42,872 nucleotides of DNA from Pseudomonadota bacterium. Its GTDB lineage: Bacteria; Pseudomonadota; Gammaproteobacteria; Acidiferrobacterales; Acidiferrobacteraceae. The DNA is taken from contig JAJYDN010000018.1 in the NCBI GenBank assembly GCA_021777535.1, positions 1 through 42,872 on the forward strand, given 5' to 3'. This document shows, piece after piece, positions 1-42,872 of the stretch; the stretch's first letter is position 1, and every line of letters begins with the position of its first letter. The notes under the pieces were generated by a model. That model was given only the letters and a program-made list of their open reading frames with translations, was not told where the DNA came from and searched no databases. Both the position numbers and the translations under genes were made by a program.

Positions 1-206
1 AGCATGGCACGCTCGGCCACGGTTTGGCGGTCCAACCAGTACCAGCGATTGATCCAGGACTCGATGGCGTCGGCCTCGCGCGCGCAGGCCAGCGCCTCGT
101 CCGAGCTGGCGTCGAGGGCGACCAGGAGGCGTGCCGACCAGCGCAGCGCCAGGCAGGCCAGGATCTGGAGCTGCAGGGGATAGCCATACAGGCCCGCCGG
201 GCGGTC
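1..206 (-). CDS. possible internal fragment of an unrecognised reverse-strand gene
   Basis: The reverse strand reads as an uninterrupted, protein-like frame that continues off the left edge. It contains segments such as [18 protein letters not shown] and [18 protein letters not shown]. The plus-strand frame that should encode the upstream part of IstA does not look like IstA here, and recognisable IstA starts only near 207. The simplest reading is that the insertion element was cut and joined to an unrelated reverse-strand gene. The same reverse frame stays open as far as about 358, so openness alone proves little. I do not recognise the family, and the junction is placed only to within about 15 bases. 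Confidence 0.33.
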
Positions 207-344
207 GATCTCGGGAGCTTTACGCGCAAGAGCGTGCTCTCGATCCTGCAAAAAGGCCTCGACCGCACGGGGGCTGCCGACAGTCCGGAGGAGACCGGTA
301 TCCCGGCGCACGCCAACATCCGTGGCCCCGGCTACTACCACTGA
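207..344 (+). pseudogene. istA: IstA transposase, C-terminal remnant (IS21 family)
   Basis: The final 45 residues read [18 protein letters not shown], then an acidic linker, then [11 protein letters not shown] and a stop. The ending H-x-N-[IV]-R-G-x-x-Y-Y is the usual C-terminus of IS21-type IstA proteins. The DDE catalytic core should lie several hundred residues upstream and is absent, because the sequence to the left of about 207 does not continue as IstA in any plus frame. The 26-base gap to istB and the ribosome binding site between them match normal istA-istB organisation. This is a non-functional tail. Confidence 0.72.
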
Positions 345-370
345 TTCCCACAACACCCAAGGAGAACACC

Positions 371-1108
371 ATGCTCATGCAACAGACCCTGACGGCCTTG
401 CGCCACCTAAAGCTTACCGGCATGGCCCAGGCCCTGGAGGAACAGGCCACCCAGGTGGCCTGCGCGGAGCTTTCGTTTGAAGAGCGATCGGCCCTTCTTC
501 TCGATCGCGAGATGGCAAGCCGCGACACCCGCCGGCTTACGCGGCTTTTGCAGCTTGCGCGCCTGAGGCACCCGGCCTGTCTCGAGGATCTCGACTATCG
601 CCCAAGCCGGGGGCTTGCCCGCGCCCAGGCCGCAGGCCTTGCCAGTGGCGACTGGATCCGTCACGGACAGTCGGTGATCGCCACGGGCCCCACCGGAACC
701 GGCAAGACCTGGCTCGCCTGTGCCCTGGGCCACCAGGCCTGCCGATTGGGGATGACCGTCCGTTATCTGCGCGTCCCCCGGTTCTTCGAGGAGTTGCGCA
801 TAAGTCACGGTGACGGAAGCTTCACGAGGCGTCTCTCTCAGATTGCCAAAATCGATTTACTCATATTGGATGATTTCGCGCTATCTCCCATCGCGCCCGC
901 CAGCCGTCACGATCTCCTGGAGCTTCTCGATGACCGCATCGGCCACCGCGGCACGTTGATCACAAGCCAATTACCCATCGCCCACTGGCACGAGCATCTG
1001 GGGGACCCCACGGTGACGGACGCCATCCTGGACAGGCTCGTGCACGGGGCCCACAAGATCGCCCTGACCGGGGAGTCATTGCGCAGGACTCGTGCCCCCT
1101 CGGCTTGA
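371..1108 (+). CDS. istB: IstB-like ATP-binding helper of IS21 transposition
   Basis: IstB is the AAA+ ATPase that works with the IstA transposase, binding DNA and selecting and activating the target. The protein has 245 residues, normal for the family. An N-terminal helical region (1-95) is followed by a Walker A motif GPTGTGKT at residues 106-113 and a Walker B motif LLILDDF near residue 160. The start at 371 is preceded by AAGGAG at 359-364. An in-frame extension upstream to 131 overlaps the istA tail and is not protein-like. The gene looks intact even though its partner istA is truncated, so any activity would depend on an IstA supplied elsewhere. Confidence 0.92.
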
Positions 1109-1110
1109 CG

Positions 1111-1210
1111 GATCGTGAACACCTGGAGTAGATAGGAAGCGACCGGCCGCGAACGCGGGCACACCCCGTTCACGATCAGCGTTTTGGGTGTTCACGATCA
1201 GCGAAATACG
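1111..1210 (+). repeat. right-end terminal repeats of the IS21-type element
   Basis: The motif GTTCACGATCAGCG occurs directly at 1168-1181 and again at 1190-1203. The inverted core GATCGTGAAC lies at 1111-1120, just after istB. Multiple internal copies of the terminal sequence are characteristic of IS21-family ends, where they act as transposase binding sites. The element boundary is placed near 1210, where the neighbouring transposase reading frame begins. Confidence 0.65.
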
Positions 1211-1314
1211 CAGACTGCAGCCATGGGGTCCCACTCGACGTGGATACGGCCCCCGAAGGTGTCCACCGCAACCGGTTTTTGGGCCTTCAGGGCCTTGCGT
1301 TTTGCTTCACCCAT
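1211..1314 (-). pseudogene. N-terminal stub of an IS4-like transposase, cut by the IS21-type element
   Basis: On the minus strand a good Shine-Dalgarno (GGAGG) precedes an ATG at 1314. The product begins MGEAKRKALKAQ and continues DTFGGRIHVEWDPMAAV. The stretch GRIHVEWDP is like the start of a group of IS4-type transposases. The frame then runs into the IS21 terminal repeat, which supplies four foreign codons and a TGA. Only about 34 native residues remain and the catalytic core is lost. Family placement rests on a short segment, so the stub could come from another transposase family. Confidence 0.5.
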
Positions 1315-1546
1315 GGGGGTGAGTCCTCCGGGGTCATCACAACCGCCGAAAATCGGCGCCCGGCTTGGCTTTGTCTGGTTAGGGGGCGAAGTCAACTGCG
1401 GTTTTTAGGATAACGCCTCAAGATCTGCTGCCCAAAGACCCCGGAAGGACTTGCCACACGGCTTGGGCGCGCGGGACAATTTCGCAAAGACCGGCACGCG
1501 CCCAGATTTTTCGGCGATCGTCCCCCTTGACCGGTCCGGAGACATC

Positions 1547-2125
1547 ATGAGCGAGTCCGGGATCCATACACATGCACCCCATGAAGAAGCAGTCCAGGAA
1601 CTTGCGGGGGGACACCATAGACATCACAGCTTAAGCCAGTGGGTGGCCATCTTTACCGCCCTCCTCGCGGCAGTCGGCGCCATCGTGGGATACCAGGGCA
1701 CGCGCCTCATGGATGAAGTGCTGCTGCACAAAAACGAGGCGGTCCTGCAGAAGACCCAGGCCACGGACCAGTGGAACTACTATCAGGCCGTGAGCACGAA
1801 GGCCCATATCATGGAGCTCGCCGTAGCACTCATGCCCGCGAAGGCATCCCTGTTCCAGAAAAAGCTCGGCAAATACCTGATTCAGAAGAAAGAGATCCGG
1901 GCCCGCGCAGACGCCCTCGAAGCCGCCTCGATAAAAGAGAATGCCGAATCGGCGCGGCTTGACCGGCCGCGCAACGCGATGGCCGTGAGTCTGATCTTCC
2001 TGCAGATTGCCATTTCGCTCGCCTCCATCACGGTCCTCACCGACCGCCGGTGGCTTTTCGTGGTAGCCGGCGTGGCGGCAGCCTTCGGTGTCGGAATCTG
2101 GGGTTACGCGCTCTGGCTTATCTGA
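1547..2125 (+). CDS. DUF4337 domain membrane protein
   Basis: The 192-residue protein resembles DUF4337 proteins, whose function is unknown. A His-rich N-terminus (HTHAPHEE, GGHHRHHS) is followed by a membrane segment at about 33-52. A charged helical region of about 85 residues follows, probably on one side of the inner membrane. Two more membrane segments lie at about 141-162 and 166-190. The start at 1547 follows GGAG at about 1538. An in-frame ATG at 1451 gives an unlikely N-terminal extension. The gene stands alone between insertion-sequence debris and a small exported protein. The histidines could bind metal, but this is inference. Confidence 0.72.
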   Translation: MSESGIHTHAPHEEAVQELAGGHHRHHSLSQWVAIFTALLAAVGAIVGYQGTRLMDEVLLHKNEAVLQKTQATDQWNYYQAVSTKAHIMELAVALMPAKASLFQKKLGKYLIQKKEIRARADALEAASIKENAESARLDRPRNAMAVSLIFLQIAISLASITVLTDRRWLFVVAGVAAAFGVGIWGYALWLI

Positions 2126-2441
2126 AGGCCTTGAACCAGGCCGTGAAAGGAAACCTGTGGCCCCGGGAACGGGCGGTGTGCCTGAACCCTGCGCCATGCC
2201 CCGCGCGCCACCGATCGGCGCCAAAAATATCCCCGACAATACAAGCGCATAAGAATGTGCTAACATTACTATCATAGCGTCCGGAACAAACCTCCGCGAC
2301 GCTTGTCTCTGGGGTGGCGTGCCGCGGAAACCCGCGCACCAAGGAATCCAGGCCCGCATGGGGTCGCACAACGACCGATGGGCCATCAAAACGAGGATCC
2401 ACGCCGCGTTCGTCTGGCAGCCAAATAAGGAGAGACCGACC
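2126..2441. other. intergenic region upstream of the small exported protein
   Basis: No convincing gene lies here. Around 2221-2280 there is a locally A+T-rich stretch (taacattactatcat) in an otherwise G+C-rich setting, a plausible place for the promoter of the gene at 2442. I cannot assign -35 and -10 boxes with confidence. Confidence 0.4.
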
Positions 2442-2720
2442 ATGACCCACCGACCCAATCCTGTGCTTCAGATACTAAGACCGTTGCGCCTGCGGACTTT
2501 GGCCGTTGCGGCCGTAATCGCCGCGCTCTCCCTCATCGCTATCCGCAGCGATGGCAACACGCCCCGGCCCGCGCCAACCGCCGCCGGCACTCCCATAGTC
2601 GGCCTTGCGCAGGCGAATCTGGAAGACACGGGGCTTTTGCCAGTGCAGCCGGCGGCCCATGCCACACCGCGCGGCGACGTCTATATGAACACGCTTGATT
2701 TTCCCAGACTCACCACTTAA
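2442..2720 (+). CDS. small predicted membrane-anchored or exported protein, unknown function
   Basis: The product has 92 residues. A basic N-terminus (RPLRLRT) precedes a hydrophobic segment at about 18-34 (TLAVAAVIAALSLIAI), so it is either a signal anchor or an uncleaved export signal. The remainder is Pro/Ala/Thr-rich and of low complexity, ending DVYMNTLDFPRLTT. AAGGAG at 2427-2432 gives a strong ribosome binding site for the ATG at 2442. No family is recognised. It lies 59 nt upstream of tRNA-Glu on the same strand. Confidence 0.5.
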   Translation: MTHRPNPVLQILRPLRLRTLAVAAVIAALSLIAIRSDGNTPRPAPTAAGTPIVGLAQANLEDTGLLPVQPAAHATPRGDVYMNTLDFPRLTT

Positions 2721-2779
2721 AGTACCGAGCCTTCGCGGCCGTGTGCCCGTGCAGGCGCCGCGGCCGTTATCCAAGCGCA

Positions 2780-2855
2780 GTCCCCATCGTCTAGAGGCCT
2801 AGGACATCGCCCTTTCACGGCGGTAACAGGGGTTCGAATCCCCTTGGGGACGCCA
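2780..2855 (+). tRNA. gltT: tRNA-Glu (anticodon TTC)
   Basis: The 76-nt gene is nearly identical to E. coli tRNA-Glu. The acceptor stem GTCCCC pairs with GGGGAC at 2846-2851, the anticodon loop reads CTTTCAC, the T-arm contains GGTTCGAATCC, and CCA is encoded at 2853-2855. It decodes GAA and GAG. tRNA genes are common integration sites, and the sequence just downstream is gene-poor, but I found no second copy of the tRNA 3' end and no integrase. Confidence 0.97.
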
Positions 2856-3917
2856 CCTTGCTTCCCGGTCCATTGCCTCGCTATGCGGCCCGGAACTGCG
2901 CCACAAGACCTCCGTGATGCAGTCCAGGGGCGGGGCGGCCGGACATTCCCTCTCTCCCGCCACGCGAGCTCCTCTGCCAGGAAGCCCGGGCGCCATTCCA
3001 AAGCCTCCATCTTCCGCAGCACCGGCGCAGGATCCTCCTGCCAGGCGCCGAGCATCCACTATCTTGGTGATGCGGGCTCGGCCTCCCTGATGTCGATGCG
3101 TAGGTTTTGCGCAGGAGGCCGGCCGGCGTGCTTCGCGGTACTTGACGGCTTGCCGGGTGCCAGCGCCTTGATGAACCCGCGCTCAGCAGACCGGCCGTAA
3201 TCTGATCCAGCACCACCTGCGCCAGCCGGTACCGGTCGATCTTCCGGCTCGCCCGCGCCCGACGGCCCCCAGTGGAGATGCCGTTGCGCCCGTCGGCGAA
3301 CCAGGGGTGATCGTGCGGGGCCTTGAGGAGGCCTCTGGAGGATGTGCGCCGCCGTCCGGTGTCTGTTGCGGCGGGGGTTCTGTTCCGGCTGGGCGCCGAT
3401 CGCCGCGGCTTCCTCCGCAGTGATCGGCCCCCGTGGGCAGGCTCGGTGATGACCCGCGCCGCGCGCCGCCACCGCTCCATCCCGCCCTTGTAACCGGACA
3501 CTCCCTTGGTCTGGTACCGGCAATGACACTTTCCATGCGCGGACCGTCGACACGCACGTACTGCCTCTGCCGAGGCCAGCCAACCCTTATGCGGATGCGT
3601 GCCGGCGGCGCCTCTCCAGTCCCCAGGCGGCAGACCTGGCCGCCGCCTTACCTCGGCGCTGCGTCCGTCCGACCAAACAGCATAGTGCTCTGCGTCGACG
3701 CCGTCTGCGGTCACCGGCAGAGCGGACCGAGAGACGCCGGTCTCCTCAACCATTTTGGCTTTCTGATTGCATACTTTGCTACCAGCTGTCCACCAAGGCT
3801 GGTTACACTGCGACAGGAAACCGCCAGGACATCCTGAAACTGCCCTTCACAATGCAGTTGTGATACATGCATTGTTTTGCAAGTATCATCTATGTAAATT
3901 GGTAGTGAAATGTCCGT
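2856..3917. other. 1.1-kb region after tRNA-Glu with no convincing intact gene
   Basis: A long minus-strand frame (2881-3753) is open, but its product is extremely Arg/Gly/Pro/Ser-rich and unlike a folded protein over most of its length. Short, more protein-like patches occur in different minus-strand frames: KIDRYRLAQVVLDQITAGLL in one, GFIKALAPGKPSSTAKHA and LRIDIREAEPAS in another, and LGAWQEDPAPVLRKMEALEW in a third. This pattern would fit a decayed gene with several frameshifts, or chance in high-GC DNA. I see no recognisable domain. The last 80 bases are A+T-rich and probably promoter-like for the OmpA remnant. Confidence 0.35.
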
Positions 3918-3934
3918 ACCGTGATCCTCACGGT
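3918..3934. repeat. 7-bp-stem inverted repeat before the OmpA remnant
   Basis: ACCGTGA, a 3-nt loop and TCACGGT form a perfect short hairpin or operator-like element directly before the remnant. It has no T-run, so it is unlikely to be a terminator. Confidence 0.3.
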
Positions 3935-3941
3935 GGCATCA

Positions 3942-5001
3942 ATGGGACGAAAGGCCAAACAAGGGTGTTTCTTGCATGGAAACGAAAAGAAGTCTGCGCC
4001 TTCGCGAAAAATCCGTTTCGAATACGTAGTGCCAATGCTTGGGTTATTCATGGTGGCGGTCTCCACCGCCGCGCAGGCAGCCACCCGGAGTTTCGATGCC
4101 AGATGGCATGTCACCCCGCAATATGGCTACGTCTGCCCGGCAACAGCGAGAGAACGAACAGCGGCAGCGGCTGACAGATCGATCTCGGCAAACCGATCAC
4201 CGAATACTGGAATCTGGAGCTGGGTGTCATTGACTACAGCGTGAATGCGAAGAGCGGCCCGATTGGGCCGTTCCGGCAAACCGCCTATGGAGTCAACGGG
4301 CTGCGGTTCTTCCGTCACCGGCAGAAGATTTTCTCGCCGTTCCTGTTGGTCGGCACCGGCGCCAATAACCAGAGTCCAAGCGGCATGGTTCCGGTCGGCA
4401 ATACCGGAAGCAGCACCCGTACCTACGGTACGGCTGGCGTCGGATTCCTCACTTCGCTGTGGAAATGGGGCGGCGCCATTCGTGTCGGCGTTCAGGATCT
4501 GCATACATTCGGGAATGGCAATTACAATGACGCGATTGCCAGCATCGGTTTGCAGATTCCGCTGGGTTCGGCCGGGGGCTCCTGCCGCATCGGCTCCGGT
4601 TGCCGCCCCCGCAGAAGTAGCGCCGCCCCCGCCGGTGGCGCCGGTTGCAGCGCCCCCCAAGAGTCAGCAAATTGCCCGGCGTGAAATTTGCCGTCAACTC
4701 CGCCCGGCTCCTGCCCGCATCCGAGGTAGCCCTCAATCACGCAGTATGGATGCTGAAAGACAATCCCAATATCGACGTGGAGGTTGCCGGGTATACCGAC
4801 AACACCGATCAGGCCGCCTGTAATCTGAAACTCTCGCAGCTCCGCGCTGAAGCCGTGATGCATTATCTGGTGACTCATGGGATCAATGCGGGCCGGCTGA
4901 CGGCCAAGGGCTACGGCCAAGCGCATCCGATCGCTTCTAACCAGACCCGTGCCGGACGTTCCCACAACCGCCGCGTCGAACTGCGCGTCACCAATCCGTA
5001 G
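3942..5001 (+). pseudogene. OmpA-family outer membrane protein, broken by frameshifts and a stop
   Basis: The pieces in order make one OmpA-like protein. First come a hydrophobic signal segment (PMLGLFMVAVSTAAQA) and a barrel start (ARWHVTPQYGYV). Next is barrel sequence including IDLGKPITEYWNLELGV and FSPFLLVGTGANN. An Ala/Pro hinge (APAEVAPPPPVAPV) leads to the peptidoglycan-binding OmpA domain (NSARLLPASE, AGYTDNTD, NLKLSQLRAEAV, NRRVELRV). The frame changes near 4133, near the G-run at 4574-4578 and near the C-run at 4653-4658. A TGA at 4172-4174 sits where Trp would fit (SGSG-stop-QIDLGK). The start is uncertain. The C-terminal domain alone (about 4660-5001) is an intact frame. It looks like a true pseudogene, although two shifts lie at homopolymers. 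Confidence 0.82.
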
Positions 5002-6443
5002 CTGTCCTGCGCGGGTTACCGGGATACGCCACCGTCGAACCAGGACGCGTCCCGGCAGTGCCCCAGCCGGGGAGCACGGCAACGACGGCCCATTGCCCGC
5101 AGCGTGACATACGGTGCCCGAGGCGCTGTGTGTCTGTGCGCACGGCGGGCTTGGGCGTCCAGGGCGCATGTCCGTGGTGTGCGCGATTACCTACTCCTCT
5201 GGATCCTGGACCGGAATGCCGCGAATAAACGATAACCGGCAGTCACCTGGGTGTGAGAATTGCCCATAGACCGCAGTGACATTTCGTTATTTCCTGGGGC
5301 CAGCACCGGCATGGCTGTCCCATCAATCCCTCCTTCCGATCCGGTAGGCGCCCGCCGGGGGCTCTGAATCTTCAAGAGCCCGGCCTTGTTCTTTCCTTGA
5401 ACTGCAAGCGAACGGCGCCCAAGGAAACGGCCACCCCTGCACCCTGGTAAGCGCAAGGACCGCATCCCGTACCTTGCAATGGGCACGTGGTGGACGCCCA
5501 CCGCGATGCGGTGCGGGCTTTCATGCCGCGACCCGGGATCGCGGTGACAAGCCCCCGGGGCGCTTGGGTAGCACATGACGCCATTGGAAAAAGCCAGGAC
5601 GCCCTTGCGCGGGTGACGAACCGGCCAGAACACGGCTACTCGTTCAAGGCGCTGCGGATCAAAGATTTTGTTTGCCGGGGACACCCGCGCGCATACACCG
5701 CCGCAGCAACTTGCGTACCCCCAGACGGGGCCGGGGACCCGCCGCCTGAGGAAATGATGCACGATTTTGCTAAACCACCCCAAGCACTTCGCGATAGGTG
5801 ATTCGTTGGCACAGATGACACCGAAACCAGCTTCGGGACCAAAGCCATACCTCCCCGCAGACAACCGGTTTGGAACAGGCACAGGAGAACCTGGCGTCCG
5901 CATTGCCCCACGCATCGGCATGACCGGGGACGGGGTCATGAATCCTGTTCAACGCGTGAGCGGCGCCGCCCGGCTTTCGGGGCGGCCCGCGATCACGACG
6001 CGAACGCGGCAGCGCATATCGGGGATAGGGCCGCATTCTACGGTCGCCGCCTCCGGGGTTGGAAGGCTCTGGTTCGGGTCGCAAGCGAGACCCGGGTGAA
6101 ACCGGTCCCGGTAAAGCAGGAAGTCGGCAGCGGATTGGCCCGGCAGTGAGCCGGTTCACATAGGCCTGAGGACACGGTTTGCCTCATGTTGTCCCGCTGG
6201 AGTGGTCTACAATGTGCCTCGCGTAAGCCGGCCTTGTCCTGACGCGGGATGAGGCCGTCCCCAGTCCCAGACAGGATGAACCGATGCCACACAGACCCAG
6301 ACAAACGCCCATCATTTCGGCCGCGGCCCCGGCGGAGACAGCCCTCCTCCGCAAACATGCCGTCGATGCCGATCGCTCTGCCCGTTTTGTATGTTTTTTT
6401 CAACGGCCCCCTGTAGGGGCCCCTGAACAGGCTGACAAATAAC
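5002..6443. other. 1.4-kb region without a recognisable gene
   Basis: No reading frame on either strand gives a protein-like product with a plausible start. The long minus frame at 5187-5939 has skewed composition and no domain I recognise. A short hairpin, GGCCCC-CTGTA-GGGGCC, lies at 6405-6421 just upstream of the efflux gene. It is preceded rather than followed by a T-run on the plus strand, so it is not a normal plus-strand terminator; it could be a leader structure for the next gene. Confidence 0.4.
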
Positions 6444-7913
6444 ATGACGCGATCCAATCCGGCCCATCCCACCACAGGCCCTGCCGGCGACTCTTCATTC
6501 CGGCTCGACTGGCCGGCAAAGATCATGCTGCTTGCCGTGCTTTCCTCGATCTTCCTTGCCGCCATGGACCAGACCGTCGTTTCGACAGCCTTGCCCACCA
6601 TCGCCCGTGACCTCCATGCCCTGAAGGATTTGCCCTGGGTCGTCACGGCGTATCTGCTGACCTCCACGGTCTGCCTGCCGGTTTACGGCAAGCTTGGTGA
6701 CCTGATCGGACGCAAACCCCTCCTGCAGGCCGCCATCCTGCTCTTTCTCGCAGGCTCCGCGCTTGCGGGCCTTTCGCAAAACATGCCCGAACTCATCATG
6801 CTGCGCGCCCTGCAGGGTATCGGCGGGGGTGGACTTCTCGTCACGGCGCTGGCGTCGATCTCGGACTTCATCCCCATCACGGAGCGCGGCCGTTACCAGG
6901 GCCTCGTCGGCGGCGCATTCGGGCTCGCGACCCTGGTCGGCCCCTTTCTTGGCGGCTTCATCGTCGAGCACTTGAGCTGGCGCTGGATCTTCTACATCAA
7001 CATACCGGTCGGCGCGGCCGCCTTTGTCGTCGTGACTGCGGCGTTTCCACGTCCCGCGCGGGAGCCCGGCATCGCGGTGGACGTACCAGGCATGGTGCTG
7101 CTTACCACGAGCCTCAGCCTGCTCGTGCTCTTTGCGAGCCTCTCCGGACCGGTATTGCCCTGGCGCTCGCCGCTACCCTGGATCCTGCTCGGCACGGCGC
7201 TTGCGCTGCTCGTGGCTTTCTTTGCCGTCGAACGGCGGCATCCGGAACCCGTCTTGCCGCTTGCCTTTTTCCGCTTCCGGACATTTGCCTTCAGTGCCGC
7301 CATCGCCTTCTTTGTCGGCGGCGCCATGCTCGGATCCGTAAGCTTCCTGCCGCTCTACCTGCAGGCCGTCCGCGGACTGACGCCCACGCGGTCGGGACTC
7401 GAGCTCCTCTTTCTGCTGGTCGGCATGCTCGCCATGTCGATCCTGAGCGGCCGCCTGATAAGCCGCAGGCAGCGCTACCGCCTATTCCCCATCGCGGGCG
7501 CCTTGCTCATCACGGCCGCCCTCTTTCAGTTTTCCCGCCTGACGGCCACCATGCCCCTGTGGCACCTGGACGCCACCCTCATCGTCCTCGGTGTCGGTCT
7601 GGGCATGACCATGCAGGTACTGGTCTTGTCGGCGCAAATTACCGTCGCCCACCGTCACCTCGGGGTCGCCACGTCCACCATATCCCTGTTCCGTTCCATG
7701 GGCGGCACCTTGGGGGTTGCCACTTTTGGCGGCATATTGGCGACATTCCTCCGGGGGGTCCCCCGGACCGATCCTGCCGCCGCTCCGGCCCTCATCGTCC
7801 AAGGACTGCGCACCGACTTCGCCATCGCCACAGTCTTTGGGATCGTAGCCTTCGCCGGCACGTGGTTTCTCGAGGAAATGCACATCCTGGTCGAACGGCG
7901 CAAGGCGCTCTAG
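6444..7913 (+). CDS. DHA2-family (EmrB/QacA-type) MFS drug efflux transporter
   Basis: This 489-residue protein fits the 14-helix DHA2 proton-drug antiporters. After a hydrophilic 25-residue start come the helix-1 motif MDQTVVSTALP (residues 41-51), motif A GKLGDLIGRK (82-91) in the loop between helices 2 and 3, and an antiporter motif C-like stretch GGAFGLATLVGPFLGG near residues 155-170. WRWIFYINIPVG, typical of this family, follows. The protein should sit in the inner membrane and export amphipathic or toxic compounds. No EmrA-like adaptor or adjacent regulator is present, so substrate and regulation are unknown. The ribosome binding site is weak. Confidence 0.93.
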   Translation: MTRSNPAHPTTGPAGDSSFRLDWPAKIMLLAVLSSIFLAAMDQTVVSTALPTIARDLHALKDLPWVVTAYLLTSTVCLPVYGKLGDLIGRKPLLQAAILLFLAGSALAGLSQNMPELIMLRALQGIGGGGLLVTALASISDFIPITERGRYQGLVGGAFGLATLVGPFLGGFIVEHLSWRWIFYINIPVGAAAFVVVTAAFPRPAREPGIAVDVPGMVLLTTSLSLLVLFASLSGPVLPWRSPLPWILLGTALALLVAFFAVERRHPEPVLPLAFFRFRTFAFSAAIAFFVGGAMLGSVSFLPLYLQAVRGLTPTRSGLELLFLLVGMLAMSILSGRLISRRQRYRLFPIAGALLITAALFQFSRLTATMPLWHLDATLIVLGVGLGMTMQVLVLSAQITVAHRHLGVATSTISLFRSMGGTLGVATFGGILATFLRGVPRTDPAAAPALIVQGLRTDFAIATVFGIVAFAGTWFLEEMHILVERRKAL

Positions 7914-8250
7914 AAAGGCTGCTTGTGACCGCCCCGCGCCCAACCTTCCCGGTTGCCGCGCGGGCTTCCCCTCTCGACACTCCCTGCATGGGGGCACGGC
8001 ACCTCATCTGCAGTCAACGTCCACATCCCCATACGCTCGTGTACCGGTAGACGTTCATTCCCGAAAAGACTTTCCGGAAGACTTGCCGAACAGATCCCAT
8101 GGAGTCCGCTTCCGCCGTCCATCTCTATTACCTTTCCATCATGATACAAATGGCCGGTTGCCCATGGTAATCGGTCAGACCGCAACCAGGAGACAACCGG
8201 CCAGGAAGGCCACCCGCAGGCGGTTGCCAGCGTGGACCCGATGCCATTCC
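7914..8250. other. convergent intergenic region
   Basis: This lies between the MFS gene (plus) and the outer-membrane protein gene (minus). No gene is credible on either strand, and I see no clear stem with T-run to serve either neighbour. Confidence 0.4.
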
Positions 8251-8853
8251 TTAGAAAGAGTAGGATCCGCCCAGAATGAACGAGCCGACGGAGCCGGACG
8301 ACAGTCCGTTGACGCTGCTTATGCCAGTCCAGCGATACTCGGCATGTACGCCGATATGGCGTGTCACCTTATAATTGGCACCAAATCCGAATAGCCCGTT
8401 CGCGCCAGACGCGGACGCCGAACCATAAAAGCCATTCCCGCTCAAGGTGTAGTTCAAGCTGGTGAACGCCAGGCCGGCGCGGGCATACACGCCCAGGCGC
8501 GGCATGACCGGATAAGCAAATACCGCCGAAACCGCGATGTCGTGACCAGACAATGTGCCGGTATAGCCGGTTCCCCCGAGGCCATTCTCATTCATCGAGC
8601 CGAAATGGTCATAGCCGACTTCGACTGCGGTATGGAAACGCCAGAGATGGACAGGCAGGCGATAGCCGCCGTATATGCCAAACCCCGTGGCGCTGCCGAA
8701 TCCCGAAACGCCGGACGTGAATTCCACGTTGGCGCCACCGTACCAGGGAGAGGACGTCATGGCGGCAGAGGACGTGGCAGCGCCGGCAAATGGCAGCGCC
8801 ATCATGATGGCGACGGAAAGGCATTTTCGGACGTTCTTATTGCGCAACATCAT
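8251..8853 (-). CDS. small outer-membrane beta-barrel protein
   Basis: The product has 200 residues. A signal peptide (basic start, then LSVAIMMALPFAGAATSSA) precedes an alternating, Gly/Tyr/aromatic-rich sequence typical of eight-stranded OmpA/OmpX-like barrels. It includes GFGIYGGYRLPVHLWRF, AVFAYPVMPRLGVYARAG, GFGANYKVTRHIGVHAEYRW and the terminal GGSYSF. The C-terminal Phe is the usual Bam-recognised ending of outer-membrane barrels. AAGGAG precedes the start with good spacing. It is probably monocistronic from the promoter at 8914-8942. The specific function is unknown. Confidence 0.85.
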   Translation of the reverse strand: MMLRNKNVRKCLSVAIMMALPFAGAATSSAAMTSSPWYGGANVEFTSGVSGFGSATGFGIYGGYRLPVHLWRFHTAVEVGYDHFGSMNENGLGGTGYTGTLSGHDIAVSAVFAYPVMPRLGVYARAGLAFTSLNYTLSGNGFYGSASASGANGLFGFGANYKVTRHIGVHAEYRWTGISSVNGLSSGSVGSFILGGSYSF

Positions 8854-8913
8854 TTTAGGGACTCCTTAATTGTTCGGTAACGACCAGCATGCTGGTGCGC
8901 ATGCCGCATCGCA

Positions 8914-8942
8914 GGATTAGTTCAGATTTTTATTTGGGTCAA
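8914..8942 (-). promoter_or_regulatory. sigma-70-type promoter of the outer-membrane barrel gene
   Basis: Read on the minus strand, TTGACC (8942-8937), a 17-nt spacer and TAATCC (8919-8914) match the consensus at five of six and four of six positions. A run of A/T bases just upstream (about 8943-8965) could act as an UP element. The leader to the ATG at 8853 would be about 55 nt, with AAGGAG near its end. The local A+T richness contrasts strongly with the surroundings. Confidence 0.6.
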
Positions 8943-9217
8943 TGAAATAAAAAAATAAAAACGGGAATCACCAAATATGTCCGCAGCGTGCCATACTTAA
9001 CCCTCTCGCAATGGCGCCGCTCTAAATTGGTGATTCTTCGCTTCACTGCTCGAATTCCCGATGCGACAGAGGCCCAATGACTTCAGGGTCCCGGGAATGA
9101 TGCCATTCGGGACTCTGTCACCTGGGTATCGCGCGTAACGGGTTGTTCCTTCTGGTCCCGGTGATATCCACTGCGGCACAAGAGACGGGCGCTCGCAATA
9201 GAGGGGCGGCGTCTGCC

Positions 9218-9262
9218 GGGGTCCGGTCTGCAAGACCTGAATCAGGTCTTCGCCGGATCCCC
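9218..9262. repeat. compound inverted repeat
   Basis: Inner arms AAGACCTGA (9232-9240) and TCAGGTCTT (9242-9250) are perfect and separated by one base. Outer arms GGGGTCCGG (9218-9226) and CCGGATCCCC (9253-9262) pair with one bulged base. The structure spans 45 bases. There is no T-run after it on either strand, so a regulatory site, a cruciform or a small mobile repeat is more likely than a standard terminator. Confidence 0.6.
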
Positions 9263-9514
9263 GCGGAAGATCCGGGTCCCCGCACAAGGCAGGCAAGTTT
9301 CCCCCGCAAGCCCGTACATGCACCGTCCGGATGGTGACACGTTCACGGCACAATGGCTCGCGCGAACGGCGCGCAAACCACATCACCTCTTGATGCTTTT
9401 TAAAAAAATGCGACCTCGCCATGCCAGCGCCCTCCTTATAATGGATCCAACACGTTATGGATGCGGGGCCTCTCTCGTTTCCATCATGGCGTTTGCGTTG
9501 CGAACGAGCGGAAT

Positions 9515-9528
9515 TTATCTTAAGATAA
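9515..9528. promoter_or_regulatory. perfect 14-bp palindrome, candidate operator
   Basis: TTATCTTAAGATAA is an exact palindrome in A+T-rich sequence 71 bases before the start at 9600. Its symmetry and position suit a dimeric regulator. The regulator is not identifiable here. Confidence 0.45.
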
Positions 9529-9599
9529 GTTTCCTTGATGGAATAAGCGCATTTGGAGGCATGTTGTTTTCGTAACTCACCACCCAGGAGGAGTTATTC

Positions 9600-10523
9600 A
9601 TGAAAATAAAACATATCGTCCCGCTCGTGGCAGCTGCCATGATGGCATCACCGGCTGCGATGGCCCTGCCCATAATGATCGAAGGCGCAGGGGGCGGCGG
9701 ACTCAATCCGTGGGCATGGATTGCCAACGGCAGCAGCAAACACGTTGTCACACCCGCAATATTCGGCACCTATGGCACCACGCCGCATTACGACGTCTAT
9801 GCTGTGGGCGCCAATTTCTCCATCATGAAGCGCGCTGAAATCTACTACACGCATCAGTACATGGGCCTGCCGGAGAGCATGACGTCCACGCTGACCGGGG
9901 GCGTTGGCGCAGGCGTCCTTCCGGGTGACGTGAATAACCTGAATTCCGTCGAACAGGACATCATCGGCGGCAAGCTGCAGGTCTATGGGGGCAAGGGCCT
10001 GATCCCGGCGGTCGCCGTCGGCATGAATTACCATATGGTGTCCGCACCGCTGGCTGAGGCACTGACGGCACACACCAACGGCGCGGATTTCTATTTGACG
10101 GGAACCGGCGTCTACCCGCTCTTCAGTAGCCACATCATCCTGAACGCGGACCTCTATATCACGCGCTCGAATTATCTGGGCCTTTTGGGTCAAGGCGGGG
10201 CCGGGCACCGCAGCTACACCGCCCAGGGCGGCGCGAGTGTAGGCTATTTCGTCGCCAAGGATGTGGTGGTCGGTGCCGAATGGCGCAGCTTTGCACCCGA
10301 TTCGCTCGCCGCCGCCACAGCCTATATGCAAAACACGGCGGGCATTTCCGGCGCAAGCTTCAAACAGAGCGACTGGTATGACGGCTTCGTCGCCTACATG
10401 CCCAATCCCAAATTCTCGGTGGTCGCCGCGATCCTCGATCTCGGCAACATGGCCAATCTGCCTGGGCACTCTGACAACGCCAATCAGAACGGCTTCTATA
10501 TCAGCATGAACGCCGCCTTCTGA
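9600..10523 (+). CDS. DUF3034 family outer-membrane porin-like protein
   Basis: The product has 307 residues. The signal peptide (MKIKHIVPLVAAAMMASPAA, likely cleavage after AMA at 22) is followed by a mature start with GGGGLNPWAWI, resembling DUF3034 proteins. Alternating hydrophobic and aromatic strands follow (VYAVGANFSIMKRAEIYYTH, ASVGYFVAKDVVVGAEWR, GFVAYMPNPKFSVVAAI), and the last residue is Phe, as in outer-membrane barrels. AGGAGGAG gives a very strong ribosome binding site, suggesting high expression. Monocistronic, with a clear terminator at 10584. The substrate is unknown. Confidence 0.82.
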   Translation: MKIKHIVPLVAAAMMASPAAMALPIMIEGAGGGGLNPWAWIANGSSKHVVTPAIFGTYGTTPHYDVYAVGANFSIMKRAEIYYTHQYMGLPESMTSTLTGGVGAGVLPGDVNNLNSVEQDIIGGKLQVYGGKGLIPAVAVGMNYHMVSAPLAEALTAHTNGADFYLTGTGVYPLFSSHIILNADLYITRSNYLGLLGQGGAGHRSYTAQGGASVGYFVAKDVVVGAEWRSFAPDSLAAATAYMQNTAGISGASFKQSDWYDGFVAYMPNPKFSVVAAILDLGNMANLPGHSDNANQNGFYISMNAAF

Positions 10524-10583
10524 TCGAGAGACATCCGCATATTTGCGTAGCCAAGCCTCTCGGCAAAAAAAGAGCCTGACTTG

Positions 10584-10612
10584 GGTCCCACTCTCCCAGT
10601 GGGACCTTTTTT
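10584..10612 (+). terminator. Rho-independent terminator of the DUF3034 gene
   Basis: GGTCCCACT (10584-10592), loop CTCCC and AGTGGGACC (10598-10606) form a perfect 9-bp stem followed by six Ts (10607-10612). On the opposite strand a run of seven Ts follows the stem at a distance of about 11 nt, so it may also stop minus-strand transcription of the reductase gene. Confidence 0.92.
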
Positions 10613-10659
10613 ATGCACCCGTGCCGGCGATAACCCCTGCCGAAACGGCATCCCGGCCG

Positions 10660-11793
10660 TCAGCCGGCCGCACCGAGCGCCGGGTAGTCCGTATAGCCCT
10701 GCGCGCCCCCGCCATAGAAAAACTCGGGCCGCAGGGGATTCAACGGCGCGTTCGCGGCAATCCGCGCAGGCAGGTCCGGATTGGCGATGAAGAGGCGCCC
10801 GAACGACACCATATCGGCATCGCCCTTGGCCAATACCGCCTCGGCGGACTCCGCGTTGTAGCCGCCATTGACCATGATGAGGCCTTCGTAGAGCGGCCGG
10901 AAGAACCCCACCGGAATGATGGTTCCCCCGTGACGCTCATCCCCCTCCATCGATTCGACGAGGTGGAGGTAGGCAAGCTTGTAGGGATTCAAGGCCTTCA
11001 CCATGGCACCGAAGGTCGTCTTCGGATCGGAGTCGCGCATGTCGTTCATGGTGCCGCTTGGCGAGAGCCTGATACCGACGCGTCCGGCCGGCCACACGGA
11101 CAGCACCGCATCCAGCACCTCGAGCGGAAACCGCATCCGGTTGGCAATACTGCCGCCATACTGGTCCGTCCTCTGGTTGGTGCCGTCGCGCAAGAACTGA
11201 TCGAGCAGGTAACCGTTCGCTGCATGCAGTTCGATACCATCGAAACCGGCCGCTTTCGCGAGATCCGCTCCTTCGCGGAATCCCTCGATGATGGCCGCGA
11301 TCTCCTTTGTCTCAAGCGCCCGCGGCGTCACGAAATCCCGCATGCCTTGCTCTGTCACCGCCTGGCCGACTGGACGGATGGCGCTCGGTGCCCCGGGCGC
11401 CTTCCCGCGAGGCTGGTACGACGGATGCGAAATGCGGCCCACGTGCCAAAGCTGCGCGACCATCGATCCGCCCCGCTCGTGCACGGCGTCGGTCACGGCA
11501 CGCCATCCCACCAGCTGCTGCGCCGTGTAGAGACCGGGTGTATTCGGATAGCCCTGCCCTTCGGGGACGACCTGTGTCGCCTCGCTTATGATAAGCCCCG
11601 CGCTGGCCCGCTGGCGGTAATACTGGACGGTAAGCTCGGTCGGCACCAGTCCGTCGCCGGCCCGGCAGCGCGTAAGCGGCGCCATCACGACGCGGTTGCG
11701 CAGTTTCATCTCGCCTGCCTGAATGGGCGAAAGCAACCGCCGTTCGCCGGCATTGCCGCCTGCTTGCGCTCCCGCGTTCTTTTCCTGGTTCAT
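10660..11793 (-). CDS. nemA: Old Yellow Enzyme family alkene reductase (NemA-like)
   Basis: This 377-residue flavoprotein belongs to the FMN-dependent ene-reductases that use NAD(P)H to reduce activated C=C bonds, N-ethylmaleimide or nitro-esters in the cytoplasm. Visible family features are the FMN-contacting APLTRCRA segment (T41), GYPNTPGLYT, AQLWHVGR (113-120), and the substrate-anion-binding HAANGY motif with H190, N193 and Y195, followed by LLDQFLRDGTNQRTD. The start at 11793 has a G-rich Shine-Dalgarno just upstream. An in-frame extension to 12048 lacks protein character. No adjacent NemR-like repressor is present. Exact substrate unknown. Confidence 0.93.
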   Translation of the reverse strand: MNQEKNAGAQAGGNAGERRLLSPIQAGEMKLRNRVVMAPLTRCRAGDGLVPTELTVQYYRQRASAGLIISEATQVVPEGQGYPNTPGLYTAQQLVGWRAVTDAVHERGGSMVAQLWHVGRISHPSYQPRGKAPGAPSAIRPVGQAVTEQGMRDFVTPRALETKEIAAIIEGFREGADLAKAAGFDGIELHAANGYLLDQFLRDGTNQRTDQYGGSIANRMRFPLEVLDAVLSVWPAGRVGIRLSPSGTMNDMRDSDPKTTFGAMVKALNPYKLAYLHLVESMEGDERHGGTIIPVGFFRPLYEGLIMVNGGYNAESAEAVLAKGDADMVSFGRLFIANPDLPARIAANAPLNPLRPEFFYGGGAQGYTDYPALGAAG

Positions 11794-12284
11794 GATTCCC
11801 CCCCCGCATGCCACGACCGGTCCCGTGCGCCCGGACCGCATGCCTACATTTTGATGGACATTAAAGGTTTTTTCCTGAAAGCCCGGGGCGCCCGATTGCC
11901 CGCACAGGCTATCTGCGCCGAATGGAAGACCATCCCACGACCGGACGCATGGCACCTCAAGTCCCCCGTTCCGGCCGGCTTCGCGCCGCCGCCCGACATG
12001 AGGTCTTGCACCTTCTCCGTTGCCGCAGCGCCACCGGTCGGCCGGCACAAAAGGCCATCATAGAACGCGGCCCCAAGGTCGCGCAACGCACGGAAAAACG
12101 TCCGCACCCAAGGAACCCCTGCCGGTCCCCGCAAAAAAAGGGGCGCCTGCCGCGCAAGCCCGGCGGGGCGACACTTGCCGACCCCTGCCCGGCAGTCCTG
12201 AAACACGATAAAATGGCGCGGGCCCGGATCCTGCCACCTGCGGGGTTTTGGGATTTTGATCTTCCCACCCAGGAATGGCATGGC
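11794..12284. other. divergent intergenic region between the reductase and zinc-ribbon genes
   Basis: Frames are open on both strands, but the products are basic, low-information and lack plausible starts. A locally A+T-rich stretch at about 11848-11875 could hold the reductase promoter. Nothing else is supportable. Confidence 0.4.
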
Positions 12285-12557
12285 ATGTGGCAGTGGCTTT
12301 CGAGAATCAGGAAACAATGGCAGATAGAGCACAACAGATGTCAGAGCTGCGGCATGCCCTTATGCTACGATCGCAATCCCGTCCACTCCAGCTACTGCAG
12401 CTATTGCCACGATGGCACAGGGTTCCGGCAGAGCCTCGATCTCGTGGGCATGCGCCAGAAGGTGCGTAAACTGCTCCTTGACCGCAAGGCGCCCTCCTGG
12501 ATCCGGCTGTATATGTACTGGCGCCTGGCAACGCTCAAGCGCTGGTGGCACGGCTAA
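12285..12557 (+). CDS. putative zinc-ribbon domain protein
   Basis: The 90-residue protein carries two Cys pairs: C19-x-x-C22 in CQSCGMPL and C38-x-x-C41 in YCSYCHDG. This matches the putative zinc-ribbon family in which CQSCGMP is followed by YCSYC. The rest is basic and aromatic (MRQKVRKLLLDRK, WIRLYMYWRLATLKRWWHG). Zinc binding is a safe inference; the role is not known, though such proteins are often taken to be regulatory or nucleic-acid-binding. AGGA at 12271 precedes ATG 12285. Upstream in-frame codons to 11922 do not look coding. Confidence 0.78.
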   Translation: MWQWLSRIRKQWQIEHNRCQSCGMPLCYDRNPVHSSYCSYCHDGTGFRQSLDLVGMRQKVRKLLLDRKAPSWIRLYMYWRLATLKRWWHG

Positions 12558-12575
12558 AATCCCGCGAAGTCCCCG

Positions 12576-12986
12576 TTACCGGGGGTTCCGGCGCTGGATG
12601 ATGGTAAGACCGATCGGCGCCAGCGCAAGCCCGGCAAGCTTTAGATGCTGGATGCCAAACGGAATGCCGATGATCGTCACGAAATTGGCGATCGCGGCCG
12701 CCACATGCCCCAGCGCAAGCCACAAACCCGCAAACACAAACCAGATCACATTGCCCAGGAAACCCAAGGGGCCTGTGCCGATATCGCCACGCCCCGACAG
12801 CGCCGCGCGGCTCACGGCTTCCTTGCCGAACGGAAAGAACGTAAACCGTCCGATCACAAAGCAGGCGCGCGCCCAGGGGATACCGACGATGGAGACGAGC
12901 GCAAGGGCGCCCGCAAGCCACCAGGCAAGCCCCATGATGCCGCCGCCCAGAAGGAACCAGAGGAAATTGCCGATGCGTGTCAGCAT
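12576..12986 (-). CDS. yccF: YccF family inner-membrane protein
   Basis: The product has 136 residues, close to E. coli YccF. It shows the duplicated DUF307 pattern: a membrane segment followed by IVGIPWARACF in the first half and IIGIPFGIQHLKLA in the second. Both copies contain the invariant GIP. The first residues, MLTRIGNFLWFLLGG, are typical of the family, which fixes the start at 12986. It begins 4 nt after the stop of yfcG, so the two are almost certainly cotranscribed. Function is not established. Confidence 0.9.
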   Translation of the reverse strand: MLTRIGNFLWFLLGGGIMGLAWWLAGALALVSIVGIPWARACFVIGRFTFFPFGKEAVSRAALSGRGDIGTGPLGFLGNVIWFVFAGLWLALGHVAAAIANFVTIIGIPFGIQHLKLAGLALAPIGLTIIQRRNPR

Positions 12987-12990
12987 GCGA

Positions 12991-13680
12991 TCAAACTTTT
13001 CCGTCCGATTGTCCAAAGAGATGCTTGCGCGCCAGGGCATCGACCCCTGCGCGCGGATTGACCGCAGGTCCAAGCGCATAGGCACGCGCTAGCGCCGGAC
13101 GCGCCGCGATCCCCGCAAACCACTGCGCGAGATGCGGGAAGTCGCTCAGGCGCTGCTTCTGGTCCGCGTGCGGAACGATCCAGGGATAGATCGCCATGTC
13201 GGCAATGGAATAGTCCCGTCCGTTCATGTATTCCCGGTCGGCAAGGCGGTTCTCGAGTACCCGATACAGGCGCGCCGTCTCCTTGACATAGCGGTCGATG
13301 GCATACGGAATGGGTTCCGGCGCATAGCGGTTGAAGTGGTGATTTTGCCCCGCCATGGGGCCGAGCCCCGCCACCTGCCAGTAGAGCCACTGCAGCGTCT
13401 CGTACCGGCCCGCCAGGTCCTGCGGACAGAAAAGGCCCGTCTTTTCAGCCAGATATTCCAGGATGGCGCCTGACTCGAACAGCGAAAGCGGCCCGCCCGG
13501 GGCGTCGTGGTCGACGATGGCCGGCATGCGGTTATTCGGGGCGATGCGCAGGAATTCCGGCTTGAATTGATCCCCGCGGCCGATGTCGACCGGGATGATC
13601 CGGTAGGGCAGACCGGCCTCTTCCAGGAATATCGTGATCTTGTGCCCATTGGGCGTCGGCCAATAATACAGATCGAGCAT
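12991..13680 (-). CDS. yfcG: glutathione S-transferase-like disulfide-bond oxidoreductase
   Basis: This 229-residue protein closely tracks E. coli YfcG, a Nu-class GST homologue with glutathione-dependent disulfide reductase activity. The thioredoxin-fold N-domain (1-80) starts LDLYYWPTPNGHKITIFLEE and keeps Thr9 and Asn11, the residues implicated in YfcG. SLFESGAILEYLAEK binds glutathione. The all-helical C-domain has LQWLYWQVAGLGPM, GQNHHFNRYAPE and YSIADMAIYPW. A GAGGAG ribosome binding site supports the start at 13680. yccF follows after 4 nt. It probably contributes to cytoplasmic thiol redox balance. Confidence 0.93.
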   Translation of the reverse strand: MLDLYYWPTPNGHKITIFLEEAGLPYRIIPVDIGRGDQFKPEFLRIAPNNRMPAIVDHDAPGGPLSLFESGAILEYLAEKTGLFCPQDLAGRYETLQWLYWQVAGLGPMAGQNHHFNRYAPEPIPYAIDRYVKETARLYRVLENRLADREYMNGRDYSIADMAIYPWIVPHADQKQRLSDFPHLAQWFAGIAARPALARAYALGPAVNPRAGVDALARKHLFGQSDGKV

Positions 13681-13811
13681 TCCGCATCTCCTCTTCGCCA
13701 TACGGCGCAGGACTCCTGCCCCGCGCACGCATGCCGCGTTTGATCGCATCCAAAACATTTGCCATCATACCCTCGTTGCCTCTCCAACCCCACAAACCGT
13801 AACGGCAAAGC

Positions 13812-15740
13812 ATGGCAGTCCTGCGTCTTGACGATGTATCGCTGGCCTATGGCCACCACCAGCTCCTCGATCACGCGGCGTTCGCCCTCGAGCGCGGCGA
13901 GCGCGTCTGCCTGATCGGCCGCAATGGCGAGGGGAAATCCTCCCTTTTGCGCATCATTGCGGGAACCGTCCTGCCGGATGCGGGACAGCGCGTACTCGCC
14001 GCGCAGACGACGGTCGCCGTTCTCGACCAGGATGTCGAACTGCGCCACAGCGGCTCCGTCTACGACATCGTCGCAAGCGGCCTGGCCGGCATCGGCGAGA
14101 CCCTGTCCGAATACGGCCGGCTTACGGCCACCCTCGGCGAAACGCCGGATCCCGCGGAACTCGCAAGGCTGGGCCAGTTGCAGCAGATCCTCGATGCGCG
14201 CGATGGCTGGCGCATCCAGCAGCGCATCGAGACGATCCTGTCGGAACTGAAACTCGATGGAAGCGCCGCCATGGCGGCCTTGTCCGGGGGCTGGCGGCGG
14301 CGCGTGCTCCTTGCCCGGGCGCTGATCGCCGAGCCCGACGTCTTGCTGCTCGACGAACCGACCAATCATCTCGACATCGATGCCGTCGTGTGGCTTGAAC
14401 AATACCTCACGGCATTTGCCGGGGCCGTGCTCTTTGTGAGTCACGACCGCCAATTCCTCCGGTCCGTGGCGAACCGCATCGTGGAGCTCGATCGCGGACG
14501 GCTGCAGTCGTGGCCCGGCAACTACGACGACTACCTGCGCCGCAAAGCCGATGCGCTCGCGGCCGAAGAGGCGCAAAACGCCCTGTTCGACAAGCGCCTG
14601 GCCGAAGAGGAAGCCTGGATCCGCCGTGGCATCAAGGCGCGGCGCACACGCAACGAAGGCCGTGTACGCGCGCTCGAGGCCATGCGGCGGGCCTTTCGCG
14701 CGCGCCGCGAACGCACGGGCGAGGCCGATATCAGGCTTGCCGAAGCAAAAACGTCCGGCAAGCTCGTCTTCGACATCGACCAGCTCTCCTACCGCTACGC
14801 AGACCGCTTCATCGTGCGCGACTTCTCCGCGCGCGTCCTGCGCGGGGACCGTATCGCGGTGATCGGACCGAACGGAGCCGGCAAATCGACCCTTTTGAAG
14901 CTTCTGCTCGGCGCGCTTGCGCCCACCACCGGCAGCGTGCAGCCCGGCACCAGGCTCGAGGTCGCCTACTTCGATCAGCAGCGCGCGGCCCTCGATCCCG
15001 ACGCGACCGTCATGGACAGCGTCGGCGGCGGCAAAACGACGGTGACGATCAACGGCCAGACCCAGCATGTGGCGGGCTATTTGCGCAGTTTCCTGTTCCC
15101 CCCCGAACGCCTGCGCTCACCCGTTGGCATGTTGTCGGGGGGCGAACGCAACCGCCTGCTGCTTGCGCGCCTCTTTGCCGAGCCCGCCAACCTCCTCGTT
15201 CTGGACGAACCAACGAACGATCTCGACGCAGAAACCCTCGAACTGCTTGAAGACGTTCTCATCGATTACCAGGGCACCCTCTTGCTGGTGAGCCATGACC
15301 GGCAGTTCCTCGACAACGTCGTGACGAGCACATGGGTGTTCGAAGAGGATGGCCGCATCGGCGAATATGTGGGCGGCTACAGCGACTGGCGCCGGCAGGC
15401 ACCGGTGCCGGCTGCGCGCGAGCCGAAGGAGGTGGTGCCGGCTGCGCGCGAGCCGAAGGAGGTGGTGCCGGCGGCGCACGACCGGCCACCACCTGCGCGC
15501 GATGCCCTGGCCACGGCGCCTGTGCGCAAGCGCAGCTACAAGGAACTCCGCGAACTCGAGGCCTTGCCGGGACGCATCGAAACCCTCGAGACAGAACAGA
15601 AGGCGCTGCAGCAGCGGATGAGCGAACCGCGCTTCTATCAGCAGGAGCGCGGCGCGATCCTGCATGTCACGGAACGTCTGGCCGTCCTCGATCAGGAACT
15701 GGCGCAGTGTTACACCCGCTGGGAGGCGCTCGAGTCATGA
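13812..15740 (+). CDS. uup: ABC-F family ATPase Uup
   Basis: A 642-residue soluble protein with two ABC domains and no membrane segment. Domain 1 has Walker A GRNGEGKSS (36-44), signature LSGGWRRRVLLAR and Walker B LLLDEPTNHLD. Domain 2 has GPNGAGKST, LSGGERNRLLLAR and LVLDEPTNDLD. A charged Arg/Glu-rich linker with an ARRTRNEGRVRALEAMR element lies between them, and the end is coiled-coil (LRELEALPGRIETLE). ABC-F proteins act on ribosomes, and Uup also affects transposon precise excision and replication intermediates. Between domain 2 and the coiled coil is an unusual repeated segment (15405-15464). ygiD overlaps its stop by 4 nt. Confidence 0.94.
   Translation: MAVLRLDDVSLAYGHHQLLDHAAFALERGERVCLIGRNGEGKSSLLRIIAGTVLPDAGQRVLAAQTTVAVLDQDVELRHSGSVYDIVASGLAGIGETLSEYGRLTATLGETPDPAELARLGQLQQILDARDGWRIQQRIETILSELKLDGSAAMAALSGGWRRRVLLARALIAEPDVLLLDEPTNHLDIDAVVWLEQYLTAFAGAVLFVSHDRQFLRSVANRIVELDRGRLQSWPGNYDDYLRRKADALAAEEAQNALFDKRLAEEEAWIRRGIKARRTRNEGRVRALEAMRRAFRARRERTGEADIRLAEAKTSGKLVFDIDQLSYRYADRFIVRDFSARVLRGDRIAVIGPNGAGKSTLLKLLLGALAPTTGSVQPGTRLEVAYFDQQRAALDPDATVMDSVGGGKTTVTINGQTQHVAGYLRSFLFPPERLRSPVGMLSGGERNRLLLARLFAEPANLLVLDEPTNDLDAETLELLEDVLIDYQGTLLLVSHDRQFLDNVVTSTWVFEEDGRIGEYVGGYSDWRRQAPVPAAREPKEVVPAAREPKEVVPAAHDRPPPARDALATAPVRKRSYKELRELEALPGRIETLETEQKALQQRMSEPRFYQQERGAILHVTERLAVLDQELAQCYTRWEALES
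15405..15464 (+). repeat. two perfect 30-bp tandem repeats inside uup
   Basis: The 30-bp unit at 15405-15434 is repeated exactly at 15435-15464 and begins a third, degenerate copy at 15465. Each unit encodes VPAAREPKEV; the third reads VPAAHDRPP. The unit length is a multiple of three, so copy-number change would lengthen or shorten the linker without breaking the frame. Confidence 0.9.
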
Positions 15741-16507
15741 GTGGTGGCACACAGTTGCCGGCCGTGTTCTGGGCGCACGGAAACCCCCTGCTCACCCTGT
15801 CCGACAATCCCTATAGCCGCGCGTGGCGCGCACTGGGGGCGCGGCTCCAGAAGCCACGCGCGATTCTCGTCGTATCCGCCCACTGGGTGACCGACGGCGT
15901 GTCCGCCATGAGCGCCGAACAGCCCGGGATGCTGCACGATTTCGGCGGATTTCCGCAGGTCCTCTACGATCTGCGCTACGAGCCCCCGGGGGATCCTGCG
16001 CTTGCGGCCTGGCTCGGTACCCATCTTGGTGCCCGCACCGATGGCCACCGTGGCCTCGACCACGGCGCCTGGACCATCCTGCGCCACATGTACCCGCAAG
16101 CAGACGTGCCCGTCGTCCAGATGAGCCTCGACGGTACGCTCCCGGGGGCCGCCCATTACGCACTCGGCACCCGGTTGCGCCCGCTGCGCGCCGACGGCGT
16201 CCTCATCATCGGCAGCGGCAACGTCATCCACAACCTTTCTTTGTATTACGGGCACCGGACATCGCGCCAGTGGATGCAGGTATTCGAGGACCGTCTGCGC
16301 ACGCACCTCGCACACGGGCCCATCCAGCCGCTTTTCGAGCCGGCAGATCTCGGCCCCGAAGGGGCGCTTGCCGCGCCCACCCCGGAACATTACTGGCCGC
16401 TTCTGTATGTGCTCGGCAGCCGCGAGGACAACGAACCGCTGTCATTTCCGGCGGCGGGATTCGAAGGCGGCGGCATTTCCATGCTGAGCGTCCTCGTCGG
16501 CGGCTGA
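15737..16507 (+). CDS. ygiD: 4,5-DOPA dioxygenase extradiol-like protein
   Basis: The 256-residue protein follows E. coli YgiD and plant DODA enzymes, metal-dependent extradiol ring-cleaving dioxygenases of the LigB fold. Conserved features are FWAHGNP (His14), VVSAHW (His49), LHDFGGFPQVLYDLRY, DHGAWTILRHMYP, SGNVIHNL and TPEHYWPLLYVLG, which supply the histidine metal ligands. E. coli YgiD is reported as a zinc enzyme cleaving L-DOPA; the physiological substrate here is unknown. The ATG overlaps the uup stop as ATGA, indicating translational coupling. Confidence 0.92.
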   Translation: MSGGTQLPAVFWAHGNPLLTLSDNPYSRAWRALGARLQKPRAILVVSAHWVTDGVSAMSAEQPGMLHDFGGFPQVLYDLRYEPPGDPALAAWLGTHLGARTDGHRGLDHGAWTILRHMYPQADVPVVQMSLDGTLPGAAHYALGTRLRPLRADGVLIIGSGNVIHNLSLYYGHRTSRQWMQVFEDRLRTHLAHGPIQPLFEPADLGPEGALAAPTPEHYWPLLYVLGSREDNEPLSFPAAGFEGGGISMLSVLVGG

Positions 16508-16529
16508 TCCCGCCTCCGCAAGACCCGCC

Positions 16530-16913
16530 TCAGCGCGCCTGGTCCCACCCGAAATCACCCTTCCAGATACCGTGGCTGTAATCGAGAGACAGCCAGCGGG
16601 GCGTGAAGGCCTGCGTCCTGTTCAGCGGAAAGGTCGTGAGCGGCAATTCCTCGAGCTTCGCGTTCTCCGGCAACTCGCAATGCATGGCCATCACCGGATG
16701 AAACCACACCACGAGCTTCGGATGCGCCTCCGGCAGCAGCAAGGCGGCCGCCGAGGAGGGTTCCCCGACGCGCACCCGCTTGCGGATCAGGCAGCTGAAG
16801 AACAGCTCGAGCTCCACGGTAAGCGGTGTTGCGCGCGCATCCAGGGCGCGTTCGGCAGCGGACGTGAGATCGACCCGCCAGGTTTTTTGGCTTGGTGTCC
16901 AGGCAATCGTCAT
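16530..16913 (-). CDS. conserved-looking hypothetical protein
   Basis: The 127-residue soluble protein is not assigned to a family. It reads as a genuine folded protein: MTIAWTPSQKTWRVDLTSAA, then VELELFFSCLIRKRVRVGE, LPEAHPKLVVWFHPVMAM and a Trp-rich end LDYSHGIWKGDFGW. It has no signal peptide or membrane segment. It starts 8 nt after the stop of the secreted-protein gene at 16922-17287, so both probably share a transcript. Its stop is 22 nt from the convergent ygiD stop. Confidence 0.62.
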   Translation of the reverse strand: MTIAWTPSQKTWRVDLTSAAERALDARATPLTVELELFFSCLIRKRVRVGEPSSAAALLLPEAHPKLVVWFHPVMAMHCELPENAKLEELPLTTFPLNRTQAFTPRWLSLDYSHGIWKGDFGWDQAR

Positions 16914-16921
16914 ATTATTTT

Positions 16922-17287
16922 TTAGCGCGGTGGGCCACCTTCCGGCAGCACCCGCAACCATCCTCCAGGGCAGCTAGGAACTTGTGGATAATATCCTTCC
17001 GGATTTCGGCAGAAATAATAATAATTATCGGCCGGCGGCGGGGGTGGCGGGGGTGGACTATAGTACTGCCGCTCGACGATGACGGGCGGCCGCGGCGCGA
17101 ACAGATGGACTCCAAACCAGAGCGGAAACCATCCCCAGCCATCGCCATCCCCCTCGCCACGATCCACCCGCAACAGATGGCCCTGCACGGCCCCCGCCTG
17201 CATTGCCTGCACGCCACACGCAGGCACGACCGACAACCCGGCCACGAGCAGCGCCATGGCAAGCCACGAACCTTTCACCGCAGTCAC
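16922..17287 (-). CDS. small secreted proline-rich protein with YYYFCRNPEGYYP motif
   Basis: The product has 121 residues and starts with GTG at 17287 behind a GGGGGAG ribosome binding site. A signal peptide (SWLAMALLVAGLSVVPACGVQA) precedes a Gly/Asp/Trp region, an eight-proline run (SPPPPPPPPA) and YYYFCRNPEGYYPQVPSC-PGGW. This C-terminal Cys-containing motif is common in short periplasmic or lipoprotein-like proteins of proteobacteria, whose role is not established. VPAC could be read as a lipobox, but Pro at -2 is unusual. Likely cotranscribed with the downstream gene at 16530-16913. Confidence 0.68.
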   Translation of the reverse strand: MTAVKGSWLAMALLVAGLSVVPACGVQAMQAGAVQGHLLRVDRGEGDGDGWGWFPLWFGVHLFAPRPPVIVERQYYSPPPPPPPPADNYYYFCRNPEGYYPQVPSCPGGWLRVLPEGGPPR

Positions 17288-17396
17288 CTGAACTCCCCCT
17301 CTGCCTTACCGCACGGCCTTTCATTTCAACCTAGAAGTTTAGGATAGCCCAGAATCGGCAGAAAAGGACACCGTGGGCCTTTCAAAGGATCAAGGC

Positions 17397-17420
17397 GGCC
17401 GTTAAAGGGGCCGTTAAAGG
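17397..17420. repeat. 12-bp perfect tandem duplication
   Basis: GGCCGTTAAAGG occurs at 17397-17408 and again at 17409-17420. Confidence 0.85.
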
Positions 17421-17497
17421 GGGACGTCACGGCTGCGTCATTCACCTCGTCAGAGCGTTGACGTGAAAGAAAGGGCTTGGATCCACGGCCTTTGGGA

Positions 17498-17595
17498 CCC
17501 GCCCCTGCGATCACGACGGCGTGAACGGTCCCGGCCACCACAAGGATGCGATGGCGGCGTCACGGGCGCGGCAGCCGGTCCGCGCAGACGCGCGC
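17498..17595 (+). repeat. copy A of a diverged direct repeat flanking the EamA gene
   Basis: This segment and copy B (18912-19009) share AACGGTCCCGGCCA, ATGGCGGCGTCACGGG and TCCGCGCAGACG in the same order and nearly the same spacing, separated by less similar stretches with small gaps. Both are on the same strand. Neither matches a mobile element I recognise. Confidence 0.65.
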
Positions 17596-17746
17596 GTCGA
17601 TCCGGCCCACTTTGCCGGTACCTGCACCGGGCCGCCGACTGGATCGATCGGGGCCCACGCGGGGCTGCCAAGCCCAACGACCCTTATATCGCATATACGA
17701 CGCTTCACGACGACGCCAGTCGCTGCGCCTCCGATCCGCGCGGCGC

Positions 17747-18631
17747 TTAAGGCCTTGCGGGCACGCGAGTCTTGTCAGGCACGGCGCCACGCATGGTAAG
17801 ACCCACCCCCGCCAGGATCAGCAGCCCCGCAATCGCAAGCCGCGCAGTGATCGGCTCTCCGAGAAGCGCCCAGCCGCCGAGGGCAACCATCACCGGGACT
17901 GCCAGTTGCACAGTGGCCGCGAACACCGCACGCAGTCTCGGCAACAGCGCATACCAGAGCAGGTAGACAAGCGCCGAGGTCACGGCCCCCGAGACGAGCG
18001 CCTCGAGCACACCGGCGAAACGCGGCGCGGGCGAATGTAGGGCATGCGCACCCAAGCGCACAACAGCAAGCCCCGCGGCCGCCAGCGCAGCGTAGACGAA
18101 ATTCACGGTGGTATGCGCAAGCGGCTCGCGCACCCTGCGGCCGCCCATCGAGTACAGGCCCCAGGAAAACCCCGCGGCCAGCATGCCGGCTACCGCCCAG
18201 GGCGCCGGACGGTGGAGCTGCAGGGCCACCAGGATGTAGAGCCCGGCGAGCGCCAGCAGACCGCCGGCGACGTGGCTTACGGTTGGCCGTTCGCCGCCAA
18301 GCGTCGCCGCCATGAACATCGTCAGCTGCACGGCAAAAAAGAGCAGCAGGGCGCCCATGGCGGCACCCAACACGACATAGCTATAAGAAAACGCCGCGGC
18401 ATAGAGAAACAACCAGAATGCATTGGCCTGTGGACGCTTAAGCGGGACGCGGCGCCACGCCGACAGTACTGCAAGCAAAGCCGCACCGCTTGCGAGCCTT
18501 ATGGCGGTAAAGAGCGTTGCGCCGATCGCATGATCGCTCAAGGCCGCACGCGCAAGCAGGCTGTTTCCGGCCATGCCGGCCAGAACCACGAGTGTCGCGC
18601 CCGCCACGGAAAGATCCCGCTTACCGTCCAT
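17747..18631 (-). CDS. EamA/DMT-family transporter
   Basis: About 294 residues form ten predicted membrane segments arranged as two EamA repeats. The first runs from VAGATLVVLAGMAGNSLLAR to about LVALQLHRP, the second from WAVAGMLAAGFSWGLYSMGG to LLILAGVGLTMRG. The second half has the typical GEPITARLAIAGLLILAGV. The family exports metabolites such as amino acids, purines or cofactors; the substrate cannot be inferred. The start is uncertain: ATG 18631 begins just before helix 1, and in-frame ATG 18658 would add nine residues; neither has a clear Shine-Dalgarno. The gene is bracketed by the repeat pair at 17498 and 18912. Confidence 0.88.
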   Translation of the reverse strand: MDGKRDLSVAGATLVVLAGMAGNSLLARAALSDHAIGATLFTAIRLASGAALLAVLSAWRRVPLKRPQANAFWLFLYAAAFSYSYVVLGAAMGALLLFFAVQLTMFMAATLGGERPTVSHVAGGLLALAGLYILVALQLHRPAPWAVAGMLAAGFSWGLYSMGGRRVREPLAHTTVNFVYAALAAAGLAVVRLGAHALHSPAPRFAGVLEALVSGAVTSALVYLLWYALLPRLRAVFAATVQLAVPVMVALGGWALLGEPITARLAIAGLLILAGVGLTMRGAVPDKTRVPARP

Positions 18632-18658
18632 ACCGATGTCCGCAAAAACCGCAATCAT

Positions 18659-19693
18659 AGCCGCATGCGTGCGGATTCGATAGCACGAGGCCCCGCCCTG
18701 GCCGGGGGCGTCATTCACCTCACCAGGTCGTTCGCTGCGCGCCAGCGAAGCGAAGATGCATAGTCCGCGGGGACGGTCATGCGGCCGGCAATGTCGACAC
18801 ACCGCGTTGCGGGCCGCATGGCCTGGGGAGACTTCGACGTCCCGTCGCGCATGCGGAGGGTCGGCGCACGCTTGGACATAAAAGCAATGGTTCGGGTTCG
18901 CGGGCTTGCGGGCCCGCCTCTGCGGTCACGGACGACACGAACGGTCCCGGCCAGATAGATGCCATGGCGGCGTCACGGGTGCGGCGCCGATCCGCGCAGA
19001 CGAGCGCGCCGAATGGGGCCCGCCTGATGCGCACCCACCATACGCGGGGCTTGTGCGCGGGCGGGATACGGCCGGCGCCGCGAGGGACGACCAGCGGCAG
19101 ACCCTCCCAGGCGGGGACGTCGGCGACATCGGGTAAGGGAAGTGCGTCTTCGCGACCCCTGCCCGAAAACGGGGCCACTGGGGCATGGAGAACCACCTGT
19201 ACCATGTGGACCATGAGGCCTGCCACGAAGAACCATTGCCGCGCGGGACCCATCGGTCAAACCCTCGCCTGCCGGCGCCGCTTGGCCTTGCGCCTCCCCG
19301 CCCGTTTCTGCGATCCCAACATCCAAAGCCGCGTTACAGGCCTTTGGCCGCGCAAGGTCGGACAAGGTATTGAGAATACGGTACCAGGAGGGCCGCCAAC
19401 GCCCAAAACCCCGGAGACTACGCGGTGCCAGCCCGCGCAGGCGTGCACCTTGCGATCGCGTCGTCGGTAATCGGTAATTAATTTGCCCGGAAGCGGTCCC
19501 CCGCCATTCCTGGCTACCCACACCATCGATTGTGGACCGCCTCAGGCATCCTGTGATGGAGATACGACACAAACTGCGCGACGCTGACGGAACAATGGGG
19601 GCACACCGCCACGGATTGACTTGCCAGACAGCCTTGGCAATGATGGGTCATGCGAAAGCAACAGCAGACAGCCGGCCGGCCTCCGGAGCCGTC
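18659..19693. other. 1-kb gene-free region with the second repeat copy
   Basis: A minus-strand frame (18777-19253) is open and starts fairly protein-like (FFVAGLMVHMVQVVLHAPV), but it becomes Arg/Pro-rich and shows no domain. Part of it, RDAAMASIWPGPF, parallels RDAAIASLWWPGPF read from copy A on the same strand. That may reflect only the DNA repeat. GCGTCATTCACCTC (18708-18721) and repeat copy B (18912-19009) lie here. I see nothing firm in 19254-19693. Confidence 0.4.
18912..19009 (+). repeat. copy B of the diverged direct repeat flanking the EamA gene
   Basis: It matches copy A at 17498-17595 over about 100 bases, with several exact blocks of 12-16 bases. A separate shared block, GCGTCATTCACCTC, lies about 200 bases before this copy but only about 60 bases before copy A, so the spacing has drifted. 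Confidence 0.65.
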
Positions 19694-20704
19694 ATGACCG
19701 CCCAGGGGGGCGGTGGCCGCGCGGCGCTTTTCTTCCTGTTTTTGCTCGCCGCTTATCCCCTCTGGCCCTATGTCGTTCCCCTGTTTGCGGGCGCCGTCCT
19801 CTGCGCGGTCGGCTGGCGCACGCAACTTGCGTTCGAGAGGCGCTTCCACGTGCCGCGCATGGTCGGCGCGGCGGTCCACGCGCTCGTCTGGCTTGCCATC
19901 ATCGCCATCCCGGCCTCCCTCATCATCCAGACGGTTGCCGCCAATCTCGGGCCGCTCATCGCGAAATGGCAATCGGGGGCCCCCCTGTTCACTGTCCCTG
20001 CGCGCCTTGCACAAATACCCTTCATCGGCGCGTGGCTCAGCCGGCGCCTGCATGAACTGAACGCGAAGATCCTTCTCCATTACCTCCAGGAACACGCGGG
20101 CTTCATAAAGGACAGCCTCGCTCATGTCTGGATTCTGTTCCTGCATACCGTGATCGCGGCGCTCGCAGTCCTTTCTCTGGGCTTGCGCGGCGAACACGTC
20201 GATGCCGAACTCCACCGTATCGCGCACACCCTGTGGGGCGCCCGCGGGCCGGAGGTCATCGCCATCGCGATGCGTTCGGCGCGCGCCGTCATGATCGGAC
20301 TGATCGGCGTCGGCGTGGCCGAAGGCGTGCTCATCGGCGCAAGCTATAGCCTCGCCCGCATGCCGATGTGGACCGTGTGGATGGTCGCGACGATGCTTCT
20401 TTCGGCCATCCCTTTCGGGGCCGGCGCCATAGTCGCATTGGCCACCGGCTGGCTGATGTTGAACGGGCATCTCCTGGCCGGGATCCTCGTGGCCGCCTGG
20501 GGGACCATCGTCATCACTGCCGCCGACCTGGCCTTGCGGCCGCTCGTCACCGGCGCGCAAAGCCCTGTGCCCTTCCTGCTGCTGCTCCTCAGCATCCTGG
20601 GCGGCGCCAAGGTGTTTGGCCTGGTGGGCGTCATTGCCGGCCCCTTTTTCGTGATGGTGGCAAGCGGCCTGTGGCAGGCGTGGCTGCGGGAACCGGCCGC
20701 CTAG
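19694..20704 (+). CDS. AI-2E family (PerM/YdgG-like) membrane protein
   Basis: A 336-residue polytopic protein with the AI-2E transporter family plan. A pair of N-terminal membrane segments (ALFFLFLLAAYPLWPYVVPL) is followed by a helix, a large loop containing the predicted amphipathic region (LSRRLHELNAKILLHYLQEH), and a C-terminal helical bundle including GLIGVGVAEGVLIGASY, AIPFGAGAIVALATGW and ILGGAKVFGLVGVIAGPFF. Members are variously linked to signal export or to transport of ions or small molecules; the role here is open. GGAG at 19685-19688 selects ATG 19694. Its stop overlaps that of the convergent ATP-grasp gene in a shared CTAG. Confidence 0.88.
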   Translation: MTAQGGGGRAALFFLFLLAAYPLWPYVVPLFAGAVLCAVGWRTQLAFERRFHVPRMVGAAVHALVWLAIIAIPASLIIQTVAANLGPLIAKWQSGAPLFTVPARLAQIPFIGAWLSRRLHELNAKILLHYLQEHAGFIKDSLAHVWILFLHTVIAALAVLSLGLRGEHVDAELHRIAHTLWGARGPEVIAIAMRSARAVMIGLIGVGVAEGVLIGASYSLARMPMWTVWMVATMLLSAIPFGAGAIVALATGWLMLNGHLLAGILVAAWGTIVITAADLALRPLVTGAQSPVPFLLLLLSILGGAKVFGLVGVIAGPFFVMVASGLWQAWLREPAA

Positions 20705-21969
20705 GAAGTGGCCGGCTGCACCCGCCAGGTCGGCGCGACTACGAACCGCAGATGGGCATGCGCGGTCTTCAGTGCCCCGTAGACCTCGTCGAAGGTGGGT
20801 GCGCGCGCGAAGATGAAACCGACATAACTCGACCCCTCCGGCAGCGGCACCAGTTCCTGTCCCTCATGCACGTCGATCACGACGTCTTCGACGCCCGGTA
20901 CCCGGTCGGCCGCCATCAGGCCCTCCACACGGCGCAGGATGCCGGCGGCAGGCACGGGAATCATGAGAACGCCCGCCGCCCCCTCCGGGCGTCCCGGCAA
21001 GACCGGTTCCCGCAAGGCGTGGCGGACCACCACCTCCTCCAGCGAACGCCCGAGCCCGAAACGCAGCAGCCGCCCGCACAGGCCTCCAATCGTGCGCGCG
21101 GCAATCTCGACGATGAACACGCCTTGCGCATTGATGCGGCACTCGGCGTGCAGCGGGCCCTCACGCAGCCCGTAGGCGTGCGCGCCCCGCTCGACCTCCT
21201 CGCGGACAGCTTCCTGTAACGCCGCCGGCAGACGCGAGGGGGTGATGTAATAACTTTCCTCGAAGAACGGACCATCGAGGGGTTCGGGCTTGTCGAAAAG
21301 GGCGAGCACCGCGAGCTTTCCGCCGGTCAGCAATCCTTCGAGGGCCACTTCCCGCCCGGGAATGAACGCCTCGATCAGCGCAAGCCGGGGCCGTGCGCGG
21401 GCACAGTTGTCCAAAAGCCGTCCAAGGCGCGCAAGACTGGCATGGAGGGCGACGGCATCATCGATGCGCATGACGCCCTGGCTTGCCGACAGGGAAACGG
21501 GTTTTAGGACCAGCGGGTAGGGAAAGGCCGCAGCCGCAGCCGCCTGGGGCGGCTCTTCGAGATCGATGACACGGTGCCAGGGGGTTTTTACCGACGCTGC
21601 GGCCAGTGCGGCGCGGGCCCAGTCCTTGCGCCGGGCGATCCGCAGGGCGGATGGGGGATTGGCCGCCAGGCCGAGACCTGCGGCAATGACGCCCGCGATC
21701 TCGCTTCCCAGGTCATCCAGGCCAAGGACTGCCGCAAAGGGCCCGTGACGGCGCACTTCCTCGCCGACATCGCGCACGCAGCCATCCGGATCGGCAAACG
21801 TAAGCCGCAGGCCCGGCGCACCGGGATCGACCAGGGGCGATGTACCTTCGCTGGCAAACACCGGTACTGCGCCGGCTACCCGGACCGCCTCCAGAAATGG
21901 TGCGGTCCGGTAGCTGCCGAATGGCGCAACGACCAGCAGGCGCGGCTTGGCGTTATCCGCAGCCGCCAC
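20701..21969 (-). CDS. ATP-grasp enzyme, L-amino-acid-ligase-like
   Basis: A cytoplasmic ATP-grasp ligase of about 422 residues. The N-domain has LLVVAPFGSYRTAPFLEAVR; the ATP-binding part has ARRKDWARAALAAA and PYPLVLKPVSLSASQG (ATP-contacting Lys); metal-binding residues lie in LHAECRINAQGVFIVEIAAR. The C-terminal region (GILRRVEGL, GQELVPLPEGSSYVGFIFAR) resembles the extra domain of L-amino-acid ligases. It should activate a carboxylate with ATP and join it to an amine; the substrates are unknown. I place the start at GTG 21969, 17 nt inside the upstream Fe-S carrier gene. ATG 22074 would add an Ala-rich leader that is just another frame of the carrier's Gly/Cys tail. Confidence 0.82.
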   Translation of the reverse strand: MAAADNAKPRLLVVAPFGSYRTAPFLEAVRVAGAVPVFASEGTSPLVDPGAPGLRLTFADPDGCVRDVGEEVRRHGPFAAVLGLDDLGSEIAGVIAAGLGLAANPPSALRIARRKDWARAALAAASVKTPWHRVIDLEEPPQAAAAAAFPYPLVLKPVSLSASQGVMRIDDAVALHASLARLGRLLDNCARARPRLALIEAFIPGREVALEGLLTGGKLAVLALFDKPEPLDGPFFEESYYITPSRLPAALQEAVREEVERGAHAYGLREGPLHAECRINAQGVFIVEIAARTIGGLCGRLLRFGLGRSLEEVVVRHALREPVLPGRPEGAAGVLMIPVPAAGILRRVEGLMAADRVPGVEDVVIDVHEGQELVPLPEGSSYVGFIFARAPTFDEVYGALKTAHAHLRFVVAPTWRVQPATS

Positions 21970-22384
21970 CGCCGCCGCAGCCGCCGCCGCTTCCCCCGCC
22001 GCAACCCCCGCCGCCGCAACCCCCGCCGCTCGAACGCGGGGAGACGTTACGGAACAAGAAGCGCGCACCGTCATCTTCCGTGTAATCGATTTCGGCGCCC
22101 TCGAGATAATTCAGGGCGACTGCGTCGATGTAGAGGGCCAGATCCCCCGACGTCCAGGTCGCATCCTGGGGATTGGGCGCCTCGGCAAGCCCCATACCAT
22201 ACGAAAGGCCGCTACAGCCGCCACCGGCCACGAAGACGCGCACGCCCGTGACGCCATCGGCTGCGGCCGACTGCACGATCTCGGTCAGCTTCTCGCGGGC
22301 CGCCTCGGTCACGCGGATCATCTCGTCGCTGTTCATGTGTTGCGGAAACACGGCACCGGCCGAAGCGGCTTGGTCCTGGTACAT
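21953..22384 (-). CDS. A-type Fe-S carrier (IscA/ErpA family) with a Gly/Cys-rich tail
   Basis: The 143-residue HesB/IscA-like protein has MIRVTEAAREKLTEIV, then VRVFVAGGGCSGLSYGMGLAE with the first conserved Cys, and DLALYIDAVALNYLEGAEIDY. Standard members end with a C-G-C pair that completes the cluster site. Here the sequence after FRNVSPRSS is GGGCGGGGCGGGSGGGCGGG followed by GGCG: four Cys spaced in glycine with no C-x-C. ATG 22384 has AGAGG eight bases upstream, and upstream GTG and ATG codons fit less well. The downstream ATP-grasp gene overlaps its end. It likely carries or delivers 2Fe-2S or 4Fe-4S clusters. Confidence 0.88.
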   Translation of the reverse strand: MYQDQAASAGAVFPQHMNSDEMIRVTEAAREKLTEIVQSAAADGVTGVRVFVAGGGCSGLSYGMGLAEAPNPQDATWTSGDLALYIDAVALNYLEGAEIDYTEDDGARFLFRNVSPRSSGGGCGGGGCGGGSGGGCGGGGGCG

Positions 22385-22507
22385 GCGCATCACCTCTGGG
22401 AGAGAAAAATGCCAGTATAGCGCGTTGCCCCGCCCAAAACATGCTGGCCGCGACGGACCTCCTGCCTTTATACTGGACGCTTCAGGTTTTTTTTAGAGGG
22501 ATCCCCC

Positions 22508-22771
22508 GTGCGCATGGTTTATTGCCGCATTCTGCAACGCGAGGCCGAAGGGCTCGACCGTCCCCCCTACCCGGGTGAACTTGGCACCCGCGTCTTTGAG
22601 GAAATCTCGCGGGAGGCCTGGACGCGCTGGCTGGACCAGCTGTCCGTGCTCATGAACGAACACGGACTGAGCAGCGCCGATCCGCAGGCCCTGAACGACA
22701 TCGAAAATCTCATGCGCGCCCATTTCTTCGGCGGTCAGCCGGTACCGTTGCGGCCCAAAGGGAAGAAGTAG
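22508..22771 (+). CDS. yggX: Fe(2+)-trafficking / oxidative damage protection protein YggX
   Basis: An 87-residue protein with the YggX signature: VYCRILQREAEGLDRPPYPGELG, a Cys near the N-terminus, ISREAWTRWLDQLSVLMNE and an acidic/aromatic end. YggX proteins limit oxidative damage to Fe-S clusters and are linked to labile iron handling in the cytoplasm. GAGGG at 22496-22500 is spaced 7 nt from GTG 22508 and 13 nt from ATG 22514, so GTG is preferred. It is divergent from the Fe-S carrier gene, a sensible functional neighbourhood. Confidence 0.93.
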   Translation: MRMVYCRILQREAEGLDRPPYPGELGTRVFEEISREAWTRWLDQLSVLMNEHGLSSADPQALNDIENLMRAHFFGGQPVPLRPKGKK

Positions 22772-22802
22772 GGCGCCGTCCCCGCGGCACCGGCCGGGCA
22801 CG

Positions 22803-22834
22803 GCCCGCCATCCCGGGCGCCCGGGATGGCGGGC
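22803..22834. terminator. 32-bp perfect palindrome between convergent yggX and acpS
   Basis: GCCCGCCATCCCGGGC is followed at once by its exact reverse complement. It lies midway between two converging stop codons (22771 and 22863). With no loop bases it could fold into a very stable hairpin in RNA from either strand. There is no immediate T-run, so calling it a bidirectional terminator or transcript-end stabiliser is inference. Confidence 0.55.
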
Positions 22835-22862
22835 AACGCAAGCGTGCCGTGGCGGTTTTGCT

Positions 22863-23243
22863 TCAAGCGCTCTCGAGCACCACGAAGGCGACGGCATACT
22901 CCCGCTCGTCTGCGAGCGACAGGTGCAGCCTTGCCACGCCACGCGCATCCGCATAACGTTGCGCGCCGTTCAGCAGGACCAGCCGCGGCGCACCGAGCGT
23001 ATCGGGCAGAACCGCAATGTCCCGCAACCCGAAATCCCCCCGGAATCCGCAGCCCAGCGCCTTTACCAAGGCCTCCTTGGCCGCAAAGCGCTTGGCCAGA
23101 TAATGCGCAGGCTTGACGCTCTGCGCGAAGGCCTGCCGCTCGGGCTCGGCAAGAATGCGCCTTGCATAGGCCTCGCCAAAGCGTCCAAGACCCGCCTCCA
23201 GCCGCGCCACCTCCACGATATCGGTGCCGACACCCACGATCAC
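22863..23243 (-). CDS. acpS: holo-[acyl-carrier-protein] synthase
   Basis: AcpS transfers 4'-phosphopantetheine from CoA to a serine of ACP, activating fatty acid synthesis. The 126-residue protein shows [13 protein letters not shown] with Asp8 and [12 protein letters not shown] with Glu57, the Mg2+-binding pair. [17 protein letters not shown] closes the fold. Translation starts with GTG at 23243, overlapping the pdxJ stop as GTGA. It is the last gene of the rpoE-to-acpS block and runs into the 22803 palindrome. Confidence 0.96.
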
Positions 23244-23959
23244 AGCGCCAGCCCCTGCATGAGGCGCTTCATGTCGATCACCGCCTGCGCCAAACCCGTA
23301 AACAGGGCGCGCGCGATGATGGCATGGCCGATGTTCAGCTCCTCGATGCCGCCGATGGCGGCGATCTGCTGCACGTTGTGGTAATGGAGGCCGTGGCCGG
23401 CATTGACGGACAGGCCGCCCTTGCGGCCCAGACGGACGGCCTGGACGAGGCGCTCGTATTCGGCCCCGGCCGCCTCGCCTGTTGCGTTCGCGAAACGCCC
23501 GGTATGCAATTCGATGACAGGGGCCCCGACTGCCGCCGCCGCCTCGATCTGGTGGGGCTCGGGATCGATGAACAACGACACCCTGACGCCGGCATCAGCA
23601 AGGCGCCGGCAAGCCTCGCGCAACCGCCGGCTGTCATCGGCTACATTGAGGCCGCCTTCGGTCGTGAGTTCCGCGCGCCGCTCCGGCACGAGGCAGCAGT
23701 CGCTCGGCCGCTGCGCCTCCGCGAAAGCCAGCGTCTCCTCGGTCACCGCCATCTCGAGATTCATGCGCACACTCAGCAATTCGCCGAGCATGCGCACGTC
23801 GCGCTCCTGGATGTGCCGGCGATCTTCGCGCAGATGCAAGGTGATGAGATCCGCGCCCGCCTGTTCGGCGACCAGCGCCGCCTGAACGGGATCGGGATAG
23901 CGGGTGTGACGCGCCTGCCGCAGCGTCGCCACATGATCGATGTTTACGCCAAGTTTCAT
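23240..23959 (-). CDS. pdxJ: pyridoxine 5'-phosphate synthase
   Basis: PdxJ condenses 1-deoxyxylulose 5-phosphate with the PdxA product to form pyridoxine 5'-phosphate, the last ring-forming step of DXP-dependent vitamin B6 synthesis. The 239-residue TIM barrel begins [17 protein letters not shown] and includes [54 protein letters not shown] and [12 protein letters not shown], all standard. The start at 23959 is set by this N-terminus; a longer in-frame ATG at 24034 adds non-homologous residues. It follows recO after 130 nt and is coupled to acpS. Confidence 0.97.
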
Positions 23960-24089
23960 GGATAGTTGCCGGAAATCCGGGATTTTCGCCGAAAGCGCGG
24001 GCGCTCCGCCCGGATCTCCGCCTCCTTTTGTCATTGGGCCTTTTTTTCAAGCGGGCCCCGCCATCGGGGCCGGCCCCTTTGCCCCCGCC

Positions 24090-24812
24090 CTATTCCGGGG
24101 ACGCCGTGCGCAATGCCCTGAAAAGACTGCGCGTATGGAGCGGCTTCTCGCCCAGCAGCCCGTCTACCAGAACCCGTAACAAGGCCTTGGCCTCGCGCAA
24201 CTGGCGCGGCTCGGCCAGCTGCTCGCTGGCAAGTCCGGTGAGGGTGCTGCCGCGCACCGCGACACCTTGCAGCGTACCGGCCTGCGCTGCGGGTACCGGG
24301 CCTTCGCCGATGCCATACACATAGAGGCCATCCGGATCGATCGCGCGCCCGGACCGGTCGTGGCTCAACAACAAGCCGTAGCCGAGTGCGGCCAGCATGC
24401 GCTTTTCGAAGACGCGCAGGATCGGCTCCTGGCAGCCGTCGCGCATCAGCGCCTTCAGCGCCTCCTCGTAGGCCCCATACAAATCCCTATGGCCTTCATG
24501 CCGATGGAGCAGGCGCAGCAACAGCTCATTCACGTAAAACCCGCACCAGACGGCATTGCCGCGCAATTCGACGTGCGGCATGCGCGTCTCGGCAGCCACC
24601 AGCGTGCCAAGCTCCCCGTGCTGGGTCCAGCTCAGCAAGAGCGGCTGGAAGGGGCGCAGATTGGCGCCCGCAAAGGTCCGCCCGGGCCGCCGCACGCCCT
24701 TGGCGACGAGACCCACACGGCCAAATTGCGCGGTAAAGATTTCCAGCAGAACGCTCGTCTCGCCGTAGGCATGGCGATGAAGGACGAACCCCTGCTGTTC
24801 TTCAGCCCGCAT
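24090..24812 (-). CDS. recO: DNA repair protein RecO
   Basis: RecO anneals single strands and, with RecR, loads RecA on SSB-coated DNA in the RecFOR pathway. The 240-residue protein has the N-terminal OB-fold (GFVLHRHAYGETSVLLEIFT, GRVGLVAKGVRRP) followed by the helical domain (FYVNELLLRLLHRHEGHRDLYGAYEEAL, RVFEKRMLAALGYG). The start ATG 24812 lies 3 nt after the era stop, so the two are cotranscribed and probably coupled. Confidence 0.95.
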   Translation of the reverse strand: MRAEEQQGFVLHRHAYGETSVLLEIFTAQFGRVGLVAKGVRRPGRTFAGANLRPFQPLLLSWTQHGELGTLVAAETRMPHVELRGNAVWCGFYVNELLLRLLHRHEGHRDLYGAYEEALKALMRDGCQEPILRVFEKRMLAALGYGLLLSHDRSGRAIDPDGLYVYGIGEGPVPAAQAGTLQGVAVRGSTLTGLASEQLAEPRQLREAKALLRVLVDGLLGEKPLHTRSLFRALRTASPE

Positions 24813-24815
24813 CGC

Positions 24816-25721
24816 TCAAGTATCCTCTCCGTAACCCAGCGACCGCAAGGCGCGGGCGTCGTCCGACCAGCCGCCGCGCACCTTGACCCACAAGCCCAGA
24901 TAGACCTTGCGTCCCAGGTGGCGCTCGATCTCCCGGCGCGCAGCGCTGCCGATGGCCTTCAACGCCGCCCCGCCATGCCCAACCAGAATCGCCTTCTGGC
25001 CCTCCTTCTCAACATAAATACTCGCCTCGATCCGGATCAACCCTCTTTCCGACCGATAGCTATCGATATCCACGGTCGTCACGTACGGGATCTCTTTGGC
25101 AAACCGTCTAAAGACCTGCTCGCGAATGAATTCGCCGATGATGAAGCGATCCCCGCGGTCGCTCAACTGATCTTCGGGGAACAGCGGATCACGCACCGGC
25201 AAGTACCGGGCGATGGCCGCCTCGAGGGCATCGACGTTGGCGCCCGCGCGCGCCGACAACGGCACGATCTCGGCGAACACACCCATGGCCCCGAGTTCCT
25301 TCAAAAGCGGCAGCAGGACCTCCTTGTCCGCCAGCCGATCGACCTTGTTCAGCGCCAGCAAAAGCGGGCGGCCACGCAAATGGTCGACGGCAAAACGCAA
25401 CGCCGCAAGATCCGCGTCCTGCAGGCGCGGCACGGCCGCCACCATGACGAGGCAATCGGCCTCCTCGAGGCCTTGCGCTGCGGCGCGGTCCATGTGCTGC
25501 GCAAGCGCCCCCTTCCCGCCGAACACGAGTCCTGGCGTATCCAGGTAAAGAAACTGCGCGGATGCGGTCGTCTTGATGCCGAGGATGCGATGGCGTGTCG
25601 TCTGCGGCTTTGGCGAGGTGATGAGCAGCTTCTGCCCGAGCAGGCGATTGATGAGCGTCGATTTGCCGACATTCGGCCGCCCGAATACCGCCACATAGCC
25701 GCTGCGAAATCCGGTATTCAT
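24816..25721 (-). CDS. era: GTPase Era
   Basis: Era is an essential GTPase that binds 16S rRNA and helps 30S subunit assembly. The 301-residue protein has G1 GRPNVGKS (14-21), switch and G3 LDTPGL, G4 NKVD and, in the C-terminal third, the KH domain (ILVGHGGAALKAIGSAARREIERHLG, VYLGLWVKVRGGW). GGAGG precedes the ATG at 25721. Unlike the usual tight rnc-era coupling, 235 nt separate it from rnc. Confidence 0.97.
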   Translation of the reverse strand: MNTGFRSGYVAVFGRPNVGKSTLINRLLGQKLLITSPKPQTTRHRILGIKTTASAQFLYLDTPGLVFGGKGALAQHMDRAAAQGLEEADCLVMVAAVPRLQDADLAALRFAVDHLRGRPLLLALNKVDRLADKEVLLPLLKELGAMGVFAEIVPLSARAGANVDALEAAIARYLPVRDPLFPEDQLSDRGDRFIIGEFIREQVFRRFAKEIPYVTTVDIDSYRSERGLIRIEASIYVEKEGQKAILVGHGGAALKAIGSAARREIERHLGRKVYLGLWVKVRGGWSDDARALRSLGYGEDT

Positions 25722-25956
25722 GGACCCTCCGCCACGCGTCCGGCGACTGTGCAAAAGGGGGTCCCCTGAGCCACCATGAAAGGAGTACACATGCAAGCCC
25801 GCCTGCTGCCCGCTTTCCGGGCCGCATATGCGCCCCGCACACCATGGCACGGAATCCACATGACAGCCATCCTGGGAACACGTCTTGCCGGTGTCGGCAC
25901 TATGGGCATGGTCTTTTCCTGCACTGAGAGCGTCTGGCTTGCAACCCGCGGCCGAT

Positions 25957-26631
25957 TTACGGGACGAGTCGTTGAAGCGCCTGCTGCGCGGCCTGCTGCT
26001 CGGCGTGACGGCGGGTCGATCCCTCGCCCTCTATCACATCCGGCAACCCGGGCACCCGGCAGCTTACGACAAACACCTGCTCGTGGTCCTCGCCGCGCAC
26101 CGCGATAAGGTCGTACCGAGGCAGGGCGAGCCCCCGCCCCTGCAGGAATTCCTGGAGTTCCGTCTTTGGATCCTTGGCCTTTGCGTGCGCCTCGATGCCG
26201 GCAAGCCGCGAGGCAAAGAGCTGCGTTATCGTGCTGCGCGCCACGGCGAACCCGCCATCCAGATAGAGGGCGCCGAATACCGCTTCGAGGGCATCGGAAA
26301 GAATCGAATCGCGGTCGTAGCCGCCGCTTTTGAGTTCCCCCGGCCCAAGCCGCATCAAGGGTCCAAGACCGAGCTCGCGCGCGACCTCGGCCAGTGTTTC
26401 CGCCCGCACGAGCCGCACCCGCAGGCGCGTAAGCTCCCCTTCCGTGAGATCCGGAAATCCGGCGTAGAGGGCGTCGGCGACGACCAGGCTCACCACTGCG
26501 TCACCCAGAAACTCGAGCCGCTCGTTGTTGCGCGCCCCGCAACTGCGGTGGGTCAGGGCCCGCGCCAGCAGTTGCGGATCGCGGAAGCGGTGATTTAACC
26601 GCCCATCGAGGACGGACAGATCCGCCTTCAA
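25957..26631 (-). CDS. rnc: ribonuclease III
   Basis: RNase III cleaves double-stranded RNA in rRNA and mRNA processing. The 224-residue protein carries the signature NERLEFLGDAVV (36-47), the catalytic acidic residues in this motif and in DALEAVFGALYLDGG, and a C-terminal double-stranded RNA-binding domain from about 150 (DPKTELQEFLQGRGLALPRY to EGSTRRHAEQQAAQQAL). Translation appears to start at TTG 26631, overlapping the DUF4845 stop as TTGA. Confidence 0.97.
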   Translation of the reverse strand: MKADLSVLDGRLNHRFRDPQLLARALTHRSCGARNNERLEFLGDAVVSLVVADALYAGFPDLTEGELTRLRVRLVRAETLAEVARELGLGPLMRLGPGELKSGGYDRDSILSDALEAVFGALYLDGGFAVARSTITQLFASRLAGIEAHAKAKDPKTELQEFLQGRGLALPRYDLIAVRGEDHEQVFVVSCRVPGLPDVIEGEGSTRRHAEQQAAQQALQRLVP

Positions 26632-27005
26632 CTGCCGGGCACCCGCTGCCGGTCGACAAAATGCACGAGAAGGCTCACGTTGCCGATGAGCGACAGATGG
26701 ACGGTGTAATCGTACACCATCAGCCGGCCGCCGCTTGCCCCCGTCCTGATGGTCAGGTCGTCGGCGAGATCCATGTGGCTGACATAACCCACCTCGAACT
26801 CGCGCTTCAATGCCGTACGCAGTTGCGAGCCGCTCATCGTCGCCGCATCCGCCCGATGGGCCACCGTCTGCATGCTCTGGCTGATCTGCCAGTTATCGAT
26901 ATACACGGGAACCAGCCTGATCGCCACGTACACACCAAAGCCGATCACAGCCAGCAACAGCAACAGTCCTATGGATGATATGCCGGTTTGTCTTCTCTTT
27001 GACAT
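26628..27005 (-). CDS. DUF4845 domain protein
   Basis: The 125-residue protein has an N-terminal membrane anchor (GISSIGLLLLLAVIGFGVYVAIRLVPVYID) and a periplasmic part containing LRTALKREFEVGYVSHM and YDYTVHLSLIGNVSLLVHFVDRQ. This is the DUF4845 family, frequently encoded between lepB and rnc in beta- and gammaproteobacteria, and often annotated as pilin-like because of the N-terminal segment. Function unknown. It starts 11 nt after lepB and overlaps rnc, so it belongs to the same transcript. Confidence 0.88.
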   Translation of the reverse strand: MSKRRQTGISSIGLLLLLAVIGFGVYVAIRLVPVYIDNWQISQSMQTVAHRADAATMSGSQLRTALKREFEVGYVSHMDLADDLTIRTGASGGRLMVYDYTVHLSLIGNVSLLVHFVDRQRVPGS

Positions 27006-27016
27006 CGGTCCTCTCC

Positions 27017-27784
27017 TTACGGGACGGCCCGCCCGATCCGCTTGAAGTCGATCCCCCCGCCATGCGCGGTATTCCAGCTAAACCAGATGAAAAACGCCCG
27101 TCCCACCAGATTGCGCTGCGGCACATAGCCCCAGTAACGGCTGTCGTCACTCAGATCCCGGTTGTCGCCCAGCACGAAATACTCGTGCGGCGGCACCACG
27201 AAGTGCATCGGCGGCTGCGTCAGGCCGGGAATCAGAATGATGTGATGCTTGATCTTCCCCAACTTTTCCGTGTAGCGGTAGGCCTCAAAAAAACGCCCCT
27301 TCTGCTCGGCATAAATATAGGGGACCTTGTGATAATGCGGAATCAGCTTCCCATTGATATAGAGCTGCTTGTCGATATAGGCAACATGGTCTCCCGGCAG
27401 TCCGACGATCCGCTTTATGTAGTCGACCGACGGATTGCGGGGGTAGCGGAACACGACCACCTGTCCGCGCCTGGGTTCCCCGATACTCAGGATCTTCGTA
27501 TGGATGATCGGCAGCCGCAGCCCATAGCAGAACTTGTTGACCAGGATGAAATCGCCGACATGCAGGGTCGGTATCATGGAACCGGAAGGGATCCGGAACG
27601 GTTCGACGATGAAAGAGCGGATCAATACCACGATGAGGATGACCGGAAAGAACGACCGCGAATATTCCACGATCGCCGGTACCGGACGCGCGCTTTTCCG
27701 GTAAAAAATGGCGTAGATGCCCCACACGAACCCTGTGACGAAAAGAGCGATGACGAGCCAGAGCGAAAAATTGGTCATGTGCAT
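27017..27784 (-). CDS. lepB: signal peptidase I
   Basis: LepB cleaves signal peptides on the periplasmic face of the inner membrane. The 255-residue protein has two membrane segments (FSLWLVIALFVTGFVWGIYA and FFPVILIVVLIRSFIV), catalytic Ser69 in IPSGSMIPTL, Lys124 in DYIKRIVGLPGD as general base, and the late box GDNRDLSDDSRYWG. ATG 27784 lies 2 nt after the lepA stop; ATG 27778 is an alternative that removes two residues. The usual LepA-LepB pairing is preserved. Confidence 0.96.
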   Translation of the reverse strand: MHMTNFSLWLVIALFVTGFVWGIYAIFYRKSARPVPAIVEYSRSFFPVILIVVLIRSFIVEPFRIPSGSMIPTLHVGDFILVNKFCYGLRLPIIHTKILSIGEPRRGQVVVFRYPRNPSVDYIKRIVGLPGDHVAYIDKQLYINGKLIPHYHKVPYIYAEQKGRFFEAYRYTEKLGKIKHHIILIPGLTQPPMHFVVPPHEYFVLGDNRDLSDDSRYWGYVPQRNLVGRAFFIWFSWNTAHGGGIDFKRIGRAVP

Positions 27785-27786
27785 GC

Positions 27787-29580
27787 CTATTTCTCGACCT
27801 TGAGCACCGCAAGGAACGCTTCCTGCGGAATTTCCACCGAACCTAACTGCTTCATGCGCTTCTTGCCCTCCTTTTGGCGTTCCAGCAACTTCCGCTTGCG
27901 GCTCACGTCGCCGCCATAGCACTTGGCGGTCACGTTCTTGCGCAATGCCTTCACCGTCTCCCGCGCTATGACATGCGCGCCGATGGCCGCCTGGATCGCG
28001 ACATCGAACATCTGCCGGGGAATCAATTCCCGCATGCGCCGCACGAGTTCCCGCCCCCTGTACTGGCTCTGGAGGCGATGGACGATCACCGACAGCGCGT
28101 CCACCCGCTCGCCGTTTATCAGCACATCCACACGCACCAGATCGGCGGCCCGGAAGGCCAGGAACTCGTACTCGAACGAGGCGTAACCGCGGCTCAGGGA
28201 CTTAAGGCGGTCAAAAAAGTCTAGCACGACCTCGTTCAAGGGTAGTTCATAGGATAGCATCGCCTGGCGGCCGAGAAACCTGAGATCGACCTGCACTCCG
28301 CGCTTTTCGATGCAAAGCTGCATGACCGGCCCCAGATACTCCTGTGGAACCAGAACATTGCAGCTGATGATGGGCTCACGGATCTCCCGGATCTGGCCCG
28401 GATCGGGCAACCGCGCGGGATTGTCGACACGCAGACTTTCGCCTTTGTTCGTGACCACCTCGTACACCACGGTCGGCGCCGTGGTGATGAGATTCAGGTT
28501 GTACTCCCGCTCCAGGCGTTCCTGGATGATCTCCATGTGGAGCATGCCAAGGAACCCGCAGCGGAAACCGAAACCGAGCGCCTCCGAAGTCTCCGGCTCG
28601 AAATACAGCGAGGCATCGTTTAGCTTCAGCTTGTCCAGGGCTTCGCGGAAGGCATCGTAGTCACCCGCCTCGATGGGGTACAAGCCCGCAAACACCCGGG
28701 GTTTGATTTCCTTGAAGCCGGGCAGCGCAGTGGCAGCCGGACGCCGCGCCTCGGTGATGGTATCCCCGACACGCGCGCCCTTCACGTCCTTGATGCCGGC
28801 GATGACATAACCCACCTCACCGGTGGCCAGTTGCGAGACCGCCTGCCGCTTGGGCGTGAAAATGCCCGCCTGCTCGACATCGTAATCGCGCCCTGTCGCC
28901 ATCATGCGGATACGGGCCCCCTTGTTCAGCACCCCGTCGACGACGCGCACCAGCACCACGGTACCGAGATAGGTATCGAACCAGGAATCGACGATGAGCG
29001 CCTTCAAGGGGCCGTCGGCCTGGCCCTTGGGCGGCGGAATCTGCGCCACGATCGCCTCGAGAAGCTCGCGGATGCCCGCACCGGTCTTCGCGCTGACCCG
29101 CAGCGCATTGGATGCCGGCACGCCAATGATGTCTTCGATCTCCTTGCTCACGCGCTCGGGATCGGCGGCCGGCAGATCGATTTTGTTCAAAACCGGCAAG
29201 ATCTCCAGATTGAGCTCGGCCGCCGTGTAGCAGTTGGCCACGCTCTGCGCCTGCACGCCCTGCGCCGCGTCGACTACGAGCAGCGCCCCCTCGCACGCGG
29301 TGAGCGACCGGGATACCTCGTAGGAGAAGTCGACATGGCCCGGCGTATCAATCAGATTGAGTTCGTAGACCTCGCCGTTCAGCGCCTTGTACTGGAGGGT
29401 GACGCTCTGCGCCTTGATGGTGATGCCGCGCTCGCGCTCGAGATCCATGGAATCGAGCACCTGGCTTTCCATTTCGCGCGCGGACAGGCCGCCGCAGAAC
29501 TCGATCAGCCGGTCGGCCAGGGTCGACTTGCCGTGATCAATGTGGGCGATAATTGAGAAATTGCGGATACGGTCTTGCAA
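27787..29580 (-). CDS. lepA: elongation factor 4 (LepA)
   Basis: LepA is a ribosome-dependent GTPase, linked to back-translocation and to initiation or 30S biogenesis. The 597-residue protein has G1 AHIDHGKST (12-20), [23 protein letters not shown] and the LepA-specific C-terminal domain ending with [20 protein letters not shown]. The likely start is TTG 29580, with AAGGCAG just upstream. lepB follows 2 nt after its stop. Confidence 0.97.
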
Positions 29581-29683
29581 TGGCTGCCTTCGCGCAGTCG
29601 TTGGATCACCGGGATTCGGGGACCGACTTGTGATCGGCCATGATACCGGGTTTTGCGGGGAGGCACCAACTCTTTTGCGGCGG

Positions 29684-31069
29684 CTAGCGGGGACTCAGGG
29701 CCAGAAAGAGCGAGGCCGCACCCCGCCTCACGAGCACGGGGACCGGGACGCGGGGCGGCAGGTTTGCGATCATCTGCCGGAACGTCGCGACACTGTCGAC
29801 GGACCGGCCCGCCAGCGACAAGATGATATCGCCCGACTCGATGCCGGCCTTCTCGGCCGCCCCGTGTGTCACCCCGTCGACCAGCACGCCGGCGGGCACA
29901 CCCAGCTCCACTTTCTCGCCCGCGTTCAGGTTCTGCAGGGCGAGCCCGAGGGTCGCCTGGTGGGCAGGCCGGGCAAGCGCCGGGTGCAAAACGGCAGGGA
30001 TCGCTTGCGGAAGCGCCCCCACCGCGAGCTCGATACGGACGAGATGGTCATCGCGGTACACGGTGGCCGGCACGCGGCGGCCGATGGGTGCAAGCCCCAC
30101 GAGCGGCGGCAGGTTGGTCGATTCGAGAACCGGATGGTGATCGAAACGCACGATGACATCGCCGACCCGCAGGCCGGAATGGGCCGCCGGACTGCCGGGG
30201 ATCACCGAAGAGACGAGCGCCCCGTAGGGTTTGGGCATATGGAAAGACAGGGCCAGTCTGCGGGTGACACCCTGGATCGTGACGCCAAGCCATCCCCACG
30301 GCACATGCCGTCCCGCGCGCAGATCCCGTCCGACACGCATGGCGAGATTGATGGGTATGGCAAAGGACAGTCCCATGAAGCCGCCCGTGCGGCTATAGAT
30401 CTGCGAATTGATCCCCACCACACGCCCGCGCGGATCAAATAGCGGTCCACCCGAGTTTCCGGGATTGATCGGCACGTCCGTCTGGATGAACGAGACGTAG
30501 TCCGAGCCCGGCAAATCGCGGCCGGTGGCCGACACGATACCTGCGGTGGCCGAATTGCCGAAACCAAACGGCGCGCCGATGGCCAATACCCACTCCCCCA
30601 CCTTGAGGCGCGAAGGGTGTCCGACCGTCACGGTGGGCAGGCCACGGGCCCTTATCTTCAGTAATGCTATGTCGCTGCGTACATCGACACCGACGATATG
30701 GGCAATGTACTCGCGCCGGTTGACAAGCCGCACGGTGACCCGCCGGGCATGATCGATGACATGGGCGCACGTCAATATGTAGCCGTCCGGCGAGATGATG
30801 ACGCCCGAACCGAGCGATTTGGTGATGAGCGGCTGCGGTCTCGGGCCACGCTCCTCCAGGTGACCGGAAAAACCGCTCGGCGCGCCCGGCACGACGCGCC
30901 CAAGCCCCGGAATCGGCTCTGTGGTCACCGAGGTACTGGAGATGTTGACCACCGCGGCCCGGTTGGCGGCAACGACCGCAGCGAAATTCGGCAGGTTTGC
31001 CGCCGCCGCGACGGCTGCCATGACCAGGCACCAGAGTCCGACAGCAACTGACACCCTCCCTGCGCGCAT
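29684..31069 (-). CDS. mucD: Do/DegQ-type periplasmic serine protease (MucD-like)
   Basis: The 461-residue HtrA protease has a signal peptide ([17 protein letters not shown]) and a trypsin-like domain with the triad His103 (TCAHVID), Asp133 (RSDIALLKI) and Ser206 ([10 protein letters not shown]). Two PDZ domains follow ([11 protein letters not shown] to about LVRIELAVG, and [12 protein letters not shown] to the end, with [20 protein letters not shown]). It degrades or refolds damaged envelope proteins. Downstream of sigma-E and its anti-sigma factor, it corresponds to mucD in the algU-mucABCD arrangement. RseB/MucB and MucC are absent. The 190-nt gap from rseA contains a strong hairpin. Confidence 0.95.
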
Positions 31070-31206
31070 GGGTCCACCCTAAGGGATCTATGGAATCGCC
31101 CCGGATCTGCGGACCGGGCGGCACACGCGCCACGATTGTGCCAAGGCGCGTCATGGTCCCTTATAGACTGGATGGATTGACTGACCTATAGGACTTAGGG
31201 AAGGGG

Positions 31207-31231
31207 GGCTCCGTCTCGTGCAGACGGAGCC
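31207..31231. promoter_or_regulatory. 10-bp-stem hairpin between rseA and mucD
   Basis: GGCTCCGTCT, loop CGTGC and AGACGGAGCC form a perfect stem 29 nt downstream of the rseA stop in the direction of transcription. On the minus strand it is followed by a C-rich then mixed stretch, with no clear T-run. It could reduce read-through or protect the rpoE-rseA transcript end. Confidence 0.55.
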
Positions 31232-31259
31232 ACGTGCATGCCAGAAGGCCGTCAGGCTC

Positions 31260-31796
31260 TTAAGGGGCACCGCCCAGAACGAGTTCCCCGTTGTAGGTGG
31301 CGATGTGCGTATAACCGTGGTTTGTAGCAGCTTGAAAGGGTGTTCCGGCGGGATGTTCGAGCAGATACTTGTTCAACCGGCTGTGCCAGCGTACGGTCTG
31401 CCCGAAATGGGCGCGCTGTATGAACGGTTGCGGCGTTGACAGCGGCATCATCGCCGCCTGCGCGGGGCTCGCGTGGTCGTGGTCCCCGAGGACGGCCATA
31501 TGCAGCCCAAACAGCGCCGCCGCCGCCGTCACCGATGCCGCCAGCGCCAGGCGGACGTAGTGCCGGTCTTTGCCCGTTGCGGGCCGTCCGGTCTCTTCCG
31601 CCAACCGTGCCAGCACGCGGTCGCTGAAACCCGGCGACAGCGTCACGACACACTCCTTGCGCAAAATGGCGCCCGCCACGTGATAACGTTCCCATGCTGC
31701 CTGCAGGTCCGGGTCTTCGGTGACCCTTTGCAGCATGCTCGCCTGCTCCCCGGCTTCGAGCTCCGCATCCACCAATGCTGACAGTGATTCGTTCAT
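31260..31796 (-). CDS. rseA: RseA/MucA-type anti-sigma-E factor
   Basis: The 178-residue protein has an N-terminal cytoplasmic sigma-binding domain (NESLSALVDAELEAGEQ, LQAAWERYHVAGAILR), one membrane segment near 100-120 (YVRLALAASVTAAAALFGLH) and a short periplasmic tail. It should hold RpoE inactive at the membrane until cleaved. The periplasmic portion is short and ends GYTHIATYNGELVLGGAP. ATG 31796 is chosen because GGAGAGAGAGGGG sits directly upstream. It starts 22 nt after rpoE. Confidence 0.92.
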   Translation of the reverse strand: MNESLSALVDAELEAGEQASMLQRVTEDPDLQAAWERYHVAGAILRKECVVTLSPGFSDRVLARLAEETGRPATGKDRHYVRLALAASVTAAAALFGLHMAVLGDHDHASPAQAAMMPLSTPQPFIQRAHFGQTVRWHSRLNKYLLEHPAGTPFQAATNHGYTHIATYNGELVLGGAP

Positions 31797-31818
31797 CCCC
31801 TCTCTCTCCAAAGGCCCC

Positions 31819-32421
31819 TCACGTCTCCAAAAGCGGCTTTAACTCCTTGTCGATCGCCTCCCGCGCCCGGAAGATACGGGACCGCACGGTCCCGATCGGG
31901 CACTGCATGATGGCCGCGATCTCCTCGTAGCTCAAACCCTCGATCTCCCGCAAGGTGATCGCGGTGCGCAAATCCTCGGGGAGGGATTCCAGGACCCTCG
32001 ATACCGTGCGCGCGATCTCCTCTGTCAACAGATTGTGCTCGGGCGTCGTGATTTCACGCAACGCCTGGCCCTCTGCCGTCAATTCCGCCTCTTCGGCCTC
32101 CATGTCCGCAGCCGGCAGGCGCCGCCCCTGGAACACCAGATAATTCTTCGCGGTGTTCACGGCGATCCGGTAAAGCCATGTATAAAACGCACTCTCGCCA
32201 CGAAACCCCTCGAGCGCCCGGTAGGCCTTGATGAAGACCTCCTGCGTTACATCCTCGACTTCCGTGCGGTCGTACACATACCGGCCCACCAGCTTGGCCA
32301 CCCGGTGCTGGTACTTGCGCACCAAGAGGTCGAACGCCGCCTTGTCGCCGCGCTTGACCCGCGCCACCAACTCCTGGTCGAGCGCATTGTCGACCGTCTT
32401 GTCTGGAGCGCCATTCGTCAC
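31819..32421 (-). CDS. rpoE: ECF sigma factor RpoE (sigma-E/AlgU)
   Basis: The 200-residue extracytoplasmic-function sigma factor has region 2 (FDLLVRKYQHRVAKLVGRYV, EVEDVTQEVFIKAYRAL, FYTWLYRIAVNTAKN) and region 4 (SLPEDLRTAITLREIEGLSY, IAAIMQCPIGTVRSRIFRAR). It directs envelope-stress transcription. The start appears to be GTG 32421. A GAACCT-16 nt-TCTTT sequence just upstream resembles a sigma-E promoter, but it would make the transcript nearly leaderless. Followed by its anti-sigma gene. Confidence 0.96.
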   Translation of the reverse strand: MTNGAPDKTVDNALDQELVARVKRGDKAAFDLLVRKYQHRVAKLVGRYVYDRTEVEDVTQEVFIKAYRALEGFRGESAFYTWLYRIAVNTAKNYLVFQGRRLPAADMEAEEAELTAEGQALREITTPEHNLLTEEIARTVSRVLESLPEDLRTAITLREIEGLSYEEIAAIMQCPIGTVRSRIFRAREAIDKELKPLLET

Positions 32422-32426
32422 TGGTT

Positions 32427-32453
32427 AAAGACCACGTCCATGGAAAAAGGTTC
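32427..32453 (-). promoter_or_regulatory. weak candidate sigma-E promoter before rpoE
   Basis: On the minus strand GAACCT (32453-32448), a 16-nt gap and TCTTT (32431-32427) resemble the sigma-E pattern GAACTT-16-TCTGA. The -10-like element ends only 6 nt before the GTG of rpoE, which is unusually close. Confidence 0.25.
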
Positions 32454-32585
32454 GCGAAATCCTGCGGGAGGGGTGTCTGCCTTCGTGGTTTGCATGGTTT
32501 TTTTGCAATTGCGCCGACGCCCGTTTTGAAAACCGCCACTCAGCTACTATGATACCGCAAAACCACCGGCGTTTCCTTCACGACC

Positions 32586-34229
32586 ATGCCAGAGCAGTCC
32601 TCCCTTTCCGAACATGCCCCCGACATGGTAGTCGTCGGCACCGGTCTTGCCGGGCTCAGCCTGGCTTTGCGCTTTGCCGAACACGGCCACGTGACGGTGC
32701 TCGCCAAGGCCGACTTCACCTACGGATCGAGCCTGTACGCGCAGGGGGGGATCGCCGCCGTCCTCGATCCCGAGGATTCCCTTGCCGCCCATGTGGCCGA
32801 CACCCTCGATGCCGGCGCCGGCCTCTGCCACCGCGACGCCGTCGAATTCATCGTGAGCGAGGCGCCGGCGGCCATCGCCTGGCTCATTGCCCGGGGCGTA
32901 TCCTTCACGGCACAAGACGGGAGCTATCATCTCACCCGGGAGGGCGGCCACACCCACCGGCGGGTCATTCACGCCGCCGACGCCACCGGCCGCGCCGTGG
33001 AGACGACGCTGGCCGATCTCGCGCGGCGTCATCCGCGCATCCGGATCCTCGAGCATCACATCGCCGTCGATCTCGTCACCGCCCACAAACTCGGACTGCC
33101 GGGGCCCAACCGCTGCCTCGGGCTCTACGTGCTCGACAAGCGCACAGGCCAGGTGCATGCGATCGCGAGCCGGCTCACCGCGCTGGCGACCGGCGGCGCC
33201 TCGCGGGCCTATCTGTACAGCAGCAACCCCGACACATCCACCGGCGACGGTATCGCCATGGCCTGGCGGGCGGGCTGCCGCGTGGCCAATCTCGAATTCG
33301 TCCAGTTTCATCCGACCTGTCTGTATCATCCACAGGCCAAGTCGTTCCTGATTTCGGAGGCCGTACGCGGCGAAGGAGGTCATTTGCTGCGCCCCGACGG
33401 CAGCCGTTTCATGCTGGAGTACGACCCCCGCGGCGAACTGGCCCCGCGTGACATCGTCGCGCGCGCCATCGACAACGAAATGAAGCGCGGCGGCCTCGAT
33501 GCCGTGGGTCTCGACATCAGCCACCGCGGCCGCGACTTCATCGCCGCGCACTTCCCCAATATCTACGCGCGCTGCCTCACTTTCGGTTACGACATGGCCA
33601 AAGGGCCGATCCCGGTCGTGCCGGCGGCGCACTACACCTGCGGCGGCATCATGACCGACCTGCACGGCCGCACCGATCTCGCCGGACTCTATGCGGTCGG
33701 TGAATGCGCGTTCACGGGGCTCCACGGCGCCAACCGCCTCGCCAGCAACTCGCTGCTCGAGTGCCTGGTGCTCGGCGCCTCGGCGGCGGCCGACGCCAGC
33801 ACGCGCCTCGACACGGCCGAACCGGCCGCCCTGCCACCCTGGGACGAGAGCCGCGTCACCGATGCCGACGAAGGCGTGGTGGTCGCCCACAACTGGGAGG
33901 AATTGCGCCGCTTCATGTGGGATTATGTGGGCATCGTGCGCACGAACCGGCGCCTCGAACGGGCCCTGCACCGCATTACCGTGCTCGCAAGCGAGATCCA
34001 TGACTACTACGCGAATTTCCGCGTGACGAATGATCTCATCGAACTGCGCAATCTCGCCCAGGTCGCCGAGCTCATCATCCGCTCGGCACAATTGCGCACG
34101 GAGAGCCGCGGCCTGCACTATTCACGCGACTACCCCGAGACCGACACCACGCACAGCCCGCGCGACACGATCCTCACGCCCGGCCAGTTCGCGCGCGCCA
34201 CGGAACCGCCGGGCGAGTGGCCGCGCTAG
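32586..34229 (+). CDS. nadB: L-aspartate oxidase
   Basis: NadB oxidises L-aspartate to iminoaspartate, the first step of de novo NAD synthesis; quinolinate synthase NadA then acts. The 547-residue FAD protein has GTGLAG (18-23) in [66 protein letters not shown] and [20 protein letters not shown], followed by the helical C-terminal domain ([20 protein letters not shown]). It is divergent from rpoE, as in many gammaproteobacteria. Its TAG overlaps the uppP stop in a shared CTAG. Confidence 0.97.
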
Positions 34230-35053
34230 GCGAAGTGCCAGATCAGCGCGGCCGCGCCGAAGGCCAGGCAATAAAAACCAAAAGGCCGCAGCGCCTCCAC
34301 TTCCTGCTTGTTGAAGTAGCGCATCAGAATCCAGGTGCTCGCGTAGGCAAAGATACCGGCGATGACACCAGATGCCAGGATGGCCTGCAGATGGATGGGG
34401 CCTTTTATGTGGAAAAGCTTTGGTACCTCGAGAAGGCCCGCGGCCGCGATGATGGGTGTGGCCATCAGGAAGGAAAAGCGCGCCGCCGCGGCGTAGTCGA
34501 AACCCTTGCCGAGGCCCGCGACGATGGTGACGCCCGAGCGCGACATGCCCGGGATGAGCGCCAGCGCCTGCGCAAAACCGATGAACAGGGCCTTGGACCC
34601 CGTCATCGCCGCCAGCTGATGGCTCGGCTTGCGCTTTTTCAGGAAATCGCCCGCCACGAGCACGAGCCCGTTGACCATGAGGAACACCGCCGCCACCAGC
34701 AGATTGGCAAACAGGAGCTTGATGCGCTTGGCAAAGAAAAGACCGATCAGGCCGGCCGGAATCGACGCGACGACAAGCAGCCAGAAAAGACGCGCCTCGG
34801 CATTCGAACGGCCTCCGCGGGCAGTCCAGAGACCCCCCAGGAGCCGCCACCAGTCGCGCCAGAAGTACAAGAGCAGCGCACTTGCCGTACCGATGTGCAA
34901 GACCACCAGGAAGGGCAGGAAGTCGGGGCTGTTGGCAGGGATATGCCAGCCAAGCAGCGTACGGATGAGAACGCTATGGCCGAGACTGCTGATGGGAAAG
35001 AGTTCTGTGACACCCTGAACGACGGCAAGCACCATCATCTGCCATGGCTGCAT
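34226..35053 (-). CDS. uppP: undecaprenyl-diphosphatase (BacA family)
   Basis: UppP dephosphorylates undecaprenyl diphosphate, recycling the lipid carrier for peptidoglycan and other glycans, and contributes to bacitracin resistance. The 275-residue multi-spanning protein has [16 protein letters not shown] and [17 protein letters not shown], the two catalytic signatures (Glu/His and Arg/Ser). [14 protein letters not shown] is a normal N-terminus, so the start is 35053; the in-frame extension to 35272 is discarded. It lies 94 nt downstream of the diguanylate cyclase gene on the same strand. Confidence 0.96.
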
Positions 35054-35147
35054 CGACACATCTCCGCGGAAAACGTCCGAGTATAAAGGGCATGCCCGAG
35101 GCCGCCAAGCACAGAACGTCCCGGCACCGCCGTGCCGGAAAAGCCCG

Positions 35148-36515
35148 TCAGGCGGATTCGGCATTGATCGCGCGATCGCGTCCGCCGTCCTTCGCCTGGT
35201 AAAGGGCTTTATCGGCACGCCGCAGCAGGCTTGCCACGTCATCTCCGGGCCGCGCACTCGCGATGCCGGCACTGGCGGTGACCGTGATCGCGATCGCGTC
35301 GAACACGATCGGCTGGGCGCGCACCCGCCTTACGATCCCGTCGGCTACGCGCTTCGCATCCCGCGCGAGCGCCGCTGGCAGCACGACGAGAAACTCCTCG
35401 CCCCCGTAGCGGCCCACGACATCCGTCCCGCGGACGGCGGCCCGGATACGCCGGGCCGCCTCCCGCAAAACCGCGTCACCGCCAAGGTGCCCCAGCCGGT
35501 CGTTGATCTTTTTGAAGTGATCGAGGTCGATCATCAGCACCGCTGCCTGCCGCGCACCGGAACCCAGGAGATCCTCCAGAACCTGGAGAACCGCGCGCCG
35601 GCTCAGCACCTTGGTGAGCTCATCCTCTTCGACCATGAGTGACAGCCGGGAATTGGCCGCAAGCAGTCCGCTGTTCACGCCGAGCATGTGTTCCTGCGCA
35701 CGCAGGAGCTGGATATGGATGCGATTCATCTCATAGAAGAAGGCGCCCAGCACGGCCAGGGCGGCAAACACGCCGATGAAGCGGCCCAAGTACCAGCCGT
35801 AGCCATCGCGCGCATGCCCGATGAGCACGAGACAGAAGTCACAGAACATGGCGAGAACGGTCACCAGCAGCCAGAGATCAAGGACCGTGCTGGCGCGCCG
35901 CCGCACAGCGAGCACGATCACTGCGGCCAATGCCGCCAGGAGCAGTCCCAGGGTGCCTGGGCGCGGCAGTGCCAGGCTGCCCCCCCGCATGATCGGCGGC
36001 AACCACCCGCTGAAGACGACTGCCAGCGCGATCAGGGCCACGGCAAACGCGCCAACAAGTCGCCCACGCGCACGCGCATACCCGTCCGCCTTGTCCGGCA
36101 GGGGATCCATGAAGGCATAGGCGACCATGCCGGCGACGAAATAGAGGTGCCAGGCGGCCCAGAGCCAGGCCGCCCCGCTTGCGCCGATACGGCGGAACAG
36201 CAAGACGTTGCCGCTCACCAAAAGCCCGCAACCGGCATAGATGCCGCACAAAAAACCGAGTGCCGGCGCGTAGGTGGCGCGCGCCTGCGACCACAGGAGA
36301 TAGGCGGTGAGCAGATCGGCCACCGCCATGACTGCCGCCGGTGCCGCGACCATGCCACCGGCCGCTGGCGCAAGCCGCCCGGCAACCGGCAGCACGGCAA
36401 GACTGGCTCCGAGCAGGGCGCACGCAATCAATACGGCAAGCACCCGTGCGCCCCGCGTCGGCTGCGCTTGGGCAAACGCCCACACGCAGGGCGCTGCCCG
36501 TTCGTTCTGCCCCAT
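35148..36515 (-). CDS. membrane-bound GGDEF diguanylate cyclase (MASE4-like sensor)
   Basis: The 455-residue protein has about eight membrane segments in the first 270 residues, resembling a MASE4 sensory domain (ATYAPALGFLCGIYAGCGLL, AWHLYFVAGMVAYAFM, LVTVLAMFCDFCLVLIGHA). A short helix (NRIHIQLLRAQEHML) leads to a GGDEF domain from about residue 293. Its active site reads GGEEF (371-375) and the inhibitory I-site RGTD lies at 362-365, so it should synthesise cyclic di-GMP with product feedback. GGAGG precedes ATG 36515. The sensed signal is unknown. Confidence 0.92.
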   Translation of the reverse strand: MGQNERAAPCVWAFAQAQPTRGARVLAVLIACALLGASLAVLPVAGRLAPAAGGMVAAPAAVMAVADLLTAYLLWSQARATYAPALGFLCGIYAGCGLLVSGNVLLFRRIGASGAAWLWAAWHLYFVAGMVAYAFMDPLPDKADGYARARGRLVGAFAVALIALAVVFSGWLPPIMRGGSLALPRPGTLGLLLAALAAVIVLAVRRRASTVLDLWLLVTVLAMFCDFCLVLIGHARDGYGWYLGRFIGVFAALAVLGAFFYEMNRIHIQLLRAQEHMLGVNSGLLAANSRLSLMVEEDELTKVLSRRAVLQVLEDLLGSGARQAAVLMIDLDHFKKINDRLGHLGGDAVLREAARRIRAAVRGTDVVGRYGGEEFLVVLPAALARDAKRVADGIVRRVRAQPIVFDAIAITVTASAGIASARPGDDVASLLRRADKALYQAKDGGRDRAINAESA

Positions 36516-36620
36516 CGTCGTTGCCTCCGGACAGATTCCGGATGCACGAACCAGGCCAGCCGTTCACATCGCTGCGCACAAAATGCAGGAAGCGCCGCAA
36601 GCCGCGCGGGCGGCCGGGCT

Positions 36621-37934
36621 TTAGCCGAAAACCGCGTCCGGTGTCCGCCGGCGCCGCGCCGGCAAAGTGCCCTCCGCCGCCACCCCGGTGCGTTTTTGCG
36701 GCAACCGCCGCCCCTGCGGCGCCTGATTGCGCGTTCGCGGCGCACGCCGGTCTTCCGGCCGGGCACGCTGGGATCGCACCGGCTGGGCGGGTGCCGCCCG
36801 CCGGACCGGCTCGGCCGCGCCCACGCACTCGAGCGGCTGGCCGGTCAGGCGCTCGATCCGGCGCACGGCCCCCCGCTCCGCATGGGTCGCGAACGAAATC
36901 GCCGCCCCCGACTGCCCGGCCCGGCCCGTACGGCCGATGCGGTGGACATAGTCTTCGGCCGAACGGGGCAGATCGTAATTGAATACATGCGAGATGGAGG
37001 CCACATCGATGCCGCGCGCGGCAATATCGGTGGCAACCAGGATCCGCAAGGAGCCCTCGCGGAACCGCGAAAGCGCCCGGTTGCGCTGGCCCTGGCGCAT
37101 GTCGCCATGCAGCGCCGAGGTCGCGTGGCCTTCTGCGTCCAGCACCGCTGCCAGCCGTTCGGCGCCCCGCTTGGTGCTCGTGAAAACGATCGCCTGGCCA
37201 ACCGAACCTTCCGTCAACAGATCCAGCAGCACGCCTTTTTTCTCGCTGCTGTCGTCGACGAAATGGATCCGTTGCCGGATCTGCTCGCTGCGTGCGTCAT
37301 TGCTGCTGATACGGATACGCTTGGGGTCTTTGAGCAGACGGGAGGCAAGCGCTGTCACCTGTCCCTCGAAGGTCGCCGAAAACATGACGGTCTGGCGCTT
37401 GGCCGGGGCCGCGGCCATGATCCGTTCGACGTCGTGGAGGAATCCCATATCGAGCATGCGGTCGGCTTCGTCGAAAATGACGAGCTCAAGACGCGTGAAA
37501 TCCACACGGTTTTGGCCAATGTGGTCGAGCAGGCGCCCGGGCGTGGCAACCAGAATGTCGAGCGGGCGCGCAAGCAGCTTCTGCTGGGCGGGATACGGAA
37601 CACCGCCGACGATGCTGCCGATGCGGATCTGGGGCAGATGGCGCGCGTAGCCTACCGCCGCATCCTTGATCTGGCCGGCGAGTTCCCGCGTCGGGCTCAA
37701 CACGAGCACACGCGGCCCGCGACCGCGTGCCGCATCCGGTACGAGCAGGCGCTCGAGCGCCGGCAGAATGAAAGCCGCCGTCTTGCCCGTGCCCGTCTTC
37801 GCCGAGGCCATGACGTCGAAGCCGGCCATGACCACGGGGATTGCGCTCGCCTGAATAGGCGTCGGGGTTTCGTGACGGGCGTCGGCCAATGCCCGCAGCA
37901 GCGGGGCCGACAAGTTCAGTGATGCAAAAGACAT
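36621..37934 (-). CDS. rhlE: DEAD-box RNA helicase, RhlE type
   Basis: The 437-residue helicase has motif Q (PTPIQASAIP), motif I ASAKTGTGKT (43-52), Ia PTRELA, II DEAD in VIFDEADRMLDMGF, III SAT, V ATDIAARGIDV and VI HRIGRTGRAG. FASLNLSAPLLRALAD and the DMGF after DEAD fit RhlE. A basic, low-complexity C-terminal tail of about 80 residues (RSQRARPEDRRAPRTRNQ) should bind RNA. RhlE acts in ribosome maturation and RNA turnover. Monocistronic with about 100 nt before the next gene. Confidence 0.94.
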   Translation of the reverse strand: MSFASLNLSAPLLRALADARHETPTPIQASAIPVVMAGFDVMASAKTGTGKTAAFILPALERLLVPDAARGRGPRVLVLSPTRELAGQIKDAAVGYARHLPQIRIGSIVGGVPYPAQQKLLARPLDILVATPGRLLDHIGQNRVDFTRLELVIFDEADRMLDMGFLHDVERIMAAAPAKRQTVMFSATFEGQVTALASRLLKDPKRIRISSNDARSEQIRQRIHFVDDSSEKKGVLLDLLTEGSVGQAIVFTSTKRGAERLAAVLDAEGHATSALHGDMRQGQRNRALSRFREGSLRILVATDIAARGIDVASISHVFNYDLPRSAEDYVHRIGRTGRAGQSGAAISFATHAERGAVRRIERLTGQPLECVGAAEPVRRAAPAQPVRSQRARPEDRRAPRTRNQAPQGRRLPQKRTGVAAEGTLPARRRRTPDAVFG

Positions 37935-38170
37935 GGATACTCCTAGGAACTAAAACATGCTGAGCGGCCGCAGCCGCATCTTGGGGCCGCCCGAAGGATC
38001 GGGAACGGGATTCGGTGTCAACGAGAGGTAACGACTGACAGGAGTCGGCGGGACACGCGGCGCGTATAGTGCCAAACGACGCGGCAGGCATTAGCCATCG
38101 TGCGCCGCATTATGCCGAGGACGCCCTCTGGGCGCAAGGCGTTTTTTCACAAGCGGACCGGGCCGGTCCC

Positions 38171-39910
38171 CTAGGAGAGCGGAAATACGTTGGCCCAGCT
38201 CTCCGTCACCCGGGTGCTGCCCGTAGCGAGCGCTGCGTGCACCATGGCGCGCCCCGAACCCGTCGACACCAAAGTGAACTGGAGGCGCCAGCGCCCCGGC
38301 CCTCCATCCGGCGCCGCCCAGACCCCGGTCACCCGCGCCGGGCCCTGGACACGAATCTGCGGCGTCACCGCCCCCGGCGCGAGCCGCGCAAGCCGCCGGC
38401 CGGCGAAATTGATGACATACGTTTCCTGCCCGTGCGCCATCTCCGTATGCCGGCTCGCCGCAACATAGGAAAGCCGCTTGCCGGCCGGATCGCGTTTGCG
38501 CCAGGAGATCGTATAGGCGAAGGTCATGGGCTTTCCGGGCGGAAGCGGGTGCGCCGGAACCCAGAACACCGATATGTTGTCGTTCGTTTGCGTATTGGTT
38601 GGCAACTCGACGAGCAGCAAATGCCCCGCACCCCACGATCCCACCGGCCTTACCCACGCACTCGGGCGATCCTCGTAATGCATACCGAAGGCCCGATAGT
38701 CTGCAGACCGGCGCGCACGCTGTATGAGGCCAAACCCCCGCGGATTGAGAAGCGGGAAACGATACAGCGCAAGCCGGCTCGGGTTGCGCAGCGGCCACCA
38801 CATCCGCGCCCCGGGCGCCGTTGCCACCAGCAGACCGTCCGAATCATGGGCGGCGCGGATCAGCTTGTGAAAGCGCTTGCCGCTGAACCGTCCCTGCAAA
38901 AACATGCTGGTAAGCGGCGCTATCCCGAGACGGCGCACGGCGCGGCGCCCGAAGAGGACCATCTTCACGTCGACCACCGTCGTAACACCCGGCTTGACCA
39001 CAAAGCGGTAGGCGCCCGTCATGCTCGGGCTGTCGAGCAGCGCGCAAAAACTGATGCGCCGCGAATGCGGCCGCGGCGGGATGATCCAGAAATTGCGGAA
39101 ATACGGAAATTCCTCGGCATGATGCGGCAATGCCGTATCGACAGCGAGCCCCCGTGCGGATAATCCCCACGTTTGGCCCTTGCCGAGGGCGCGAAAGTAA
39201 CTTGCGCCCAGAAAGGACAGAAATTCGTCTTCCGAGTGCGGATTGGCGGTAAGCGGGGTGTAGACACTGAATCCGACCGGCGGCACGGTGCCATGCAGGG
39301 CGTTCGCCAGTCCGGGGTCACCGGCGACCTCCATGGCCTGGCGCACGGGCAGCGCCTGCCCATGACGCATGATGAAGATCTCTTCCGGCCACGTAAAAAG
39401 ATAACCGGCCGGATAAAGCTGCAAATGAAAACGGCCATCCGGAATCCAGCCCGGCACCGGACCGGCCAGATGCAATTTTCCGTAGTCGGAGAAACTCAAC
39501 TTCCCAAGGCTCGGGGAAACCGGCGCTGGCGCCTTGTAAGGCGACCGGGCAAGGCTCTCGGCACGGGCGATGACCATCGGGAAAACCCGGTTGGCACGGG
39601 CCTTGGCGGCGGGCCTGTGCTGGCGCAAGGCCGGCAGCGACTCGCTGTTCGCCAGCCGCGCCGCCTCCAGCTGCCGCTCGAGGATCTTCTCGCCGGCCGC
39701 AAGCCTTGCCACCTCTGTCCGCAGACTCCTGTCGGCCGCCCGTGCGCGGCGGGCCTCCGCATGCGCGGCCGCCAGCGCGGCACTGCTATCGGCCACGGCC
39801 TCGTTGGCCTTGACCCGTGCCCGGTGCACCGCACCCGGCAGCGCACAGCCCGTCAGCACCAGACCCGCCGCCACCACCATCACCCGCCGTCCGGCGTGAC
39901 CCGTCTTCAC
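38171..39910 (-). CDS. opgG: periplasmic glucan biosynthesis protein OpgG/OpgD, lipoprotein form
   Basis: OpgG-type proteins shape osmoregulated periplasmic glucans made by OpgH. The main domain (about 115 to the end) has KLSFSDYGKLHLAGPVPGWIP, FLSFLGASYFRALGKGQTWGLSARGLA, FPYFRNFWII, FGMHYEDRPSAWV and NDNISVFWVPAHPLPPG, all family-typical. The N-terminus differs: GTG 39910 with AGGGG upstream gives VVAAGLVLTGC, a lipobox with Cys22, then about 65 residues rich in Ala/Arg/Glu heptads predicted to be coiled coil. At 579 residues it exceeds the usual 510-550. The long upstream frame to 41047 is only the shadow of opgH. Confidence 0.9.
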   Translation of the reverse strand: MKTGHAGRRVMVVAAGLVLTGCALPGAVHRARVKANEAVADSSAALAAAHAEARRARAADRSLRTEVARLAAGEKILERQLEAARLANSESLPALRQHRPAAKARANRVFPMVIARAESLARSPYKAPAPVSPSLGKLSFSDYGKLHLAGPVPGWIPDGRFHLQLYPAGYLFTWPEEIFIMRHGQALPVRQAMEVAGDPGLANALHGTVPPVGFSVYTPLTANPHSEDEFLSFLGASYFRALGKGQTWGLSARGLAVDTALPHHAEEFPYFRNFWIIPPRPHSRRISFCALLDSPSMTGAYRFVVKPGVTTVVDVKMVLFGRRAVRRLGIAPLTSMFLQGRFSGKRFHKLIRAAHDSDGLLVATAPGARMWWPLRNPSRLALYRFPLLNPRGFGLIQRARRSADYRAFGMHYEDRPSAWVRPVGSWGAGHLLLVELPTNTQTNDNISVFWVPAHPLPPGKPMTFAYTISWRKRDPAGKRLSYVAASRHTEMAHGQETYVINFAGRRLARLAPGAVTPQIRVQGPARVTGVWAAPDGGPGRWRLQFTLVSTGSGRAMVHAALATGSTRVTESWANVFPLS

Positions 39911-39963
39911 GCGATTCCCCTGCCGCACTCGCCGTCTCTGCCCATACCGCCGCCCCACGCCGC

Positions 39964-42075
39964 TCAGACTGACATCTTCAGGGACACGCGCGATGGCAAA
40001 GGCGCCGGACGCGCCAGCCCGTCCAGCCAATACCCGGCGCGCGGACCCTTCAGGGCCCAGACGCGCGCATGCAATGCAACCAGGGTATCGCGATCCATGA
40101 GGATGCGCATACGCTCCCGCGCACTCAAGGCACGCGGTCCACCCTTCAGGGCATTCAATACCAGTTGCTGGCGTGCAAGCCCGACCCCTTCGGCCGGCAC
40201 CGTCCGTCCCCGCAAGAACGCGCAGTGTAAGGCGTTCACACCGGGGTCGACAACAGCCGCCAGAAAACCCCGCAAGGGCAACCGCACAAGGGGCGGCCCT
40301 TCGGTTTGCAGCTGCGCCAGCCTCTTCAGGACCGGCGGCGGATTGCGCTCCTCGGGCGTCACGAAAAGACCGAGACCGCGCGCCCACACGCCCGGACCGA
40401 CACGGCTTATCCAGACGGAGACAGGGATCGCCATGACCCAGGCACCCATCACCGGCGCAAGCCACCAGAAATATGCCGGGCTCAAGGCATAGATGGCGCC
40501 ACCCCACAGGAGGGCAAGCAGGGTACCGCCTGTATGGTAGCGCAGCGCCTGATGCCAGGACGTACTGGCATCGCCGCGCGCCTGCGGCCCCCACTGGGTT
40601 TTGCGGCCTGCCAATACCGAAAGCACGAATACGGTGTGAAAGAGCATCCGCACCGGCGCCAGCAGCGCCGACAGCACACTCTCCAGCACGACGCCTGCCA
40701 GCAGACGCAACACGCCGCCAAACTCGCGCGTGCGGCGATTGACGATGGCAAGCGCCACGGAAAGAACCTTGGGCAGAAAAAGTACGGCGAGCGTAAACCA
40801 GAAGAGCATGAGCGCCCAATGCGGGTGCCAGACCGGCCATACCGGAAACAGCATGTGCGCCCGCGGAAAGTAGCTCGGCGGCACGAGCGCGTGCAGAACC
40901 ACTTCGAGGCTCGACAGCGCCAGAAAGGAGAGCCACAGCAGCGACGAGACGTAGGACATGATGCCGCTCAGAAACACGACGCGGTGGGGTGCCGCCAATC
41001 CGCGGGCAAAAACGAGACGCGCATGCTGCAGATTGCCTTGCGCCCAACGCCGGTCACGCTTCAATTCGTCGAGGAGCGTGGGCGGCGTCTCCTCGTAGCT
41101 GCCGGGCAGGCTCGACGCCAGGCACACGTCCCATCCGGCCCTGCGCAAAAGCGCCGCCTCGACGAAGTCGTGACTCATGATCTCCCCGCCGAACGCCCCG
41201 CGCCCCGGCAGGCGCGGCAGCGCGCAGTGGCGCACGAAGGGCGCGACCCGGATGATGGCGTTGTGCCCCCAGTAGTGGCCGGCATTCACATGCCAGAATT
41301 CGAGACCGGCGGCGAACACCGGCCCATACAGCCGGCTCGCAAACTGCTGGATGCGGCCAAAGAGCGTGTTCTGGCCCACCGCGGCCGGCAGGGTCTGGAT
41401 GAGCCCTGCACGCGGATTGCGCTCCATGGCCTCGACCAGTGAAACGAGCGTCGACCCGGCCATCACGCTGTCGGCATCGAGCACCACCATGTACCGGTAG
41501 CCCCTGCCCCAGCGGCGGCAAAAATCCGCGATGTTGCCGCTCTTGCGCTTGATGTTGCTGCGCCGGCGCCGGTAGAAAACACGGGCACCCCCCGGCAGGC
41601 GCATCCGCAATGCGGCCCAGGCGACCTCCTCCTCGACCCAGGCATCGGCGTCGTTCGTGTCGCTCAGGATGAAGAAATCGAAATCCCCCGACCGCCCGGT
41701 CTCCGCAAGAGACCGCCAGGTCGCCTCGAGACCCGCACAGACACGCGCCGGATCCTCGCGGAAAATGGGCATGACGATCGCGGTACGTGCAGGTCCTGCC
41801 GACGCGACCAGCGGGATCACCGGCGCCCGCGCGGGCGCCCGGCGCACCCAGCGCACGAACGACAGGAGCGCGCCGGCAACCGAAATCCACAGGCCGATGG
41901 AAATCCATCCGAACAGGAGCCCGAAGACGACGGCGAGTGCGAGATTCAGAACATGGAAACCGGGACGCGGAAGCACCTGCAGAAGAAACTGGCTTGCGAC
42001 GAAACTCGGAATCGCCACGAGGACCGCCAGCAGCAGGCCACGCCATGGCGCCCACACCGATGCGCCAGTCCTCAT
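39964..42075 (-). CDS. opgH: glucan glucosyltransferase OpgH (MdoH)
   Basis: OpgH is the inner-membrane beta-glucosyltransferase polymerising UDP-glucose into periplasmic glucan backbones. The 703-residue protein has two N-terminal membrane segments, a GT2 domain with ARTAIVMPIFRED, LSDTNDADAW, VVLDADSVM, IMSHDFVEAALL and KRDRRWAQGNLQH (the D, DxD, D and RW positions), and several C-terminal membrane segments. It is much shorter than E. coli OpgH (847) and starts almost directly in the first membrane segment, so it lacks the cytoplasmic N-terminal region. ATG 42075 overlaps the upstream stop as ATGA; opgG follows after 53 nt. Confidence 0.95.
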   Translation of the reverse strand: MRTGASVWAPWRGLLLAVLVAIPSFVASQFLLQVLPRPGFHVLNLALAVVFGLLFGWISIGLWISVAGALLSFVRWVRRAPARAPVIPLVASAGPARTAIVMPIFREDPARVCAGLEATWRSLAETGRSGDFDFFILSDTNDADAWVEEEVAWAALRMRLPGGARVFYRRRRSNIKRKSGNIADFCRRWGRGYRYMVVLDADSVMAGSTLVSLVEAMERNPRAGLIQTLPAAVGQNTLFGRIQQFASRLYGPVFAAGLEFWHVNAGHYWGHNAIIRVAPFVRHCALPRLPGRGAFGGEIMSHDFVEAALLRRAGWDVCLASSLPGSYEETPPTLLDELKRDRRWAQGNLQHARLVFARGLAAPHRVVFLSGIMSYVSSLLWLSFLALSSLEVVLHALVPPSYFPRAHMLFPVWPVWHPHWALMLFWFTLAVLFLPKVLSVALAIVNRRTREFGGVLRLLAGVVLESVLSALLAPVRMLFHTVFVLSVLAGRKTQWGPQARGDASTSWHQALRYHTGGTLLALLWGGAIYALSPAYFWWLAPVMGAWVMAIPVSVWISRVGPGVWARGLGLFVTPEERNPPPVLKRLAQLQTEGPPLVRLPLRGFLAAVVDPGVNALHCAFLRGRTVPAEGVGLARQQLVLNALKGGPRALSARERMRILMDRDTLVALHARVWALKGPRAGYWLDGLARPAPLPSRVSLKMSV

Positions 42076-42464
42076 CGGTCACGCTCCGGCGCCATCGGCT
42101 GGCGGCAAAGGGGCAACACGGATAGAAATGCCGCAAGCGCTGTCTCCGGCATGCCGGTCCACAACGCCAGGCGGAACCGCGCCGCGCGGGCCACTTCGTC
42201 TGCGCCACCGGCGGCGTGCGTGGCCATCAACTCCTGCAGGCGGACGAAGGCCTGGCCGCCATAGGCCGCGCCCTCGGTGGCGCACGCAACCCACGGCGCA
42301 CTCTCCTGCGCACTCATGCCGAGCGCCTCGAGATACGCCGTAAGCCGTTCCCTGATGACCTCAGGGTCGCTTATGTCGAGCGGTATGATGCGCACGCGTC
42401 CTTGCAATCGGTCATCTACAGCCACAGCTGCCTGCCATTTGCGCTCGCGCGCCTCCCGGGTCAT
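42072..42464 (-). CDS. unknown 130-residue protein translationally coupled to opgH
   Basis: The protein is soluble and mostly helical (EVIRERLTAYLEALGMSAQE, AFVRLQELMATHAAGGADEV, ARAARFRLALWTGMPETAL). It has no signal peptide, and I do not recognise its family. Its stop and the opgH start share ATGA, which argues for a functional link with glucan synthesis. Its size is close to the cytoplasmic N-terminal region that this OpgH lacks, but I see no obvious sequence similarity to the E. coli region. No strong Shine-Dalgarno precedes ATG 42464, so the true start may be a little downstream. Confidence 0.65.
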   Translation of the reverse strand: MTREARERKWQAAVAVDDRLQGRVRIIPLDISDPEVIRERLTAYLEALGMSAQESAPWVACATEGAAYGGQAFVRLQELMATHAAGGADEVARAARFRLALWTGMPETALAAFLSVLPLCRQPMAPERDR

Positions 42465-42784
42465 CGTAAAAAGCAGAGTATACGCGGTCGCCCGCGCAAC
42501 CGGCCCCGACTTTTGGGGTGCCAGAACAAACCGGCATTGTATCGGTAGTCACTGACATGAAACAGAAGTTCCCGGCAGGATGGCGGCACCCGCCGAAAGA
42601 TAGTTGCAACGGGGGATCAACTAGGGTAGCGTAGGACCGTCAATTTGCAGCTATGCTTCACTGTCCAAGGATGTTACTGAAAGTTCCAGTCGGCATTTCC
42701 CGTAAATCTCCTTCGATCCTGCAATTGAACCCCTCACACAGGGCATAGTGTTCACGCAATATTCTACATAGAGGCAATACAGGA
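42465..42784. other. divergent intergenic region and leader of the cold-shock gene
   Basis: No gene is credible. The right half (about 42600-42780) is less G+C-rich than the rest of the window and probably holds the promoter and a long 5' leader of the cold-shock gene, as is common for csp genes. I cannot place the promoter boxes. Confidence 0.4.
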
Positions 42785-42872
42785 ATGGCAACAGGAACAG
42801 TAAAATGGTTTAACGAATCGAAGGGTTTCGGTTTCATCTCCCCTTCGGATGGAAGTGCCGATGTGTTCGTGC
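42785..42872 (+). CDS. cold-shock protein, CspA family (5' part only)
   Basis: The visible 29 residues start [20 protein letters not shown] and continue SDGSADVFV before the window ends. KWFN and the RNP-1 element KGFGFI are the hallmarks of CspA-type single-strand nucleic-acid-binding proteins, which act as RNA chaperones. GAGG at 42771-42774 sits 10 nt before the ATG. The paralogue type cannot be decided from this fragment. Confidence 0.95.

Follow-up and report, generated by a model that had tools for sequence, protein, structure and literature searches.

A clade of A-type Fe-S carriers with a Gly-rich C-x-x-C arm, found in company with an ATP-grasp ligase and YggX

We describe a clade of A-type Fe-S carriers (ATCs), one member of which is encoded in a 42,872-nucleotide stretch of a Pseudomonadota genome (the window), beside genes for an ATP-grasp ligase and for YggX. 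As read from sequence, the clade-wide change is from a C-terminal C-x-C ligand pair to C-x-x-C. Our preferred reading, which we hold to be fairly probable, is a dedicated Fe-S carrier whose ligand arm passed from CxC to a Gly-rich CxxC and which would work together with the ligase and YggX.

The carrier gene and its protein

The carrier gene runs on the minus strand from an ATG at 22384 to a TAA ending at 21953 (22384..21953) and encodes 143 aa. This start is favored over the GTG at 22393 given in the list of open reading frames because CAT, the minus-strand ATG, is kept there in 11 of 11 rows of a family-level alignment. The protein belongs to the Fe-S_biosyn family (PF01521, 45.1 bits, cut-off 26.3) and also exceeds the cut-off of TIGR00049 (73.2, cut-off 58.8), while scores against the NCBIfam equivalogs for ErpA (76.6, cut-off 117), IscA (45.5, cut-off 150.6) and SufA (55.7, cut-off 136.2) all fall short; by these profile scores, it is filed in PF01521 outside ErpA, IscA and SufA. 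Foldseek matches for the predicted structure are 2apn (HI1723), 2d2a, 1s98 and 1x0g, representing HI1723, SufA and IscA folds. The window genome (G000) also has an A-type gene of the canonical ErpA type, which ends in CGCGSSFSV (L001).

The first Cys (residue 57) sits in the motif GGGCSGLSYG, as the first-pass annotation had pointed out. That annotation also held that the usual C-G-C gives way to four Cys within Gly runs, and the translation agrees: the tail is real and in frame, with Cys at 123, 128, 136 and 142 (numbering of the 143-aa form) in FRNVSPRSSGGGCGGGGCGGGSGGGCGGGGGCG, the C-terminal tail being also written as SGGGCGGGGCGGGSGGGCGGGGGCG. The spacing, C-G4-C-G3SG3-C-G5-C, departs from the Cys-Xn-Cys-X-Cys motif of A-type carriers. 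In the structure prediction, for which a 127-aa form was folded, pLDDT is below 50 at residues 102-127, and the Gly/Cys arm is predicted to be disordered. Two other interpretations of this DNA were set aside. The gene does not have the form of a RiPP precursor, a short peptide with leader and core, since an A-type domain of ~100 aa precedes the tail in the same protein; and a plus-strand poly-Ala ORF over the tail (21947-22420) was dismissed as a mere reflection of the GC-rich repeat on the other strand.

Tails across the clade

A search over 60 genomes, the window's included, found a Gly/Cys tail in the carrier frame at all 30 best-match loci (L002-L031, L002 being the window's own locus). 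These 30 in-frame tails, together with the tandem array in the tail DNA described below, argue that the tail is not a product of chance. Tails of same-family relatives are exemplified by FRNVFARSGGGGACGGCGGGGCGSH and those of more distant relatives by FVFNNVFKAVGGSGTCGGCGGGGF. A scan of genome contigs (the best-scoring 80 loci listed, L032-L111) added Gammaproteobacteria MAG records, among them Acidiferrobacterales, Ectothiorhodospiraceae, Chromatiales, Methylococcales and Arenicellales. Both L002-L031 and L032-L111 are best-scoring matches and so lean to close relatives, and the contig scan shares contigs with the genome sets (L002-L031, L112-L206; e.g., L032 and G042:C82, L054 and G239:C33), so that counts from the sets are not additive.

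Clade members were recognized by sequence pattern and identical 60-residue tails were collapsed, giving 123 distinct tails among the matches listed. CxxC is present in 116 of them, CxC alone in none, and neither in seven: the window gene, L015, L047, L176, L179, L184 and L053, the last cut by a contig end. The six uncut tails without CxxC show that some members do without this precise spacing. Two Cys occur in 41 tails, three in 79, four in one (the window), five in one (L047) and none in one (the cut L053). The last residue varies (A in 41, G in 32, F in 15 and H in 14 of the 123), as does tail length. In a tree of 96 rows and 139 columns, in which many forks are open, the carriers form a clade of 68 rows (support 99/94) that stands apart from ErpA, IscA and Chloroflexi carriers. 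L201-L204, four carriers whose tails have CGTC and whose fetched stretches show no ligase match, fall within this clade.

These counts revise one part of the first-pass annotation. The replacement of the ligand pair stands, but the four-Cys form is local to the window gene and not a general feature. Close relatives ending in a normal C-G-C, together with a tail arising from a local frameshift or assembly error, had been named there as what would overturn its proposal; no tail carries CxC alone, and relatives share the reading frame. The annotation's suggestion that the arm could bind extra iron or another metal is not needed to account for the tails, 41 of which have two Cys and 79 three. A multi-Cys arm could alternatively be a metallothionein-like metal store or sensor, in line with that suggestion, for which the four Cys of the window gene, the five of L047 and the neighboring yggX would speak. 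We regard this as highly improbable, given that 120 of the 123 tails have only two or three Cys and that the first carrier Cys is kept in 25 of 25 aligned sequences.

The DNA encoding the window tail is a GC-rich tandem array (21957-22029) with units of 12, 15 and 27 bp, identified with Tandem Repeats Finder and by codon comparison with the genomes G002 and G011. The window tail has the codons GGC GGG GGT TGC GGC twice in succession, while the sister genome G002 reads GGC GGC GGC GCC TGC GGC GGG TGC GGC GGC GGT GGT GGT TGC GGA, giving the pattern C-GG-C-G5-C with CxxC retained. On this comparison, the four-Cys tail is best read as a late derivative, in which an in-frame repeat expansion of a C-x-x-C...C arm would have cost the CxxC. 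The number of repeat units at 21957-22029 depends on the 76-contig assembly, but local frameshift or assembly error was rejected as a general cause, as the carrier frame likewise runs into Gly/Cys tails in G002 and other members of the family.

The adjoining ATP-grasp ligase

Downstream of the carrier and also on the minus strand lies a gene for an ATP-grasp ligase of the L-amino-acid-ligase (LAL) type (20701..21969; ~422 aa from a GTG start candidate), assigned by Pfam, alignment, structure model and Foldseek. Pfam scores are 92.3 bits for ATP-grasp_4 (cut-off 27) and 55.1 for LAL_C2 (cut-off 29.4). By profile, the nearest solved relative in sequence is BL00235 (3vot; E 5.1e-65, positions 21-407 of 413), and 3vot is also the best Foldseek match of the ligase model (pLDDT 91.7; E 1.3e-33, 24-25% identity), so that the protein has both the domains and the fold of an L-amino acid ligase. 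Residues invariant in 33 of 33 aligned ligases include S16, Y17, R18, K112, K153, E197, H271, E273, R289, G292, G293 and C295; given the invariance of K112, K153, E197, H271, E273, R289 and C295, the ligase looks competent.

Read from its GTG start candidate, the ligase gene shares 17 nt with the 3' end of the carrier gene. At the loci measured, the ligase is on the same strand as the carrier and its aligned part starts from 10 nt before to 150 nt after the carrier stop; in L022, where the alignment is partial, it starts 305 nt after. With ligase GTG start candidates falling within the codons of the carrier tail, both in the window genome and in its family (L003-L013), the Gly codons might mainly constitute the ribosome-binding and start region of the overlapping gene, the encoded amino acids being a by-product. 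This we find hardly credible: such tails also occur where ligase start candidates fall downstream of the carrier stop, where no ligase adjoins (L064, L066, L188) or where it is on the opposite strand (L154), and a ribosome-binding site needs no spaced Cys.

yggX and other features of the window

The gene divergent from the carrier, on the plus strand at 22508..22771, encodes a member of the Fe(2+)-trafficking family (YggX; PF04362, 88.6 bits), confirming the arrangement given in the first-pass annotation; the window genome has two yggX matches. The role of YggX is still debated. In the intergenic region (22385..22507), -10-like TATACT is found on both strands. An alignment of 11 family-level intergenic regions keeps AGTATAG upstream of the carrier in its rows and TATACT on the yggX side in most of them, which is consistent with two divergent -10 elements between the genes and a putative promoter role. 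The divergent carrier-yggX intergenic stretches gave no Fur box (best match listed with at least 6 of 19 mismatches) and no pattern match to an IscR type-2 site.

Genes for an AI-2E family transporter (19532-20704) and an EamA transporter (17747-18802) lie beside these genes; by tblastn, the former also adjoins the ligase in several family members. In the Rfam and tRNA searches, the only match within the window was one tRNA-Glu, at 2780.

Gene company of the carrier

With the window neighbors as tblastn queries, a ligase was found beside the carrier in 29 of the 30 loci L002-L031 (not L015) and yggX in 28 (not L007 or L015). Among the best-scoring 80 genome-contig loci, ligase matches occur in 43 of 47 clade loci vs. 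0 of 33 other A-type loci. The corresponding figures for yggX are 31 of 47 vs. 0 of 33, a weak contrast because only 11 of the 33 are named Pseudomonadota (of the remainder, 21 come from Chloroflexi or unnamed bacteria and one from Nitrospirae) and the others may have no yggX at all. Clade members without an adjoining ligase include L064, L066, L160, L170, L188 and L201-L204.

Co-occurrence was assessed in 274 tool-drawn genomes of the same class, with cut-offs of E <= 1e-39 for the carrier (set after the list was viewed, so that G112 and G248 count as positive) and E <= 1e-40 for the ligase. The carrier is present in 53 genomes, the ligase in 51 and both in 49 (Fisher p 7.5e-47, overstated since the genomes are related by descent). 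Presence or absence of the two agrees in 268 of the 274; four genomes have a carrier without a ligase (G098, G120, G123 and G202, the last with its carrier at a contig end) and two a ligase without a carrier (G067, G181). At the 52 carrier loci of this sample (all carrier-positive genomes except G000), the ligase is downstream on the same strand in 45, on the opposite strand in one (L154) and missing in six, two of which belong to genomes with a ligase on another contig (G071, G138).

The first-pass annotation was right to treat yggX as a meaningful neighbor, while missing the adjoining ligase and the radical-SAM paralogue of other genomes (see below). At least two yggX copies are found in 40 of 53 carrier genomes vs. 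6 of 221 others (G057, G115, G166, G255, G282, G298; p 2.8e-30, again overstated by relatedness), the other 13 carrier genomes having a single copy. Within the fetched stretches, yggX is present at 36 of the 52 carrier loci and absent from 16, some of which are short. In 9 of the 52 it is divergent from the carrier and less than 1 kb upstream; in 23 it is on the opposite strand and less than 3 kb downstream. yggX thus keeps company with the carrier while changing side.

These patterns bear on a deflationary account, in which the tail is low-complexity drift on an ordinary spare Fe-S carrier and the neighbors merely reflect inherited gene order. Some relatives do preserve the whole rnc-era-recO-pdxJ-acpS-yggX order, a tandem repeat underlies the window tail, the arm is predicted to be disordered, and length and last residue differ among the 123 tails. 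We nevertheless judge this account unlikely, since CxxC is kept in the great majority of tails (116 of 123), the ligase keeps its place by the carrier whereas yggX is found on either side, and carrier and ligase agree in presence and absence in nearly all genomes. Taken together, the gene associations suggest a dedicated pathway comprising the ATC, the ligase, an extra YggX and, in part of the genomes, a radical-SAM protein.

Several further genes occur near carriers of the class sample. In part of the sample, the divergent upstream neighbors of the carrier include a Porin_O_P-type gene (a cluster found in 13 loci) and an FMN-binding-domain gene (11 loci); examples are L156, L158, L166, L167, L169, L173, L178, L183, L186 and L187, with Pfam run on L158 and L166 only. 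These neighbors hint at a setting in envelope redox chemistry or iron uptake. A HemJ-like gene follows the carrier at a distance of 2.0-3.8 kb in 10 loci (L158, L160, L162, L164, L165, L172, L176, L186, L187, L189) and 0.4-1.7 kb from three ligase-less carriers with CGTC tails (L201, L203, L204); that of L203, the only one scanned, matches UPF0093 at 162 bits.

A radical-SAM paralogue in part of the genomes

Among the best-scoring genome-contig loci, 12 of 47 clade loci carry a radical-SAM gene, in 10 cases downstream of the ligase on the same strand. With the L035 protein as query, 140 of the 274 genomes have a match: 32 at E <= 1e-110 and the rest at 3.8e-64 or weaker. All 32 genomes with this special paralogue are ligase-positive (p 8.2e-29, overstated for genomes related by descent). 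Where the gene is away from the carrier, yggX is nearby in 12 of 20 fetched loci (L127-L131, L134, L136, L137, L139, L141, L143, L146), some of the other eight being cut by contig ends; genes that by their sequences look MutY-like and AsmA-like occur in 11 and 10 of these 20 unlinked loci, respectively. A client role for the radical-SAM protein is plausible where it is present. It is not the general or only client, because the paralogue is absent from 19 of the 51 ligase genomes and from the window genome, which has no match at 1e-20.

Fe-S cluster source in the window genome

Profile searches gave no match to IscU or SufB/D in the window genome, which is given as 99.6% complete. SUFBD was without a match in all eight genomes searched (G000 and seven others), while IscU was found in seven of the eight, six of them over the cut-off; the genus neighbor G002 has IscU and G000 does not. 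This absence is weak and no proof, because the same profile search, run with PF01521, missed the window carrier and listed only the ErpA-type gene.

Proposed function

In the reading we prefer, the carrier would bind a labile Fe-S cluster or Fe through its first Cys and two arm Cys, by analogy with ErpA and IscA, which use C-x-C, and with the Cys-Xn-Cys-X-Cys plan set out in PMC7144353. It would then hand the cluster to a client within the module, with YggX guarding or supplying iron and the ligase forming an amide bond on a substrate in the same pathway. In the window gene, whose arm was lengthened by an in-frame repeat, any two of the four Cys could serve.

The close pairing of ligase and carrier argues for some direct relation between the two, and the ligase could act on the carrier itself, either extending the flexible C-terminus by at least one amino acid or making a small dipeptide that completes the cluster ligand set. 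The pairing and gene order are frequent, with the genes overlapping or close; the Gly arm is predicted to be flexible; the ligase profile aligns with almost the entire length of a LAL (3vot); and there is a precedent in ATP-grasp enzymes of the RimK type, whose substrates are the termini of ribosomal proteins (PMC6920838). Strict C-terminal recognition is hard to reconcile with last residues that are not conserved, however, and at L154 the ligase is on the opposite strand; we consider action on the carrier doubtful. A fuller form of the idea is likewise only a tentative possibility. It envisages an Fe-S module in which the ligase covalently finishes the Gly/Cys arm or makes a peptide serving as outer cluster ligand, the extra YggX feeds or guards iron, and the radical-SAM protein, where present, is client or modifier. 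If true, the ligase-finished arm would make this a post-translationally completed Fe-S carrier, of which a literature search covering few subscription papers found no case.

Returning to the dedicated carrier, a broad clade that has exchanged C-x-C for a Gly-rich C-x-x-C arm is a natural experiment in the way A-type carriers bind clusters and let them go. The clade is strongly paired with an ATP-grasp ligase, with an extra YggX and, in part, with a special radical-SAM protein; this company speaks for a pathway linked to Fe-S and places YggX in a testable gene context. The same literature search, with few subscription papers, found nothing on YggX with ATP-grasp enzymes or on A-type carriers with them.

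Comparison with known systems

The ligase shares ATP-grasp_4, LAL_C2 and the fold with the L-amino acid ligases BL00235, BacD and RizA, and differs in being linked to an Fe-S carrier. PMC6920838 gives Met-Gly and Met-Met as products of BL00235 and links P85 to the specificity of that enzyme. The P85 position is not conserved among the ligases here, and in the profile alignment the invariant Cys of their RTIGGxC motif aligns with a Ser of BL00235. For the partner radical-SAM protein, the best NCBIfam model is the AmmeMemoRadiSam enzyme (AmrS, TIGR04337), yet the one member scanned (L061) scores 215 bits, just under the cut-off of 220; the partner proteins form a separate group in the genome sample, and that of L035 has extra Cys at the C-terminus.

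Among carriers, ATC-I, ATC-II and the nif-linked ATC-III were defined by Vinella et al. (PMC2682760, in part), and Xu et al. (PMC7144353, in part) characterize A-type carriers by Cys-Xn-Cys-X-Cys and divide them into seven subfamilies, a conserved motif containing the two C-terminal Cys; the parts of these two papers examined do not describe a CxxC clade. ErpA (ATC-I; HI1723, 2apn) has the same PF01521 fold and first Cys and is the best PDB match in both sequence and fold, but has C-x-C where the present carriers, a separate clade at 99/94, have C-x-x-C and a Gly tail. IscA and SufA (ATC-II) are alike in fold and in the three-Cys carrier plan; they differ from the clade in its CxxC and in its conserved neighbors, which are the ligase and yggX and not isc or suf genes.

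Carriers of Chloroflexi, Magnetococcales and Zetaproteobacteria resemble the clade in having extra Cys in a C-terminal extension. They retain CGCG (CSCG in L111), with the extra Cys following it, e.g., GCGSGCSCHSH; such ends are found in L065, L069, L074, L077-L079, L081, L082, L084, L086, L091-L097 and others, and the 33 non-clade loci that include them are those without a ligase or yggX match. L205, an ErpA-like carrier with CGCG and then GGGCGSSGCGSSGCG, also lies outside the clade. The Chloroflexi, Magnetococcales and Zetaproteobacteria ends are an independent route to multi-Cys carrier ends.
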